A stretch of 64,000 bases of DNA from Dermacoccus abyssi (GTDB lineage: Bacteria; Actinomycetota; Actinomycetes; Actinomycetales; Dermatophilaceae): the NCBI RefSeq assembly GCF_003515945.1, contig NZ_QWLM01000005.1, forward strand, positions 62,001 to 126,000, in the 5' to 3' direction. Below the pieces are notes generated by a model that saw only the letters and a list, made by a program, of their open reading frames with translations, was not told the origin of the DNA and did not search any database. Positions 1 through 64,000 of this stretch are shown here, one piece after another. The translations under genes and the position numbers were made by a program. Position 1 is the stretch's first letter; every line of letters starts with the position of its first letter.

Positions 1-1
1 C

Positions 2-508
2 ATTCGCCCCGGCACCCCGGCGGCCACGATGGACGGCCAGATCCCCAAGGAAGTCGTGCAGGAGCGCTTCGAGCGCCTGATCGAGCTCCAGGAGCGCGTC
101 TCCTGGGCGGGCAACCGTGAGCAGGAGGGTCGCACGGTCGAGGTGCTCGTCGCCCCGACCGAGGGCCGCAAGGACGCCGAGACCAACCGCATGTCGGGCC
201 GTGCCCGCGACAACCGTCTCGTCCACTTCGCCGTTCCCGAGGGAGCCGAGCGCCCTCGCCCGGGCGACATGGTGACGGTCGAGGTCACCTACGGTGCGCC
301 GCACCACCTCGTCGCGGACTCCGGTCTCGATTGGGGCACGTACGACGTGCGTCGCACTCGCGGCGGCGACGCCTGGCAGGCTCTGCAGGATGCGGCCTCA
401 GCGGGAACGCCGGCCGGCGCGGCCAAGCCCGCCGTCGCGCTCGGCATGCCGTCGATCGGCAAGCCGGATACCCCGGCGCCGAGCGCCCCCGCCTGCGGCA
501 TCGGCTGA
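2..508 (+). CDS. miaB: MiaB C-terminal part (tRNA 2-methylthio-N6-isopentenyladenosine synthase), 5' truncated by window edge
   Basis: The reading frame is open from base 2, so the gene begins outside the window; 168 residues are visible. MiaB is a radical-SAM Fe-S enzyme that adds a methylthio group to i6A37 of tRNAs. The visible part begins with RPGTPAA, typical of the end of the MiaB radical-SAM domain. A TRAM RNA-binding domain follows at about visible residues 40-110, with the phrases [11 protein letters not shown] and [17 protein letters not shown]. The ATG at 29 lies inside this conserved stretch and is not a start. A short Ala/Pro-rich tail ends the protein. The product of miaA, three genes on, makes the i6A substrate of MiaB, so the two act in series. 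The catalytic CxxxCxxC motif lies outside the window and could not be checked. Confidence 0.93.
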
Positions 509-531
509 CGCCGCTCCGCATCCCACGCCAC

Positions 532-564
532 GCGCCCCTACTGCCCGAAAGGTAGTGGGGGCGC
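532..564. terminator. Hairpin between convergent miaB and LysR gene, probable bidirectional terminator
   Basis: Arms 532-542 (gcgcccctact) and 554-564 (agtgggggcgc) pair over 11 bp with one G-U pair and an 11-nt loop. It lies at the junction of miaB (stop 508) and the minus-strand LysR gene, whose stop codon (538-540) is inside the left arm. No long T-run follows on either side. Confidence 0.5.
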
Positions 565-1446
565 TTCCGCGTCGGCGAGCGAACGTGCCACGGCGGGGAG
601 CACCCGATCGGCGGCGCGCACGATGCCGATCTCGCGCGTGAGTGCCGGGTCGCACAGAGTCACGAGGCGCACACCGTCCGCGCCTGATCGACGCTGTTCG
701 CGGGGGAGCAGGGCTACGCCCAGCCCCGCTTCGACGAGCCCGCGCACCGTACCCAACTCCTGGCACTCGGTCCCCAGACGCGGGCGGAATCCGGCCTCGG
801 CGCAGGCCTCGTCGAGCACGCGTCGCATGCCGTAGTGAGCCGGCATGGTGACGAAGGTTTCCTCGGCTGCGTCGCGTAGCGTCACTTCCCCGCGTGAGGC
901 CAACGGGTGGTCTTCGGGAACGGCCAGGGCGATCGGTTGCTGGATGAGCGAGCGCCACTGGAGGCCTTCCTCCACGCGCGGCTTCGGAGAGACGATCCCG
1001 ACGTCGAGGTCACCTTCGCGCACGAGGCGACAGATCGTCTCGGCGGCGTCCTGCACGAGTTGGAAGCGTGCGTGCGGGTGACTCCGACGCACGTGGCCCA
1101 GCAGGTGGGGCACGAGCCAGGGGCCGAAACTGTGGAGGAAGCCGAGGCGCAGTTCGTCGTCGCCTCCGTGCATCTCGGCGATGCGCGCGCGGGCGACGGC
1201 CATCGTGAAGTCCGCGCGGCGGGCCGCGTCGACGTAGATGCGTCCGGCGTCGTTGAGACGCAGCCGCCGCCCCGGTCGATCGAACAACGACGCTCCGAGC
1301 GCTGATTCGAGCGTCGCAAGCCTCCGGGAGAGGGTCGGCTGGGTCGTCCCGAGCATCGCCGCGGCATCGGTGACGTTCTCCACCTCGGCCAGGGTCACGA
1401 TCCAGCTGTGACCTGAGAGAACCTCCGGATCCTGTTCATGCGTCAT
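538..1446 (-). CDS. LysR-family transcriptional regulator, divergent from an MFS transporter
   Basis: This 302-residue protein has the LysR plan. An N-terminal winged helix-turn-helix lies at about residues 15-70, with phrases such as TDAAAMLGTTQPTLSRRLA and LESALGASLFDRPGR. A periplasmic-binding-protein-like effector domain follows. The start is placed at 1446 (MTHEQDP) because a longer frame to 1512 would run into the neighbouring gene and lacks family similarity. The gene is divergent from the MFS transporter at 1511 with 64 bp between the starts, the usual arrangement for a LysR protein controlling an adjacent efflux gene. E. coli ynfL/ynfM has the same pairing. The ligand cannot be told from sequence. 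Confidence 0.88.
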   Translation of the reverse strand: MTHEQDPEVLSGHSWIVTLAEVENVTDAAAMLGTTQPTLSRRLATLESALGASLFDRPGRRLRLNDAGRIYVDAARRADFTMAVARARIAEMHGGDDELRLGFLHSFGPWLVPHLLGHVRRSHPHARFQLVQDAAETICRLVREGDLDVGIVSPKPRVEEGLQWRSLIQQPIALAVPEDHPLASRGEVTLRDAAEETFVTMPAHYGMRRVLDEACAEAGFRPRLGTECQELGTVRGLVEAGLGVALLPREQRRSGADGVRLVTLCDPALTREIGIVRAADRVLPAVARSLADAEAPPLPFGQ

Positions 1447-1510
1447 GTGCATCAGTGTGGCACTGAGAGCGTATTTCCGTATGTGCGTCGCCCGGCGCAG
1501 AGTGAGGGAC

Positions 1511-2770
1511 ATGACAGCGACGGCGGAGACCGAGCAGCCCGGGGCGGCACAGCTCCCCGATGCACCGCGTGGCTATGTGCGCGGCGACGCCGGCTATACC
1601 CGCATCACGACGGCGCTCTTCGCGGCCGGTATGGCGACCTTCGTGTCGATGTACTCGGCGCAGGCCGTCCTGCCCGACCTCGCGCGTGAGTTCGATGCGT
1701 CCCCGGCCGTGGCAGCCCTCGCCGTCAGCGCGACGACCGGTGTGCTCGCCTTCGCCATCGTTCCGGCCAGCATCCTCTCGGAACGCTTCGGACGCAGCCG
1801 CGTCATGGTCGCCTCGGCGTTGCTCTCCGCGATCATCGGCCTGCTCATTCCTCTCGCGACCTCGCTCGAGGTCGTCCTCGCCGGCCGTGCCCTCCAGGGC
1901 CTGACCCTCGCCGGTGTGCCCGCCGTTGCCATGGCCTACCTCGCCGAGGAGGTGGACGGAGCGTCCCTCGGAACGGCCATGGGCCGCTACATCGCAGGCA
2001 CGACGATCGGTGGGTTGGCCGGACGCATCGTGGCCTCGTTCGCGCTCGACGTCACGACGTGGCGGTGGGCACTCGAAGCGGCTGCCGTCGTCGCGCTGGT
2101 GTTCACCGCCCTCTTCGTGAAGCTCGCCCCCGCGAGCCGATTCTTCGAACCCAAGCGGATCGGTCTTCGCGCGTCGAGCGCCAATCTGGCCCGTCACCTG
2201 CGCAACCCGCGCATCATGGCACTCGTGGCTGTTGCCTTCCTCCTCATGGGCGGCTTCGTCTCGATCTACAACGTGCTCGGGTTCCGCCTCCTGCGCGAGC
2301 CGTTCACTCTGCCGCGGGCCGTGGTCGGCCTCGTGTTCTGCCTCTACCTGTCGGGCACGCTCACGTCCGCCTGGGCCGGACGCTTGGCCGACCGGTACGG
2401 TCGCGGGCCGGTACTCGTCGTCTCGACCCTGACGATGGCTCTCGGCCTGCTCCTCACCTGGTTCGACAACCTCGCGACGCTGCTCGTCGGCATGCTGGCG
2501 TTCACCGGTGGCTTCTTCGCCGCCCACGCGAGCGCCAGCGGGTGGGTGACGGCCCTCGCAACGCGCCATCGCGCCGAGGCGAGCTCGCTCTATCTGTTCG
2601 GTTACTACACGGGCTCGTCTGTCATCGGTGCGCTGGCCGGGTGGCCCTTCGCCACGCTGGGATGGGGCGGGACGCTCGTCCTCGTGCTTGCCGCCGTCCT
2701 CGCGGCGCTCGGTCTCGCCCTCACCCTGTGGCGTCGCGCGGGCCAGACGCCGACTCCCGCCGCGGCGTAA
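1511..2770 (+). CDS. MFS transporter, YnfM-like putative drug/arabinose-type exporter
   Basis: This 419-residue protein is very hydrophobic, with about 12 predicted membrane helices in two halves of six. The inter-helix motif SERFGRSRVMV (near residue 85) and its second-half counterpart GRLADRYGRGPVLVV are the MFS loop 2-3 signature. The family exports small molecules by proton antiport; the substrate is not visible. The ATG at 1511 follows GAGTGAGG and gives an N-terminus about 30 residues before the first helix. The frame is open upstream to 1445 but would overlap the divergent LysR gene. That gene (538-1446) probably regulates this one. The cognate YnfM group is known only as putative exporters. 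Confidence 0.87.
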   Translation: MTATAETEQPGAAQLPDAPRGYVRGDAGYTRITTALFAAGMATFVSMYSAQAVLPDLAREFDASPAVAALAVSATTGVLAFAIVPASILSERFGRSRVMVASALLSAIIGLLIPLATSLEVVLAGRALQGLTLAGVPAVAMAYLAEEVDGASLGTAMGRYIAGTTIGGLAGRIVASFALDVTTWRWALEAAAVVALVFTALFVKLAPASRFFEPKRIGLRASSANLARHLRNPRIMALVAVAFLLMGGFVSIYNVLGFRLLREPFTLPRAVVGLVFCLYLSGTLTSAWAGRLADRYGRGPVLVVSTLTMALGLLLTWFDNLATLLVGMLAFTGGFFAAHASASGWVTALATRHRAEASSLYLFGYYTGSSVIGALAGWPFATLGWGGTLVLVLAAVLAALGLALTLWRRAGQTPTPAAA

Positions 2771-2825
2771 GCACCGCCGTGCGCGGCTGGTGCAAGCGTG
2801 CTCCGAGCTTTGGGAGAATAGGCGC

Positions 2826-3806
2826 GTGAACACCCCCGGTACCGATCGAGCGCTCGTGCGACCGCGCGTCATCGCCGTCGTCGGCCCGACGGCAACCGGC
2901 AAGAGCGATCTCTCGCTCGACCTTGCCGAGCGACTCGGCGGCGAGATCGTCAACGCGGATGCGTCGCAGTTCTACCGCGGTATGGACATCGGTACGGCCA
3001 AGCTGCCTGTGGGGGAGCGGCGCGGCATCCCGCACCACCAGATCGACACCCTCGACATCCTCGACGAGGCGACGATCGCGCGCTTCCAGCGCGAGGCTCG
3101 GGCCGACATTCAAGGGGTGCTGGCTCGGGGCAACGTTCCGATCGTCGTGGGTGGCTCCGGCCTCTACCTGCGGGCCGCGCTTGACGTCCTGGAGATCCCG
3201 CCGACAGATCCGCAGGTGCGCGCCCGCTTCGAGCGGCGCCTCGAGGACGAGGGCTCCGGCGCCCTTCACCGGGAGTTGGCCGAGCAGGATCCCGTGGCGG
3301 CTGCCGACATCCTTGCGAGCAACGGGCGCAGGGTCGTGCGCGCGCTCGAGGTGATCGCGTTGACCGGACGCCCCTTCAGCGCCACGGCGCCGACGAAAAC
3401 CTTCCTCGAACCGACGATCGCGCTCGGCCTCCAGGCCGACCCGACGGAACTCGTGACCCGCATCGAGCGACGTGTCGATCTCATGTGGGAGCGCGGGTTG
3501 CTCGACGAGGTGCGTGAACTCGACGCCCGGGACATGCGCAACGGGCGGACAGCGAGTCGGGCCATCGGCTACTCCCAGGCGCTCGAGCACCTCGACGGCC
3601 TTCTCGACGAGCGGGCAGCCAAGGAAGCGACGGCGATCGCAACGCGCCAGTTCGCCCGCCGTCAGCGCGCGTGGTTCCGCCCGGATCCGCGGCCGGTGTG
3701 GCTGCCCTACGACGCACCCGATCTCCTCGCCCGCGCCCTGGCGGAGGTCGACGGCTACAGCCCGGCGCGGCACGGAAGGGTCGCGGCTGCGTCTGACGCC
3801 GTGTGA
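2826..3806 (+). CDS. miaA: tRNA dimethylallyltransferase MiaA
   Basis: MiaA transfers a dimethylallyl group to N6 of A37 in tRNAs that read UNN codons. The product is then thiomethylated by MiaB, whose gene ends at 508. The 326-residue protein has a P-loop GPTATGKS at residues 20-27. Next come the family motif DASQFYRGMDIGTAK (near 48-62, containing the catalytic Asp/Gln region) and VVGGSGLYL (about 110). The end contains the conserved QFARRQRAWFR. The GTG start at 2826 places the P-loop at the usual distance from the N-terminus; the frame is open further upstream, but inside the MFS gene. miaB, miaA, dapF and hflX lie close together in many actinobacteria. Confidence 0.95.
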   Translation: MNTPGTDRALVRPRVIAVVGPTATGKSDLSLDLAERLGGEIVNADASQFYRGMDIGTAKLPVGERRGIPHHQIDTLDILDEATIARFQREARADIQGVLARGNVPIVVGGSGLYLRAALDVLEIPPTDPQVRARFERRLEDEGSGALHRELAEQDPVAAADILASNGRRVVRALEVIALTGRPFSATAPTKTFLEPTIALGLQADPTELVTRIERRVDLMWERGLLDEVRELDARDMRNGRTASRAIGYSQALEHLDGLLDERAAKEATAIATRQFARRQRAWFRPDPRPVWLPYDAPDLLARALAEVDGYSPARHGRVAAASDAV

Positions 3807-3818
3807 CACGATGAGCGC

Positions 3819-4681
3819 GTGACGCGCATTCCATTCACCAAGGGCCACGGCACGCAGAACGACTTCGTCCTCGTGCCCGATCATGACGGCACCCTCGACC
3901 TCAGCGTCGACGACGTCGCCTTCCTGTGTGACCGCCGCGCCGGCATTGGCGGCGACGGCATGATCCGCGTCGTGCGCACGGCTGCGGTCCCCGAGGTCGC
4001 GGCGCTCGCCGGAGAGCTGAGTGGTTCATGGACTACCGCAACGCCGACGGGTCGCTCGCCGAGATGTGCGGCAACGGAACGCGCGTCTTCGCCGAATACC
4101 TGCGCTCGCGCGGACTCGTCGCGAGCGAGCAGTTCGCCATCGCGACGCGCGCCGGCGTCAAGGAGATGGTGGCCGTCCCGCACGGCTGGGCCGTCGAGCT
4201 CGGCCAGTGGCGCCTCGCCCGGGAAGAGGAGGCCGAGCGCCGCGGTATGGACTCCGTCGTCCAGGTCCACGGTTCGCCCGACCCCTTGCCCGCGCTCAGC
4301 CTCGACCTCGGCAACCCGCACACCGTCGTCGCGCTACCTCCGTCGGTGCACCTGGGCTCCCTCGAGCTGCACGAGGCACCGCACGTCGACCCTCACCCGG
4401 AGCACGGCAGCAACGTCGAGTTCGTCCATGCGATCGAGCACGCCCACATCAGCATGCGCGTGCACGAGCGCGGCAGCGGCGAGACGCGCTCGTGCGGCAC
4501 CGGCGCTGCGGCCGCGGCCATCGCGACGTGGTGGTGGGGCGGCAAGCCTGAGGGCCAGCTCGACTGGAAGGTCGACGTTCTCGGCGGCACGCTCGGCGTG
4601 CACATCAAGGGCGACGAGGTTGCGCTCTCGGGGCCGGCTCAGCTCGTCGCCGACGGTGAGGTCGACCTGCCGCAACGCTGA
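3819..4681 (+). pseudogene. dapF: Diaminopimelate epimerase DapF, interrupted by a single-base frameshift
   Basis: DapF converts LL-2,6-diaminopimelate to the meso form, for lysine and in many bacteria for peptidoglycan. The start is GTG 3819. The first part runs in one frame ([32 protein letters not shown]) up to about 4016. The remainder is in another frame from about 4016 to 4681 and carries both catalytic cysteine motifs, [10 protein letters not shown] and [10 protein letters not shown]. At the junction the DNA reads ggagagctgagtgg. Adding one G (gag gct gag tgg) restores the family phrase [16 protein letters not shown]. The mended protein would be about 287 residues, the normal length. 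No slippery heptamer is present, so programmed shifting is unlikely. Either a real inactivating deletion or a base-calling error explains it; everything else looks intact. Confidence 0.85.
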
Positions 4682-4782
4682 GTCGCCCGGTCGGACAACG
4701 CTCGACGTGTGGTCGGCGAAACGGTGTGTGACCCAACGAAAAACGTCGTCAGTGAACGTGAACCTGAGCGATACTCAATGGC

Positions 4783-5457
4783 CTAGACGTCCGCGTTTGG
4801 CGCCGGTGCGCCAGTGTCCTCCGCAGCCTCCAAGGGCGTGGGTCCGCCGTCGGACGTGCGCACCACTTCGAGAATGCGGAACCCCTTGACCGATGTCAGG
4901 CGCGTGACCTCGTAGGCGTCGCCCAACTGCTCCACGAGCCACTTCGCCAGTGAGTCCGAGCCGAGGTTGCGCTGGACGACGAGGTAGGCGCGCCCGCCGA
5001 CGACGAGGCGGGGTAGCCAAGTGAGCAGCATCGAATGCAGCACCTTCTTGCCCACCCTGATCGGCGGGTTGGACCAGATGAGATCGAACCGAACGTCGGC
5101 CGTAACCTGCGACGGGCGAGCGGTCGTCACGTTTGAACACCCCTGAGCCGCAACGTTCGTCGCGCACAGATCGAGGGCGCGTTCGTTGACGTCCACCGCC
5201 CACACGTGCGCATCCGGGCTCTCCAACGCGAGCGTCGTCGCGATCGGACCCCAGCCGCACCCCATGTCCAGGAAAGTGCCTGCCTCGGGCGGGGTCGGTG
5301 CGTGGTTGAGAAGAACAGCAGTGCCCGAGTCGAGACGGTCGGGGCAGAAGACACCGGGTGCGGTCTGCATGGCGACGCTGCGCCCGGCCAGGCGCAAGGT
5401 GAGGGTGCGCCGTTCGTCGGGTGACGCCGGCTCCGCAGAGAAGTAGTGATCGCTCAT
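4783..5457 (-). CDS. RsmC/RlmG-like class I SAM-dependent methyltransferase
   Basis: This 224-residue protein has the small methyltransferase domain of the RsmC group, which methylates guanine N2 in rRNA. The SAM-binding loop is [15 protein letters not shown] (about residues 65-80). The catalytic NPP-type motif is [12 protein letters not shown] (about 130-140), followed by the family's conserved [19 protein letters not shown] region. The start at 5457 (MSDHYFS) gives a protein that begins directly before the domain. It lacks the N-terminal duplicated half found in E. coli RsmC, as is common in Gram-positive members. It faces dapF convergently (101-bp gap with nothing recognisable) and diverges from hflX. 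The exact rRNA target is unknown. Confidence 0.85.
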
Positions 5458-5560
5458 CACGGCACAGCCTACGACCGCCGCATTGGCTCGAGAACCGGCG
5501 CGGGAGCGGAGAACTCCGCCCGGGCGAGTCGCAACCGCGGGAGTAAATCGCTGGCCTCGC

Positions 5561-5579
5561 TCGTTGAACCCTGCAACGA
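5561..5579. promoter_or_regulatory. Inverted repeat in the rsmC-like/hflX divergent gap
   Basis: TCGTTG (5561-5566) and CAACGA (5574-5579) form a 6-bp inverted repeat with a 7-bp spacer. It lies about 55 bp upstream of the proposed hflX start and could be an operator or part of a promoter. No factor can be assigned. The rest of this 175-bp divergent gap shows no clear promoter. Confidence 0.25.
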
Positions 5580-5632
5580 TCGAACTCTGCGCATCACCTC
5601 GACCGCAGCGACGCACAACGTGAGGATCAGCC

Positions 5633-7117
<1,485 letters not shown>

Positions 7118-7169
7118 GCTTCGCGCCACGGATTCGTCCGTCCCCAGCGGGCCTCAATAGGATGCGCTC

Positions 7170-9902
7170 GTGAGTTCGTCTTCCCGCACCACGGCCACCG
7201 CCGAACACCGCCGTCTGGCCCAGGCACCGAAGGACAGCGACCCGTGGCGTCTGTGGGGGCCGTACATGGCCGCTCGCCAGTGGGGCACGGTCCGTGAGGA
7301 CTACTCTGCCGACGGCAACGCGTGGACTTACCTGCCGTTCGACCACGCCCACCAGCGCGCCTACCGCTGGGGCGAGGACGGACTGGCGGGTCTGTGCGAC
7401 CGCTTCGGGTTCTTCAACGTCTCGCTGGCGTTGTGGAACGGTGAGGACGACCGCCTCAAGGAACGTCTGTTCGGCCTGACGAACGGTGAAGGCAACCACG
7501 GCGAGGACGTCAAGGAGGTCTGGTGGCCCACCGACGCCACCCCCACCCACTCCTACGGCACGTGGCTCTATCGCTACCCACAGGCCGCGTTCCCGTACAA
7601 CCACCTGCGCGCCGAGGCCGCCTCGCGCGGGCGAACCGACGACGAGTACGAGCTCATCGACACGGGAGTCTTCGACGAGAACCGCTTCTTCGACATCGAG
7701 GTCACGCACGCCAAGGCGAACCCGACCGACATCTGCCTCGAGTACACCGCGACCAACCACGGCCCCGACGCCGCGCCGCTCGACCTCGTGCCGCAGGCGT
7801 GGTTCCGCAACACGTGGTCGTGGGGACGAGACGAGCGTGAACCCTCGATCTCCCTCGTCACGGAGAACTGCGTGCGCGCCGAACACGGCTGGCTCGGCGA
7901 CTACGAACTGCTCGCCGACGGCGAGCCGCGCATCATCTTCTGCGACAACGAGACGAACGAGATCGCCGTGTTCGGCGCGGAGACCAACCCCCGTGAGCTG
8001 ACGAAGGACGGCATCAACCAGCGCATCGTGGCGGGGGAGAGCGACGGCATCCGCCTCGACCACGGCACGAAGGTCGGCTTCTGGTACCACTTCGAGGCCA
8101 TCGCGCCGGGTGAGAGCGTCACCGTGCGGCTGCGTCTGCGCGGCGTCGGGCGCTCGAACGCCCACCAGCCCAAGGGAACCGCCCACCAGGAGCCGGTGCC
8201 CGGCGACCCGGCCTTCGGTGAGGGCTTCGACATCGTCCGTCGGGTGCGCGCCGAGGAGGCCGACGAGTTCTACGCCGCGGTCATCCCGGCCACGGTGAGC
8301 GACGACGACCGTCACATTGCCCGTCGCGCTTTCGCGGGCCTGCTGTGGGGCAAGCAGCTCTACCGCTACTACGTCGAGGAATGGCTCGAGGGCGACCCGG
8401 CCGTCAAGGCGCCGCCGCGTGAGCGCGTCACCGGCGTCGAGGGCCGACACGGACGCAACGTCGGCTGGCGCCACCTCGCCCTGGCCGACGTCATCTCGAT
8501 GCCGGACGAGTGGGAGTACCCCTGGTTCGCCGCGTGGGATCTGGCGTTCCACACCGTGCCGCTCGCGCACATCGACCCCGAGTTCGCCAAGCACCAGCTC
8601 GTGCTCATGTGCCGGGAGTGGGCCCAGCACCCCAACGGTCAGCTGCCCGCGTACGAATGGGCCTTCGAGGACGTCAACCCGCCCGTCCACGCGTGGGCCT
8701 GCTGGCAGGTCTACGCCATCGACGGCGGACAGGACCAGGCCTTCCTCATCCAGGTCTTCAACAAGCTGCTTCTCAACTTCTCGTGGTGGGTCAACCGCAA
8801 GGACGCCGAGGGCTCCTACCTCTTCGAGGGCGGCTTCCTCGGCATGGACAACATCGCGCTGTTCGACCGCTCGACCGCCGTGCCCCCGGGCTACAAGCTG
8901 GAACAGTCCGACGCGACGAGCTGGATGGCGTTCTTCTCGCTGTCGATGCTGCGCATGGCCCTCGAACTCGCGCGCCACGAGCGGGCCTACGACAACACGG
9001 CCACGACGTTCCTGCAGTACTTCATCAACCTTGCCCACGCGATGGACCGCACGACGCCGGAGAAGGTGTCGAGCCTGTGGAACGAGGAGGACGGCTTCTT
9101 CTACGACGCCCTCCAGCGCGAGGACGGCGAGATCATCCAGCTGCGCGTTCGCTCGATGGTCGGCCTGCTGCCGCTCATGGCCGTGCTCATCGCCCCGAGT
9201 TGGGTGCAGCACGAACTGCCCGACTTCGTACGCGAGGTCGAGTGGATGATCGAGCGCGAGCCGGCCATGATGAAGGCCATCACGCAGGCCGAGGCCGACT
9301 CCGGCGGCGAGAAGCTGACGATGACGCTCATCTCCAAGCGACGCCGCGGCCTGCTGCTCGAACGACTCTTCGACGAGAACGAGTTCCTCTCCGAGTTCGG
9401 TATCCGTTCGCTGTCCGCGGCCTACCGCGAGGAGTACACGGCGGAGATCGGCGGACGCTCGATGTCGATCCGCTACACCCCCGGAGAGTCCGACATCGAC
9501 CTGTTTGGCGGCAACTCCAACTGGCGTGGGCCGGTGTGGTTCCCGGTCAACTTCCTCGTCGTCGACTCGCTGCGTCTGTACGCCGCGTCGGCGGAGGGCG
9601 ACGTCGAGTACGAGTACCCGACCGGATCGGGGCGGATGGTCAAGCTGTCCGAGATCGTCTCCGACCTCGAGGACCGGCTCGTCAATCTCTTCCGTCTCGG
9701 ACCCAACGGCCGCCCGGGCGACCAGCGTGAGTACCCGAACGGGCCGCTGTGGGACGAGCACGTCACGTTCAGCGAGTACTTCCACGGCGACACCGGAGTC
9801 GGCCTCGGCGCCGCGCACCAGACGGGGTGGACGGCGCTCGTGGCGCACTACATTTGCTCCGATCACGCGCCGCACCTGCCGGGGGTTCTGCCCGGCGAGT
9901 GA
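7170..9902 (+). CDS. GH63-like glucosidase (MGH1-type glycoside hydrolase)
   Basis: This 910-residue protein resembles the large bacterial glucosidases related to glycoside hydrolase family 63 (processing alpha-glucosidase type). It has an N-terminal beta-rich part and a C-terminal (alpha/alpha)6 toroid. Family-like phrases are RLWGPYMAARQWGTVREDYS near the N-terminus, PWFAAWDLAFHTVPLAHIDP (about 450), GGFLGMDNIALFDRS (about 553) and NWRGPVWFPVNFL (about 785). There is no signal peptide, so it probably acts on a cytoplasmic alpha-glucoside, perhaps glycogen- or compatible-solute-derived. The substrate is inferred only. The GTG start at 7170 lies 52 bp after hflX. A strong hairpin follows the gene. 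Confidence 0.8.
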   Translation: MSSSSRTTATAEHRRLAQAPKDSDPWRLWGPYMAARQWGTVREDYSADGNAWTYLPFDHAHQRAYRWGEDGLAGLCDRFGFFNVSLALWNGEDDRLKERLFGLTNGEGNHGEDVKEVWWPTDATPTHSYGTWLYRYPQAAFPYNHLRAEAASRGRTDDEYELIDTGVFDENRFFDIEVTHAKANPTDICLEYTATNHGPDAAPLDLVPQAWFRNTWSWGRDEREPSISLVTENCVRAEHGWLGDYELLADGEPRIIFCDNETNEIAVFGAETNPRELTKDGINQRIVAGESDGIRLDHGTKVGFWYHFEAIAPGESVTVRLRLRGVGRSNAHQPKGTAHQEPVPGDPAFGEGFDIVRRVRAEEADEFYAAVIPATVSDDDRHIARRAFAGLLWGKQLYRYYVEEWLEGDPAVKAPPRERVTGVEGRHGRNVGWRHLALADVISMPDEWEYPWFAAWDLAFHTVPLAHIDPEFAKHQLVLMCREWAQHPNGQLPAYEWAFEDVNPPVHAWACWQVYAIDGGQDQAFLIQVFNKLLLNFSWWVNRKDAEGSYLFEGGFLGMDNIALFDRSTAVPPGYKLEQSDATSWMAFFSLSMLRMALELARHERAYDNTATTFLQYFINLAHAMDRTTPEKVSSLWNEEDGFFYDALQREDGEIIQLRVRSMVGLLPLMAVLIAPSWVQHELPDFVREVEWMIEREPAMMKAITQAEADSGGEKLTMTLISKRRRGLLLERLFDENEFLSEFGIRSLSAAYREEYTAEIGGRSMSIRYTPGESDIDLFGGNSNWRGPVWFPVNFLVVDSLRLYAASAEGDVEYEYPTGSGRMVKLSEIVSDLEDRLVNLFRLGPNGRPGDQREYPNGPLWDEHVTFSEYFHGDTGVGLGAAHQTGWTALVAHYICSDHAPHLPGVLPGE

Positions 9903-9918
9903 GCCGTGCGCTGTGGCC

Positions 9919-9954
9919 TGTGCGGGCGTCGTCCACAGTGACGACGCCCGCACA
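9919..9954 (+). terminator. Strong hairpin terminator after the glucosidase gene
   Basis: Arms 9919-9933 and 9940-9954 are perfectly complementary over 15 bp (arm tgtgcgggcgtcgtc) with a 6-nt loop. The stem begins 17 nt after the stop codon and is followed by gtcgttt. dinG starts 67 bp beyond it. Confidence 0.72.
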
Positions 9955-10021
9955 GTCGTTTCCACAGCCGTGCCCGCGTCGCGACTCGGAGGGCGTCCCG
10001 GTGCTGCCATAGGGTGGGCGC

Positions 10022-12397
10022 ATGCCCGAACTGCCCTCGCTCGACGAACTCATGTCCGCGGCCGTCTCCGGCGTCGGCGGCGTCCCGCGGCCGGGGCAGT
10101 CGACGATGGCGAACGCCGTCCAGGAGGCCATCGAGCGCGACGAGCACCTGCTCGTGCAGGCGGGTACGGGCACGGGAAAGTCGCTGGCCTACCTCGTGCC
10201 CGCGATCCGTCACGCGTTCGAGGTGAACAAGCCGGCCATCGTGGCCACGGCGACGCTCGCCCTCCAGGCGCAGATCGTCGATCGCGACATGCCGCGCCTC
10301 GCCGACGCGCTCGAACCGCTGCTCGGGCGCCGGCCCACGTACGCGCTCGTCAAGGGGCGGCGTAACTACCTGTGCCAGCACAAGCTCACCGGTGGTTACC
10401 CGGACGACGACGAGGGCACGCTCATGGGCGTCGGCCAGGTCGACGAACACGCCGGACGCACCGGCCGCGAGGTCGTGCGCCTGCGGGAGTGGGCCGACGA
10501 GACCGAATCCGGCGACCGCGACGAACTCGTGCCCGGCGTGTCCGAGAGGGCGTGGCGCCAGGTCTCCGTCTCGAGTCACGAGTGCCTCGGCAGCAAGTGC
10601 CCCGTCGTCGAGGACTGCTTCGTCGAAATGGCACGCGCCGACGCGAAGGAGGTCGACGTCGTCGTGACGAACCACTCCTTCATGGCGATCGACGCCTTCG
10701 AGGGGCGCCAGATGCTGCCCGAGCACGACCTGCTCGTCGTCGACGAGGCCCACGAGCTCGTCGACCGCGTCACCGCGACCATCACCGACGAACTGACGAC
10801 CGGAACGATCAACGCGGCCGCCAAGCGCTGTGGCCGCCTCGCCGAGACCGACGACCTCAAGCGCGGGGCCGAGGTGCTGGGCGAGGCACTCGAGCAACAC
10901 CAGGAAGGGCGGCTGCTCGGAGTCTCCGACGTTCTCGAGGCGGCCCTGCGCACGATTCTCGACGCCTCACGTTCCATCGCCTCGGAACTGAAGCCGAAGA
11001 ACCCGCAGGACAACGACGGCGTTCGCCAGATGGCTCGGGCCGCGATCGACGAGATCTTCGAGACGTGCGAACGCATCCTCGAGGAGCGGGAGCTCGACGT
11101 CCTGTGGGTCTCCCACAACCAGCGCACCGGCGTCTCCGCGCTGCGTGTCGCGCCGATGAGCGTGGCCATGCTCATGCGGGACAAGATCTTCGGTGAGCGA
11201 TCGGTCGTCATGACGTCGGCCACCCTCGAACTCGGTGGCTCGTTCGACGCCGTGGCCGGAACCCTCGGCCTGCGCGGAGCGGGCGGCCCGCAGTGGAAGG
11301 GCCTCGACGTCGGCTCGCCGTTCGACTACCCCAAGCAGGGCATCGCCTACGTCGCCCAGCACCTTCCTCCGCCCGGGCGTGACGGACTCTCACCGCAGGC
11401 CCTCGACGAGATCGAGACGCTCGTGCGCGCGGCCGGTGGACGCACGCTCGGCCTCTTCTCCTCGATGCGCGCCGCCCAGGCCGCCGCCGAGGCGATGCGG
11501 GAGCGCTTCGGCGACGAGATCCCCGTGCTGTGCCAGGGCGAGGACCAGATGGGCACCCTCGTGCGCACCTTCGCCGCCGACGCCCGCACGTGCCTCTTCG
11601 GCACGCTGACGCTGTGGCAGGGCGTCGATGTGCCCGGAAGCAGCCTCCAACTCGTCATCATCGACCGCATCCCGTTCCCGCGACCGGACGACCCCCTCGC
11701 CTCGGCTCGCTCGCAGGCCATCGCGAAGATGGGCGGCAACGGGTTCATGGCCGTCTCGGCCACCCACGCCGCGCTGCGCCTCGCGCAGGGCGCCGGGCGC
11801 CTCATCCGGCACACCGACGACCGTGGCGTCGTCGCGTTCCTCGACTCGCGCATGATGACGGCCCGCTACGCCGGTTTCCTCCAGCGCTCGTTGCCGCCGT
11901 TCTGGCCGACCACCGATCGTGCGCTCATCCTCAAGGCGCTCGCTCGTCTCGACGAGAATGCCCCGGACGTCACCCCTCCGCCGGCGGCCGGTACGCGTTC
12001 GACGAAGCAGCCGTCAGTTCCCAGCCCCTCGTCGAGTTCCGTCCGCTCCTCGGGCGCTTCGTCGGCGTCCTCGGCAGCGTCGTCGAGGTCGTCGGCAGGT
12101 TCCTCGGCGGACGCGAAGGAGCGGGCGCTCGCCGCCGCAGCGGCAGCCGGCGTCAGCGGAATGGGGACGGCCAGCGCCATCAAGGCACCGACCAAGTCGA
12201 CGCCGCCTCCGGTCGACGACACGGCCCGAACCGCCGTCACCGGCGGCGAGGCGTGGACGGCGGAGTCCGACGAGGAACTGCGCGAGGGCGTCAGCATGGG
12301 CCTGTCAGCCGAAGAGCTGGCCGACCACCTCGAACTCTCGGCGGAGTCGGTGCTCGCCCGTTGCGCGCAACTCGGCATCCGCCCGGCGGGGGAGTGA
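10022..12397 (+). CDS. dinG: DinG-like ATP-dependent DNA helicase with C-terminal extension
   Basis: This is an XPD-like superfamily 2 helicase, a 5'-3' DNA helicase that unwinds R-loops and D-loops in the DinG family. Walker A is AGTGTGKS (47-54) and the DEAH box is at 241-244. Four cysteines (118, 188, 193, 199) occupy the position of the XPD/DinG iron-sulfur cluster. C-terminal helicase motifs include TLTLWQGVDVPG and QGAGRLIRH. The helicase core ends near residue 640. The last 150 residues are a Ser-rich low-complexity linker followed by a compact segment (EAWTAESDEELREGVSMGL) resembling a small helix-turn-helix. I do not recognise this extension. The ATG at 10022 gives the normal N-terminus. 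No LexA box was seen upstream. Confidence 0.9.
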   Translation: MPELPSLDELMSAAVSGVGGVPRPGQSTMANAVQEAIERDEHLLVQAGTGTGKSLAYLVPAIRHAFEVNKPAIVATATLALQAQIVDRDMPRLADALEPLLGRRPTYALVKGRRNYLCQHKLTGGYPDDDEGTLMGVGQVDEHAGRTGREVVRLREWADETESGDRDELVPGVSERAWRQVSVSSHECLGSKCPVVEDCFVEMARADAKEVDVVVTNHSFMAIDAFEGRQMLPEHDLLVVDEAHELVDRVTATITDELTTGTINAAAKRCGRLAETDDLKRGAEVLGEALEQHQEGRLLGVSDVLEAALRTILDASRSIASELKPKNPQDNDGVRQMARAAIDEIFETCERILEERELDVLWVSHNQRTGVSALRVAPMSVAMLMRDKIFGERSVVMTSATLELGGSFDAVAGTLGLRGAGGPQWKGLDVGSPFDYPKQGIAYVAQHLPPPGRDGLSPQALDEIETLVRAAGGRTLGLFSSMRAAQAAAEAMRERFGDEIPVLCQGEDQMGTLVRTFAADARTCLFGTLTLWQGVDVPGSSLQLVIIDRIPFPRPDDPLASARSQAIAKMGGNGFMAVSATHAALRLAQGAGRLIRHTDDRGVVAFLDSRMMTARYAGFLQRSLPPFWPTTDRALILKALARLDENAPDVTPPPAAGTRSTKQPSVPSPSSSSVRSSGASSASSAASSRSSAGSSADAKERALAAAAAAGVSGMGTASAIKAPTKSTPPPVDDTARTAVTGGEAWTAESDEELREGVSMGLSAEELADHLELSAESVLARCAQLGIRPAGE

Positions 12398-12524
12398 CGT
12401 TCGCTGTGAGCAGCACGACGATCGGGGTGTTCGTCTCGCGAGGTGTGCTTGCCTCAGCGCACACGCAGCGGTCGCTGATCCGGTCGGCGCCCCGGTTGTC
12501 GGTGGCCGATGAGAGGCTGACGCC

Positions 12525-13505
12525 ATGAACGAATCGTTGGCGCTGCCTCAGCTGGTGCTCATCACCGGCCCCGAGCGTGTGCTCGCGCAACGAGCGCTCT
12601 CGCACGTGCTCGAGGCCCTGGGTTCGAGCCACCCCGACGCGGAGGTCATCCGCCTCGACGCGCTCGAGTACGAGCCGGGCCGCCTGACGATGGACCTGTC
12701 ACCGAGCCTATTCGGCGGGCACCGCGTCGTCGTCGTGCGCGACCTCGACGAGGCCACCGATCCGCTCGTCGACGAACTCTCCGACGTGCTCAAGCATCCG
12801 CTCGACGACGCCCACCTCGTCGTCCTCCACAAGGGCGGCAACCGCGCTAAGCGTGTCCTCGACGCGATGAAGAAGGCGAAGGCCCACGTCATCGAGGCGC
12901 CGGCCATGAAGTCGGACCGCGACAAGTCGGCCTTCATCACGAACGAGTTCCGTATCGCGCGCCGTAAGATCACCCCCGAGGCCGTGCGGGCGTTGCTCGA
13001 GGCAGCGGGCAAGGACACGTCGGAGCTGGCTGCGGCGTGCAAGCAACTCGTCGACGACACGACGGGCGTGGTCGACGAGAACGTCGTCGCCACCTATCAC
13101 TCGGGCAAGGTCGAGGCCACGGGCTTCCGGGTTGCCGACGCCGCCATCGCCGGCAATGCTCCCGAAGCGCTTCGACTCCTGCGTCACGCGTTCGCCTCCG
13201 GGCTCGACCCGGTTCCGGTCGTGGCGGTCCTCGCCTCACAGCTGCGGCAGGTTGCCAAGGTGGCCACCGCCGGGGGAGGACGCAGCGCTGAACTCGCCAA
13301 GCAGCTCGGTATGCCCCCGTGGCAGATCGATCGTGCCCGCGGGGCGTCGCGAGGCTGGGACGGCGTCAGGCTCGGCCGGGCGATCCAGACCGTGGCGGCG
13401 GCCGACTTCGCCGTCAAGGGCGGCGGACGCGATCCGCAGTACGCTGTCGAGCACGCCGTGCTCGAGATCTGCAAGCAGCGTCACGCGCCACCCGAGCGAG
13501 GCTGA
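12525..13505 (+). CDS. holA: DNA polymerase III delta subunit HolA
   Basis: HolA opens the beta sliding clamp as part of the clamp loader. The 326-residue length is normal. The N-terminal domain reads LVLITGPERVLAQRAL, without a functional P-loop as expected for delta. The middle contains LFGGHRVVVVRDLDEAT, and the C-terminal helical domain has the phrases FRVADAAIAGNAPEALRLLRHA and HAVLEICKQ. holA is often found next to comEC and rpsT in bacteria. Here it lies before rpsT while comEA/comEC lie after leuS, a shuffled version of that neighbourhood. Confidence 0.92.
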   Translation: MNESLALPQLVLITGPERVLAQRALSHVLEALGSSHPDAEVIRLDALEYEPGRLTMDLSPSLFGGHRVVVVRDLDEATDPLVDELSDVLKHPLDDAHLVVLHKGGNRAKRVLDAMKKAKAHVIEAPAMKSDRDKSAFITNEFRIARRKITPEAVRALLEAAGKDTSELAAACKQLVDDTTGVVDENVVATYHSGKVEATGFRVADAAIAGNAPEALRLLRHAFASGLDPVPVVAVLASQLRQVAKVATAGGGRSAELAKQLGMPPWQIDRARGASRGWDGVRLGRAIQTVAAADFAVKGGGRDPQYAVEHAVLEICKQRHAPPERG

Positions 13506-13535
13506 AGCCGATCGGACGCCCAGCGCGCCGGCCGA

Positions 13536-13605
13536 TTGCGTGCCCGCGGGTTCCGGCTGGTAAGTTTGGACGAGTGCGTGTGGGCTCAGGTCGTGCGCAC
13601 ACGCA
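13536..13605 (+). promoter_or_regulatory. Candidate rpsT promoter and leader hairpin
   Basis: TTGCGT (13536-13541) and TAAGTT (13561-13566, preceded by TGG as in an extended -10) are spaced by 19 bp. A leader hairpin with arms 13575-13582 (tgcgtgtg) and 13598-13605 (cacacgca) follows. The 204-bp gap between holA and rpsT fits an independent promoter for this ribosomal protein gene. The wide spacing makes the call weak. Confidence 0.3.
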
Positions 13606-13709
13606 AGCAGTAACCAGCGGTCTCTCATCGCCAGGTGTCCCCACGCCATATCCGAGAGGCCGACTGTCGCCCTCACGACAGAACCATTCGACCGAAGAAG
13701 TGAGTTTTC

Positions 13710-13970
13710 GTGGCAAACATCAAGTCGCAGATGAAGCGGATCAAGACGAACGCTGTTCGTACGGAGCGCAACAAGTCCTACAAGGCTGAGCTGCGTACCT
13801 GGATCCGCAAGTTCCGCGCCGAGGTCGAGGCCGGTAACAAGGACGCCGCTACCACGGCCCTTGCTGCCGCTTCGAAGAAGCTGGACAAGGCTGTCTCCAA
13901 GGGAGTCATCCACAAGAACCAGGCCGCCAACAAGAAGTCGGCCATGGCGAAGCAGCTCAACAACCTCTGA
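13710..13970 (+). CDS. rpsT: 30S ribosomal protein S20
   Basis: S20 binds 16S rRNA early in 30S assembly. The 86-residue product is basic and shows the family start [14 protein letters not shown]. It also has a long helical Lys/Ala region and a [19 protein letters not shown] end. The start is GTG 13710, preceded by the purine-rich gaagaagtgag. The length matches the family exactly. The gene is separated from leuS by two hairpins, consistent with a single-gene transcript. Confidence 0.97.
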
Positions 13971-13980
13971 GTTCTACCGT

Positions 13981-13998
13981 GAGTCCTCACGAGGACTC
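13981..13998 (+). terminator. Short hairpin directly after rpsT
   Basis: gagtcct (13981-13987) pairs with aggactc (13992-13998) around a 4-nt loop, 10 nt after the rpsT stop. It probably works together with the larger hairpin at 14006. Confidence 0.4.
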
Positions 13999-14005
13999 AG
14001 CACGA

Positions 14006-14041
14006 CGAAGGGTCGTCACCGTCCGCGGTGACGACCCTTCG
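14006..14041 (+). terminator. 15-bp perfect hairpin terminator of rpsT
   Basis: Arms 14006-14020 (cgaagggtcgtcacc) and 14027-14041 are perfectly complementary with a 6-nt loop. It lies between rpsT and leuS. There is no T-run, as is usual for high-GC actinobacterial terminators. Confidence 0.72.
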
Positions 14042-14199
14042 ATGTTGAGCGGGGACCGCGGCACAGGTGCCGCGTTTCCGAGGCAACATCGAAGGTCGCC
14101 AGAGCCCGGTGCCCGGGCGGCGACGGCGGCTGCTGACATAATGACGGGCGAACAATCCGGCGTCGCGCTGACGCCGTACGACGCGAGTGAGGTACTTCC

Positions 14200-17064
14200 T
14201 TGAGCGACACCGAGCACGGCCACCGCTACACCGCCGAACTGGCGGGGCAGATCGAGAAGCAGTGGCAGGACGTGTGGGAGGAGCAGGGAACCTTCGAGGC
14301 CCCCAACCCCACGGGGCCGTGGGCCGACCCGCAGGGCGTGGCCGAGCGCGAGAAGGTCATGATCCAGGACATGTTCCCCTACCCCTCCGGTGCGGGACTG
14401 CACGTTGGGCACCCGCTCGGCTACATCGCCACCGACGTCTACGCGCGCTACCAGCGCACCCAGGGCAAGAACGTCCTCTACACCCTCGGTTACGACGCGT
14501 TCGGCCTGCCGGCGGAGCAGTACGCCGTCCAGACCGGCCAGCACCCGCGCAAGACGACCGAGGACAACATGGTCAACATGCGTCGCCAGCTGCGTCAGCT
14601 CGGGCTGTCGCACGACATGCGTCGCACCTTCGCCACGATCGAGCCGTCCTACTACAAGTGGACGCAGTGGATCTTCCTGCAGATCTTCAACGCATGGTAC
14701 GACGAGGACGCGGGTAAGGCCCGTCCGATCGACACGCTCGTCGAAGCCCTCGAAAGTGGTCGCGTCGCCACGCCGGACGGCCGCGCATGGGCCGAACTGA
14801 ACGCCACCGAGCGCGCCGCTGCCGTCAACGCCCGTCGCCTCGCGTACAAGTCGGACGCTCCGGTCAACTGGTCGCCCGGCCTCGGCACCGTCGTGGCGAA
14901 CGAGGAGGTGACGGCCGACGGCCGCACCGAGCGCGGCAACTTCCCGGTCTTCAAGCGCAATCTGCCGCAGTGGATGATGCGTATCACCGCCTACGCCGAC
15001 CGCCTCGTCGACGACCTCGAGCGCCTCGACTGGCCGGAGTCGATCAAGCTGCAGCAGCGCAACTGGATCGGTCGCAGCAACGGCGCGAGCATCCGCTTCG
15101 ACGTCGAGAACCACGAGGGCGCTCAGCTCGAGGTCTTCACGACGCGCCCCGACACGATCTTCGGCGCGACGTTCATGGTGGTCGCCCCGGAGCATCCGCT
15201 CGTCGACACGCTCGTGCCCGACACGTGGCCCGAGGGCACGAAGGACGCGTGGAGCGGGGGCGCGACCAGCCCGCGCGAGGCCGTCGACACCTATCGTCGT
15301 GAGGCCTCCCGCAAGAGCGACCTCGAGCGTCAGACCGGCGAGAAGGGCAAGACCGGTGTCTTCACCGGTGCCTTCGCCACGAACCCGGTGACGGGTCGAC
15401 GCATGCCCGTCTTCGTCGCCGACTACGTCCTCATGGGTTACGGCACCGGCGCCATCATGGCCGTGCCCGCGCAGGACGAGCGCGACTGGGACTTCGCGGC
15501 CGCGTACGACCTCGACGTCATCCGCACCGTGCAGCCGTCCGAGGGCCACCCGGAGAACAAGCCGTTCACCGGCGCGGGCGTCGCCATCAACTCGGCCACC
15601 TCGGGCCTCAGCCTCGACGGGCTCGGCATCGAGGACGCCAAGGTCAAGATCATCGAGTGGCTCGAGGCGAACGAGCGCGGAAGCGGCACGACGACCTACC
15701 GCCTGCGCGACTGGCTGTTCAGCCGCCAGCGCTACTGGGGCGAGCCCTTCCCGGTGGTCTACGACGAGAACGGCGAGGCGCACGCCCTGCCGGAGTCGAT
15801 GCTGCCGGTCGAACTGCCCGACGTCGCGGACTACTCGCCGAAGACCTACGACCCGGAGGACGCCCAGTCCATGCCGGAGTCGCCCTTGTCGCGTGCGAGC
15901 GAGTGGGTGAGCGTCGAGCTCGACCTCGGTGACGGTCGCAAGACGTACACGCGCGAGACGAACACGATGCCCAACTGGGCCGGTTCGTGCTGGTACGAAC
16001 TGCGTTACGCAGACCCCGCAAACGACGAGCGCTTCGTCGACACGGGCTGTGAGGAGTACTGGCTCGGCAAGGGCCGCGGCTTCGGCAAGGGCGTCGCGAA
16101 CGACCCGGGCGGCGTCGACCTCTACGTCGGCGGGGCCGAGCACGCCGTCCTGCACCTGCTGTACGCGCGTTTTTGGCACAAGGTGTTGTTCGACCTCGGC
16201 CTCATCTCGAGCGAGGAGCCATTCCGCAAGCTCTACAACCAGGGCATGGTGCAGGCCTACGCGTACCGTGACGGGCGCGGCCAGCCGGTGCCGGCTGCCG
16301 AGGTCACCGAGCGCGAGGTCGACGGCGAGACGGTGTTCGAGTGGCAGGGCGAGCGCGTCACCCGTGAGTACGGGAAGATGGGCAAGTCGCTCAAGAACGT
16401 CGTCACGCCGGACGAGATGTGCGACGCGTTCGGCGCCGACACCTTCCGCGTCTACGAGATGTCGATGGGCCCCCTCGACGCGTCGCGTCCATGGGAGACC
16501 CGTGCCGCCGTCGGCTCGCAGCGCTTCCTGCAGCGTCTGTGGCGCAACGTCGTCGACGAGGGCAGCGGCGAGGTCACCGTCACCGATGCGCCGATGGATG
16601 ACGCCACGAAGCGCGCACTCCACCAGACGATCGACGCGGTGAGCGCCGACTTCGAGAACCTGTGTTTCAACACGGCGGTCGCTCGACTCATCGAGCTCAA
16701 CAACACGCTGACGAAGCTCGACGCCGTGCCCCGTGAGGCGGCCGAGGCGCTCGTGCTCATGACGGCGCCGCTGGCCCCGCACATCGGTGAGGAGCTGTGG
16801 AAGCGTCTGGGTCACGACACGACGCTGGCGTTCGAGCCGTTCCCGGTCGCCGACCCGGCGTTCCTCGTGCAGGACACCGTTGTGGCCGTCGTCCAGGTGG
16901 CCGGCAAGGTGCGCGATCGCCTCGACGTCGCCGCCGACATCAGCGAGGCCGACCTCGAGGCCGCAGCCATGGCGAGCGAGCGCGTGCAGTCGTTCCTCGA
17001 GGGCAAGACGGTTCGCAAGGTCATCGTCCGAGCTCCCAAGCTCGTCAACATCGTCGCGAACTGA
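14200..17064 (+). CDS. leuS: Leucyl-tRNA synthetase LeuS
   Basis: LeuS attaches leucine to tRNA-Leu. The 954-residue length fits the longer actinobacterial form. The class I HIGH signature is HVGH at 68-71 inside [13 protein letters not shown], and the KMSKS loop appears as KMGKS at 726-730. The CP1 editing domain is present, with [13 protein letters not shown] and [20 protein letters not shown]. The anticodon-binding domain follows, ending with the [13 protein letters not shown] tail typical of the C-terminal LeuS domain. The start is TTG 14200, chosen because GTGAGG ends 7 nt before it and the conserved N-terminal helix follows directly. The stop overlaps the next gene's ATG by one base, so degV is probably translationally coupled. 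Confidence 0.96.
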
Positions 17065-18038
17065 TGGCTGCGCGACGACGGGACGCCCCTCGTGTGGGCG
17101 TCGTCACGGACTCGACGGCGTGCCTGCCGGACGAGCTCGTGGCGGCGCTCGGCGGGACGCTCGCCGTCGTGCCGCTCACCGTGACGATCGACGGTCGCTC
17201 GCTCGTCGAGGGTGAGGGCGTCACCGGGGAGACGGTGGCCCAAGCCGAGGAGAACGAGCGGGAACTGTCGACGTCCCGGCCGGCGCCTGCGCGCATGGTC
17301 GGGGCCTACGAGTACCTCGCGGGTCAGGGCTGCACCGAGATCGTCTCCGTTCACGCGGCGGCCCAGCTGTCGTCCACGGTGAGTTCGGCGCGCCTCGCGG
17401 CGGCCGAATCGCCTGTGCCCGTCTCCGTCGTGGACTCCACGACGATGGGTATGGCGATGGGTTTTGCGGCGCTCGCCGGGGCTCGTTCGGCCGTGCGCGG
17501 TGAAGGCTTCGCCGCGGTCGAGGAGGTCATCCGTTCCGTGGCGACGACGTCGCGCACGGCGCTCTACGTCGACTCGCTGGAACCGCTGCGCCGCGGTGGT
17601 CGCGTCGGTCGGGCCGGTGCCCTTCTCGGCTCCGCGCTGTCGATCAAGCCGCTGCTGCGCCTCGAGGACGGTGTGATCGAGCCCTTGGCACGCGTGCGAA
17701 CGACGGGCAAGGCCATCGAACGCCTGGGGCGGTGGGCGCTCGCGGAGGCGCGGGCCCTCGGACCGGGCCCGGTCGTCTGCGCCGTGCACTCCGTGACGCG
17801 ACAGGACCTTGCCGAGCGACTCACGGGGCTCCTCACGGAATCGGCGGAGAAGGACACTGACGGAGCAGAGCCGGTGACCTGGGCAGAACCCATCGTGCAG
17901 GCACCGCTGGCCGCCGCCGTCACGGCGCACATCGGCAGCGGGGCGATCGGCGTGGCCGTGGCGCGGATGCCGGAGGATTCGTCGGGGCCGACCCGAACGG
18001 GGAAACCGACGCCGCGTGACGGTCTGATTCCGTCGTGA
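17064..18038 (+). CDS. DegV-family fatty-acid-binding protein
   Basis: DegV proteins bind a fatty acid; in Firmicutes the FakB members present it to the kinase FakA. The 324-residue protein starts with the family signature VGVVTDSTACLPDEL (about residues 11-25). It has the second ligand region HAAAQLSSTVSSARLA and the C-terminal lobe phrase EPLRRGGRVGRAGALLG. The start ATG at 17064 shares its A with the leuS stop codon. No fakA-like gene is in the window, so its role in lipid supply is inferred from the family only. A DegV gene between leuS and comEA is common in actinobacteria. Confidence 0.87.
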   Translation: MAARRRDAPRVGVVTDSTACLPDELVAALGGTLAVVPLTVTIDGRSLVEGEGVTGETVAQAEENERELSTSRPAPARMVGAYEYLAGQGCTEIVSVHAAAQLSSTVSSARLAAAESPVPVSVVDSTTMGMAMGFAALAGARSAVRGEGFAAVEEVIRSVATTSRTALYVDSLEPLRRGGRVGRAGALLGSALSIKPLLRLEDGVIEPLARVRTTGKAIERLGRWALAEARALGPGPVVCAVHSVTRQDLAERLTGLLTESAEKDTDGAEPVTWAEPIVQAPLAAAVTAHIGSGAIGVAVARMPEDSSGPTRTGKPTPRDGLIPS

Positions 18039-18175
18039 GCCGGGCGGGCAGCGTCCGAGCTTTCATCCACAGGCGTGATGCCTGCGCATGACCCCGAACT
18101 GTCGCTGCGGGCGCTTCCACAGGCTCAAGCGGCGCAGGATGGTGTTCACTCCGGAGGCCTTCGTAGCGTCACGCC

Positions 18176-19042
18176 ATGACGACTCGATACGACAGCGACG
18201 ACCGGCTCGACGAAGTGCTCGCGGAGATCGAACGGGCACGTCGCGAACCCGCGTGGACCCCTGAGCCGGAGCGCACGCCCCGACGGCTCATCCGCCCTCC
18301 TGCTCCGCTCGACGAGGCTCGCTGGGCGCCGTCACGCACGGCCGTTGTCGTGGTTGCACTGTGTGCACTGCTCGCTGCTCTCGTCTTCGGTGTGCGTGTC
18401 ATGCTCACGCCGGACACATCGAGCGCCGCAACAGGCTCTTCAGCCAAACCGCTGCAGGTCGCGGGTCGTGCCACGGTGTCGAGCACCCCATCGGGCGCTG
18501 CCGCGGCGCCCACGAACGCTGCCTCGACAGCGGCCACCCCCGCCGCTGCGGCGTCGCCCTCGGTGCTCAATATCCACGTCGTCGGGGCGGTGCGCACTCC
18601 CGGCGTCGTCACGGTCACACCGGGCGCCAGGGTCGAGGACGCCGTCAGGGCAGCCGGTGGGCTGAAGGGAGCCGATGCTTCCGGCATCAATCTCGCGCGG
18701 CCACTCGCCGACGGAGAGCAGGTCATCGTGCCGAGGCCGGGGGAGTCCCCGCCGGTTCCCAGCCCGCCCGCGGCTCCGGCGGGTGGTCAACCGTCAGCGG
18801 GTGCAGCGGCCATCACACCGGGAACCCCGGGGGCCTCTGCAGGGGCGTCCGCCCTCGTCAATCTCAACACGGCCGACGCGGCCGCGCTCGACACCCTGCC
18901 CGGAGTGGGACCGGTCCTCGCGCAGAGAATCCTCGACTGGCGCACAGAACACGGCCGATTCTCGAGCGTCGAGGAGTTGGGTGAGGTCAGCGGCATCGGT
19001 GACAAGGCCCTGGAGCGGCTGCGCTCCAAGGTCACGGTGTGA
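18176..19042 (+). CDS. comEA: Competence protein ComEA (DNA receptor, SLBB + helix-hairpin-helix)
   Basis: ComEA is a membrane-anchored DNA-binding protein that hands double-stranded DNA to ComEC. The 288-residue product has a cytoplasmic head of about 45 residues and a single membrane helix (about 48-68, VVVVALCALLAALVFGV). An Ala/Pro/Thr-rich linker, a SLBB domain (about 135-190, HVVGAVRTPGVVTVTPGA) and a C-terminal HhH domain (VNLNTADAAALDTLPGVGP) follow. ATG 18176 is the only sensible start; its ribosome-binding site (GGAGG at about 18153) lies rather far away. The stop overlaps the comEC start by 4 bp. The pair may serve DNA uptake, but the pilus genes are not in this window. Confidence 0.92.
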   Translation: MTTRYDSDDRLDEVLAEIERARREPAWTPEPERTPRRLIRPPAPLDEARWAPSRTAVVVVALCALLAALVFGVRVMLTPDTSSAATGSSAKPLQVAGRATVSSTPSGAAAAPTNAASTAATPAAAASPSVLNIHVVGAVRTPGVVTVTPGARVEDAVRAAGGLKGADASGINLARPLADGEQVIVPRPGESPPVPSPPAAPAGGQPSAGAAAITPGTPGASAGASALVNLNTADAAALDTLPGVGPVLAQRILDWRTEHGRFSSVEELGEVSGIGDKALERLRSKVTV

Positions 19043-21417
19043 GGAGCGAGCACGACCTCCGGCTGCTCGGCGCGGCATGTTGTGGCTGGGGCGTGCTCGC
19101 CGTGTTGCTCGCACTACGAGCCTCGGCCACCGAGGTCCTCGTGGTGGCGCTCGCCGCCGCAGCGCTGGGGGGAGCGCTGTTCCTGTCGCGGGTTCGGCGC
19201 GCGCTCGTCGTGGCCGTTGCCTTCTGTGCGGTCGTCACGGCGCTGATCGCCACGGCGGCCGGAGGACAACTCGCTCACCAACGTCAGGGGCCGCTCGCCG
19301 AGTTGGCGGCCGAACGAGCCAGCGGAACGTTCGAGGCCGTCGTCACGGGGCAACCCCGCGCCCTTGAACCTAAGGGGCCGGGCGCTGCGGAGACGCGGTA
19401 TCTCGTTCCCCTCACCGTGCACCGAGTCCAGGCCCGCGGAACGCGGGTCGACGTGGCGACGCCGGTCGTCCTGATCGGTGACGGGCGGTGGCGGACCGTG
19501 CCGTGGAGAGCTCGGCTCGATGTGAAGGCCAGACTCGCGCCCTCGGAACGGCTCGGGTCTGCCCAGGCGCTGCTCGTGGCGCGCGGTGGACCTCATGTCC
19601 TTGACGGGTCGCCACCGGTCATCGCACAACTCGAAGTCTTGCGCCGGGGTCTGTCGCACGCGGCTCGAAACCTCCCGGACGACCCGCGCGGCCTCGTGCC
19701 GGCTCTCGTCGTCGGTGACGTTGCCGCGATCCCGACCGAGTTGAACGACGACATGAGCGTCACGGGCATGTCGCACCTCAACGCGGTGAGCGGGTCGAAC
19801 GTCACCATTGTGCTCGTCGCGGCGTCGTGGTGTCTGTCCTGGTCTGGTCTGCGTCGGCGCGCCCGCACAGTGGCGGCTCTTCTTGTCGTCCTCCTCTACG
19901 TGCTCGTGTGCCATCCGGATCCGAGCGTTGTCCGTGCCGGAGCGATGGGCATCGTCGGCTTGCTCGGCACGTCGTGGGGCAGACCGAAAGCTGCCTGCCC
20001 GGCGCTCGGGGCGGCCATCACGCTGCTCCTCATGTGGGATCCGTGGCTCGCCGTGAGTGCGGGGTTCGCGCTCTCGGCGCTCGCCACGCTCGGCCTCGTG
20101 CTCTTCGCGAAGCGATGGGCGAACGCCCTGACGGAACGGTTGCCGCAAACGCCGTCGTCGAAGCTGACCCACGCGATCGAACTGTGTCTCATTCCCGTCG
20201 CCGCCCAGGCGCTGTGCTTGCCCATCCTCGTGGCGCTGAGTGGTGCCGTGTCGCTCGTTTCCCTGCCGGCGAACGTTCTCGCGGAGCCCTTTGTCGCACC
20301 GGCCACGCTCGCGGGGACGGTCGTTCTGCTCGTGGCACCACTCGTCCCGGCTCTGGCCGATCTGCTCGTGTGGGCGGCGGGTCTTCCCGCCTGGGTCATT
20401 TCCACGATTGCCCACGTCGCCGCGTCCGTGCCAGGGGGCTCGTTGCCGTGGCCGAGCGGGGCGCCCGGCATCGTGCTGGCCGTCGTCCTCCTCGCGGCGC
20501 TCCTGTTCGGGTGGCGAATCGTCCCGTGGCTCGGCCTTCGAGGGTGGGCATCCGTCACGTTGGTGGCGCTCGTCCCCGCGGCCCTGTGGCTTCCGATCCC
20601 CGGAGAGGGACGCGCAGATCCGGGGTGGCTGTATGCCCAGTGCGACGTCGGGCAGGGAGATGCCGCCTTGGTACGCACCGGTGAGCAGGCGGCGATCCTC
20701 GTCGACACCGGACCCGAGGAAGGGGACGTCACCGGGTGCCTCGATCGTCACGGCGTGACGCGTGTGGACGCCGTCGTGCTCACGCACCTGCATGCCGACC
20801 ACGTCGATGGTCTTGGGGCCGTACTCGAGCGGCAGCCGTCGGCCGAGGTCTTCGTGACGTGGCTGACGAGCCACAGCTCGAGCCCTCGTGGTGGCCGAGG
20901 GGAGAGGGATGCCGATGCCCAGACGAGGCAGGTGTTGCGCCGTTACGGGAAGGTTGCGCAACGCCTCGCACCGGGTCAGCAGGTCCGTGTCGGTGACGCC
21001 GTGCTCGACGTCCTCTGGCCGCGCCGAGCGTTGGCGGCGGGTTCGCCGGTCAACAATGCTTCCCTCGTGCTCGATGTGGCGACGCCGAGCGTGCATGCGC
21101 TCATGCTCGGCGACGTCGAACGGGAGGCGCAGGCCGCGTGCATCGGGGAGGTGACGCGCCGAGCAGCGACGCGTCCCTACGACCTCGTCAAGGTCGCTCA
21201 CCACGGCAGCGCGAACCAGAGTGCCGGGCTCTATCGGGCGGCTTCGGCGCGGGTCGGCCTCATCGGGGTGGGGGAGGGCAACGATTACGGGCACCCGAAG
21301 GAATCGCTCCTGTCGTTACTCGCCCAGAGCGGAACAGCCGTCTACCGAACGGACCTTTCAGGAGACCTCGACGTCGTACCCGTCGGTAGATCGCTCACGG
21401 TCGAACCGCAGAGATGA
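19039..21417 (+). CDS. comEC: ComEC/Rec2 family DNA translocation channel
   Basis: ComEC forms the inner-membrane channel for single-stranded DNA uptake. The 792-residue protein has N-terminal membrane helices and an OB-like soluble part. A central competence domain of many helices follows, containing MSHLNAVSGSNVTIV. The C-terminal part is a metallo-beta-lactamase-like domain with LTHLHADHVDGL, whose metal ligands are at about H583, H585, D587 and H588, and later KVAHHGSANQS. All expected domains are present and uninterrupted. The GTG start at 19039 overlaps the comEA stop in a GTGA junction, indicating coupled translation. Confidence 0.93.
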   Translation: MRSEHDLRLLGAACCGWGVLAVLLALRASATEVLVVALAAAALGGALFLSRVRRALVVAVAFCAVVTALIATAAGGQLAHQRQGPLAELAAERASGTFEAVVTGQPRALEPKGPGAAETRYLVPLTVHRVQARGTRVDVATPVVLIGDGRWRTVPWRARLDVKARLAPSERLGSAQALLVARGGPHVLDGSPPVIAQLEVLRRGLSHAARNLPDDPRGLVPALVVGDVAAIPTELNDDMSVTGMSHLNAVSGSNVTIVLVAASWCLSWSGLRRRARTVAALLVVLLYVLVCHPDPSVVRAGAMGIVGLLGTSWGRPKAACPALGAAITLLLMWDPWLAVSAGFALSALATLGLVLFAKRWANALTERLPQTPSSKLTHAIELCLIPVAAQALCLPILVALSGAVSLVSLPANVLAEPFVAPATLAGTVVLLVAPLVPALADLLVWAAGLPAWVISTIAHVAASVPGGSLPWPSGAPGIVLAVVLLAALLFGWRIVPWLGLRGWASVTLVALVPAALWLPIPGEGRADPGWLYAQCDVGQGDAALVRTGEQAAILVDTGPEEGDVTGCLDRHGVTRVDAVVLTHLHADHVDGLGAVLERQPSAEVFVTWLTSHSSSPRGGRGERDADAQTRQVLRRYGKVAQRLAPGQQVRVGDAVLDVLWPRRALAAGSPVNNASLVLDVATPSVHALMLGDVEREAQAACIGEVTRRAATRPYDLVKVAHHGSANQSAGLYRAASARVGLIGVGEGNDYGHPKESLLSLLAQSGTAVYRTDLSGDLDVVPVGRSLTVEPQR

Positions 21418-21466
21418 CACCGGTGAGAGTCGCAGGAGATTTCACTCGCGAGCCGGAGGGAACCGT

Positions 21467-22384
21467 CTACAGGTTCGGCAGAGCGTCGGTTGCTTCCCGC
21501 AGCGCGTCGAGGGTGGCCTTGACCGCCGGCACACGCTGGAGGTCGGGCGTGGTGACAGCCTGAACCGAACGCCGGCTCGCCGGCTCGATGGCGATGGTGG
21601 CCACGCGGGGGTGCTGGGTCGAACGCAGGATGAGCTCCGGGATGAGGGCCACGCCCAACCCCTCGGCCACGAGTCCGAGCACGGTGACGTAGTCCTCGGT
21701 CTCGAACGCGACGTCAGGGGTGTAACCCGCCGAGGTGGCGAGCGAGAGCAGGTGGCCCCGGCAGCGCGGGCATCCGGCGATCCACGACGCGGACTCGAGC
21801 TCCTCCATCGACACGGAGCCCCTTCCGGCAAACGGGTGATCGGCCGGTACGGCGAGGCGCACCTCGTCCTCGAGCAGGTCGAGCGTGGTGAACCCCTCGA
21901 GATCCTCCGCGTGTGCCGCGATCTCGTCGCCGTCGTAGGAGAACGCGACTGCAACATCGCAATCTCCCGCCCGAAGCGCCGCGAGTGACTCCGGCGGCTC
22001 CGCTTCCGCGAAGGTGACCTGAACGTCGGGGTAGCGCTGCTTGACGAGCGACAGCGCTCGTGGGACGACGGTCGACGAGGCCGAGGGGAAGGCCATGAGG
22101 CGCACTCGTCCCGCCCTCAGGCCGGCGATCGAGGCCACTTCGCCCTCCGCCGCCTCGAGAGCGGCGAGCACCGGAGTGGCTGTGCGGGCGAGCACGTGGC
22201 CCGCCTCGGTCAGACGCACCGAACGTCCGAGGCGCTCGACGAGAGCCGTGCCCGTCTTGTCCTCCAAGCGGCGCACCATCTGGGACACGGCAGGCTGGGA
22301 GTAGCCCAGGGAAGCAGCGGCAGCGGTGAAGCTACCCTCCTGGGCAATGGCTTTCATGACCCGAAGGCCGGCGGCGTCGATCAT
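21467..22384 (-). CDS. LysR-family transcriptional regulator, divergent from sirtuin gene
   Basis: The 305-residue protein has a winged HTH at about residues 5-62 (EGSFTAAAASLGYSQPAVS, VERLGRSVRLTEAG) and a LysR effector domain. Cysteines at 142, 205 and 208 (WIAGCPRCRG) could support redox or metal sensing, although similar CPRC pairs recur in actinobacterial LysR proteins as far as I recall. It faces comEC convergently with a 49-bp gap and diverges from the Sir2 gene with 69 bp between starts. An inverted repeat in that gap fits a LysR operator. Target and ligand are not known. Confidence 0.87.
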   Translation of the reverse strand: MIDAAGLRVMKAIAQEGSFTAAAASLGYSQPAVSQMVRRLEDKTGTALVERLGRSVRLTEAGHVLARTATPVLAALEAAEGEVASIAGLRAGRVRLMAFPSASSTVVPRALSLVKQRYPDVQVTFAEAEPPESLAALRAGDCDVAVAFSYDGDEIAAHAEDLEGFTTLDLLEDEVRLAVPADHPFAGRGSVSMEELESASWIAGCPRCRGHLLSLATSAGYTPDVAFETEDYVTVLGLVAEGLGVALIPELILRSTQHPRVATIAIEPASRRSVQAVTTPDLQRVPAVKATLDALREATDALPNL

Positions 22385-22393
22385 CCGTAGAGA

Positions 22394-22408
22394 ATAACCC
22401 GGCGTTAT
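22394..22408. promoter_or_regulatory. Candidate LysR operator (inverted repeat) between LysR gene and sirtuin gene
   Basis: ATAAC (22394-22398) and GTTAT (22404-22408) form a perfect 5-bp inverted repeat with a 5-bp centre. It fits the T-N11-A rule of LysR-type operators. It lies 10 bp upstream of the LysR start and 46 bp upstream of the sirtuin start, so it could serve autoregulation and control of the sirtuin. Confidence 0.45.
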
Positions 22409-22453
22409 CGGATGTTGTAGTTTCTATCGATTGTCGAATGAGAGGGGCCACCT

Positions 22454-23293
22454 GTGACTGCAGAGTTGGCGGAGTTCGTCGCGCGGGGCGACCTGTTCGT
22501 GCTCACCGGGGCGGGTCTCTCGACCGAGTCGGGCATTCCCGACTACCGCAAGCCTGACGGCACCCGCCGAACGGTTCCCATGACGTTCCAGCAGTTCCTC
22601 AGCGGGGACGACGCGCGCCGACGCTACTGGGTTCGCAGCGCCGTCGGGTGGGAACGTTTCGCCGCGGCTCGGCCCAACGGCGGCCACCACGCTGTTGCAG
22701 CCTTGCAGCGCGCAGGTCTCGTGCAACACCTCGTGACGCAGAACGTCGACGGTCTTCATGCGGCCTCCGGAGCGGACGCCCTCGAACTGCACGGTTCTCT
22801 CTCCTCGGTGCAGTGCGTCGAGTGCGGCAGCCGCTCGGATCGATCCGAGTTCCAGGGACGCATCCGCGACGCCAACCCGAACCTCCCGCGCGACGTGGCC
22901 CTGTTGGCCGACGGAGACGCCGAGGTTGCCCGGAGTGCAGAGGATGCGTTCGTCCTCGTGGCCTGTCCGCACTGTGGTTCGCTCGTCGTCAAGCCCGACG
23001 TCGTGATGTTCGGCGAGAGCGTGCCCACCGCGACGGTTGAGCACTGCTACGCGCAGCTCGAACTGTCACGGGCGGTTCTCGTTCTCGGAAGTTCGCTCAA
23101 GGTGATGTCGGGCTTCCGGTTCGTCTCGGCCGCGCTCAAGGCGGGCAAGCCCGTGGCCCTGGTCGGTCTGGGAAGCATGCGCGGTTCGGAGCGCGCCGAT
23201 CTCGTGCTGCACGAACCGCTTGGTGCCACCCTCACCGCGACATGCGAACGCCTCGGCCTGCAGGTGCAGACCGAGGCGAACGCGACGACGTGA
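22454..23293 (+). CDS. Sir2-family NAD-dependent protein deacylase
   Basis: Sirtuins remove acyl groups from lysine, consuming NAD. The 279-residue protein carries the NAD-binding GAGLSTESGIPDYR (19-32), TQNVDG (95-100) and catalytic His113 in ELHG. A zinc-binding set of cysteines is present (121, 124, 171, 174). All key residues are present. The GTG start at 22454 lies just before the NAD-binding region as in short bacterial sirtuins. The divergent LysR regulator may control it. The acyl specificity is not visible. It converges on lexA with only 13 bp between the stops. Confidence 0.92.
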   Translation: MTAELAEFVARGDLFVLTGAGLSTESGIPDYRKPDGTRRTVPMTFQQFLSGDDARRRYWVRSAVGWERFAAARPNGGHHAVAALQRAGLVQHLVTQNVDGLHAASGADALELHGSLSSVQCVECGSRSDRSEFQGRIRDANPNLPRDVALLADGDAEVARSAEDAFVLVACPHCGSLVVKPDVVMFGESVPTATVEHCYAQLELSRAVLVLGSSLKVMSGFRFVSAALKAGKPVALVGLGSMRGSERADLVLHEPLGATLTATCERLGLQVQTEANATT

Positions 23294-23306
23294 GGGTGGG
23301 CGAGAG

Positions 23307-24026
23307 TCAGACGCTGCGCAGCACCGCCGTGACCTTGCCCATGATGCTGGCTTCGTCGCCGTCGATCGGCTCGTAGTTCTCGTTCGCGGGCAGGAGCCAC
23401 GTCTTGCCGTTCGTGCGCTTGAACGTCTTCACGGTGGCCTCGCCGTCGAGCAGCGCCGCCACGATCTCACCGTTGGACGCCTCCGGCTGCTGGCGCACGA
23501 CGACCCAGTCGCCGTCGCAGATGGCGGCTTCGATCATCGAGTCGCCGACGACCTTGAGCAGGAACAGTTCGCCGTCACCGACGATCTGACGGGGGAGGGG
23601 GAACACGTCCTCGACGGCCTGCTCGGCCAGGATCGGCCCGCCGGCGGCGATGCGTCCGACGACGGGGACGAAGGAGGCCTGCGGACGCTCGTTGCCCGAG
23701 TCGGTCTCGTCGTACGTGCTCTCGGACGCTGCACGCACCGAGGTGCCTCCGCGGTAACCGCGGGTGTCGGCGCCGTCGTCGGGGGAGACGACCTCCATGG
23801 CGCGAGGGCGGTTGGGGTCGCGACGCAGGTAACCCTTGCGCTCGAGCGTGGCGAGCTGGTGTGCGACGGAGCTCGGGCTCGTCAGCCCGACGGCCTCACC
23901 GATCTCGCGCAGACTCGGCGGGTAACCGCGCTCGTCGACCGAGCGCCGGATGACGGTGAGCACTTTCTGCTGGCGCGGGGTCAGTTTGCCCTTCGCGCGG
24001 TTGTTCATGGAGTGGACCTCACCCAT
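23307..24026 (-). CDS. lexA: SOS repressor LexA
   Basis: LexA represses DNA-damage genes and cleaves itself when RecA filaments form. The 239-residue protein has an N-terminal winged helix (about 15-72, [15 protein letters not shown] and [18 protein letters not shown]). A linker of about 40 residues and the S24 peptidase-like domain follow. The scissile Ala128-Gly129 bond lies in RIAAGGP, with the catalytic Ser163 (GDSMIEA) and Lys200 (EATVKTF). All are intact. The start at 24026 is supported by GAGGAG upstream on the minus strand. An alternative start is Met7. The divergent gene at 24293 and nrdR beyond it reproduce the lexA-Rv2719c-nrdR order of mycobacteria. Confidence 0.96.
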
Positions 24027-24175
24027 GGCGTCTCCTCACATCGACGAAAACAGTGATCTCGCGGACGCGGACCTCGGTGCGGAGCCCTGATTCTCCCCGG
24101 AATTCCGGGGTTGTCGGTGGCCGCTGATTCGGTGTGAGCGTTCGGGATCAACGTAGGCACCACCGTACACAGTTT

Positions 24176-24191
24176 TCGCAAACATGTACGA
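24176..24191. promoter_or_regulatory. Weak LexA-box-like palindrome
   Basis: TCGCAAACATGTACGA matches 9 of the 12 fixed positions of the actinobacterial SOS box TCGAAC-N4-GTTCGA and is centred on ACATGT. It lies in the lexA/LysM-gene divergent gap, 150 bp from the lexA start. It may contribute to lexA autoregulation. Confidence 0.4.
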
Positions 24192-24217
24192 GAAACACGC
24201 CGCCGACAGCCTTGCTT

Positions 24218-24233
24218 TCGAACGTTTGTGTCG
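24218..24233. promoter_or_regulatory. Half-conserved LexA box
   Basis: TCGAACGTTTGTGTCG has a perfect left half (TCGAAC) and a degenerate right half. It is centred 29 bp from the stronger site at 24247, so the two may be bound side by side. Confidence 0.35.
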
Positions 24234-24246
24234 TACAGTTGTTCTA

Positions 24247-24262
24247 TCGCACGGATGTTCGA
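24247..24262. promoter_or_regulatory. LexA box (SOS box) upstream of the LysM protein gene
   Basis: TCGCACGGATGTTCGA differs from the consensus TCGAAC-N4-GTTCGA at one base (C for A at position 4). It sits 30 bp upstream of the ATG at 24293, where bound LexA would block transcription of the LysM gene. This fits the SOS control known for the homologous genes in mycobacteria and corynebacteria. Confidence 0.7.
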
Positions 24263-24292
24263 TGCATCCGCGCCGAGTCAGGAGGAATGAAC

Positions 24293-24706
24293 ATGAGTGC
24301 TGTGCCCAGTCTGGACGTCCCGGCGGTCGCGCCGAGCCCCCGTCGTCACCTGCACCTCGTTCCGTCGGGGCCTGCGGTCGTCGATTCCCTCGAGGGTGGT
24401 CGTAGCACGCGGCGCGCCCCGTTGACGCGTCGTGCCGTTCTCGCTCGCCGTCGCTTCGCCGCCCTTCTGGCGCTTCTGGTTCTCGTCGGCGGTGGCCTCC
24501 TTGCGGCCAAGGCCGTGGCCGAAGCTAACCCTGCCGGTGGCGCGACGTCGGTCACGGTGAAGGACGGGGAGACCCTTTCTCAGATCGCCGCTCGTGAGCT
24601 GCCGTCCCTGCGTAACGACCGTGGTGTCGTGGCCATCCAGGAGGCCAACAGCATGAGCTCGATGCACGTTCAGGCCGGCCAGCGAATTCTCGTTCCGGCA
24701 GGCTGA
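24293..24706 (+). CDS. Small membrane LysM protein, ChiZ/DivS/YneA-type SOS cell-division inhibitor candidate
   Basis: The 137-residue protein has a basic cytoplasmic head of about 55 residues and one membrane helix (about 56-75, [18 protein letters not shown]). A C-terminal LysM peptidoglycan-binding domain (about 85-136, [18 protein letters not shown] ... [11 protein letters not shown]) ends it. AGGAGG at 24280-24285 lies 7 nt from ATG 24293. An ATG two codons earlier (24287) is too close to that site. Gene order, topology and the LexA box match mycobacterial Rv2719c (ChiZ), corynebacterial DivS and Bacillus YneA, all of which delay division during DNA damage. Sequence identity in this class is low, so the function rests on context. 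Confidence 0.8.
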
Positions 24707-24821
24707 GCGGCCCCCTCGGCGTGTCGCTGGGGCGAGCCGCACATCTTTTCCGCGTCATTGCTGGGGTTGGTGCGCCGGGTTTGCCGACACGGTTGCGAGC
24801 GGTCGCCAACGCAACCTAGGA

Positions 24822-24868
24822 TTCCTAGATGTAGGGCACAGGTGCCCTAATGCCCCCAACATGTGGTT
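24822..24868 (+). promoter_or_regulatory. Candidate pair of NrdR boxes upstream of nrdR-nrdJ
   Basis: Two 16-bp palindromic boxes lie 31 bp apart, start to start, as reported for NrdR operators. Box 1 (24822-24837) contains the core CTAGATGTAG. Box 2 (24853-24868) contains CCAACATGTGG. Both partly fit the NrdR consensus ACACwATATATwGTGT. Between them a hairpin, tagggca/tgcccta (24832-24849), overlaps box 1. They lie 86-132 bp upstream of the nrdR start. The match is partial. Confidence 0.45.
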
Positions 24869-24953
24869 GTTTGCGGAAGAATTCCCGCGATGCCGGTGTT
24901 GGGGTTCATACCGTCACGAGGCGGTGGAATCCTGCGATCGAGAGGCGTGGCCC

Positions 24954-25415
24954 GTGCACTGTCCCTTCTGCCGCAACGCCGACTCCCGTGTGGTCGACTC
25001 CCGTTCGACCGAGGACGGCACCTGCATCAAGCGTCGCCGCCAGTGCCCCGACTGCGGCAAGCGTTTCTCCACCGTCGAGACCGCGAGCCTCACGGTCGTC
25101 AAGCGCTCCGGTGTGAGCGAACCCTTCTCTCGCGACAAGGTCATGTCGGGCGTGCGCAAGGCCTGCCAGGGCCGCCCGGTTTCCGACGATCAGCTCGCCG
25201 TCCTCGCTCAGCAGGTGGAGGAGTCGATCCGCTCCAAGGGGGCTGCGGAGATCGACGCCCACGATGTCGGCATCGAGATCCTCGGCCCGCTGCGCGAACT
25301 CGACCACGTCGCGTACCTGCGGTTCGCGTCCGTGTACCAGGCCTTCGAGTCACTGACTGACTTCGAGGACGCCGTCGCCGACCTGCGCAGGCACGCTCTG
25401 CGCGACGCCGGCTGA
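24954..25415 (+). CDS. nrdR: Transcriptional repressor NrdR
   Basis: NrdR senses ATP/dATP through an ATP-cone and represses ribonucleotide reductase operons. The 153-residue product begins MHCPFC, and a zinc ribbon is formed by C3, C6, C31 and C34 (CPDC). The ATP-cone follows ([19 protein letters not shown] ... [17 protein letters not shown]-type end, here [15 protein letters not shown]). The GTG start at 24954 is supported by GAGAGG 8 nt upstream and by the zinc ribbon beginning immediately. The next gene is nrdJ, 73 bp downstream. In Streptomyces the same pair is one NrdR-controlled operon. Confidence 0.95.
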
Positions 25416-25488
25416 GCTCCACCGGCTTACCCCCTACTTCACGACACACCACACCTAACCCACGAGAAGTGCCAGGAGGCATGCGGTC

Positions 25489-28410
25489 ATGACCGAGACC
25501 ACGAAGGCTCGAGCCAAGTCGGGTCGCCGGAACAACGGCGTCACGATCGAGCGGATCTTCACCACCCCGGGCGTCCACCCCTACGACGCGGTGACCTGGG
25601 AGCTGCGTGATGTCGTCCAGCAGAACTGGAAGACCGGCGAGACGATCTTCGAGCAGCGTGGTGTCGAGTTCCCCGACTTCTGGTCGCTCAACGCCTCCAC
25701 CATCGTCACGACGAAGTACTTCCGTGGCGCGCTGGGGTCGGACGCTCGCGAGAAGTCGCTCAAGCAGCTCATCGACCGCGTCGTGCTCACGTACACGAAG
25801 GCCGGCAAGGACAACGGCTACTTCGCGTCCGACGCCGACGCCGAGATCTTCGAGCACGAGCTCACGTACGCCTTGCTGCACCAGGTCTTCTCGTTCAACT
25901 CGCCGGTGTGGTTCAACGTGGGTACGGCGAGCCCGCAGCAGGTCAGCGCGTGCTTCATCCTGTCCGTCGACGACTCGATGGACTCGATCCTCAACTGGTA
26001 CAAGGAAGAGGGCTTCATCTTCAAGGGCGGGTCCGGTGCCGGCCTCAACCTCTCGCGTATCCGTTCCTCGAAGGAGTTGCTGTCCTCCGGTGGCACCGCC
26101 TCCGGCCCGGTCTCGTTCATGCGCGGCGCCGACGCCTCGGCAGGCACCATCAAGTCCGGCGGCGCCACGCGTCGTGCGGCCAAGATGGTCGTCCTCGACG
26201 TCGACCACCCGGACATCGAGGAGTTCATCGAGACGAAGGCGCGCGAGGAGGACAAGATCCGTGCGCTGCGTGACGCCGGTTTCGACATGGACCTCGGTGG
26301 CCGCGACATCGTCTCCGTGCAGTACCAGAACGCGAACAACTCCGTTCGTGTCAGCGACGAGTTCATGAAGGCCGTCGTGGACGGCACAACCTTCGGCCTG
26401 CGTGCCCGTGACACGGGTGAGGTCATCGAGTCGGTCGACGCCCGCGAGCTGTTCGACAAGATCAACAAGGCCGCGTGGGAGTGCGCCGACCCGGGTGTGC
26501 AGTACGACGACACGATCAACGCGTGGCACACGAACCCGGAGACGGGCCGCATCACGGCGTCCAACCCGTGCTCGGAGTACATGTCGCTCGACAACTCCAG
26601 CTGCAACCTGGCCTCGCTCAACCTCCTGAAGTTCCTCAAGGACGACGACACGTTCGACGCCGTCACCTTCCAGAAGGTCGTCGAGCTCGTCATCACGGCG
26701 ATGGACATCTCCATCTGCTTCGCCGACTTCCCGACGGAGTCCATCGGCAAGACGACGGTCGACTACCGCCAGCTCGGCATCGGTTACGCCAACCTCGGTG
26801 CGCTCCTCATGGCCACCGGCCACGGCTACGACTCGGACGGCGGCCGTGCGCTGGCCGGTTCCATCACGTCGCTGCTCACGGGTGCCGCCTACAAGCGCTC
26901 CGCCGAGATGGCTTCCGTCGTCGGACCGTACGCCGGTTACGCCCGCAACGCCGACGCTCACAACCGCGTCATGCGCAAGCACCGTGCCGCGAACGACGAG
27001 CTCGCCTCGCACAAGGACATGGGCGCCATGGCCAGCGACATCCACGCGCTCGCGACGAAGGCCTGGGCCGACGTCGTCGAGAACGGTGAGAAGGGCGGCT
27101 TCCGCAACGCGCAGGCCTCCGTCCTCGCGCCCACCGGCACCATCGGCTTCATGATGGACTGCGACACCACCGGTATCGAGCCGGACTTCTCGCTCGTGAA
27201 GTTCAAGAAGCTCGTCGGCGGCGGTTCGATGCAGATCGTCAACCAGACGATTCCGCGCGCGCTGAAGAAGCTCGGCTACCAGGAAGAGCAGATCGAGGCG
27301 ATCGTCGAGCACATCGCCGACAAGGGCCACGTCATCGACGCTCCCGGCCTCAAGCCGGAGCACTACGAGGTCTTCGACTGCGCCATGGGTGCGCGCTCCA
27401 TCTCCCCGATGGGCCACGTCCGCATGATGGCCGCCTGCCAGCCGTTCCTGTCGGGTGCTATCTCCAAGACGGTCAACCTGCCGGAGTCGGCCTCGGTCGA
27501 GGACATCGCCGAGGTGCACCTTGAGGGTTGGAAGCTCGGTCTCAAGGCCATCGCCGTCTACCGTGACAACTGCAAGGTCGGCCAGCCGCTCTCGTCGGGC
27601 AAGAACGAGAAGAGCTCCGAGCCCGCGACGGCCACGGAGACCGTCGCCGAGACGCCGGTCGAGAAGATCGTCGAGTACCGCCCCGTGCGCAAGCGCCTAC
27701 CGAAGCGTCGCTCGTCGCAGACGACGTCGTTCGCCGTGGGTGGCGCGGAGGGTTACCTCACCGCCGGCACGTACGAGAACGGCGATCTCGGTGAGCTTTT
27801 CCTCAAGTTCGGTAAGCAGGGTTCGACGCTCGCCGGTGTCATGGATGCGTTCTCCATCGCCGTGTCGATCGGCCTGCAGTACGGCGTGCCGCTCGAGACG
27901 TTCGTCGAGAAGTTCACGAACCTGCGCTTCGAGCCGGCCGGTATGACGGACGACCCGGACGTGCGTATGGCGCAGTCGATCATGGACTATGTCTTCCGCC
28001 GCCTGGCGCTCGACTACCTCGACTTCGACACGCGTTCGTTCATGGGCATCCACACGGCCGAGGAACGCGCTCGCCAGCTCGAGACCGGCTCCTACACGCC
28101 GATCGAGAGCGACGACGAGCCGTTCGACGCCGAGTCCAACTCGCAGTCCGTCGCCCCGGCGGCGGCACGCGGTGAGCGTCCGGCAGCTGCCACCTCCACG
28201 GAGGAGCACGCCGACGAGGTGAAGTCCGGTTCCGGTGCGGCCTCCGCCCGTGAGGTCGGCTCCGAGATCCACAGTTCGGCCGAGCTCATGGAGAAGTTCC
28301 AGGGCAAGGCAGCCGACGCCCCGATGTGCATGACCTGCGGCACGAAGATGCGTCCCGCCGGCTCCTGCTACGTCTGCGAGGGCTGCGGAAGCACCTCCGG
28401 CTGCAGCTGA
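25489..28410 (+). CDS. nrdJ: Adenosylcobalamin-dependent (class II) ribonucleotide reductase NrdJ
   Basis: NrdJ makes deoxyribonucleotides using vitamin B12 in place of an oxygen-dependent radical subunit. The protein is 973 residues. The active-site cysteines are C155 (SACFILS), C361 in the NPCSE motif (with E363) and C372 (SSCNLASLN), placed as in other reductases. The C-terminus carries a cysteine-rich tail (CMTCG, then CYVCEGCG) that regenerates the active-site disulfide. AGGAGG at 25474-25479 lies 9 nt from ATG 25489. An ATG at 25481 gives only a three-codon reading frame ending at 25492. No B12 riboswitch was seen, as expected for the B12-using enzyme. Confidence 0.96.
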   Translation: MTETTKARAKSGRRNNGVTIERIFTTPGVHPYDAVTWELRDVVQQNWKTGETIFEQRGVEFPDFWSLNASTIVTTKYFRGALGSDAREKSLKQLIDRVVLTYTKAGKDNGYFASDADAEIFEHELTYALLHQVFSFNSPVWFNVGTASPQQVSACFILSVDDSMDSILNWYKEEGFIFKGGSGAGLNLSRIRSSKELLSSGGTASGPVSFMRGADASAGTIKSGGATRRAAKMVVLDVDHPDIEEFIETKAREEDKIRALRDAGFDMDLGGRDIVSVQYQNANNSVRVSDEFMKAVVDGTTFGLRARDTGEVIESVDARELFDKINKAAWECADPGVQYDDTINAWHTNPETGRITASNPCSEYMSLDNSSCNLASLNLLKFLKDDDTFDAVTFQKVVELVITAMDISICFADFPTESIGKTTVDYRQLGIGYANLGALLMATGHGYDSDGGRALAGSITSLLTGAAYKRSAEMASVVGPYAGYARNADAHNRVMRKHRAANDELASHKDMGAMASDIHALATKAWADVVENGEKGGFRNAQASVLAPTGTIGFMMDCDTTGIEPDFSLVKFKKLVGGGSMQIVNQTIPRALKKLGYQEEQIEAIVEHIADKGHVIDAPGLKPEHYEVFDCAMGARSISPMGHVRMMAACQPFLSGAISKTVNLPESASVEDIAEVHLEGWKLGLKAIAVYRDNCKVGQPLSSGKNEKSSEPATATETVAETPVEKIVEYRPVRKRLPKRRSSQTTSFAVGGAEGYLTAGTYENGDLGELFLKFGKQGSTLAGVMDAFSIAVSIGLQYGVPLETFVEKFTNLRFEPAGMTDDPDVRMAQSIMDYVFRRLALDYLDFDTRSFMGIHTAEERARQLETGSYTPIESDDEPFDAESNSQSVAPAAARGERPAAATSTEEHADEVKSGSGAASAREVGSEIHSSAELMEKFQGKAADAPMCMTCGTKMRPAGSCYVCEGCGSTSGCS

Positions 28411-28430
28411 TCGCTCAGCCCTGATCGAGT

Positions 28431-28462
28431 GCGGGGCGTCGTCCTTCGGGGCGGCGCCCCGC
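28431..28462 (+). terminator. nrdJ terminator with TTCG tetraloop
   Basis: Arms 28431-28444 and 28449-28462 form a 14-bp stem with two G-U pairs, closed by the stable tetraloop ttcg. It starts 20 nt after the nrdJ stop and is followed by the T-rich cgtcttattt. It is a convincing intrinsic terminator. Confidence 0.82.
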
Positions 28463-28507
28463 GCTCGTCTTATTTCGTGAGATGCGTCGGCGTCCGCGGC
28501 GCCCGGT

Positions 28508-28529
28508 GCTGTCTCATGATGTGAGCAGC
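28508..28529. promoter_or_regulatory. Bulged inverted repeat upstream of serA
   Basis: gctg-t-ctca (28508-28516) pairs with tgag-cagc (28522-28529) around tgatg. It lies about 52 bp before the serA start and could be an operator. No known motif fits. Confidence 0.2.
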
Positions 28530-28580
28530 CCGCGACCTCATTGGCGGGCGCAACCGCCACACCGGAAAGGAACTCTCCCT

Positions 28581-29777
28581 GTGAAGGCACTGCTGCTCGA
28601 GAACGTCCACCCCCTCGGTGAGTCCTTGCTCCGTGATGCCGGTTTCGAGGTCGAGACCCGCGTCGGGGCTCTCGACGAGGACGAGCTCATCGAGGCGCTC
28701 GAGGGTGTTCAGCTGCTCGGCATCCGCTCCAAGACCGAGGTGACGGCCCGCGTCCTCGAGAACGCGGCGAGCCTCGAGGCCATCGGAGCCTTCTGCATCG
28801 GCACGAACCAGATCGACCTGGACGTGGCAGCGCAGAAGGGCGTCGTCGTGTTCAACGCGCCGTTCTCCAACACGCGCTCGGTCGTCGAGCTCGCCATCGC
28901 CGAAATCATCATCATGGCCCGCCGTCTCACCGAGAAGGATCGCGCGCTGCACGACGGAGTCTGGTTCAAGGACGCCAAGGGCAGCCACGAGGTGCGCGGT
29001 CGCCGCCTCGGCATCGTCGGGTACGGCAACATCGGTTCCCAGCTGTCCGTCGTCGCCGAGATGCTCGGTTTCAAGGTCTACTTCTACGACACCGACGACA
29101 AGCTCGCGCTCGGAAACGCCACGCGGTGCAGCTCCCTCGAGGAGCTGCTGTCGGTCGCCGAGGTCGTCACGCTCCACGTCGACGGTCGCTCCGGCAACGC
29201 CGGCTTCTTCGGCGCCGAGCAGTTCGCAGCCATGCGTCCGCGGGCGCTGTTCCTCAACCTCTCGCGCGGCTTCGTCGTCGACTACGACGCGCTCAAGACG
29301 CACCTCGAGTCCGGCCACATCGCCGGTGCCGCCGTCGACGTATTCCCCGAGGAGCCCAAGTCGAAGGGTGAACCGTTCAGCTCGCCCCTGCAGGGCCTCG
29401 CGAACGTCGTCCTCACCCCGCACATCGGCGGCTCGACCGAGGAGGCGCAGGAGGACATCGGTCGCTTCGTCGCCGCGAAGCTGCGCGACTACATCCAGCG
29501 CGGTTCGACGACGCTCAACGTCAACCTGCCCTCGCTCAACCTGCCCGAGCGTCCCGGCCAGCACCGCCTCATCCACTTCCACCAGAACGTCCCCGGCGTC
29601 CTGGCCCGGATGAACGGTATCCTCGCCGAGCACGGCGTCAACATCGAGGGCCAGATGCTCGACACCTCGGCCGAGAGCGGCTACGTCGTCACCGACGTCG
29701 TTTCCCAGCTGTCCGAGGCGCTGCTCGACCAGCTGCGGTCGATGCCGGAGACGATCCGTCTGCGCGTCGTCAACTGA
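28581..29777 (+). CDS. serA: D-3-phosphoglycerate dehydrogenase SerA, short ACT-domain form
   Basis: SerA oxidises 3-phosphoglycerate, the first step of serine synthesis. The 398-residue protein has an NAD-binding GYGNIG (147-152) and the catalytic set Arg229 (NLSRG), Glu258 (DVFPEEP) and His281 (TPHIGGS). The C-terminal ACT domain from about 325 (HQNVPGVLARMN, HGVNIEGQ) binds serine for feedback. It lacks the ~130-residue ASB domain found in the ~530-residue SerA of mycobacteria and many actinobacteria, so it matches the E. coli type. GTG 28581 is preceded by GGAAAGGA and gives the normal N-terminus MKALLLENVH. Hairpins bound the gene on both sides. Confidence 0.95.
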   Translation: MKALLLENVHPLGESLLRDAGFEVETRVGALDEDELIEALEGVQLLGIRSKTEVTARVLENAASLEAIGAFCIGTNQIDLDVAAQKGVVVFNAPFSNTRSVVELAIAEIIIMARRLTEKDRALHDGVWFKDAKGSHEVRGRRLGIVGYGNIGSQLSVVAEMLGFKVYFYDTDDKLALGNATRCSSLEELLSVAEVVTLHVDGRSGNAGFFGAEQFAAMRPRALFLNLSRGFVVDYDALKTHLESGHIAGAAVDVFPEEPKSKGEPFSSPLQGLANVVLTPHIGGSTEEAQEDIGRFVAAKLRDYIQRGSTTLNVNLPSLNLPERPGQHRLIHFHQNVPGVLARMNGILAEHGVNIEGQMLDTSAESGYVVTDVVSQLSEALLDQLRSMPETIRLRVVN

Positions 29778-29793
29778 GGAGCCTGACGAGGCG

Positions 29794-29829
29794 CCCCGGG
29801 CCTTCCGCCGTGCGGCGAAGCGCCCGGGG
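29794..29829 (+). terminator. Hairpin after serA
   Basis: ccccgggc (29794-29801) pairs with gcccgggg (29822-29829). An inner stem, cttccgcc/ggcgaag (29802-29820), has one unpaired base on each side. It lies 16 nt after the serA stop and is a probable terminator without a T-run. Confidence 0.6.
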
Positions 29830-29967
29830 AACGCCCGAGGACCGGAGGAGTCGTACGGGCGTTCCATGTCGTGCTGCGACGTAGGATGGATTCCGCTGCC
29901 TCGGTGACGAGACCTCACCTCGAGGCCGCGGACGAAGCATTCACGACGAACGGACGACAGGTAACCG

Positions 29968-32811
29968 ATGGACGTGCACGCGCCGCCGCCTGACGAAGCG
30001 GAAGCCGCCCAGCGTCGGCTCGACCTCGCCCGGTGGGCGAGCACGTTCGACCTCATGCGAGCTCGGGCCGAAGCGGATCCGGTGTTCGTCGGGTCCGGGC
30101 ACCAGCTTGACGCCCTCGCTCCCGTGCGGTGCGGCGAGGCGCGCGAGTTCATCGCCGACATGATGCGCTCGCCGGACGTCGACCTCTTCACGTCCCGTCT
30201 GGAGGAGTGGGCCGCTCGTCCCGGCCCGTACTCGGCTGCCGTGTCGCTGGCACGGCACTGGCTGCCGCGCGTCGTGGCCCACTGTGAGGGCCGACGTAGT
30301 GAACTCGAGGCGGCACTTGCCTGGGCGCTGCACACACCCACGTCCTACGACGAAGCCACGGCCGCGATCCGTCTCGTCGAGGAGACCGTGGGGGGAGCAG
30401 GCCCGGACCTTTCACGCATTCCGTCGGTGCTGTCGCTCATGTGGGCCACGGACACGGAGGCCGATTGGCCGATCCTGTGGCCGGGTGGATCGGACACGTT
30501 CCAGACCCTGGGATGGATGGGCCGTCATCTCACCCATGCGGAGCGCTACGTCGCGTTCGTCGACCTCGCACGCGCTTTCGCGCCCGGGCAATCGCACATC
30601 GCCCAGCGCGTCGTCAGCCACCTCGGTGACGACCCCTCGTTCGTCGGCTTCGGCGAGGCACTGCCCGCCCTCACGGAGGAAGCCGCTCGCCTGCACGCCA
30701 CGTACACCCCCGGTGTCGGCTACGCCGCCGCGGAGGACGAGGCACGCGCTGCATCCCTTGCACTGCAGCTGCGTGGTCACGCCGCTCTCGTCGCGCGCGC
30801 CCTGCACAAGGCGCTCGAGCGTGTCACCGGCGTCGACCTCGCGGAGACGAGCCTGCAGACTCGTACCGACACGACGGCACGCGCCGCGTACCGCTGTGAC
30901 TCGCACACGACGTGGCTGCTGCCTGCGAGCAGCGGTGGCGCACCCGGCATCCGGGTCTGGCTCACGCGCTCCGGCATCGCCGTCGGTCTGGTCTCCGGGG
31001 GGGAGGGCGCCTCGAGCTCCGCGCGTCACGAAGCGCTCGGCACGCGCCTCGACGGTGCCCTACCCGAAGGCCTCGAGTTCATTCATGTGGCGCCCACCTC
31101 GTCGTCGGACCGTCTGCGTCCGACGGGCGACACCTACGAGGGCGGCGACGTCTTCGTGGGGCGCTGGTTCCCGCATCCCGAAGGAGTGGGAAGCATCGAC
31201 TTCGGCGACGAGATCGAGGAGACGGTTCGCCGTCTCATGCCGCTCGTCGACATCATGCGTGGCGCCGACACACGCGGCGCCGGCGTCGACGAGGAACTCG
31301 CCGTCGCCCTGCGCACGTTCCTCGCCGAGCGTCCGTACCCGGCCGAGCGCGACCAGTGGCACATCGAACGACGCCGTGAGTTCGCCGCGTCGTTGGAGCC
31401 CGAGGCGCTCGCGGCGTTCGACCTCGCGACGTTCCGGCGCATCATCGCCGGGGGAGCGTACGGCTCCACCGGCACGCACTCGGTCCTCGACGCCCGCCTC
31501 GCCGCGCTCGACGCGCAGGGCCTGGAGAACCTCTCGCGCACCCTGACGCACCTGCTGTGGGGCGAAGGCGACGACGCCGACCGCATCGACGCGGCCCTCG
31601 CGCCCACGAACTCCGACGACGTGGCACTCGACGAGTCCGTCGTCATGAAGCTTCTCGCCATCGCGCACCCGCACCGCTACTTGCCCGTCTACGCGATGGC
31701 CGGACGCGATGGCAAGGTGGCCATGGCGCAGGCCCTCGACGTGTCGCTGCCGCGCCGCCGTGAGCTCTCGCGCGGACGCCTGCACGTCCTCGCGGGCGAT
31801 CGCCTGCGTGCCAAGCTCGAGCCCCTCCTGCCCGCCGATCCGTGGGGTCAGGCCCAGTTCGCCCACTGGCTGCTGCGCACCGGTGAGTCGAGCATCGACC
31901 CCGAGCGCGACCTGCTCGCCGAGGCCGCCGCCGACCTGCTCGTCGACGAGGAGTTCGTCCGCGAGATCGACGGCCTGCTCAAGGACAAGAAGCAGGTCAT
32001 CTTCTACGGCCCGCCCGGTACTGGCAAGACGTTCATGGCTCAGCGCTTCGCCGCCGCGCTCCAGCCGGACCCCGCCAAGCGCGCCATCGTCCAGTTCCAC
32101 CCCTCGACCTCCTACGAGGACTTCTTCGAGGGCTATCGCCCGCGCCTCGACGCCGGCGGCGCGATGGTCTACGAACTGCGTAAGGGCCCGCTGGCGCTGC
32201 TCGCCGAGGCGGCCGAGGCCGACCCGACGACGCCGCACGTCATGATCATCGACGAGATCAACCGCGCCAACCTGCCGCGCGTCTTCGGTGAACTGCTCTT
32301 CCTGCTCGAGTACCGCTCCCACTCGGTCATGACGAGCTACCGCCCCGACGAAGGCTTCCAGCTGCCGGCGAACCTGTACTTCATCGGCACGATGAACACG
32401 GCCGACCGGTCCATCGCGCTCGTCGACGCGGCGCTGCGTCGTCGCTTCCACTTCCTGCCGTTCATGCCGCACGAGGGTCCGATGGAGGGACTGCTCGCGC
32501 GCTGGCTCGCCAAGAACGACGGCCCCGTGTGGGTGGCCGGTCTCGTCGACCGCGTGAACGACGAACTGCGTCAGATCCTGCGCGGCCCGCACCTGCAGAT
32601 CGGTCACAGCCATTTCATGTCGACCGATCTCGACGACGAGAAGTTGCGCCGGGTGTGGCAGTACGGCATCTACCCGTTCATCGAGGACCAGCTCTACGGC
32701 CGCGAGGACGTGCTCGCCACGTTCACGTGGGACGCCGTCGAGGCGCGCCACGGCGAAGCCGCTCGTGCGGAGGCCGCTTCCGACAGCGCCACGGCGCGCG
32801 ACGGCGGATGA
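29968..32811 (+). CDS. McrB-like AAA+ ATPase/GTPase with a long uncharacterised N-terminal region
   Basis: The C-terminal third is an McrB-family AAA+ motor. Walker A is GPPGTGKT (681-688), Walker B is MIIDEINRA (759-767), and the McrB signature GTMNTADRS begins at 807. In McrBC the B subunit hydrolyses GTP to move DNA toward the McrC nuclease. The first ~640 residues are not recognised. They contain no obvious methyl-DNA reader, apart from a stretch near 565-580 (MKLLAIAHPHRYLPVYAM) common just before McrB motors. The stop overlaps the McrC-like gene in an ATGA junction, so the two are made together. Base composition resembles the neighbours, which gives no sign of recent transfer. GTG/ATG choices upstream are limited; ATG 29968 is used. 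Confidence 0.85.
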   Translation: MDVHAPPPDEAEAAQRRLDLARWASTFDLMRARAEADPVFVGSGHQLDALAPVRCGEAREFIADMMRSPDVDLFTSRLEEWAARPGPYSAAVSLARHWLPRVVAHCEGRRSELEAALAWALHTPTSYDEATAAIRLVEETVGGAGPDLSRIPSVLSLMWATDTEADWPILWPGGSDTFQTLGWMGRHLTHAERYVAFVDLARAFAPGQSHIAQRVVSHLGDDPSFVGFGEALPALTEEAARLHATYTPGVGYAAAEDEARAASLALQLRGHAALVARALHKALERVTGVDLAETSLQTRTDTTARAAYRCDSHTTWLLPASSGGAPGIRVWLTRSGIAVGLVSGGEGASSSARHEALGTRLDGALPEGLEFIHVAPTSSSDRLRPTGDTYEGGDVFVGRWFPHPEGVGSIDFGDEIEETVRRLMPLVDIMRGADTRGAGVDEELAVALRTFLAERPYPAERDQWHIERRREFAASLEPEALAAFDLATFRRIIAGGAYGSTGTHSVLDARLAALDAQGLENLSRTLTHLLWGEGDDADRIDAALAPTNSDDVALDESVVMKLLAIAHPHRYLPVYAMAGRDGKVAMAQALDVSLPRRRELSRGRLHVLAGDRLRAKLEPLLPADPWGQAQFAHWLLRTGESSIDPERDLLAEAAADLLVDEEFVREIDGLLKDKKQVIFYGPPGTGKTFMAQRFAAALQPDPAKRAIVQFHPSTSYEDFFEGYRPRLDAGGAMVYELRKGPLALLAEAAEADPTTPHVMIIDEINRANLPRVFGELLFLLEYRSHSVMTSYRPDEGFQLPANLYFIGTMNTADRSIALVDAALRRRFHFLPFMPHEGPMEGLLARWLAKNDGPVWVAGLVDRVNDELRQILRGPHLQIGHSHFMSTDLDDEKLRRVWQYGIYPFIEDQLYGREDVLATFTWDAVEARHGEAARAEAASDSATARDGG

Positions 32812-34130
32812 CCGAGGCGGTGGCCGGCGAACAGGTGAAGACGGTCGTCGTCGGTGAGCATGCCCGCTCCGCACCGGTCCGCCTGAGCGCCGAAGGACGC
32901 AGCGCCCTCTTCGCCGTCGCCGACGACAAGGTCAAGGTGCTCGCCACCGCCGACCCGCAGACGGTCGTCCTCGAGACGACGTCATGGGTCGGATCGATCA
33001 GCGTGCCGGGCCTGCAGATCCGTATTACTCCGGCCGCGCCGATGCACTCGCTCTTCGCGATGCTGGCCGGCCTCGGCGACGAGGTCGTCTGGGGGCAGGG
33101 CACGAGCGGTTTCGCGAGTGACGAACTGCTCGACGGGTCAGCCCTCGCGGTCCTGCGGGCCATCGAAGCGGCCACCCGTCGCGGCCTTCTGCACGGTTAC
33201 CAGTCGCGTCAGGAACCACTCGCCACGATCCGTGGGCGCCTGCTTGTCGAGGAGATTGCCCGACGTCCGTGGACCGCTGCGCAGCCCGAGTGCCGCTACG
33301 ACGACTTCACGGCCGACATCGAGGAGAACCGCGTCCTCGCCGCCGCGGTGCGCGTCATCCTCACGGGTCACGGCTTGTCGCCGCCCACTCGGCGTCGAGC
33401 CGTCGAACTGCTCGCCCGCTTCGAGGGCGTCGGCTCGCCGTCCGCCGCCGAGCGCGCACCGGACATCGTCATCACGCGACTCAACGAGCACTACGAACAG
33501 GCGCTCGACCTCGCGCGTCTCGCGCTCGACGGTTTCGCCATCCGGCACGAGGAGGGCGTACAGCAGGCGCACGCGTTCCTGCTCGACGTCGAGTACGTCT
33601 TCCTGCGCTTCGTGGCCGGTGAGCTGCGCTCGCGTCTATGGCCCGGGCTGCGTGTCGAACAGACCGAACAGCTCGCCCCGGGGGAGTCGAGTGGGGTGCA
33701 GGCCAACGCCGACGTTCTCGTCAGTGGCCCGCGCGGTCCGGTGCTCGTGTTGGGCACCTGCTACCACCTCGGCACGCCGGACGCCGTCACCTCCGACGTG
33801 ACGGCCCGCGCCCTGCAGCGCAGCGCAATGCCGCCATCGTTCGGCGCCATGACCGGCACCCGATCCCGCGGAGCGGCCGCTTCGGCGATGACGGCCATCG
33901 CGAACGACGCCGCCACGTTCTTCCCCGTCGTTGTCCAGGCCTCGTCCCTCGGCCTCGCGAACGCCCTCGTCGTCTACGCCCACGCGGCGCGCCGTCCGGC
34001 CTCACGCATTCGGATGCCAGGTACCGGAACCGTCGTCCACGCGCGCCACATCGACCTCGAACAGACCTGGCCCGAGATCCAGCAACAGCTCGATTCCCTC
34101 GCCAATACCGTGAGGCGTCTCGCCACCTGA
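32808..34130 (+). CDS. McrC-like protein with a degenerate PD-(D/E)xK nuclease signature
   Basis: The 440-residue protein follows the McrC plan. The N-terminal part includes WVGSISVPGLQIRITP. The middle has GYQSRQEPLATIRGRLLVEE and YDDFTADIEENRVLAAAV, both typical of McrC/LlaJI-type partners. In active McrC the nuclease has an Asp, a 13-15 residue gap, then D-x-K-Y. Here the first Asp is kept (D302 in ANADVLV), but the later motif reads G316-T-C318-Y, so the second acidic residue and the lysine are missing. Unless another residue substitutes, it should not cut DNA. The ATG overlaps the McrB-like stop. The role may be scaffold, regulator or inactive remnant. Confidence 0.8.
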   Translation: MTEAVAGEQVKTVVVGEHARSAPVRLSAEGRSALFAVADDKVKVLATADPQTVVLETTSWVGSISVPGLQIRITPAAPMHSLFAMLAGLGDEVVWGQGTSGFASDELLDGSALAVLRAIEAATRRGLLHGYQSRQEPLATIRGRLLVEEIARRPWTAAQPECRYDDFTADIEENRVLAAAVRVILTGHGLSPPTRRRAVELLARFEGVGSPSAAERAPDIVITRLNEHYEQALDLARLALDGFAIRHEEGVQQAHAFLLDVEYVFLRFVAGELRSRLWPGLRVEQTEQLAPGESSGVQANADVLVSGPRGPVLVLGTCYHLGTPDAVTSDVTARALQRSAMPPSFGAMTGTRSRGAAASAMTAIANDAATFFPVVVQASSLGLANALVVYAHAARRPASRIRMPGTGTVVHARHIDLEQTWPEIQQQLDSLANTVRRLAT

Positions 34131-34153
34131 CGCACGCTCGCTATTCTGTCGGG

Positions 34154-35407
34154 GTGTCGACGAGCCTCGCCCTTCCCGAATCCGACGAACAGCGCCGAGC
34201 CGCCCTGCGCCGCATGCGCTTCGTGGCCACGGGCCTGCTGGCGTTCGCGGCGCTCGTCTTCGTCCTGACACACGGCCGAGCCGGCGTCTGGGGCTATGTC
34301 AACGCCGCCTCCGAGGCCGCGATGGTGGGTGCCGTCGCCGACTGGTTCGCCGTGACGGCGTTGTTCCGCCACCCGCTCGGCCTCAAGGTGCCGCACACCG
34401 CCATCATCCCGACGCGCAAGGACCAGCTCGGCAAGAGCCTCGAGGAGTTCGTCGGCTCGAACTTCCTCACGCCCGAACTCGTCACCGAACGTATCGGTCA
34501 GGCCGAGATTCCACGCCGGCTCGGTGAGTGGATCGAGCGTCCCGGCAATGCGGAGCGTGTCGTCGCCGACGCGGCCCCGGCCCTCTGTCGCGCCGTCGAA
34601 ACCCTCGACGACGACGAGGTGCGCCACTTCCTCGACACCGTCCTCCTGCCGCGACTGCGCCGCGAACCCATCGGTGAACTCGCCGGCCATCTGCTCGAGG
34701 GCATCGTCGCCGACGGCACCCACCACGGTTTCGTCGACGTGTGTGTCACCGAGATGCACGTGTGGGTGAGCGAGAACAAGGAAGCCGTCTCCCGCATCGT
34801 CGGTGCCAAGGCCCCCTGGTGGTCACCGCAGTGGCTCGACGACGCCGTCGTCGATCGCATCCACCTCGAGATCGTCAAGTGGCTCGCCGAGGTGCGCGAC
34901 ACCCCGAACCACAACATGCGCAAGGCCATCGACGCCTTCCTCGCCCGCGCCGCCCACGACCTGCAGCACGACGAGCGTACGCAGGAGCAGGCGGAGAACA
35001 TCAAGGAGCGTTTCCTCGACCATCCGAGCGTCGCCGACTCGGCGATCGCCCTGTGGGGGTCGGTACGCCGCATGCTCACTGACGCGCTCCTCGACGAGCA
35101 GGGTGCCCTGCGCGAGCGGATGGTCGAACACCTGCGCGCCCTCGGCGACCGGCTCCAGCACGACGAGGCATTGCGCGCCACCGTGGAGCGACGCCTCGAG
35201 TCGGGCGCGGCCAGCTTCGTCACGAGTTACGGCCACGAGATCACGACCCTCATCTCCTCGACGGTCGAGCGCTGGGACGCGCAGGACGCGTCGGATCGCA
35301 TCGAGACGTTCGTCGGGCGCGACCTGCAGTTCATCCGTATCAACGGCACCGTCGTCGGTGGCCTCGTCGGCCTCTTCATCCACGCCGTCTCGCAGCTGCT
35401 TCCCTGA
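34154..35407 (+). CDS. DUF445 membrane protein
   Basis: The 417-residue protein belongs to the DUF445 family of unknown function. A membrane helix near the N-terminus (about 24-40, ATGLLAFAALVFVLTHG) is followed by the family phrase EAAMVGAVADWFAVTALFRHPLG. A long helical, probably coiled, soluble region comes next. A second hydrophobic segment closes the protein (about 398-415, NGTVVGGLVGLFIHAV). This two-anchor layout is standard for DUF445. GTG 34154 starts 24 bp after the McrC-like gene, so it may be cotranscribed with that module, but the family is widespread without it. No function is known to me. Confidence 0.85.
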   Translation: MSTSLALPESDEQRRAALRRMRFVATGLLAFAALVFVLTHGRAGVWGYVNAASEAAMVGAVADWFAVTALFRHPLGLKVPHTAIIPTRKDQLGKSLEEFVGSNFLTPELVTERIGQAEIPRRLGEWIERPGNAERVVADAAPALCRAVETLDDDEVRHFLDTVLLPRLRREPIGELAGHLLEGIVADGTHHGFVDVCVTEMHVWVSENKEAVSRIVGAKAPWWSPQWLDDAVVDRIHLEIVKWLAEVRDTPNHNMRKAIDAFLARAAHDLQHDERTQEQAENIKERFLDHPSVADSAIALWGSVRRMLTDALLDEQGALRERMVEHLRALGDRLQHDEALRATVERRLESGAASFVTSYGHEITTLISSTVERWDAQDASDRIETFVGRDLQFIRINGTVVGGLVGLFIHAVSQLLP

Positions 35408-35409
35408 CG

Positions 35410-36624
35410 ATGACGCCGCGCCGGAGCAGGCCAACACGAGTGCGACATCGCCGTGTCGCACTCGTGGGGGCCACCGGCCTCACGCTCGCCTTCGCTGGCT
35501 GCACGCTCAACGTCCCCGATTCCACCGATCGCATCGGGTCGCGACCCTTTCTCGACAAGGCCGACAAGGCGCTCGCGGTCGCACCGAACGCTCTCGTGCG
35601 CAGCGAGTGCAGTGCCGAGAAACGTGCAGTCACACGGGCGTCGGCCGCCGAGCGGGAAAGCGACATGGCGTCGTTGTCGCTCGCGACCTGGCGCAGCGGC
35701 GACGTCGGGGTGACGACCCCGCTCAGCGATGGACGGGTGCTCTGGATCTTCGGCGACACCACACGGGCGAAGGGCACGAACCCCCGTGTGGTCGCCAACA
35801 GCATGCTCGTCGGGACGGGGCGGTGCTTCGACGAGGTGCGCGCTCCGGGAAACGGCCCGGTCATCGGCGGATTCGAGGGACGCCGTGTGTGCTGGCCCAA
35901 CAGCGCCATGACGGTGCCGATGCGCGGTGCCGACATCGTCCTCGTCGGGTGCTCCCGGATCGAACCGGGGGAGGAGGGCCTCTTCGACTTCTCCTACCGC
36001 GGCATGACGATGGCCGTCTACGCCGTCGAGCGTGGCGGCGCGCCGCAGCCCGTCACCCGATTCGACGTGACGCCCGACAACGCCGATGCCGAGCAGATCA
36101 ACTGGGGTTCGGCGCTTGTCGGCGACGAGGGCTGGGTCTACGTCTACGGCAGCCAGCAGCCAAAGGGCAGCACCGGAAAGGGTGCGTACGTGGCGCGAAC
36201 CCGACTCGCGCAGCTGTCCGACGGCCCGGAGTGGCAGTTCTGGAACGGCCGCACGTTCGTCACCGACGCGGGGGCTGCCCGTCCGTTCCTTCTCGCGCAC
36301 GAGGGTGTCTCACAGACCTTCTCCGTCGTGCGCCGAGGCGAGCGCTTCGTGCTCGTGTCGAAGCAGGGCGGTGAGTTCGGGCAGAACATCGGGGTGTGGA
36401 GCGCGCCCACCCCGTCGGGGCCCTGGCGGGGCGAACGGGCCGTGGCCGAACCGTACTCCCAAGGTGACGGCGTCGTCGCCTACCAGCCGCTCGCGCATCC
36501 GGAACTCGCGACGCCGAGTGGAGACCTCCTCGTCACGCTCTCGCGCAACACCGAGTCGTTCGCCGACCTCCTGGCCGATCCGCGTAAGGGACGCCCGAAG
36601 TTCCTCGAGGTACCGGCGCACTGA
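35410..36624 (+). CDS. Putative secreted lipoprotein, DUF4185-like beta-propeller
   Basis: The 404-residue protein begins with a basic stretch and a hydrophobic segment ending LTLAFAGC, a lipobox-like sequence (Phe at -3 is unusual). The remainder is rich in short beta strands with phrases such as DGRVLWIFGDTT, NSAMTVPMRGADIVLVG, INWGSALVGDEGWVYVYGS and QTFSVVRRGERFVLVSKQ. These recall DUF4185 five-bladed propellers of the glycosidase/sialidase-like fold. Catalytic residues cannot be named. It starts 2 bp after the DUF445 stop, suggesting the same transcript. A surface role is inferred from the signal sequence. Confidence 0.7.
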   Translation: MTPRRSRPTRVRHRRVALVGATGLTLAFAGCTLNVPDSTDRIGSRPFLDKADKALAVAPNALVRSECSAEKRAVTRASAAERESDMASLSLATWRSGDVGVTTPLSDGRVLWIFGDTTRAKGTNPRVVANSMLVGTGRCFDEVRAPGNGPVIGGFEGRRVCWPNSAMTVPMRGADIVLVGCSRIEPGEEGLFDFSYRGMTMAVYAVERGGAPQPVTRFDVTPDNADAEQINWGSALVGDEGWVYVYGSQQPKGSTGKGAYVARTRLAQLSDGPEWQFWNGRTFVTDAGAARPFLLAHEGVSQTFSVVRRGERFVLVSKQGGEFGQNIGVWSAPTPSGPWRGERAVAEPYSQGDGVVAYQPLAHPELATPSGDLLVTLSRNTESFADLLADPRKGRPKFLEVPAH

Positions 36625-36699
36625 GCGGTGCTCTGACGGTTCTCCCACAGGGTTGACCACCGAAATCGCCTTGCCGAGCCGTGAGAGACTGGAGGAACT

Positions 36700-39600
36700 G
36701 TGACCAGTTCAGTGAATCCGTCCCCGTCCGCCGTATCCGAGGCTCTCGCAGCCGACGCGCAGGAGAGCGCTCCGTTCGTCCTCAACTACCCGGCGCACCT
36801 GCCCGTCGCCGAGGCTCGCGAGGAGATCATCGAGGCGATCCGTGACCACCAGGTCGTCGTCGTCGCGGGTGAGACCGGATCGGGCAAGACGACCCAGTTG
36901 CCGAAGTTCTGCCTGGAAATCGGTCGCGGCCTCGGCGGCGCCATCGGGCACACGCAGCCACGACGCATCGCTGCCCGCTCGGTCGCGGAACGTCTCGCCG
37001 AGGAACTCGAGGTCGAGCTCGGTGACGTCGTCGGGTACCAGGTCCGCTTCGTCGACGAGTCGTCGAAGAAGACGCGTGTGCGCGTCATGACCGACGGCAT
37101 CCTGCTGTCGCAGATGCAGCGCGACCGCGACCTGCGTCAGTACGACACCCTCATCATCGACGAGGCGCACGAGCGCAGCCTCAACATCGACTTCATCCTG
37201 GGCTACCTCAAGCAGCTGCTTCCCCGCCGGCCCGACCTCAAGGTCATCATCACGTCGGCGACGATCGACCCGGAGCGCTTCGCGGAGCACTTCGCGAGCG
37301 ATAAGGGCCCGGCGCCCATCATCGAGGTCTCCGGGCGGACGTTTCCGGTGGAGATGCGCTACCGCCCGCTCGTGCGCGAGATCGCGCCCTCGTCACCCAA
37401 GGACGAGCCCAGGGTCGAGGACATCGACCAGGTCACCGGCATCGTCGAGGCCGCCCAGGAGTTGTGGCGTTCCGGCAGTGGCGACGGTTCGAGCCAGGAC
37501 ATCCTCGTCTTCTGCTCCGGCGAACGCGAGATCCGCGACGCAGCCGACGCCTTGCGCGGCGCCGACTGGGGTCGCGCCCGGCACGACGTCGAGATCGTTC
37601 CGCTCTACGCCCGACTCTCCGCGGCCGAGCAGCACAAGGTGTTCGCGCCGCACAACGGCCGACGCATCGTCCTCGCGACGAACGTCGCCGAGACGTCGCT
37701 GACGGTGCCGGGCATCCGCTACGTCATCGACACCGGCACGGCTCGCATCTCGCGCTACAGCCAACGCACGAAGGTCCAGCGGCTGCCCATCGAGCCGATC
37801 TCGCAGGCGTCGGCCCGACAGCGCGCCGGCCGCTGCGGACGTGTGGCCGACGGCATCTGCATCCGCCTCTACTCGGAGGAGGACTTCGAGTCGCGTCCGG
37901 AGTTCACCGACCCGGAGATCCTGCGCACCAACCTCGCGAGCGTCATCCTGCAGATGACGTCGCTCGGCCTTGGCGACATCGCGTGCTTCCCCTTCGTCGA
38001 TGCGCCCGACGCCCGTCAGATCAAGGACGGCCTGGCGCTCCTCGAGGAGCTGCACGCGCTCGACACGAAGGCGAGCGGGCAGCGCAAGAAGCTCACACCG
38101 ACGGGCCGCACCCTCGCGCGCCTGCCCGTCGACCCGCGCATGGGGCGGATGCTCGTCGCCGCCGCGGCCAACGGGTCGCTGCGCGAGGTGCTCATCATCG
38201 TTGCTGCCATGTCGATCCAGGATCCGCGGGAGCGACCGGCCGACGCGCAGGCCCAGGCCGACCAGCAGCACGCCCGGTTCAAGCACGAATCGAGCGACTT
38301 CCTCGGCTACCTCAACCTGTGGAACTACGTGCGTGAGAAGCAGCGGGAGCTCTCCTCGAGCGCCTTCCGCCGCCTCGCCAAGCGCGAGTACCTGCACTAT
38401 CTGCGCCTTCGGGAGTGGCAGGACCTGCACGCGCAGCTCAAGGCGGCCTGCAAGCAGGCGAAGCTGTTCATGAGTGACAACGCCGCGAGCGAGAACGCCA
38501 TCCACGAAGCGCTGCTCACGGGACTGCTCAGTCACGTTGGTGTGCGTGATCGGGAGAAGCGTGAGTACCTCGGTGCCCGCAACGCGCGCTTCGCCATCCA
38601 GCCCGGATCGACGCTCTTCCGCCGCCAGCCCGACTGGGTCATGGCGGGCGAACTCGTGGAGACCACCCGGATGTGGGCGCGCACCAACGCCGTCGTCGAC
38701 CCGCTGTGGGTCGAGAAAGCCGGCGCGCATCTCGTCAAGCGTTCGCACGCGGAGCCGCACTGGGAGCGCAAGCGGGCGTCCGCCGTCGCGCTCGAACGCG
38801 TCACGCTCTACGGCGTCCCGCTCGTCGTCGGGCGCCGGGTGGCGCTCGGACCGCTCGAACCCGAGACGGCCCGGGACCTGTTCATCCGTCACGCTCTCGT
38901 CGAGGGTGACTGGGATGCGCAGCACGCTTTTCTCAAGGACAACGCCCGCCTCATGGCCCGCATGGCCGACCTCGAAGCGCGCGCTCGCCGCCGCGATCTC
39001 GTCGTCGACGACGACACGCTCTTCGACTTCTACGACGAGCGCGTGCCCGCATCCATCGTCTCGGGTGCGCACTTCGACAGGTGGTGGAAGGAGAAGCGGC
39101 GCACCGAGCCCGATCTCCTCACCTTTACCGAGGACTTCCTCGTCGCCGACGACGCGGAGGCCGTGGACGAGACGGCCTACCCGAAGTCGTGGCGCCAAGG
39201 GAAGCTCAAGCTGAGGTTGACGTACCAGTTCGAGCCGGGCGCGGACGCCGACGGGTTGACTGTTCACATCCCACTGCCGGTGCTCAACCAGGTCAGCGAC
39301 GAGGGCTTCGACTGGCTCGTGCCCGGTATGCGCGAGGAACTCGCCACGGCGCTCGTGAAGTCGCTACCGAAGAACGTACGTCGCAACTTCGTGCCCGCGC
39401 CGGATCATGCGCGTCGGGCGCTCGCACTCATGGACGCGGGTGGCGCGGCGGGCGAGCGTCCGTTCACCGACGAGCTCGCCGACGCCCTGTTCGACCTCGC
39501 CAAGGTGCGTGTGCCCGAGGGGAGTTGGGACACCGACCGCCTGCCCGATCACCTCAAGGTCACCTTCAGGGTGGAGGATGCTCGGGGCAAACGACTGCGT

Positions 39601-40554
39601 GAGGGCAAGCACCTCGCCGAGCTTCAGGACGCGCTCGCGGGACGTCTGCGTCAGTCGATGTCCAGGGCCGCCGGCGACCTCGAGAAGAAGGGCCTCACGG
39701 CCTGGACCCTCGACGACCTGCCGTCCACCTTCACGAAGAGCACGGGGCGCCAGCGCATCACCGGCTACCCGGCCCTCGTCGATCACGGCGAGAGCGTGGC
39801 CGTCGAGGTGCTCGGAACGCGCTCCGAAGCGACGCAGGCGAGCCGCCTCGGCACGCGTCGACTTCTGCTGCTCAACACCCAGGTGCCGTGGAAACGGATC
39901 CTCGGTCTGATGTCGAACCGCCAGAAGCTGGCCCTGGGCAACAACCCGCACGGTTCGATGACGGCCCTCATGGACGACGTGCTCGCCGCGGCGGTCGACT
40001 CCGTCGTCGCGGGGATGCCGAACCACGAGGTGCGCACGCCCGAACAGTTCGAGGATGCGCTGCGCACGGTCCGTCAGCAGGTGGCACCGCTCGTTCTCGA
40101 GGCGTCGGAGAAGCTCGCCCCGGTGCTCGAGCACGCGCACGAGGTGGAGCTCGCGCTGGGCAAACTCACGTCGCCGGCTGCCAAGGCGTTGCACGACGAC
40201 GTCGCAGCCCACCTCGTCGCGCTCATCCATCCGGGTTTCGTCGCGCAGACCGGCATGGCTCGCTTGCCGCGCCTCGACGTCTACGTCCGCGCGCTGCTCG
40301 AGCGTGTGACGAAGGGCGTCACCGACACCGCGCGGGACGCCGACCGAGCCGATCAGCTCGCCACCGTGCGCGCCGAGTACGAGGACATGCTCGCGGCGCT
40401 GCGCCCCGAACGCCTCACCGACGCCGACGTAGTCGACATCCGCTGGATGATCGAGGAACTCGCCGTGAGCCTGTTCGCGCAGCGCCTCGGCACGGCTCAT
40501 CCTGTCTCGCCCCAGCGCATCTACAAGGCGATGGACGCTGCCGAAGCGCTCTGA
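36700..40554 (+). CDS. hrpA: ATP-dependent RNA helicase HrpA
   Basis: HrpA is a DEAH-box helicase; in E. coli it processes fimbrial mRNA and helps rescue stalled ribosomes. The 1284-residue protein has Walker A GETGSGKT (57-64), the DEAH box in LIIDEAHERS (about 150), motif III TSATI and motif VI RQRAGRCGR. The ratchet/OB domains follow, and the long DUF3418 C-terminal half (about 700-1280) is characteristic of HrpA rather than HrpB. The GTG start at 36700 is preceded by GGAGGA at 36691. The spacing is short (3-4 nt), but no other start fits. Length matches the family. Confidence 0.93.
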   Translation: MTSSVNPSPSAVSEALAADAQESAPFVLNYPAHLPVAEAREEIIEAIRDHQVVVVAGETGSGKTTQLPKFCLEIGRGLGGAIGHTQPRRIAARSVAERLAEELEVELGDVVGYQVRFVDESSKKTRVRVMTDGILLSQMQRDRDLRQYDTLIIDEAHERSLNIDFILGYLKQLLPRRPDLKVIITSATIDPERFAEHFASDKGPAPIIEVSGRTFPVEMRYRPLVREIAPSSPKDEPRVEDIDQVTGIVEAAQELWRSGSGDGSSQDILVFCSGEREIRDAADALRGADWGRARHDVEIVPLYARLSAAEQHKVFAPHNGRRIVLATNVAETSLTVPGIRYVIDTGTARISRYSQRTKVQRLPIEPISQASARQRAGRCGRVADGICIRLYSEEDFESRPEFTDPEILRTNLASVILQMTSLGLGDIACFPFVDAPDARQIKDGLALLEELHALDTKASGQRKKLTPTGRTLARLPVDPRMGRMLVAAAANGSLREVLIIVAAMSIQDPRERPADAQAQADQQHARFKHESSDFLGYLNLWNYVREKQRELSSSAFRRLAKREYLHYLRLREWQDLHAQLKAACKQAKLFMSDNAASENAIHEALLTGLLSHVGVRDREKREYLGARNARFAIQPGSTLFRRQPDWVMAGELVETTRMWARTNAVVDPLWVEKAGAHLVKRSHAEPHWERKRASAVALERVTLYGVPLVVGRRVALGPLEPETARDLFIRHALVEGDWDAQHAFLKDNARLMARMADLEARARRRDLVVDDDTLFDFYDERVPASIVSGAHFDRWWKEKRRTEPDLLTFTEDFLVADDAEAVDETAYPKSWRQGKLKLRLTYQFEPGADADGLTVHIPLPVLNQVSDEGFDWLVPGMREELATALVKSLPKNVRRNFVPAPDHARRALALMDAGGAAGERPFTDELADALFDLAKVRVPEGSWDTDRLPDHLKVTFRVEDARGKRLREGKHLAELQDALAGRLRQSMSRAAGDLEKKGLTAWTLDDLPSTFTKSTGRQRITGYPALVDHGESVAVEVLGTRSEATQASRLGTRRLLLLNTQVPWKRILGLMSNRQKLALGNNPHGSMTALMDDVLAAAVDSVVAGMPNHEVRTPEQFEDALRTVRQQVAPLVLEASEKLAPVLEHAHEVELALGKLTSPAAKALHDDVAAHLVALIHPGFVAQTGMARLPRLDVYVRALLERVTKGVTDTARDADRADQLATVRAEYEDMLAALRPERLTDADVVDIRWMIEELAVSLFAQRLGTAHPVSPQRIYKAMDAAEAL

Positions 40555-40573
40555 TCTCCTCTAGGTTGGAGAC

Positions 40574-41011
40574 ATGGCGAGCATCTTCACGCAGATCATC
40601 GACGGCAACATCCCCGGTCACTTCGTCTGGCAGGACGAGACGTGTGTGGCCTTTCTCGTGATCGACCCGATCACCGACGGGCACATCGTCGTCGTGCCCC
40701 GCGAGGAGATCGAGGAGTGGACGGCCGCGGACCCGCAGGTGCTCTCGCACCTGATGGACGTGGCGCAGAAGATCGGGCAGGCACAGCAGGAGGCCTGGTC
40801 GGCCAAGCGCATCGGCCTGCTCGCGGAGGGCTACGAGGTGGCCCACCTGCACCTGCACGTGTGGCCGACGCAGTCGCCTGCGGACTTCGACCCGCACGAC
40901 GTCGTTCACGGCCAGGACCAGCAGATCCTCGCAGCCAACGCGCAGAAGCTGCGCGAGAGCCTGCGCAGCGCCGGTCACGGCGAGCACGTCGTGGACGCGG
41001 CCGCGAACTGA
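40574..41011 (+). CDS. HIT-family nucleotide-binding hydrolase
   Basis: The 145-residue protein has the histidine triad HLHLHVW (91-97), whose middle His attacks the alpha-phosphate of nucleotides such as AMP-lysine or adenosine 5'-phosphoramidate. The N-terminal FTQIIDGNIPGHFVWQDE and FLVIDPITDGHIVVVPREE are standard HIT-fold strands. The zinc-binding cysteines of Hint1-like proteins are not present. It begins 19 bp after hrpA. The substrate in this organism is unknown. Confidence 0.9.
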   Translation: MASIFTQIIDGNIPGHFVWQDETCVAFLVIDPITDGHIVVVPREEIEEWTAADPQVLSHLMDVAQKIGQAQQEAWSAKRIGLLAEGYEVAHLHLHVWPTQSPADFDPHDVVHGQDQQILAANAQKLRESLRSAGHGEHVVDAAAN

Positions 41012-41106
41012 GCGTTCCGCGAGTCGGTTGTTCGCCCGCAGCGATGCGGGAATCTTCCGTGTGACGGGGACGTTGCACCAGGCACATCGAATCGAAGGAG
41101 AGGCCA

Positions 41107-42108
41107 GTGCTCGACCCGGCTCAGCTGTTTCGTCTGGAGACGGACACGACCTCGCACGACCTGCGTGCGAGCACGATGGTCGTCGCCCTCGGCGGCTTCA
41201 TCGATGCGGGCTTCGCTCAGAAGCTCATGTCCCAGCATATCCTCGGCACCCTCGAGCACACGGTCGTCGCGTCGTTCGACCTCGACCAGCTGCTCGACTA
41301 CCGCGGCCGTCGTCCGGTCATGACGTTCGACCGCGACCGCTTCAGCGAGTACGACGACCCGTCGCTCGTGCTCTACCGCGTCATCGACGCCGAGGGCACG
41401 CCGTTCCTCCTGCTCACCGGCCCTGAGCCCGACTACCAGTGGGAGCGCGTCGCCGAGGCCACGCGCATGCTCGCCTCGATGTTCGGCGTCAGTCTCATGG
41501 TGAGCGCACACGGCATCCCGATGGCGGTACCGCACACGCGTCCCATCGGCTTCACGCGCTACGCCTCGAACCAGCGCTATCTCACCGAGAACGAGCCGCT
41601 GTTCGGAAACGTCCAGATCCCGGCCAGCGCCGAGGGGCTGCTTCACATTCGTCTCGCCGAGGCCGGCATCGACACGGCCGGATTCGCCGTCCACGTGCCG
41701 CACTACCTCGTGCAGGTCGAGTACGGCGACGCCGCCATCGCGGCTCTCGAGTGCGTCACCGGGCTCACCGGTCTCGCGATTCCGGCGCAGGAGCTGGCCG
41801 CCATCGCCGGGTTGCACCGGGCCGACATCGCCAAGCAGGTCGGGGAGAACGACGAGGTCACCGAGGTGGTCTCCGGCCTCGAGCAGCAGTACGACACGTT
41901 CACCGAGGGCCGCCGGCGCCGGTCGTTGCTCGCGGCCGAGTTGAACGAACTGCCCAGCGCCGACGAGATCGGCGAGGAACTCGAGCAGTTCCTGCGTTCG
42001 GGCAGCGACGAGAAAGAGGACACGCCCGGCGGCGAGCGTGGCGCCGCCCACCACGCCGACGACTCGGACGACTCCGACGGTTCGCCGAATCGCCCCCAGG
42101 CCGACTGA
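41107..42108 (+). CDS. PAC2-family protein (proteasome-assembly-chaperone-like fold)
   Basis: The 333-residue protein shows the PAC2 fold typical of actinobacterial members. Recognisable phrases are TMVVALGGFIDAGFAQKL near the N-terminus, FLLLTGPEPDYQWERVAEA (about 100), and HVPHYLVQVEYGDAAIAAL with a helical domain afterwards. The acidic tail (about 290-333, HHADDSDDSDG) is low-complexity. The eukaryotic relatives help build the proteasome; the bacterial role is not established. GTG 41107 has a good purine tract (GAAGGAGAGG) before it. No proteasome genes are in the window. Confidence 0.83.
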   Translation: MLDPAQLFRLETDTTSHDLRASTMVVALGGFIDAGFAQKLMSQHILGTLEHTVVASFDLDQLLDYRGRRPVMTFDRDRFSEYDDPSLVLYRVIDAEGTPFLLLTGPEPDYQWERVAEATRMLASMFGVSLMVSAHGIPMAVPHTRPIGFTRYASNQRYLTENEPLFGNVQIPASAEGLLHIRLAEAGIDTAGFAVHVPHYLVQVEYGDAAIAALECVTGLTGLAIPAQELAAIAGLHRADIAKQVGENDEVTEVVSGLEQQYDTFTEGRRRRSLLAAELNELPSADEIGEELEQFLRSGSDEKEDTPGGERGAAHHADDSDDSDGSPNRPQAD

Positions 42109-42167
42109 CGAGGCCCGCGTTCGCGGTACCGGTTGCCCAGTCATCGGTGCGCTGCAAGGATCAGCCC

Positions 42168-42860
42168 ATGTTCGGATTCGGTAAAGACAAAGACGACAAG
42201 CAAATTGAGCCGGCTCAGGGCTCGAACGGAACCTTCGATCGCGCCGCCAACTCCCTGGCCCAGCACCTCATCTCCACCGGGATCGACGGCGTCGCCACCT
42301 TCGGCTCCGCGGCGAAGGTGGCCGACGAGGCGTTGAAGAAGAACGGTTCACGCGAAGCCGCGGTCGACGCCATCGTGCGTTCACACACGAAGCTCGCGGG
42401 TGCGAACGGGTTCGTCACCAACCTCGGTGGCTTTATCACGATGCCCGTGGCCCTGCCCGCCAACATCGTCGGCTTCTACACCGTTGCCACGCGCATGGTG
42501 GCCTCCATCGCGCACCTGTACGGCCACAACCTGCGCGACGAGTCGGTCCGTTCGGCCATCCTGCTCGACCTCATCGGCGCCGATGCCACGCAGGTTCTCA
42601 AGGCCATGGGTGCGTTCAGCGGCGGTGTCGCGACGAACGTTGCGACCCGTCGTCTGCCCCCGGCGGCGCTCGCGGTCGTCAACAAGTCCGTCGCGTTCCG
42701 CCTGGGCACGCAGGTCGGGCGCAAGTTCCTCTCGCGCATCCCGCGCGTCATCCCGGTTGCGGGTGGCTTCATCGGTGCGGGGCTCGACGTCATGCTCCTG
42801 CGCAAGATCGCCGACGCGGCGCGCAAGGACTTCATGGCGGCCGTGCCGCCCACGGCCTGA
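42168..42860 (+). CDS. EcsC-family membrane-associated protein
   Basis: The 230-residue protein has the EcsC-type helical, glycine-rich segments GGFITMPVALPANIVGFYTVATRMV (in part, about 85-110) and IPVAGGFIGAGLDVMLLRKIADAA near the end. The middle carries RDESVRSAILLDLIGADA. EcsC is named for its link to an ABC transporter in Bacillus, but its action is unknown. No EcsAB genes are nearby. The ATG at 42168 directly precedes the conserved part. Weak amphipathic helices suggest membrane contact. Confidence 0.75.
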   Translation: MFGFGKDKDDKQIEPAQGSNGTFDRAANSLAQHLISTGIDGVATFGSAAKVADEALKKNGSREAAVDAIVRSHTKLAGANGFVTNLGGFITMPVALPANIVGFYTVATRMVASIAHLYGHNLRDESVRSAILLDLIGADATQVLKAMGAFSGGVATNVATRRLPPAALAVVNKSVAFRLGTQVGRKFLSRIPRVIPVAGGFIGAGLDVMLLRKIADAARKDFMAAVPPTA

Positions 42861-42962
42861 CGCTCCGCCGATCGTGACGACGCCGGCGCCCGCGGAATGC
42901 ACCGCGTGGCGTCGGCGTTGTTGCTTTGTTCACCTGAATGCTCGTCAACCGGAGGCACTTCG

Positions 42963-43346
42963 ATGGCACGTCCCACCTCGCTCGGTCGCCGCGTCACCCG
43001 ACTCGCCGGCCTGAAATCCCTCGCTGCTGCAGTGACGGCGGCGTCCGCCGCCGGAGGTCCCTCGCTCACGACCCGCCTCAGCGCACTTCCGCGCCTGGCT
43101 CGCGCTGTGCGCTCCGGTTCGTACCGGGGCGTGAGCACCGCGCAGCTCGCGCTGCTCACGGCTGCTGCGGCCTACGTCGCCTCGCCGGTCGATCTGCTGC
43201 CCGAGGCGCTCCTGGGAGTCGTGGGTCTTGCGGACGACGCCGCCGTCCTCACGTGGCTGGCGAGCTCGCTCGTGCACGTCACCGACGACTTCCTCGACTG
43301 GGAGAAGCGCACAGGTGTGACGCTGGCGGGGGAGCGCGTGCGCTGA
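42963..43346 (+). CDS. DUF1232 (YkvA-like) small membrane protein
   Basis: The 127-residue protein contains the DUF1232 core, in which a helix (AQLALLTAAAAYVASP) is followed by VDLLPEALLGVVGLADDAA. This corresponds to the family pattern SPxDLIPD...GxxDD. The ATG at 42963 has GGAGG (42951-42955) 7 nt upstream. It probably spans or lies along the membrane with two helices. Function unknown. It follows the EcsC gene by 102 bp. Confidence 0.82.
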   Translation: MARPTSLGRRVTRLAGLKSLAAAVTAASAAGGPSLTTRLSALPRLARAVRSGSYRGVSTAQLALLTAAAAYVASPVDLLPEALLGVVGLADDAAVLTWLASSLVHVTDDFLDWEKRTGVTLAGERVR

Positions 43347-43390
43347 GGACGCCCTTGTCCACAGGTGCCAGCGCCTCGCACTGGTCGTGA

Positions 43391-43430
43391 GAAGTGTGGT
43401 CATGGCTTCGTGAAGCCATGACCACACTTC
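43391..43430. repeat. Perfect 40-bp inverted repeat covering the DUF4192 start codon
   Basis: Arm 43391-43409 (gaagtgtggtcatggcttc) and arm 43412-43430 are exact reverse complements with a 2-bp centre (gt). The ATG of the DUF4192 gene at 43418 lies in the right arm and its mirror image in the left arm. In RNA the stem would hide the start codon and any ribosome-binding site. It could also be an operator or a cruciform. The extent and perfection go well beyond the terminators in this window. Confidence 0.85.
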
Positions 43431-44404
43431 ATCTCTCGGGCATGGGCCCGCTGCTCGCCCTCATGCCGTACGAGTTCGGCTTCGCTCCGACGGCGTCCCT
43501 CGTCGTCACGTTCATGGACGGCGGGCGAGTTGCGGGGGCTGCCCGCTTCGACGAAGCCGTCGTCACCCCGGAGCACGTTCACCACGTGCGCGATCGCGTC
43601 GTCGAGGCGTCGAATCGTCTCGGCACGAGTGGCGTCGTCGTCACGGCCTACCAGTGCAATCCCGGCGTCGATCTCGACCTGGTCACGCGGGCTCTCGCAC
43701 CGGCCGTCGAGGTGGAGCACGCCCTCGTCGTGGCCCCTGACGTCTGGTGGGCAACGACGTGCACCAAAGGCTGTTGTGACGGTGCACTGGCCCCAGTGCC
43801 GACTGCCTCCGATGAGCCCTCCCTCGCATCGGCCCTCGAGGGACGCCTCGAACCGGCGTCATCGCGTGACGAAGCCGTGGCGGCCCTCCACGCGGTTTCG
43901 CCACTGGCCCAACGGGCCGTCGCCGACCTGCTCGTCGGGCTACCGGGCGAGACCGGCCGGGTGCGCGCGGCCTGGCGTGAGGTGGCCTCAGGCTCCGGGC
44001 ACCCCCACAGCACTCGCGACCGTGAGGCTCTGGCGCTCGTCGTCGACGCCATGCCCGATCCACTCCTGCGCGACGAGATGGTGTGGAGCGTCGTGCCCGA
44101 ACTGGCCGCGGGAGCCCGTACCACGCGGCAGTGCTGGTCCGAACCGGTGGGTTCGCAGCGCCTGTTGGAGATCCTCGTCGCCGTGCCCGAGCCGGCGCGA
44201 GCCCATTGGCTGTGTCTCGTGGCGCTCGCGCGCTGGCGGGAAGGGGAGCGGCCCAGCGCTGTGCTCGCCGCCGCCGAGGCCCAGGAACGGGGCGCGCGCC
44301 TACCTCTCGTCGACCTCGTCGTGAGGATGACCTCCTCCGGCATGGCGTACGAGGACTTCCTGCGGCCGACGAGGCCGAATCGTGCGGCGCGGCGCCGTCG
44401 CTGA
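43418..44404 (+). CDS. DUF4192 family protein
   Basis: The 328-residue protein belongs to the actinobacterial DUF4192 family of unknown function. Its N-terminus MTTLHLSGMGPLLALMPYEF and following FAPTASLVVTFMDGG are typical. So are EVEHALVVAPDVWW (about 108) and the helical C-terminal repeats with AHWLCLVALARWREGERPS. The start at 43418 fits the family; the frame is also open from GTG 43394, which would add MWSWLREA from inside the palindrome. The C-terminus is Arg-rich (RPNRAARRRR). A long perfect palindrome covers the start. Confidence 0.8.
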   Translation: MTTLHLSGMGPLLALMPYEFGFAPTASLVVTFMDGGRVAGAARFDEAVVTPEHVHHVRDRVVEASNRLGTSGVVVTAYQCNPGVDLDLVTRALAPAVEVEHALVVAPDVWWATTCTKGCCDGALAPVPTASDEPSLASALEGRLEPASSRDEAVAALHAVSPLAQRAVADLLVGLPGETGRVRAAWREVASGSGHPHSTRDREALALVVDAMPDPLLRDEMVWSVVPELAAGARTTRQCWSEPVGSQRLLEILVAVPEPARAHWLCLVALARWREGERPSAVLAAAEAQERGARLPLVDLVVRMTSSGMAYEDFLRPTRPNRAARRRR

Positions 44405-44515
44405 CGTCGTGGCGACGAGGCGAGAGAGTGCGGGCAGCCACCGGGCCGGCGCTTCACATCGTGGACATCAACAGGGGCCTTCCTGGCGCCTTCGCTGCAC
44501 TCGCCCTAGTCTCGG

Positions 44516-44627
44516 AGCGTCAAGAGTCTCAGTCACACAAGCCCCGGCTGACTGAGCGGCAACCCTCCACCGCGGTGGGGTGCCCCGGGTGACGACAGGG
44601 CCGTGAACGCTGCGGCAAGCGCGGACT
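44516..44627 (+). ncRNA. SAM-IV riboswitch upstream of metX
   Basis: The segment fits the actinobacterial SAM-IV riboswitch. P1 is formed by cgtc (44518-44521) and gacg (44591-44594). P2 ctcagtc/gactgag encloses the conserved AAGCCCCGGCT. The P3 core cggcaaccctcc is followed by gcggtggggtgcc and GGGTGA. The 3' part ends with gcggcaagcgcgg, as in the family pseudoknot arm. It binds S-adenosylmethionine to lower expression of methionine genes, here metX. A possible -10 (TAGTCT, 44507-44512) would start transcription just before P1. The preceding 110 bp after DUF4192 show nothing else. Confidence 0.88.
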
Positions 44628-44649
44628 CGCCAGTCGCCTCGGCGAGTCC
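44623..44649 (+). promoter_or_regulatory. Hairpin between riboswitch and metX ribosome-binding site (candidate expression platform)
   Basis: ggactcgcc (44623-44631) and ggcgagtcc (44641-44649) form a perfect 9-bp stem with a 9-nt loop. The left arm touches the 3' end of the SAM-IV aptamer, and the right arm ends 4 nt before GAGGAGG (44653-44659). This suggests that ligand binding shifts pairing near the ribosome-binding site, so control would be at translation start. No T-run follows, which argues against termination. Confidence 0.5.
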
Positions 44650-44663
44650 TTCGAGGAGGACAC

Positions 44664-45842
44664 ATGGCGAGCTCTCATTCAGCGCACGTCGCACCGGCCG
44701 CTGCGCGTCCTGTGCAGGCGTCGAGTGGGTTCAACGCGCAGGCACGAGCCGTCGCTCTGGGAGACGTCGTTCTCGAAAGTGGCCGCACGCTGCCGGACGT
44801 CGTCATGACCTACGAGTGCTGGGGCGAGTTGAACGACGACGCGTCGAACGTCGTCCTTGTCGAGCACGCGCTCACGGGTGATTCGCACGTCGTCGGCGAT
44901 ACTGGCGACGGGCAGCCCACCCCGGGTTGGTGGCCAGGAATCATCGGCCCCGGCGCAGCACTCGACACCGACGAGTACTTCGTCGTCGCCATCAACGTTC
45001 TCGGTGGATGCCGTGGCAGTACCGGCCCCATCTCGCTCGCTCCGGACGGCGAGCCCTGGGGCGGACGTTTCCCGCAGGTGACCGTCCGAGACCAGGTCCG
45101 CGCCGAGGCGGCGTGCCTCGAAGCGCTCGGTGTGCGACGTCTGCACGCCGTCATCGGAGGCTCCTTCGGGGGGATGCGCACGGCCGAGTGGGTCGCGGGG
45201 TTCCCGGACCGCGTCGAGCGGGCATTGGTCGTGGCGAGCAGTGGCTGCGCGACCGCGGACCAGATTGCCTGGGGTCACACCCAGGTCGTCGCCATCACGT
45301 CCGACCCGGAATTCCGCGACGGCGACTACCTGCGTCACGGCACGTTTCCCACGAACGGCCTCGCCTTGGCCCGCCAGATCGCTCACGCCTCGTATCGCAG
45401 CGCAAGCGAGTTCGAGGCACGGTTCGGCGCCGAGCCCCAGCCAGGTGAGGACCCGCTCGAGGGCGGTCGCTTCAGCGTCGAGGGCTACCTCGACCACCAC
45501 GGGGCCAAACTCGCGCGACGCTTCGACCCGCTGGCCTACGTGCGCCTGACGCAGGCCATGGCGACCCACGACATCGGGCGAGGACGCGGCGGGCTCGACG
45601 CGGTGCTGGAGGCGTACGAAGGAGAACTCCTCGTGGCCGCAGTCGACTCCGATCGACTCTTTCCCGTGAGCGCATCGACGCGGATGGTGCGCGCCTACGG
45701 TCGCGGACGACTGCGCATGATCCACTCGCCCTACGGCCACGACGGATTCCTCATCGAGGCCGACCAGATCGCTTCGCTCGTGCATGAACTCGTCCAGCGA
45801 CCGTTGCGCGTAACACCGCGGCTCGTGCGCGGCGTCGCATGA
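44664..45842 (+). CDS. metX: Homoserine O-acetyltransferase MetX
   Basis: MetX activates homoserine with acetyl-CoA for methionine synthesis. The 392-residue alpha/beta hydrolase-fold protein has the NVLGGCRGSTGP motif (about 111-122) and nucleophile Ser167 in GGSFGGM. A C-terminal Asp (AAVDSDRLFP) and His (PYGHDGF) complete the triad. ATG 44664 follows GAGGAGG at ideal spacing. Expression is controlled by the SAM-IV riboswitch just upstream. The partner metY (O-acetylhomoserine sulfhydrylase), often adjacent, is not in the window. Confidence 0.95.
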   Translation: MASSHSAHVAPAAARPVQASSGFNAQARAVALGDVVLESGRTLPDVVMTYECWGELNDDASNVVLVEHALTGDSHVVGDTGDGQPTPGWWPGIIGPGAALDTDEYFVVAINVLGGCRGSTGPISLAPDGEPWGGRFPQVTVRDQVRAEAACLEALGVRRLHAVIGGSFGGMRTAEWVAGFPDRVERALVVASSGCATADQIAWGHTQVVAITSDPEFRDGDYLRHGTFPTNGLALARQIAHASYRSASEFEARFGAEPQPGEDPLEGGRFSVEGYLDHHGAKLARRFDPLAYVRLTQAMATHDIGRGRGGLDAVLEAYEGELLVAAVDSDRLFPVSASTRMVRAYGRGRLRMIHSPYGHDGFLIEADQIASLVHELVQRPLRVTPRLVRGVA

Positions 45843-45907
45843 GTGGCCCACCGCAGGGGCCTCGGGTAGCGTGACGGCAGATTCCGAATTTCGCGAGTGA
45901 GGTCGCC

Positions 45908-46264
45908 ATGTCCGTCATCGTCAGTTTCGCGCCCGGCCCCGAGGGCGAAGCCGCCCTCGCCGAGGCAGCTCGCCAGTCGAAGGATCTGGGTCGCCCGCTC
46001 ATCGTGGTGTGCACGGTGCCCTCGGACGAGGCTCGCACCGCGGCCCGCAAGGCGGCCGAGGAGTACACCGGCGCACAGGTCGTCGATGTGCAGGACGGCG
46101 CCGACGCCGTGGAATCCATCCTCGAGGAGATTTCCCGAGTGCAGCCCGCCCTGCTCGTCATCGGGCTGCGCAGGCGCACCCCTGTCGGCAAGTTGATCCT
46201 GGGCACGAGTGCTCAGCGCTTGTTGCTCGACGCCCCGTGCCCCGTGCTCGCCGTCAAGCCCTGA
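45908..46264 (+). CDS. Universal stress protein (UspA family)
   Basis: The 118-residue single-domain protein has the Usp alpha/beta fold. It starts with a short strand (SVIVSFAPG) and ends with the ATP-type motif region LLVIGLRRRTPVGKLILGTSAQRLLLDAPCPVLAV, in which the G-2x-G-9x-G(S/T) pattern is partly kept (LGTSAQ). It is a little shorter than the usual ~140 residues. Role in stress tolerance is family-level knowledge only. It is separated by 65 bp from metX. Confidence 0.88.
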   Translation: MSVIVSFAPGPEGEAALAEAARQSKDLGRPLIVVCTVPSDEARTAARKAAEEYTGAQVVDVQDGADAVESILEEISRVQPALLVIGLRRRTPVGKLILGTSAQRLLLDAPCPVLAVKP

Positions 46265-46375
46265 GGCTCCCGAACGCCCTTCAGTTGCTGAGATGGCGGC
46301 CGATCCGGGGCAGGGAATGAACGTCAATCGAAGCTCGTTGAACCCCGTGATTCTGCGGTTTCGTGCGTCGAGTTT

Positions 46376-46381
46376 TATAAT
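46376..46381 (+). promoter_or_regulatory. Consensus -10 element of the sigA promoter
   Basis: A perfect TATAAT lies at 46376-46381, preceded by tttt. No clear -35 is present at 16-18 bp (tctgcggt region). Transcription would begin near 46388 and leave a leader of about 125 nt before the sigA start. The rest of the 249-bp gap holds nothing else I recognise. Confidence 0.5.
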
Positions 46382-46513
46382 GGGTGAAGAAGCGGTCACC
46401 ACCCGGAGCGCCAAGCGCGGGGTTTCGTGATCGCACTCCTCGTTCCGGTGTCGCTTCGATCGTCGCTGCCCTGCGGCCGACGACGGCGACGCATTACTTT
46501 CGGAAGGTAGTTG

Positions 46514-48145
46514 GTGACGACAGTGTCGAAGACCACGCAGCCCCCCGCACTTCCCGCGGATGTCGACCACCCGGCTCTGGCAGCTCTGTTCGAATCGGGT
46601 CGTGAGACGGGCTCGGTGGACAGCGTCGCATTGAAGGACGCGATCGAAGAGGCACAGGTGTCGTCCGCCAAGCAGAAGTCCGTGTTGAAGGCGCTGGCCG
46701 CCGAGAACATCGAGGTCGTCCTCGACCAGGCCCACGCCGAGCAGGCCGTGGCCACCACAGCCGGACGTCGTAAGACGGCCGTGAAGAAGACGACGGCCAA
46801 GACCACTGCGGCCAAGAAGACCACCGGCAAGAAGGCGACGGCGAAGACCGCGACCGCGAAGGTTGCGGCTGTCGAGGAGTCGAGCGAGGCGGACGAGACC
46901 GCTAACGAGGCTCCCGCCAAGAAGACGACGGCCAAGAAGGCTGCCGCGAAGAAGACCACGGCCAAGAAGGCTGCCGCCAAGACGGCCACGGCCAAGACCG
47001 CGACGGCGAAGAAGGCTGCTGCGAAGAAGGCAGGTAAGGCCGCCGACGAGCCCGAGGTCGACGAGGTCGAGCCGGTCGACATCGCGGCCGAAACCGGTGA
47101 CGATGTCGAGACGCCCGAGCAGGCCTCCGACAGCAAGGCCGGCGACACCTCCGAGCCGGAGGACGAGAAGGGCGGCTTCGTCCTGCGTCAGGGCGACGAG
47201 GACGACGCTCCTGCTCAGCAGGTCGTCACGGCAGGCGCCACGGCAGACCCGGTCAAGGACTACCTCAAGCAGATCGGTAAGGTCGCGCTGCTCAACGCCG
47301 AGCAGGAGGTCGAGCTCGCCAAGCGCATCGAGGCCGGCCTGTTCGCGGAGCAGAAGCTCGACTCCGGCGACAAGATCGACATGAAGCTCAAGCGTGAGCT
47401 GTGGTGGATCGCCTCGGACGGCAAGAACGCCAAGAACCACCTCCTCGAGGCCAACCTGCGTCTCGTCGTGTCGCTCGCCAAGCGCTACACCGGTCGCGGA
47501 ATGCTCTTCCTCGACCTCATCCAGGAAGGCAACCTGGGCCTCATCCGTGCGGTCGAGAAGTTCGACTACACCAAGGGCTACAAGTTCTCGACCTACGCGA
47601 CGTGGTGGATTCGTCAGGCCATCACCCGCGCCATGGCCGACCAGGCGCGTACCATCCGCATCCCGGTGCACATGGTCGAGGTCATCAACAAGCTGGCCCG
47701 CGTCCAGCGCCAGATGCTCCAGGACCTGGGCCGCGAGCCCACCCCGGACGAGCTGGCCAAGGAACTCGACATGACCCCCGAGAAGGTCGTGGAGGTTCAG
47801 AAGTACGGTCGCGAGCCGATCTCCCTGCACACCCCGCTCGGCGAGGACGGTGACAGCGAGTTCGGTGACCTCATCGAGGACTCCGAGGCCGTCGTCCCGG
47901 CCGACGCCGTGAGCTTCACGCTGCTGCAGGAGCAGCTGCACTCGGTGCTCGACACGCTGAGCGAGCGCGAAGCGGGCGTCGTCTCGATGCGCTTCGGTCT
48001 CACCGACGGTCAGCCGAAGACGCTCGACGAGATCGGCAAGGTCTACGGCGTGACGCGCGAGCGTATCCGTCAGATCGAGAGCAAGACGATGAGCAAGCTG
48101 CGTCACCCGTCGCGCTCGCAGGTTCTGCGCGACTACCTCGACTGA
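46514..48145 (+). CDS. sigA: Primary sigma factor SigA (RpoD/HrdB) with Lys/Ala-rich N-terminal extension
   Basis: This is the housekeeping sigma70 factor. Region 1.2 begins near residue 245 ([17 protein letters not shown]), and region 2 (about 314-375) contains [17 protein letters not shown] and [17 protein letters not shown]. Region 3 follows, and region 4 (about 512-530) has the [22 protein letters not shown]. Residues ~88-180 are histone-like repeats of K-K-T-T-A-K type, known from other actinobacterial SigA proteins. Length is 543. TTG 46511 and GTG 46514 are both possible; GTG is favoured because GGAAGG (46502-46507) is then 6 nt away. A strong hairpin follows the gene. Confidence 0.96.
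46770..47040 (+). repeat. Degenerate AAG/GCC-rich repeats encoding the SigA Lys/Ala tract
   Basis: Short imperfect repeats such as gccaagaagacgacg and gccaagaaggctgcc recur about every 15-24 bp inside sigA. They encode the [10 protein letters not shown]-type tract. Such tandem sequence is prone to slippage, so its length may differ between strains. The reading frame is intact here. Confidence 0.75.
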
Positions 48146-48159
48146 GTAGCGGCTTTCAC

Positions 48160-48199
48160 CGCCGAAGGGCGCATCCCATGGGGGATGCGCCCTTCGGCG
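48160..48199 (+). terminator. 18-bp perfect hairpin, sigA terminator
   Basis: Arms 48160-48177 (cgccgaagggcgcatccc) and 48182-48199 are exact complements with a 4-nt loop (atgg). It starts 15 nt after the sigA stop. It is the longest terminator-like stem in the window. Confidence 0.8.
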
Positions 48200-48233
48200 T
48201 GTGCACGTCGTCGGAACCCTTCACGCCGAAGGA

Positions 48234-48294
48234 TGGTGGGTTTGGCTGAAGGTGGCAGGGATATCGGTCGCATCTTCGGCCAAACCCAGCACCA
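48234..48294. terminator. Second long hairpin in the sigA/tgpA convergent gap
   Basis: Positions 48238-48251 pair with 48274-48287 over 14 bp (one G-U). The outer 4 bp pair 48234-48237 with 48291-48294 after a 3-nt bulge. The loop is 22 nt. It may be a bidirectional terminator between the convergent genes, or a structured small RNA. No promoter was seen for the latter. Confidence 0.45.
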
Positions 48295-48344
48295 GCGTTC
48301 GCCCGCGTGGCGTCGGACGGAGGATCGGCGCGAAAACGGACGAA

Positions 48345-48374
48345 CCCGGCTCCACGCGTCAGGGGAGAGCCGGG
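48345..48374 (-). terminator. Terminator of the moxR-DUF58-tgpA operon
   Basis: cccggctc (48345-48352) and gagccggg (48367-48374) form an 8-bp stem with a 14-nt loop. It lies just after the tgpA stop on the minus strand. On that strand the stem is followed by ttcgtccgtttt, a T-rich tail, which fits an intrinsic terminator. Confidence 0.6.
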
Positions 48375-48389
48375 GTCATCTCGTGTGCG

Positions 48390-50630
48390 TCAGGGGCGGT
48401 TCCGGCGGCCGAGTGCCGTGAGGTAGGCGCGACCCGAGGCAGGGACGAGGAGGGCCTTCACCCGCGCACCCCACGATGCTTCGTCCCGTGCAGCCCGGAC
48501 CACCCGGTCACACGCTGACGCCTGGGACCGGCCCGTCGTCGGCGCGTAGCGCGAGGCTTCCATACCTGAACACGCTCGCTCGAGGGCCTCACGCACCGTG
48601 GTGCCCGACTCCGGGTTGTCCCGGGTGAACGCCTCTGCGGTGGCTCGTGGCGACAAGCCCTCCGGCGTCGTGTAACCGAGATCGCGCAGCGACCAGAGCA
48701 TGGCGTGCCACGCTCCCTCGTCACGTTCGCGATCCGTCGATGCCGTACGGGTGACCTCCTGCCGCTTACGTCGACCCGCCAGGGGCAGGACCGACGCGAG
48801 CAGCGCGACCAGGGCAAGACCCCCCAGCACCGCGAGCACGTGGGCCCAAGGGAAGGAGTCCGAGTCGGGCTTGGCCGGCTGGGTCGTGCTCGACGAGGTG
48901 CTCGTCTCGCTCGACGGGCGCACGCTCGAGGTGGACGAGGACGTGCTCGTCGAGCTCGTGGGCGCACTCGAGGACGAGGACGCCGACGAGTCGCCGGTGG
49001 GGGTGTCCGGCGCGTAGGGCGGCGGCGCACCCGAACGCAGGCCGGGCGTCGGGTCGAAGCGCGTCCACCCCATACCGGGGAAGTAGACCTCCGCCCAGGC
49101 GTGGGCGTCCGCAGCTCGCACCTCGTACGTGCCGCTGCGCTCCGTGCCGGGCAGGAAGCCGATGGCCACACGCGCGGGCAGCCCCATCTGCCGCGCTCCC
49201 ATGACCATGGCCGTCGCGAACTGAGTGCAGTAGCCCCGTCGCGTCTCCAGGAAGTTCGACAGCGGATCGAGCTCGCGACCGTTCTCCGAACGGGTCGGGG
49301 CCAACCTGAGCGAGTACGTGAACGACGGGTCGGTACGCAGATAGCGCTGCAGCGCGACGGCCTGCTCGAACGGTGTTCCCGCGTCGGCGGCCCCGGAGGA
49401 CTGATTGAGCCGAGTGATGCGCTGCTTCGCCGCCTCCGGGAGTGTTGCGGTGTCGAGATCCTTCGCCGTGACACTGCCACCGACTCCCGCGCGCTCGTTG
49501 CTCGTGGGTCGTGCGGCCGCAGTGTACTCGCGGTAGAGCACCGAGTAGGCCGGCGCGGGCTGCGACAGGAACGGCACACCGTTGTTCGTGCCGACACGGA
49601 AGGTCGGGTTCGCGGAACCGAAGTTGGCCGCACGCAGCTGCGCAGGCGCCGCGACGAACGGCGGTCGCATGCCGTTGAGGGTCACGGACATGCGTTCCGT
49701 GCGCGCCGGCATCGAATCCTCGGCGCCGGGGTTCGGCAACTCGGTGTTGGGGCGGGCATCGGTGAACGGGCCCGACGACTCGGCGCGCCAGACGCCGTCA
49801 GCGTAGGAAGAGCTCGTCGTGGCACGCAACGGCGCAGGAGTGGTTGCCTGGGTCGTGTAGGTGAGCACGGGCGCGGCATTGCGAGAGTTCAGGCTCTTGC
49901 TGAGGTCGAGCGTCTCGGAGAAGTCGACCGAGTTGTTGACGCCCTGTGCTCCGCCCTCGGCGAGCGCGGGGGTGGCTCGCTGTGGCACTGAGGGGGCCAG
50001 GACGAGAGCCGTGAGTACGGCAACCGCCGTCATGGCGGCGAACACCGGCAGGGAGCGCATGAGGCCGGTGCGCAAGCTCGAGCCTTCGGCGAAGGACGCT
50101 GCCAGGACGACGAAGGCCCAGGCGATCGCCGCCGCGACGAAGTAGCGCGCGCGAAGGGTGTCACCGAGTGCGGTGGTGGCCAGGATGAAGGGCGCCGCCA
50201 CCGGAAGGACCGTGAGCATGGGCATACGTGCGGTGCCGCCCACGTAGTCGACGACGAGCGTGACGAGACCCGCGGCGAGAGCCAGCATGACGAGGACGCC
50301 GAGCATCGCCGGCAACGGAGCGACGGAGGTGTTCGCCGCTTCCTGGGCAGAGGCGGCCGTTGCCTTCACGGACGCCGCAGTGAGTGACCCTCCCTTGGCG
50401 ACGAAGACTCCCAGGGTGGCGACGGCGAGTGCGACGAGCTGTGCCGTCACGATGAAAGCCGGTGTGCGGTGTGTGAAGCGGCACACAGCGCCGACGAACC
50501 ACACGAGAGCGACGACGGCGAGTGCGGGCCCCACGAGGGCAGAGCTGCTCGTCAGTTCCACCAGCGGCCAACTCGCGGCCAGCGCCAGGAGCAGGAGGGC
50601 GACGTCGGAGGGGATTTGACGACTCTTCAT
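48390..50630 (-). CDS. TgpA-like transglutaminase membrane protein
   Basis: The 746-residue protein has about five to six N-terminal membrane helices (residues ~10-225) and an extracytoplasmic region with a transglutaminase-like domain. The triad is visible: Cys468 (RRGYCTQFA), His510 (DAHAWAEVY) and Asp526 (FDPTPG). A Ser/Thr-only linker of about 45 residues follows (SSASSSSSAPTSSTSTSSS region). Then come another membrane helix (about 605-625) and a cytoplasmic DUF4129-like end. The ATG overlaps the DUF58 stop by 4 bp, so it is the last gene of moxR-DUF58-tgpA. In Pseudomonas TgpA is essential. Its substrate is unknown, but a cell-envelope role is likely given the location. Confidence 0.88.
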   Translation of the reverse strand: MKSRQIPSDVALLLLALAASWPLVELTSSSALVGPALAVVALVWFVGAVCRFTHRTPAFIVTAQLVALAVATLGVFVAKGGSLTAASVKATAASAQEAANTSVAPLPAMLGVLVMLALAAGLVTLVVDYVGGTARMPMLTVLPVAAPFILATTALGDTLRARYFVAAAIAWAFVVLAASFAEGSSLRTGLMRSLPVFAAMTAVAVLTALVLAPSVPQRATPALAEGGAQGVNNSVDFSETLDLSKSLNSRNAAPVLTYTTQATTPAPLRATTSSSYADGVWRAESSGPFTDARPNTELPNPGAEDSMPARTERMSVTLNGMRPPFVAAPAQLRAANFGSANPTFRVGTNNGVPFLSQPAPAYSVLYREYTAAARPTSNERAGVGGSVTAKDLDTATLPEAAKQRITRLNQSSGAADAGTPFEQAVALQRYLRTDPSFTYSLRLAPTRSENGRELDPLSNFLETRRGYCTQFATAMVMGARQMGLPARVAIGFLPGTERSGTYEVRAADAHAWAEVYFPGMGWTRFDPTPGLRSGAPPPYAPDTPTGDSSASSSSSAPTSSTSTSSSTSSVRPSSETSTSSSTTQPAKPDSDSFPWAHVLAVLGGLALVALLASVLPLAGRRKRQEVTRTASTDRERDEGAWHAMLWSLRDLGYTTPEGLSPRATAEAFTRDNPESGTTVREALERACSGMEASRYAPTTGRSQASACDRVVRAARDEASWGARVKALLVPASGRAYLTALGRRNRP

Positions 50631-51751
50631 CGAAGATCACCTCCGGACATCGCGGGGTACAGGGACTCGGCGATGGAGTCGTAGGGGGAGATGGCGACGG
50701 CGTCCCAACCCAACCGGGTCAGTTCGTTCGCGCCGTCCTCCGCGCTCGCGCCGCCCACCCAGGCGAACGCCGGGGAGTGGTGTGGGGCCGGGGGGAAGTG
50801 ATCGGCGCTCGTGTGCAGGAAGAGCAAGGTGGGGCTCTCCTCGATGGTCAAACGGTCGGGCAGACTCTCACCGGCGCGAGCCAGGGCGTCGAGGATGTCG
50901 TCATGGTTGTCGTACTCGCGCTCGCCGACGGTCGCAAGGGTTGCGAGGTTGTGGTTCTCGAGCTCGGTGCATGCCGAGGCCGCTGCGCTGATCAGCCACT
51001 CCCACGGCTCGTTGGTACCGGGTCGTGGCACGTTGCCGAGCACGACCACATGGATGCGGGGCTGGGCCGGCGGGTCGAACTGACGCACCATGAGCTCGCC
51101 CCGGTGCGCCGTGGCGGGCCAGTGCACGGTGCGCAGGTCGTCGCCCTGGACGTACTCGCGGATGCTGGCACCGGGTCGCCCGGCGTGGGTCGCGTGAGCG
51201 GAGATGACGGTGTCGTCGCCGTCACCCTGAGCGACGGTTTGCGGCGTCTCGAGACTCACCGTGTGGGCGCGCACGAGCCAGGTCGAGGCACGGCCCTGCT
51301 CGAGCGACGTCTCGAAGAGGCCGAAGGGATCGGACGCGACGAGTCGCGCCGGTCCACTCGTGAAGGAGCCACGGTGACGTGCGGTGACGTCGTAGGCCGC
51401 CCGACCCCCTTGAACCTGCGAAAGGGGCCACCTCGCCACGCCGTGGCGGGTGAACGTGTGTGGCTCCTCGAGCGTCGTCTCGATCCATCCCGCACGCCGG
51501 GCCTTCACGCCGAGCGTGATCTGCCCCTCGTCACCGACGCTGAGGCGCTCCGGGGGGCCGTGACGGGTCACGTCGACCCGACCGGTCCGAGCGGCGACGG
51601 CGATGAGGAAGGCCAGCAGCGCCAGCACCAGGACGAAGATGCCTGCACGCACCACATCGGTGAAGCCTGAGGCCGCCCCCACGACGACGAGGAGTGCCCC
51701 CGCCACGAGGACGAGCAAACCTCGGCGGGTGGGGCGCGGCAGCGACTTCAC
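50627..51751 (-). CDS. DUF58 family protein
   Basis: The 374-residue protein has two membrane helices near the N-terminus (about 10-50, LLVLVAGALLVVVGAASGF and AGIFVLVLALLAFLIAV). The DUF58 signature follows at about 205-235 (REYVQGDDLRTVHWPATAHR), at the edge of a von Willebrand A-like fold. DUF58 proteins usually act with MoxR ATPases. It overlaps moxR (stop 51748) and tgpA (start 50630) by 4 bp each, a strong sign of one coupled operon. Confidence 0.88.
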   Translation of the reverse strand: MKSLPRPTRRGLLVLVAGALLVVVGAASGFTDVVRAGIFVLVLALLAFLIAVAARTGRVDVTRHGPPERLSVGDEGQITLGVKARRAGWIETTLEEPHTFTRHGVARWPLSQVQGGRAAYDVTARHRGSFTSGPARLVASDPFGLFETSLEQGRASTWLVRAHTVSLETPQTVAQGDGDDTVISAHATHAGRPGASIREYVQGDDLRTVHWPATAHRGELMVRQFDPPAQPRIHVVVLGNVPRPGTNEPWEWLISAAASACTELENHNLATLATVGEREYDNHDDILDALARAGESLPDRLTIEESPTLLFLHTSADHFPPAPHHSPAFAWVGGASAEDGANELTRLGWDAVAISPYDSIAESLYPAMSGGDLR

Positions 51752-52749
51752 CGGGAGGCGCGCTGGGTCGGCACGCGCACGTCGGCGATGACGTCGGCGA
51801 CGACCTCGCTCGCGCTGAGGTCGTTGCGGCCGCGGCGCAGAAGCACGCGGTGGCCGAGCACGGCCGGTGCCATCGCGGTGACGTCTTCGGGGATGACGTG
51901 GTCGCGGCCGGCGAGTGCGGCGTGGGCGCGCGCGGCGCGCAGCAGCTGCAGGGACGCACGCGGGCTGGCGCCGAGGCGGACGCTTGGGTGCTCGCGCGTG
52001 GCGGAGACGACATCGACGACGTACTGCCGCAGTGCTTCACTCGTGTGAAGACGGGAGATCGCACCCACGCAGGCGGCGATCTCGGCGGCGCTCGTCACCG
52101 GACGCAGAACGCTGAGGGGATCGGTGACACCGTGGTGCTCGAGCATGTCGAACTCGGCTCGGGGCGAGGGGTAGCCCATGCTCACCTGCGCCATGAACCG
52201 GTCTCGCTGTGCCTCGGGCAGCGGGAAGGTTCCGTCCATCTCGACGGGGTTCTGCGTGGCGACGACCATGAACGGGTCGGGCAGCGCACGCGTCGTGCCG
52301 TCGATCGTCACTTGGTGTTCTTCCATGGCCTCGAGCAGCGCAGCCTGCGTCTTGGGGGACGCGCGGTTGATCTCGTCGCCGATGACCACGTTGGCGAAGA
52401 CGGCGCCGGGACGGAAACGGAACTCGCCGCTCGTCTGGTCGTAGATCGTCACGCCGGTGATGTCGCTCGGAAGCAGGTCGGGCGTGAACTGGATGCGGCG
52501 CAAGGATGCGTCGACAGAACGGGCCAGGGCTTTGGCCAGCACCGTCTTGCCGACGCCGGGCACGTCCTCGACAAGCAGGTGCCCGCCGGCGAAGAGCACC
52601 GTCGTGGCCACCCGGACGACGTCCGGCTTGCCCTCGATGACCTGCTCGACGTTGCGTCGCACAGCGTCAGCCGTCGCGATGACGTCGACGCCCGAGCGGC
52701 GGCTGGAAGCGGGGGCGGGGTAGCCGTGATCGCGTGACGAGGTGTCCAT
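51748..52749 (-). CDS. MoxR-family AAA+ ATPase
   Basis: The 333-residue AAA+ ATPase has Walker A GVGKT (65-69, in EDVPGVGKTVLAKA). Walker B/sensor regions are VVIGDEINRASPKTQAALLEAM and QNPVEMDGTFPLPEAQRDRF, all typical of MoxR. MoxR proteins act as chaperone-like motors with VWA or DUF58 partners, here the next gene. The start at 52749 (MDTSSRD) is chosen over a frame reaching 53262, because the extra sequence is low in similarity and runs across the regulatory region. Many TGGRG boxes lie 73-131 bp upstream and face this gene. Confidence 0.92.
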   Translation of the reverse strand: MDTSSRDHGYPAPASSRRSGVDVIATADAVRRNVEQVIEGKPDVVRVATTVLFAGGHLLVEDVPGVGKTVLAKALARSVDASLRRIQFTPDLLPSDITGVTIYDQTSGEFRFRPGAVFANVVIGDEINRASPKTQAALLEAMEEHQVTIDGTTRALPDPFMVVATQNPVEMDGTFPLPEAQRDRFMAQVSMGYPSPRAEFDMLEHHGVTDPLSVLRPVTSAAEIAACVGAISRLHTSEALRQYVVDVVSATREHPSVRLGASPRASLQLLRAARAHAALAGRDHVIPEDVTAMAPAVLGHRVLLRRGRNDLSASEVVADVIADVRVPTQRASR

Positions 52750-52821
52750 ACGAACCGATCTTGCCAAATACGGCGGCCCCCTGTCCTGCACAGGCACGTG
52801 GGGATGGTCGAAGGTGTGCCT

Positions 52822-52880
52822 TCCCACGCCGCTCCACCCTGCTCCACCCCGTCCTCCACCGCGCTCCCCACTTCGCCCCA
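52822..52880 (-). promoter_or_regulatory. Six TGGRG boxes on the minus strand, candidate MraZ operator for moxR
   Basis: Read on the minus strand the boxes are TGGGG at 52876-52880, TGGGG at 52866-52870, TGGAG at 52854-52858, TGGAG at 52842-52846, TGGAG at 52832-52836 and TGGGA at 52822-52826. Start-to-start distances are 10, 12, 12, 10 and 10 bp. The last three copy the arrangement at mraZ (5-bp boxes, 5-bp spacers). They lie upstream of moxR and point toward it. Confidence 0.6.
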
Positions 52881-52927
52881 CGAGGCGTGAGTCCGCTGTG
52901 GAGCGCGCTTCGTCCTTGGTGGAATAT

Positions 52928-52941
52928 CGCGGAATTCCGCG
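52928..52941. promoter_or_regulatory. Perfect 14-bp palindrome in the moxR/mraZ gap
   Basis: CGCGGAATTCCGCG equals its own reverse complement. It lies near the middle of the divergent region, away from the TGGRG boxes. It may bind a dimeric regulator; none can be named. Confidence 0.4.
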
Positions 52942-52965
52942 GAAGTCCCTGCGGTCCATTCGCCG

Positions 52966-52980
52966 TGGAGCGTCGTGGGG
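52966..52980 (+). promoter_or_regulatory. Pair of TGGRG boxes (plus strand)
   Basis: TGGAG (52966-52970) and TGGGG (52976-52980) are separated by 5 bp, the MraZ spacing. They face mraZ but lie about 140 bp upstream of the promoter-proximal triple. Confidence 0.45.
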
Positions 52981-53012
52981 CAAGCTTCTGCCGGGTCTGG
53001 CGCACGATTCTC

Positions 53013-53027
53013 CTCCACCGCACTCCA
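53013..53027 (-). promoter_or_regulatory. Pair of TGGRG boxes (minus strand)
   Basis: Two TGGAG boxes on the minus strand (plus-strand ctcca at 53013-53017 and 53023-53027) are 10 bp apart start to start, with a 5-bp spacer. Confidence 0.45.
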
Positions 53028-53102
53028 CTCGTGAATTTCCTTGCAACCACTGGGGCGCTTCACCAACTCGCCGGTCGATTCCGGGCAAGGGGGGAGACTT
53101 TG

Positions 53103-53127
53103 TGGGGTGAAGTGGAGTAGAGTGGGG
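53103..53127 (+). promoter_or_regulatory. MraZ operator triple overlapping the mraZ promoter
   Basis: TGGGG (53103-53107), TGGAG (53113-53117) and TGGGG (53123-53127) have exact 5-bp spacers. This is the repeat layout bound by MraZ in E. coli (TGGGN boxes) and related forms elsewhere. A TAGAGT hexamer at 53118-53123 fits a -10, so bound MraZ would block the promoter. The mraZ start is 41 bp downstream. Confidence 0.78.
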
Positions 53128-53167
53128 GACATCGGATCGACGTGTCGGTGACGGGAGGTGCCCAGCC

Positions 53168-53599
53168 GTGTTTCTGGGTACCCATTCGCCTCGACTCGAC
53201 GACAAGGGCCGCATGTTCCTTCCGGCGAAGTTCCGCGAACGTCTCGCCGGCGGGCTGGTCATGACTCGAGGACAGGAACGCTGCCTCTACGTCTTTCCGA
53301 TGGCCGAGTTCGAGCGCATCGCCACGGCGATGAACACGACGCCTGTCACCTCGCGTGCGGTGCGTGATTACCAGCGCGTCCTGCTCTCGGGGGCCTCCGA
53401 CGAGATCCCTGACAAGCAAGGACGCGTGACGATCCCGCAGCTGCTTCGTGACTACGCAGGTCTGTCGAAGGAATGCACGGTGATCGGTGCGGGTAACCGC
53501 ATCGAGATCTGGGACACGCAGGCGTGGAACGACTACCTCGCCGGCGCGGAACAGCCGTTCGCCGACCAGGCGGAAGAGGTCGTTCCGGGGTTGCTGTAG
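53168..53599 (+). CDS. mraZ: Transcriptional regulator MraZ
   Basis: MraZ is a ring-forming AbrB-fold DNA-binding protein that represses the dcw operon starting with its own gene. The 143-residue protein has two SpoVT/AbrB half-domains with the motifs [16 protein letters not shown] (about 11-26) and [15 protein letters not shown] (about 81-95). These carry the DNA-contacting arginines. GTG 53168 follows GGGAGG with good spacing. It is the first gene of the dcw cluster. The boxes at 53103-53127 are its expected target. Confidence 0.96.
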
Positions 53600-53751
53600 C
53601 CCTCTGCGTCCAGGTCTCCGGCCGCTGCTTTCCGGCACACCTTCCCCGGTGCCGGAGCGCAGCGGCGGGGGCCCTGGACGCAGAGTCGCAGCGGCCCGAC
53701 CACCACGCACGAGGACCGACGTCCGACGACCCGAGCACTGAGGGAGTGAAC

Positions 53752-54723
53752 ATGCGAGACGAGTTCGCGCCCGCCGCCGATCGTCACGTTCCCGTCATGC
53801 TCGCCGAGATTCTCGACGTTCTCGCCCCGGCCCTCGAGCGTCCGGGAGCTCTGTACGTCGACGGCACGCTCGGGATGGGTGGCCACGCCGAAGCCGTCCT
53901 CGAACGCTTCCCCGAGGCAAGCGTCGTCGGAATCGACCGTGACGCGCAGGCCCTTGAACTCGCCGGCGAGCGTCTGGCTCGCTTCGGTGAGCGCTTCCGC
54001 GGCGTTCACGCCGTCAACACGGAGCTCGCAGACGTCCTCGACGGGCCGGCCGACGCGATGCTCTTCGACCTCGGCGTCTCCAGTTTCCAGCTCGACGAAC
54101 TCGAGCGAGGCTTCTCCTACCGCGCTGACGCGCCCCTCGACATGAGGATGGACCAGTCGAGTGCGGGGCAGACGGCGGCCGACGTCCTCAACACCTACTC
54201 GCAGGACGAGCTCGAGCGCATCCTGCGCGTCTACGGCGAGGAACGCTATGCGCGCAAGATCGCTCACGCCGTCGTCAAGGAACGGGAGAAGCAGGCGTGG
54301 ACCACCTCCGCGCGGCTCGTCGAGATGCTCCGCTCCGTCATTCCGTCTGCCTCGCAGCGTCAGAGCGGTCACCCCGCCAAGCGCACCTTCCAGGCTTTGC
54401 GCATCGAGGTCAACGACGAACTGCGTGGCTGGGAGAACACGGTCGACACCGCGCTCGACACCCTCGCCGTCGACGGTCGACTCGCCGTCCTGTCGTTCCA
54501 CTCCCTCGAAGACCGCATCACCAAGCAGGCCTTCGCTCGGGCGTGCCGTTCCACCGCACCGGCAGGGCTTCCGGTGGAGCTGCCCGAGCACCTTCCCGAG
54601 TTCGAGCTGCTCCTGCGTGGCGCCTCGACTCCCTCGGCAACCGAACTGGAGCACAACTCGCGTTCCGCCTCGGTGAAACTCCGTGCCATCCGTCGTACCC
54701 GACCGAAAGGAAGCCAGTCATGA
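53752..54723 (+). CDS. rsmH: 16S rRNA (cytosine1402-N4)-methyltransferase RsmH
   Basis: RsmH (MraW) methylates N4 of C1402 in the 16S decoding site. The 323-residue protein contains HVPVML near the start and the SAM-binding GTLGMGGHAEAVLE (about 38-50). It also has FDLGVSSFQLDELERGFSYR (in part, about 103-118) and the C-terminal SFHSLEDRITKQAF, all family-typical. The ATG at 53752 is supported by AGGGAG about 7 nt upstream. A 152-bp gap separates it from mraZ. Its stop overlaps the ftsL start in ATGA. Confidence 0.96.
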   Translation: MRDEFAPAADRHVPVMLAEILDVLAPALERPGALYVDGTLGMGGHAEAVLERFPEASVVGIDRDAQALELAGERLARFGERFRGVHAVNTELADVLDGPADAMLFDLGVSSFQLDELERGFSYRADAPLDMRMDQSSAGQTAADVLNTYSQDELERILRVYGEERYARKIAHAVVKEREKQAWTTSARLVEMLRSVIPSASQRQSGHPAKRTFQALRIEVNDELRGWENTVDTALDTLAVDGRLAVLSFHSLEDRITKQAFARACRSTAPAGLPVELPEHLPEFELLLRGASTPSATELEHNSRSASVKLRAIRRTRPKGSQS

Positions 54724-55424
54724 GCCAACTGGCCGCCCCCTCCCGCGCACCCCGTTCCACGCGCGCGAGTTCCCGACCGGCACGCACGACGAGGCGCCCG
54801 GCGCCCGCGTCTCGCGCGGCGGCCGTTCGTCCGGTGCGTGCCCGGACGGAGACCGTCGCGGGCAAGCGTCCGGTCTCGGGTTTCATGGCGCTCGTCTTCG
54901 TCTTCGCGTTCGTTTCGGCGCTGTCGTTGCTCCTGCTCAACACGATGCGCGCGGAGCAGTCCTTCACGCTCAACAAGCTGCGCAGTGATGTCGCGACGCT
55001 CGACGACCGTCAGCAGGGTCTCGACAGCGAGATTTCCGCGGTCTCCGCACCCGAGCACCTTGCGGTGAAGGCCGAGGAGTACGGCATGGTCCGGGCCGAG
55101 CAGGTGCGCTACGTGAACCGCACCACGGGCAAGCAGGTCGGCGTGGCGACTTCGGGCCAGGCAGGTCAGCGTCTTAGTGTGAACACGCTGTCGACGACCC
55201 CCGCGAGCAAGGCGGCGGCCGACGTGCTCGACAGCGGCACCATCGGACTGCACATCACGGATCCGGTGGCCAAGGCGAAGGCCGCGGCGGACGCGAAGGC
55301 CAAGGCCGACGCCGCCAAGGCGAAGGCTGAGGCGGATGCGAAGGCCAAGCAGGCCAAGTCCAAGGACGCCAAGGCGAAGGGCAGCGACGCGAAGTCCGAC
55401 GCCACGAGCACGACCGGGAAGTAA
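54720..55424 (+). CDS. ftsL: Cell-division protein FtsL with long Lys/Ala-rich C-terminal tail
   Basis: FtsL bridges FtsB, FtsQ and FtsWI at the septum. The 234-residue protein has an Arg/Pro/Ala-rich cytoplasmic head of about 50 residues and one membrane helix (about 54-74, FMALVFVFAFVSALSLLLL). A short coiled coil follows (about 80-115, LNKLRSDVATLDDRQQGLD). From about 175 on the sequence is almost only Ala, Lys and Asp (AKAKAAADAKAKADAAKAK) and lies outside the membrane by topology. Typical FtsL ends soon after the coiled coil. Identification rests on position between rsmH and ftsI plus topology, since the family is poorly conserved. Confidence 0.88.
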   Translation: MSQLAAPSRAPRSTRASSRPARTTRRPAPASRAAAVRPVRARTETVAGKRPVSGFMALVFVFAFVSALSLLLLNTMRAEQSFTLNKLRSDVATLDDRQQGLDSEISAVSAPEHLAVKAEEYGMVRAEQVRYVNRTTGKQVGVATSGQAGQRLSVNTLSTTPASKAAADVLDSGTIGLHITDPVAKAKAAADAKAKADAAKAKAEADAKAKQAKSKDAKAKGSDAKSDATSTTGK

Positions 55425-55458
55425 GAGCAAGAGCTTTCGTCCGCGACGAGGGGAACCC

Positions 55459-57318
55459 GTGGAACAACGTCGCAGGCCGGCGCCCTCGAAGGCGCGTCCG
55501 GTGCGTATGTCGCGACCGGCCGAGGCGCGTCTGCGCGCCGTCGGTCACCCCCGTCGTCGTACCCGCACGATGCTGGCCGTCTTCGCCATCATCCTGTCGT
55601 TGTTCACCTGGCAGCTCGTCAAGGTTCAGTGGATCCAGGCGGACGAGATCGCGCAGAAGGCCACCAACAACCGTCTGACGACATCGAAGGTCCCCGCCGC
55701 CCGCGGTGAGATCACGGATTCCGCCGGGACGGTGCTCGCACGCAGCGTGGAGCGTCGCGACGTCGCCGGTGACCCGGTGGCCGCGAAGTCGTTCCGGGAG
55801 CGCTCGACCAACGGCAAGCCCAAGGGCATCGACGGCGTCTCCCAGGAATTGGCTCGCATCCTCGGGGGAGACGCAGCCGAGATCCGGGCCACGTTCGAGC
55901 GCGCCGATGCCCGCGACACTCGGTTCGTCTACCTCGCCAAGGACATCAGCCCCGCTCAGTGGAGCCAGATCCGGGCGCTCGACCTGCCCGGAATCACGTC
56001 CGAGCAGGTGCAGAAGCGCGAGTACCCGCAAGGCACGGCCCTCGCTCCGTTGCTCGGTTCGGTCAACGCACAGGACGTGCCCGGTGGCGGTATCGAGCAG
56101 ATGCTCAACACGACCTTGCAGGGCAAGGCCGGCCTGCACCAGGTCGAGCGTGCACGCAACGGCTCCGAGATCGCGACGGGTGAGAACCTCGACCGCAAGC
56201 CGGTTGCGGGCCGTGGTGCCAAGCTGACGATCGACAGCGACCTGCAGTGGTTCGCGCAGAACGAACTCGCCGCACAGGTGAAGTCGTCGAAGGCGGTCTC
56301 GGGCGAGATCGTCGTCGCGGACAAGGCGGGGAACATTCTCGTGGCGGCGAGCTACCCGAGCTTCGACAACAACGACATGTCGACGGCCAAGTCCGAGAAC
56401 CTGCAGAACCGTGCCTTCACGGACACCTTCGAGCCCGGCTCCACGCAGAAGATGGTGACTGCCGGCGCCGTCCTCGAGGAAGGCATCATGACGCCGAAGT
56501 CGCATGTCGAGGTGCCGCCGAGCCTGAAACGCGCGGGACGTCCTTTCCACGACTCGCACCCACACCCCACCGAGTACCTGACGTTTGCCGGTGTCATCGC
56601 GCAGTCCTCGAACATCGGCACGATCCTCGCGGGGGAGAAGCTGCCCAAGGAAAAGCTGTACACCTACATGAAGAAGTTCGGCCTCGGGGAGGCCACCGGG
56701 ATCGGTTTCCCCGGCGAGTCCACGGGCATCGTGCCGAAGGTCTCGACCTGGAAGGGCGACACCTGGTACACGATCATGTTCGGTCAGGGGCTCGCGAGCA
56801 GCGCTGTGCAGCAGGTCGGGCTGTTCCAGGCGATCGCCAACGGTGGAGTGCGTGAGCCGCTCAAGCTCGTCTCCGAGGTTCAAGGCGGCGACGGTGCGAT
56901 GCAGCCCTACACGGACGAGCGGAAGTCGACGCGCGTTTTCAGCGCGAAGACCTCGAAGGAACTCGTCGGCATGATGCAGGGTGTCGTGACGAAGGACGGC
57001 AGCGCGCCGAAGGCGGCCGTCCCGGGCTACGACGTCGCAGGCAAGACGTCGACGGCCGAGCGCTACGACTCGGTGAAGGGTGGCTACGACGGCGTGACCG
57101 CAGGTTTCATCGGTATGGCGCCGGCCAAGGATCCGCAGCTCATCGTGTCGGTGACGCTGCAGCGTCCGCAGGCGGGAACGTTCGGTGGTGACCTAGCGGC
57201 CCCCGTGTTTTCCAAGGTGATGGCCGAGGCGCTGCGCCAGCGTAAAATACCGCCGAACAAGAGCGACAAGCTTCCGTTCCCGATCAAATACCGCTCAGAG
57301 GAGTCGACGTCCAAGTGA
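55459..57318 (+). CDS. ftsI: Septal transpeptidase FtsI (PBP3/PbpB)
   Basis: FtsI crosslinks septal peptidoglycan with FtsW. The 619-residue class B penicillin-binding protein has a cytoplasmic basic head and a membrane helix (about 38-55, TMLAVFAIILSLFTWQL). The dimerisation/pedestal domain and the transpeptidase domain follow. The catalytic motifs are S328-T-Q-K331, S383-S-N385 and K529-T-S-T532. The third motif is normally KTG, so the Gly-to-Ser change is unusual. GTG 55459 follows GGGGAA. The last bases overlap murF by 4 bp; the usual next gene, murE, is absent here. Confidence 0.94.
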   Translation: MEQRRRPAPSKARPVRMSRPAEARLRAVGHPRRRTRTMLAVFAIILSLFTWQLVKVQWIQADEIAQKATNNRLTTSKVPAARGEITDSAGTVLARSVERRDVAGDPVAAKSFRERSTNGKPKGIDGVSQELARILGGDAAEIRATFERADARDTRFVYLAKDISPAQWSQIRALDLPGITSEQVQKREYPQGTALAPLLGSVNAQDVPGGGIEQMLNTTLQGKAGLHQVERARNGSEIATGENLDRKPVAGRGAKLTIDSDLQWFAQNELAAQVKSSKAVSGEIVVADKAGNILVAASYPSFDNNDMSTAKSENLQNRAFTDTFEPGSTQKMVTAGAVLEEGIMTPKSHVEVPPSLKRAGRPFHDSHPHPTEYLTFAGVIAQSSNIGTILAGEKLPKEKLYTYMKKFGLGEATGIGFPGESTGIVPKVSTWKGDTWYTIMFGQGLASSAVQQVGLFQAIANGGVREPLKLVSEVQGGDGAMQPYTDERKSTRVFSAKTSKELVGMMQGVVTKDGSAPKAAVPGYDVAGKTSTAERYDSVKGGYDGVTAGFIGMAPAKDPQLIVSVTLQRPQAGTFGGDLAAPVFSKVMAEALRQRKIPPNKSDKLPFPIKYRSEESTSK

Positions 57319-58727
57319 TCGAATTTTCGCTCGACGAGATCGCACGCATCACCGGAGGTCACCTCGTCGGTGCCGACGCCACGGTGAGCGCATCCGTCGT
57401 CACGGACTCCCGCGAGTGCGTGCCGGGCAGCCTGTACGTCGCTCGCGTCGGTGAGCACGCGGACGGGCACGATTACGCCTCGGCCGCACGGGACACCGGT
57501 GCCGTCGGCGTGCTCGGTGAGCGTGCTGTCGACATCCTGCCGACCGTCGTCGTCGAGAATTCGGAGCTTGCCTTCGCCAAACTGGCACGCGGCGTCGTGG
57601 ATGCGATTGCCGACCTCGAGATCGTGGGCATCACGGGGTCGTCCGGCAAGACCTCGACCAAGGATCTCCTCGGGGCCGTCCTTGCCCGGTTCGGCCCGAC
57701 GGTGGCACCTCACGGCTCGCTCAACTCGGAGGTCGGTGTTCCCCTCACGGTGTGCCGGCTCGGTTCGAACAGCCGTTACCTCGTGGCGGAGATGGGTGCC
57801 TCCGGCGTCGGTCACATCGAGTACCTGACGAAGATCGCCCCGCCGAAGGTGGGCATCGTCCTCAACGTCGGCAAGGCGCACATGGGTGAGTTCGGATCCG
57901 TCGACGCGATTGCGCAGACCAAGGGTGAACTCGTCGAAGCCCTGCCCGAGGACGGTTTCGCCGTGCTCAACGTCGACGACGAGCGCGTGCGCGCCATGGC
58001 GTCACGGACGAAGGCCACGGTGGTCCTCGTCGGTCTCGGAGAGGACGCCGACTACCGCGCGACGAACGTCGAGGTCGACACCTCAGGTCGCGCCTCCTAC
58101 GACCTCACGTGCCCGGCCGGTACGGCGCGTGTGCGCCTTGCCGTGTTCGGTGAGCACCAGGTCGGCAACTCGCTCAGCGTCATTGCAGCGGCTGTCAGCC
58201 TGGGGCTCGATCTCGACACCGTGGTGGAGGCGCTGGCCGCCGCCGGAGCGACCTCTCGCTGGCGCATGGAGGTTCACGAACTGCCGGGCGACATCACGCT
58301 CGTCAACGACGCCTACAACGCCAACCCCGACTCGATGCGTGCCGCGATGCGCTCGCTGGCCCACATGGGACGCGAGCGTCACAGCATCGCCGTGCTCGGT
58401 GAGATGCGTGAGCTGGGGGAGAGCTCCTTCGACGAACACGCCGGTGTGGGTCGTGAGATCGCGGCCCTCGGGATCGACGAGGTCTACGTGATCGGCGCGG
58501 GTGCCGCGCCCATCGCCGTCGGGGCACGTGAGGCCGGAATGGCGGCCGAGCGCGTCCACGAGGTCGAGAACGCGGACGCGGCGCACGACGCACTCGTGCG
58601 CGATCTGAGCGCGGGCCGCATCCTGCTGCTGAAGTCGAGTCGTGACTCGGGTTTGCGTCTGCTGGGCGATAGGTTGGTCGAGGAAGCCGGAACGTCCGCG
58701 TTTCCCGCAACGGAGGTGACCGCATGA
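57315..58727 (+). CDS. murF: UDP-MurNAc-tripeptide-D-alanyl-D-alanine ligase MurF
   Basis: MurF adds D-Ala-D-Ala to the UDP-MurNAc-tripeptide. The 470-residue protein has the Mur-ligase ATP motif GSSGKTST (108-115), [13 protein letters not shown] (about 158) and [11 protein letters not shown] (about 333). The latter is a MurF hallmark that distinguishes it from MurE. The GTG start at 57315 overlaps the ftsI stop. The domain layout is complete: N-terminal UDP-binding, ATPase and C-terminal Rossmann-like parts. murE, which makes its substrate, must lie outside this cluster. Confidence 0.95.
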
Positions 58728-59812
58728 AGGGCGTCCTCATCGCGGCCATCGTGTCGCTCGTCGTCGGGCTTTTCGGCACCCCCATGTTCATCAAGTTCCT
58801 GGTGCGCAAGGGGTACGGCCAGTTCATTCGTGACGACGGCCCCACGACGCACCACACGAAGCGTGGAACGCCGACGATGGGTGGAGCGGTCATCATCGCC
58901 GCGAGCCTTCTCGCCTACGGAATGGCCCACCTCGTCACCATGACGCCCGTGACGGCCAGCGGCATGCTCGTGCTGTTCCTCATGACGGGCCTCGGGCTCG
59001 TCGGTTTTGCGGACGACGCGATCAAGATCACCAAGCAGCGATCTCTGGGTCTGACGTCCGTGCAGAAGCTGCTCGGCCAGACGCTCGTGGCGGTCATCTT
59101 CGCGGTGTTGGCCCTTCAGTTCCGCAACGACGCCGGCCTCACCCCCGCCAGCTACAACATCTCCTTCGCACGCGACTCGAACGTCTCGCTCGCCCTCGGC
59201 GGCACGGTCGTCAGTCTCATTCTGTTCGTCATCTGGGCGAACCTGCTCATCGCAGGGACGTCGAACGGCGTCAACCTCACGGACGGGCTGGACGGTCTGG
59301 CCACCGGCGCCAGCGTTATGGTGTTCGGCGCGTACGTGCTCATCGCGATCTGGCAGTTCAACCAGAACTGCCAGAACGGCCTCGCCTCCAACGCCGCCAA
59401 GTGTTACGACGTGCGTGATCCCCACGACCTCGCCGTCGTCGCCGCAGCCCTCATGGGTGCCTGTTTCGGCTTCCTGTGGTGGAACGCGACACCGGCCAAG
59501 ATCTTCATGGGTGACACCGGCTCGCTCGCCCTCGGTGGCGCACTCGCCGGCCTGGCCATCACGACGCGCACCGAGTTCCTCGTCGTCATCCTGGCGGGCC
59601 TGTTCGTCCTCGAGACCCTCTCGGTCATCCTTCAGGTCGGGTCGTTCAAGTTGCGCCGCAAACGCATCTTCCGGATGGCGCCGTTGCACCACCACTTTGA
59701 GATGGTGGGCTGGAACGAGATCACGGTCGTCATCCGCTTCTGGATCATCGCCGGCCTGTGCGTGGCCTTCGGCCTCGGAATCTTCTACGCGGAATGGAAC
59801 GTCAACCAGTGA
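58724..59812 (+). CDS. mraY: Phospho-N-acetylmuramoyl-pentapeptide transferase MraY
   Basis: MraY moves phospho-MurNAc-pentapeptide onto undecaprenyl phosphate to give lipid I. The 362-residue protein has ten predicted membrane helices and the family motifs [12 protein letters not shown] (about 43-54) and GFADDAIK (about 93-100). [12 protein letters not shown] contains catalytic-region Asp187, and the cytoplasmic PLHHHFE (about 323) is present. All are intact. Start and stop overlap murF and murD by 4 bp each. Confidence 0.97.
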
Positions 59813-61314
59813 CCGACAACGAGCTGTGGCCGCTCGACCCGAGTTACGAACCGCTCGGGGGCGAGCGTGATCTGACGCATCGTGACGCCGACTGGTCCGG
59901 CCTCTCGGTCCTCGTCGTCGGACTCGGCGTCAGTGGCTTCGCCGCCGCCGATGCGCTGCTCGAACGAGGGGCGAACGTGCGCGTCGTCTCTCGCGACAAG
60001 ACCGACGTCATGGCCGAACGGGCCCAGATACTCGAGGTGCTCGGCGCCGAGATCGCGTTCGGTGCGGAGTACATGACGAGTGCGCCCCAGGGCACGCAGC
60101 TCGTCGTCACCTCGCCCGGCGTCCCTCCCACCGATCCGCTCCTGACGGACGCCGCGGATCGCGGCATCCCCGTCTGGGGGGAGGTCGAGCTCGCGTGGCG
60201 CATGCGCCCGCGTGAGGGCGCGGCCCCGTGGATCACCATCACCGGGACGAACGGCAAGACGACCGCCGTCACGATGCTGGAGTCGATCCTGCAGGCCCAA
60301 GGTCTGCGCGCTGTGGCCGCGGGCAACGTCGGCATGCCGATCATGGAGGCCATCCTCGATCCGCAGCCGTTCGACGTCATCGCCGTCGAACTGTCGACGT
60401 TCCAGTTGCACTGGTCGCGCAGCGTCTCGCCGTTCGCGTCGTGCCTGCTCAACGTCGCGCCCGACCACGTCGACTGGCACGGCTCGTTCGAGGAGTACCG
60501 CCGGCAGAAGGGACGCGTTTTCGAGCGCACCCAGGCTGCCTGCGTCTACAACGTCGACGACCCGACGACGGAGGCGCTCCTCGAGGAAGCTGAGGTCGTC
60601 GAGGGCTGTCGTGCCATCGGCTTCACGCTCGGCACACCGGCTCCGTCGATGGTCGGAATCGTCGAGGACGTGCTCGCCGACCGCGCCTTCGTCGAGGAAC
60701 GCCGCACGAGCGCGGCGGAACTGGCCGTCCTGCGTGATCTCGGCCCGAACGCGGCGGCGCCGCACTACGTCGCGGACGCACTGGCCGCAGCAGCGCTCGC
60801 CCGTAGTTACGGCGTCTCACCCGCCGCCGTGCGCAAGGGGCTCATGGACTACTCGCCGCAGCCGCACCGTATGGCGCTCGTCGCGACGCTCGACGGCGTG
60901 CGGTACGTCAACGACTCCAAGGCCACCAACCCGCCGGCCGCGGCCGCGTCGCTGACGGCGTACGAACCTGTCGTCTGGATCGCCGGCGGCCTGCTCAAGG
61001 GCGCCGATGTGAGCGAACTGGTCCGCGACAACGCGACGCGTCTTCGCGGGGCTGTGCTCATGGGACGTGACCGGGACGCCATCGCACGTGCTCTTGCCGA
61101 GCACGCCCCCGACGTTCCCGTGGCGATCGTCGAGGAGAGCGAACCCGAGGCCGCGATGACGCAGGCGCTCGAACACGCGCGAGGCATGGCACAGTCGGGG
61201 GACACCGTCCTGCTTGCCCCGGCTGCAGCTTCGTTGGACATGTACGCCTCCTACGGTGCGCGCGGTGACGCGTTCACCCGCATCGTCGAATCCCTGGGTG
61301 GCGCTGACGCATGA
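59809..61314 (+). CDS. murD: UDP-N-acetylmuramoylalanine-D-glutamate ligase MurD
   Basis: MurD adds D-glutamate to UDP-MurNAc-L-Ala. The 501-residue protein has an N-terminal UDP-binding domain with [15 protein letters not shown] (about 36-50). The ATP motif TGTNGKTT starts at 145, and the [11 protein letters not shown] and NDSKATNP motifs are typical of MurD. GTG 59809 overlaps the mraY stop. An in-frame ATG 15 bp earlier is possible. The first ~28 residues are a short family-variable extension. Confidence 0.95.
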
Positions 61315-62576
61315 CGACCCGCACACCCTGGCGTGAGGAGACCTCACAGGACGTGTGGGGTGAGCGACTGCGACGGCGACTGGGCTGGCTCGAGTCGCCT
61401 CTCGCGACGTACTACCTGCTGCTCGGCTCCACGTCGGTGCTCGTCGTGCTGGGCCTCGTCATGGTGCTGTCCGCCTCGAGCGTCCAGTCGTACATGCGCG
61501 GTGGATCGGTTTTCTCGCAGTTCACCAACCAGTTGATGTTCGCCGTCATCGGCCTCGTGGCTGCGGCGGTGTTCAGTCGGCTGCCGACACCGTTCCTCAA
61601 GAAGGTCGCCGGCATCTTCTTCCTGCTCGCCGCAGCGATGCAGGCCGCCGTGATGATTCCCGGCGTCGGAGTCGAGGTCCTGGGCAACCGGAACTGGCTT
61701 CAGGTCGGTGGGCTGCGAATCCAACCGTCGGAGATCGGCAAGATCGCCATGATCCTCGTCGTCGCCGTCATCCTCGACAACCGTCGGGCTCAGCTGTACG
61801 ACTTCAAGAAGTCGGTGTTGCCGACGTTCTGGTTCGCAGGTCTGCTCGGCGGTCTCGTCATGGCCGGGCGCGACCTCGGCACGACGATGGTCTTCGCCGT
61901 CATCTACCTGGGGATGCTGTGGGCCGCGGGTGCCAGGGGATCCTGGTTCGCCTGGCTGGGCCTGGGTATCGCGGTGCTCCTTCCCGTCGCGGTCATGACG
62001 AGCGGTAACCGCACCTCGCGCATCGGTGCGTGGCTCGGTGGCTGTGACGCTCCGAGCGACATCGATGTCGCTGCCTGCTACCAGAAGATCCACGGCTCCT
62101 GGGCTCTGGCCGACGGTGGCCTGTGGGGCCTCGGCCCCGGCGCCTCGCGCGAGAAGTGGGGCTGGCTGCCGGAGGCGCACAACGACTTCATCTTCGCGAT
62201 CATCGGCGAGGAGCTGGGCCTGCCTGGCACGCTCGCCGTCCTCGCGCTCTACCTCGTCTTCGCGTACGCCTGCTACCGCCTCATCGCGCAGTCCACCGAC
62301 ATGTTCGTGCGCGTCGCCACCGCAGGCATCATGATGTGGATCTGCTTCCAGGCCGTCGTCAACATCGGCTCCGTTCTCGGCCTCCTGCCGATCGTGGGTG
62401 TGCCGTTGCCCCTCGTCAGCGCCGGTGGTTCCGCTCTCGTCATGACGCTCGTGGGCATCGGGATCCTTCTGTCGTTCGCACGCCGCGAACCACGGGCTGC
62501 CGAAGCCCTGCGCGCCAAGCCCCGTCTCGTCCGCCGCACGATGGCGGTCCTGCCCAACCGAAAGGGTCGCTCATGA
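61311..62576 (+). CDS. ftsW: Septal peptidoglycan glycosyltransferase FtsW
   Basis: FtsW is a SEDS-family polymerase working with FtsI. The 421-residue protein has ten membrane helices. It contains GNRNWLQVGGLRIQPSEIGK (about 126-145), which carries the catalytic-loop region, and later WLPEAHNDFIFAIIGEELG and VSAGGSALVMTLVGIGIL. These are family hallmarks. The ATG overlaps the murD stop. A large extracellular loop contains two Cys (GGCDAPSDIDVAACYQ), common in actinobacterial FtsW. Confidence 0.96.
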   Translation: MTTRTPWREETSQDVWGERLRRRLGWLESPLATYYLLLGSTSVLVVLGLVMVLSASSVQSYMRGGSVFSQFTNQLMFAVIGLVAAAVFSRLPTPFLKKVAGIFFLLAAAMQAAVMIPGVGVEVLGNRNWLQVGGLRIQPSEIGKIAMILVVAVILDNRRAQLYDFKKSVLPTFWFAGLLGGLVMAGRDLGTTMVFAVIYLGMLWAAGARGSWFAWLGLGIAVLLPVAVMTSGNRTSRIGAWLGGCDAPSDIDVAACYQKIHGSWALADGGLWGLGPGASREKWGWLPEAHNDFIFAIIGEELGLPGTLAVLALYLVFAYACYRLIAQSTDMFVRVATAGIMMWICFQAVVNIGSVLGLLPIVGVPLPLVSAGGSALVMTLVGIGILLSFARREPRAAEALRAKPRLVRRTMAVLPNRKGRS

Positions 62577-63676
62577 CCACCCTCGATCGCGTTCTGCTCG
62601 CCGGTGGTGGCACCGCCGGTCACGTCTCTCCGTTGTTGGCCACCGCGGAGGAGATCACCCGCCGTCACCCCGATGCGGTCGTCACGGCTGTCGGCTCGCC
62701 AGGTGGGCTCGAGGAACGCCTCGTGCCCGAACGTGGATTCGCGCTCGCGTTCGTGCCGAAGGTGGCCTTCCCGCGCCGCCCGAACGGCGCAGCCCTTCGC
62801 TTCCCGGCCGCCTTCCGTGGCGCACTGCGCGAGGCCGATCGTCTCGTCGAGACGCACCGCCCCCAGGTGATCGTCGGGTTCGGCGGGTACGTCTCGACGC
62901 CGATGTACCTCGCGGCTCGCAAGGCCGGCGTGCCCTTCGTCATCCACGAGCAGAACGCCCGCCCGGGTCTGGCGAACAAGCTCGGCGCGCGCTGGGCCGA
63001 GCACGTCGCGATAACCTTCCCCTCGACGCCGATGAAGGACGCCGAGATCGTCGGTATGCCGCTGCGCCGAGAGATCACCGAGATCAAGCCGGCCATGTTG
63101 CGTGCGGAGGGTCTCGAGCACTTCGGCCTCGAGCCGGGCCGCCCGACCGTGCTCGTCACCGGTGGCTCGCTCGGTGCAGTGAGCCTCAACGAGGCCTTCC
63201 GCGCTCGTGTCGAGCAGCTCACCGACGCCGGCATCCAGATCCTCCACGTCACCGGACGGGGCAAGGGCTTCGGGGTTCCCGAAGAGACGGGCGGTGCCCG
63301 TTACGTCGTCGTCGAGTACGTCGACCGCATGGATCTCGCCTACAGCGCCGCCGATCTCGTCGTGACGCGCAGCGGCGCCGGCATGGTGAGCGAACTGACG
63401 ACGGTCGGCCTGCCCGCCGTCTACGTGCCGCTTCCCATCGGCAACGGAGAGCAGAAGCTGAACAGCCGCGACGTCGTGGCGGCCGGCGGCGGCATCGTCG
63501 TCGACAACGACGACTTCACGCCGGCCTGGATCGACGAGAACCTCGTGCCGCTCGTGCGTAACGAGGAGCGCCTCGCGGCAATGCGCCGCGCAGCCGCCGG
63601 TCAGGGCCACGCCGATGCCGCGGGCAAGCTCGTCGACCTCGTCGAGGACGCCGCCTCGACGTCGAAGGGGGCATGA
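62573..63676 (+). CDS. murG: UDP-GlcNAc:lipid I N-acetylglucosaminyltransferase MurG
   Basis: MurG makes lipid II from lipid I. The 367-residue GT-B enzyme has the N-terminal GGGTAGHVSP loop (about 11-20), GFGGYVSTP (about 102), HEQNARPGLANKL (about 124) and the C-terminal GGSLGAVSLNEAF. The UDP-GlcNAc site TRSGAGMVSELTTVGLP is near 265. All are intact. ATG 62573 overlaps the ftsW stop. Confidence 0.97.
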   Translation: MTTLDRVLLAGGGTAGHVSPLLATAEEITRRHPDAVVTAVGSPGGLEERLVPERGFALAFVPKVAFPRRPNGAALRFPAAFRGALREADRLVETHRPQVIVGFGGYVSTPMYLAARKAGVPFVIHEQNARPGLANKLGARWAEHVAITFPSTPMKDAEIVGMPLRREITEIKPAMLRAEGLEHFGLEPGRPTVLVTGGSLGAVSLNEAFRARVEQLTDAGIQILHVTGRGKGFGVPEETGGARYVVVEYVDRMDLAYSAADLVVTRSGAGMVSELTTVGLPAVYVPLPIGNGEQKLNSRDVVAAGGGIVVDNDDFTPAWIDENLVPLVRNEERLAAMRRAAAGQGHADAAGKLVDLVEDAASTSKGA

Positions 63677-64000
63677 GCATGGGCAACGGTGTGAACGAGA
63701 GGTTCGATTTCTCCGAGTCCCTGCCCAACCTCGCCGACGTCCCGCACGTGCACATGATCGCCGTGGGCGGCTCAGGTATGTCCGGCGTTGCGAGGCTCTT
63801 CCTGGCTGATGGTGTGCAGCTCAGCGGATCCGACAACGTGGAGCTCCCGGTGCTCGACGACCTGCGTGCCCAGGGTGCTCGTATCGCTGTCGGGTACGCG
63901 GCAGCGAACGTCGCCGAGGTGCCGGACGGCGCCGTGGTCGTCGTCTCGAGCGCGATCAACGAATTGAACCCCGAACTCGTCGAGGTGCGCCGCCGCGGGC
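63673..64000 (+). CDS. murC: UDP-N-acetylmuramate-L-alanine ligase MurC, N-terminal part
   Basis: The frame from ATG 63673 is open to the window edge (109 residues). It begins MSMGNGVNERFDFS and continues with VHMIAVGGSGMSGVARLFL, the UDP-binding loop typical of MurC. LSGSDNVELPVL and VVVVSSAIN follow. MurC adds the first L-alanine to UDP-MurNAc. The ATG overlaps the murG stop (ATGA); a second ATG two codons on is an alternative. The ATP and C-terminal domains lie outside the window. Confidence 0.93.
   Translation, partial: MSMGNGVNERFDFSESLPNLADVPHVHMIAVGGSGMSGVARLFLADGVQLSGSDNVELPVLDDLRAQGARIAVGYAAANVAEVPDGAVVVVSSAINELNPELVEVRRRG

Follow-up and report, generated by a model that had tools for sequence, protein, structure and literature searches.

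A candidate multi-part MraZ operator with distal inverted boxes upstream of mraZ in Dermacoccus abyssi and other Actinomycetes

The gap between moxR and mraZ in Dermacoccus abyssi contains, next to the mraZ start, a direct-repeat array that resembles a MraZ operator in sequence (O1), for which MraZ is the predicted ligand, and, further upstream, a pair (O2) and an array (O3) of similar boxes in inverted orientation. Comparable inverted pairs recur upstream of mraZ in many Actinomycetes, and their position follows the mraZ promoter. Judging from sequence, we give roughly even weight to the reading that these elements form one multi-part MraZ operator, in which MraZ would control its own promoter and the dcw operon through O1 together with distal inverted sites that are probably bridged to it.

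The mraZ locus and its boxes

The window is a 64,000-nt stretch of contig NZ_QWLM01000005.1 (positions 62,001-126,000) from the D. abyssi assembly GCF_003515945.1 (3.16 Mb, 55 contigs). The regulator gene, mraZ (53168..53599, plus strand, GTG start), stands at the head of the division operon in many bacteria. Its product in the window matches PF02381 in two stretches (7.6e-40), has a DXXXR-type motif in each half (DDKGR and DKQGR) and aligns over residues 1-129 to the solved MraZ chains 1n0e and 9qlr; an intact two-domain mraZ adjoins the sites, and PF02381 is matched at a single place in the assembly. By Pfam, mraZ is followed rightward by rsmH (mraW; 53752..54723, plus strand, PF01795 1.5e-105, the start being a reading within the open frame 53524-54723) and a penicillin-binding transpeptidase gene, which we read as ftsI by position. 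The divergent operon runs leftward and comprises moxR (51748..52749, minus strand, AAA_3 2.5e-63), a DUF58 gene (50627..51751, minus strand, PF01882 1.1e-05) and a tgpA-like transglutaminase gene (48390..50630, minus strand, TgpA_N 2.3e-29, Transglut_core 5.9e-24). The moxR start codon was chosen inside a longer frame that stays open through the entire regulatory gap (51748-53262, minus strand, 504 aa), so that automatic annotation could wrongly stretch moxR across the operators. A match to the Rfam mraW RNA (RF01746) at 53596-53695 on the plus strand scores 63.2 bits (gathering score 50) and overlaps the 3' end of mraZ and the gap to rsmH; of 15 mraZ loci searched, 11 (L161, L172-L175, L177, L178, L187-L189 and L191) have a match of this family at gathering score. 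An Rfam RNA covering the array itself was considered and rejected, the search returning just a sub-threshold microRNA match.

The 417 bp that separate the start of moxR (52749) from that of mraZ (53168) hold 15 TGGRG boxes, TGGGA excluded, 14 of them in the form GTGGRG. The initial annotation had described about 13 MraZ-type boxes here; every box it named is present, the number is 13 when its TGGGA box is counted, and three further plus-strand TGGRG boxes (52799, 52899 and 53051) were absent from its list. O1 consists of three GTGGRG boxes spaced exactly 10 bp apart (53102..53127, plus strand; TGGRG starts at 53103, 53113 and 53123). O2 is an inverted GTGGAG pair 10 bp apart (53013..53028, minus strand; TGGRG at 53013-53017 and 53023-53027), at a distance of 89 bp from the middle box of O1 and at a similar position in relatives. 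O3 is an inverted array of six boxes, one of them GTGGGA (52822..52881, minus strand), with minus boxes starting at 52832, 52842, 52854, 52866 and 52876 and TCCCA (TGGGA on the other strand) at 52822, giving steps of 10, 10, 12, 12 and 10 bp. An extra plus-strand pair 10 bp apart (52965..52980; TGGRG starts at 52966 and 52976) completes the paired boxes, and two partnerless plus-strand boxes, GTGGGG at 52798..52803 and GTGGAG at 52898..52903, may be chance. The plus pair at 52966-52980 and the minus pair at 53013-53027 are both where the initial annotation put them; the former is absent from a same-genus relative. Two details need correction: the minus-strand triple at 52822-52846, described as identical to that at mraZ, has the 10-bp spacing of O1 and a different sequence, and the six-box minus cluster includes two 12-bp steps.

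Chance and base composition are ruled out as the origin of the boxes. None of 3000 dinucleotide shuffles of 52751-53167, a check proposed with the initial annotation, was as high as the real gap in TGGRG boxes (15 vs a shuffle mean of 3.13) or in ten-bp pairs (6 vs 0.01), and the same was true of each count, 12 boxes and 4 pairs, when the mraZ-proximal triple was left out (52751-53095; 0/3000). The looser E. coli-like TGGGN is not unusual in the same gap, either as 9 boxes (380 of 3000 shuffles as high) or as one ten-bp pair (131 of 3000); the non-chance signal resides in TGGRG/GTGGRG rather than in TGGGN. Elsewhere in the 64-kb window we found no same-strand ten-bp TGGRG pairs besides these six. 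In the assembly, GTGGRGN4GTGGRG has six matches, all in this gap, vs one for the reversed-pattern control. Searched with up to three mismatches, the triple pattern finds O1 as the sole perfect match and an O3 triple as the next, with one mismatch; its total of 28 matches vs 32 for the control means that looser matches elsewhere carry no meaning. Among other relatives, the pair pattern is genome-wide no commoner than its reversed control in 25 of 33, and the concentration is therefore a property of this assembly and not general.

The middle box of O1 directly precedes TAGAGT (53118-53123), a -10-like hexamer. Since a sigma-70 promoter scan of 52700-53200 returned nothing exceeding its threshold, the reading of TAGAGT as a -10 rests on comparison with relatives. 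Among 171 Actinomycetes mraZ loci, 143 have a perfect plus-strand pair at -140 to -20 of mraZ, and their logo is GTGGGGnAAAGTGGAGTA followed by a third box, where the choice of loci fixes the two boxes but leaves AAA, TA and the third box free. Many relatives have TTGAC immediately 5' of this logo, so that their first boxes fall in the stretch from the -35 to the -10 and their third box overlaps the -10. A triple set around TAGAGT is as expected for an autorepressor. With direct GTG-core repeats stepped by 10 bp, the published hallmark of MraZ sites, close to the mraZ promoter, and MraZ encoded by the adjoining gene, the description of the boxes as MraZ-type stands, and O1 qualifies as a MraZ operator at the sequence level.

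Distal inverted pairs in relatives

MraZ searches were positive in 56 of 58 near relatives, from which 30 loci were kept, and in 220 of 246 genomes of the class. To these 30 and to 80 named loci, the best of 368, another 79 were added by hand, 8 of them near relatives that were already represented with shorter flanks or already on the list of near relatives. Removal of 18 loci with identical upstream sequence or with <300 bp upstream reduced the resulting 189 loci to 171, a set weighted to the nearest families and Actinomadura. Pooling the first 99 loci gave three zones in which strands are seldom mixed, one of plus boxes (roughly -110 to -50) and two of minus boxes (roughly -180 to -140 and -330 to -250). 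A perfect minus pair at -420 to -110 of mraZ is present in 95 of the 171 loci, vs 0.08 loci on average and never more than 1 over 100 rounds of shuffling, so that the multi-site layout, here and in those 95 loci, extends beyond one promoter-proximal cluster and recurs in relatives, in support of the initial annotation. Plus pairs occur in the same interval in 7 loci (shuffle mean 0.04) and at -420 to -150 in 2 of 171. Consecutive same-strand steps in the distal zone are exactly 10 bp in 137 cases, with a second peak at 12-13 bp, and 14 of 25 pair-to-pair distances of up to 60 bp are 22-24 bp, which makes the longer arrays mostly strings of pairs, unlike the 10-bp ladder of O1. In the same-genus relative (L191) the minus boxes again number six, are spaced by 10, 13, 10, 13 and 10 bp and align with the O3 of the window in part only; such step differences between species of one genus hint at turnover with the boxes kept.

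The distal boxes might instead be decoys that titrate MraZ and so set the threshold of autorepression. Their large number and the O3 spacing that differs between the two same-genus species would suit this; decoys, however, need no constant orientation, and the strands are split as 95 loci with minus pairs (-420 to -110) against 2 with plus pairs (-420 to -150), nor do they need a preferred distance or 10-bp pairing. We regard decoys as quite improbable.

A perfect distal pair is absent from 76 of the 171 loci, comprising 54 of the 127 moxR-adjacent loci (including L143-L148) and 22 of the 44 others (including the small-genome loci L154-L157). Outside the class, in a set of 29 loci from 59 genomes with a match, 3 of which actually lie within the class, a search with a looser box (GTGGR) found a minus pair in 1 of 26 loci and a plus pair in 12 of 26. 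Distal pairs are thus not generally needed for MraZ function.

Twenty-six of the 246 class genomes have no MraZ match, and 18 of the 20 listed belong to one genus of large genomes (g74), which we take to be Streptomyces. In the eight tested (G072, G104, G129, G148, G168, G177, G203 and G212; loci L198-L205), moxR is divergent from rsmH across gaps of about 1.0-1.2 kb that hold 0-5 single boxes, and ten-bp pairs are missing from all eight gaps; the loss of MraZ in this genus counts as one evolutionary event, not eight. The missing pairs are indirect support for the predicted binding of MraZ to the pairs elsewhere. They also weigh against a regulator other than MraZ at the distal boxes, as does the core sequence and 10-bp step that these boxes share with O1. 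Such a regulator, which we consider highly improbable, could draw on the element CTGACCTGCG beside O2, where some other factor may act, and on MtrA, which binds the mraZ promoter in Dietzia according to an excerpt of PMC9602371.

The CTGACCTGCG element, followed by N, three A/T and YG, lies near O2 in relatives such as L023, L032, L050 and L075 and was not seen at O2 in the genus of the window. Allowing up to one mismatch, CTGACCTGC occurs on the plus strand upstream of mraZ in 99 of 171 loci, vs 8-11 for three controls, with some matches away from O2, including that of the window at -387. A longer form of the CTGACCTGCG pattern gives 58 matches in 19 genomes vs 1 for its control. Among 14 stretches inspected, several matches lie behind tRNA genes, in an apparent terminator hairpin; a tRNA reached the gathering score in 3 of 5 stretches tested.

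Spacing and the promoter served

Distances were measured from the -10-proximal O1 box, defined by the TA that follows it and located in 164 of the 171 loci; the box itself sits anywhere between -136 and -44 relative to the start codon. In 125 of the anchored loci a distal minus pair reaches 11 or 12 of the 12 possible matches, and the nearest such pair is 75-79 bp away in 70 of them, the remainder being at 66-67 bp (8 loci), 87-89 (7), 96-101 (9), 110 (1), 126-152 (7) or >160 bp (23). Pairs beyond 160 bp are found in 85 loci, of which 62 have both near and far kinds. With the 75-79 cluster left out and one value per lineage up to 160 bp, 21 hand-separated lineages cluster at the helical phase of 77.4 bp (p = 2e-5 at a fixed 10.5 bp; p = 0.0003 with the period free between 10 and 11 bp), and 15 distinct distance values give p = 0.0015 and p = 0.027, respectively, all figures from a comparison in which lineage independence was judged by hand from genus labels and the 160-bp limit and lineages were chosen after the data had been seen. 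The best period for distances up to 112 bp is 10.7. The phase argument is weakened because distances could also have moved by the array's own steps of 10, 12-13 and 22-24 bp, which are near helical multiples. Distinct values of all nearest distances have no outstanding single period (R of 0.30 at 10.5 and 0.36 at 11.5, from an earlier anchor possibly off by 10 bp), and O3 distances >160 bp have no clear single period.

Preferred and possibly phased spacing of O2 from the -10 region would also be compatible with activation, in which MraZ at O2 activates PmraZ from about 90 bp upstream and O1 represses at higher concentration, the spacing serving to present the right face of the helix to RNA polymerase with no loop. 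An excerpt of PMC8475190 describes more FtsZ accompanying MraZ overexpression in Mycoplasma gallisepticum, and the conserved CTGACCTGCG stands near O2 in many loci. The same excerpt gives MraZ a repressor role in both E. coli and Mycoplasma genitalium; O3 is, moreover, too distant for simple contact with RNA polymerase, and activation from O2 would not require consistent inversion. Activation from O2 is accordingly unlikely in our estimation.

The initial annotation had proposed that the layout switches the dcw operon and the moxR-DUF58-tgpA operon together. As a rival to the multi-part mraZ operator, this would make O3 and O2 the operator of the divergent moxR operon, with MraZ co-regulating both. 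In its favor, 127 of the 171 loci have a divergent moxR no more than 800 bp away, O3 in the window sits about 73-132 bp from the moxR start, and a leftward TGGAGCACAAT near -290, which 7 of the 12 Actinomadura loci in an alignment have in common, resembles a box with a -10. Against it, where moxR lies no more than 800 bp away, the distance to the promoter box is unrelated to the distance to moxR for both O2 (slope -0.001 +- 0.014, n=84) and O3 (slope -0.024 +- 0.035, n=67). The standard deviation of O2 position is 10.5 relative to the mraZ promoter box vs 82.8 relative to moxR (n=84) and that of O3 is 18.9 vs 71.3 (n=67); neither holds a fixed position relative to moxR. As leader length varies, O2 shifts with the -10-proximal box (slope 0.88 +- 0.13, r 0.55, n=102). 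Minus pairs occur in 22 of 44 loci with moxR more than 800 bp off or not found in the flank, vs 73 of 127 with moxR within 800 bp, which leaves 54 of the 127 moxR-adjacent loci without a perfect pair. Twenty loci have a co-directional DUF3040 gene within about 1.1 kb upstream, and 13 of these have a perfect minus pair. The DUF3040 gene ends 311 bp before mraZ in L172, 291 in L175, 243 in L187 and 305 in L189, all of which have distal pairs, leaving little space for a divergent gene. TAnnnT, built in at O1 by anchoring on TA, follows the boxes at a frequency of 0.01 in 105 O2 rows and 0.00 in 112 O3 rows (raw frequencies); being almost absent there, it makes the distal sites look unlike promoter-overlapping operators.

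By these results the distal sites go with the mraZ promoter and not with moxR. Joint control of moxR is rejected as the cause of their conservation, given that the pairs keep their distance to the mraZ promoter and occur without moxR, and the proposed joint switching is not supported as the reason for the layout. We judge a moxR operator at O3 and O2 improbable; a lineage-specific effect on moxR is possible. The ATTGTGCTCCA element (the leftward TGGAGCACAAT) lies at about -290 of mraZ in L095, L097, L099, L102, L103, L104 and L108. DUF3040 replaces divergent moxR upstream in L120, L123-L127, L154-L156, L161, L172-L178 and L187-L189; a Pfam search of L173, L175 and L187 confirmed DUF3040 in all three, and RDD was found in L162.

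Proposed mechanism and known MraZ systems

In the multi-part operator that we favor, MraZ on O1, which lies over the core promoter, would block RNA polymerase, as its position and MraZ biology elsewhere suggest. O2 and O3 would be distal inverted MraZ sites built of 10-bp pairs, the longer arrays adding pairs about 23 bp on, and could be bound by further MraZ rings or by other faces of one assembly. Protein-protein contact would bridge O2 to O1 over about 7-9 helical turns and O3 over about 17-24, and this bridging would tighten and sharpen mraZ autorepression. Inverted distal pairs at helix-compatible distances fit several MraZ rings, possibly with a loop. As a single Cn ring wrapped by DNA would want boxes in the same direction, inverted sites favor two rings, and the geometry suggests that these are related by a two-fold axis. 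A more specific and clearly more tentative proposal is that, in Actinomycetes, rings on the distal pairs stack two-fold on the ring at the promoter triple and close short, phased loops, leaving the division operon governed by a loop bridged from ring to ring. If true, MraZ would be ring-shaped so that it can hold several segments of DNA together. Recurring inverted sites tied to the mraZ promoter offer an immediate test for DNA bridging by MraZ, and they supply a rule for locating MraZ sites in Actinobacteria: 10-bp pairs, arrays at about 23 bp and a first pair often 75-79 bp off the core box.

The MraZ operator of E. coli, as reportedly described by Eraso et al. in 2014, consists of direct repeats at a 10-bp step. 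Excerpts of PMC7761207 and PMC8475190 place the repeats of the E. coli dcw operon upstream of mraZ, where they serve autorepression; they describe one promoter-proximal repeat region, to which Dermacoccus adds inverted distal pairs and arrays. In Burkholderia cenocepacia the MraZ site, bound in EMSA, comprises four 7-nt repeats with 3-nt spacers in the dcw promoter and was sought with a conserved GTG motif; of two overlapping intergenic probes, just the repeat-bearing BS2 was bound, and the excerpt describes no second site, in contrast to the candidate distal sites here (PMC7761207). The Mollicutes site, (AAAGTGKN3)3 (Fisunov et al., cited in PMC5282649), resembles O1 in its AAAGTGG core and exact 10-bp step; it has three direct repeats, and the excerpt of PMC5282649 mentions no distal inverted array, unlike the present locus. 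Neither distal inverted MraZ sites nor MraZ looping turned up in the open-licence PMC literature searched, which included excerpts of PMC9602371, PMC8475190, PMC5138195, PMC7761207 and PMC5282649. Against that literature, what is new is the distal inverted part, added to a known kind of promoter-proximal MraZ operator.

Among looping repressors, LacI and GalR combine a main operator at the promoter with auxiliary operators at helix-compatible distances. The mraZ arrangement resembles theirs in having a main operator and distal copies with the same core, with looping the predicted counterpart here. It differs from both in its ring-forming AbrB-fold protein, its 10-bp direct-repeat contacts and its arrays of inverted pairs.
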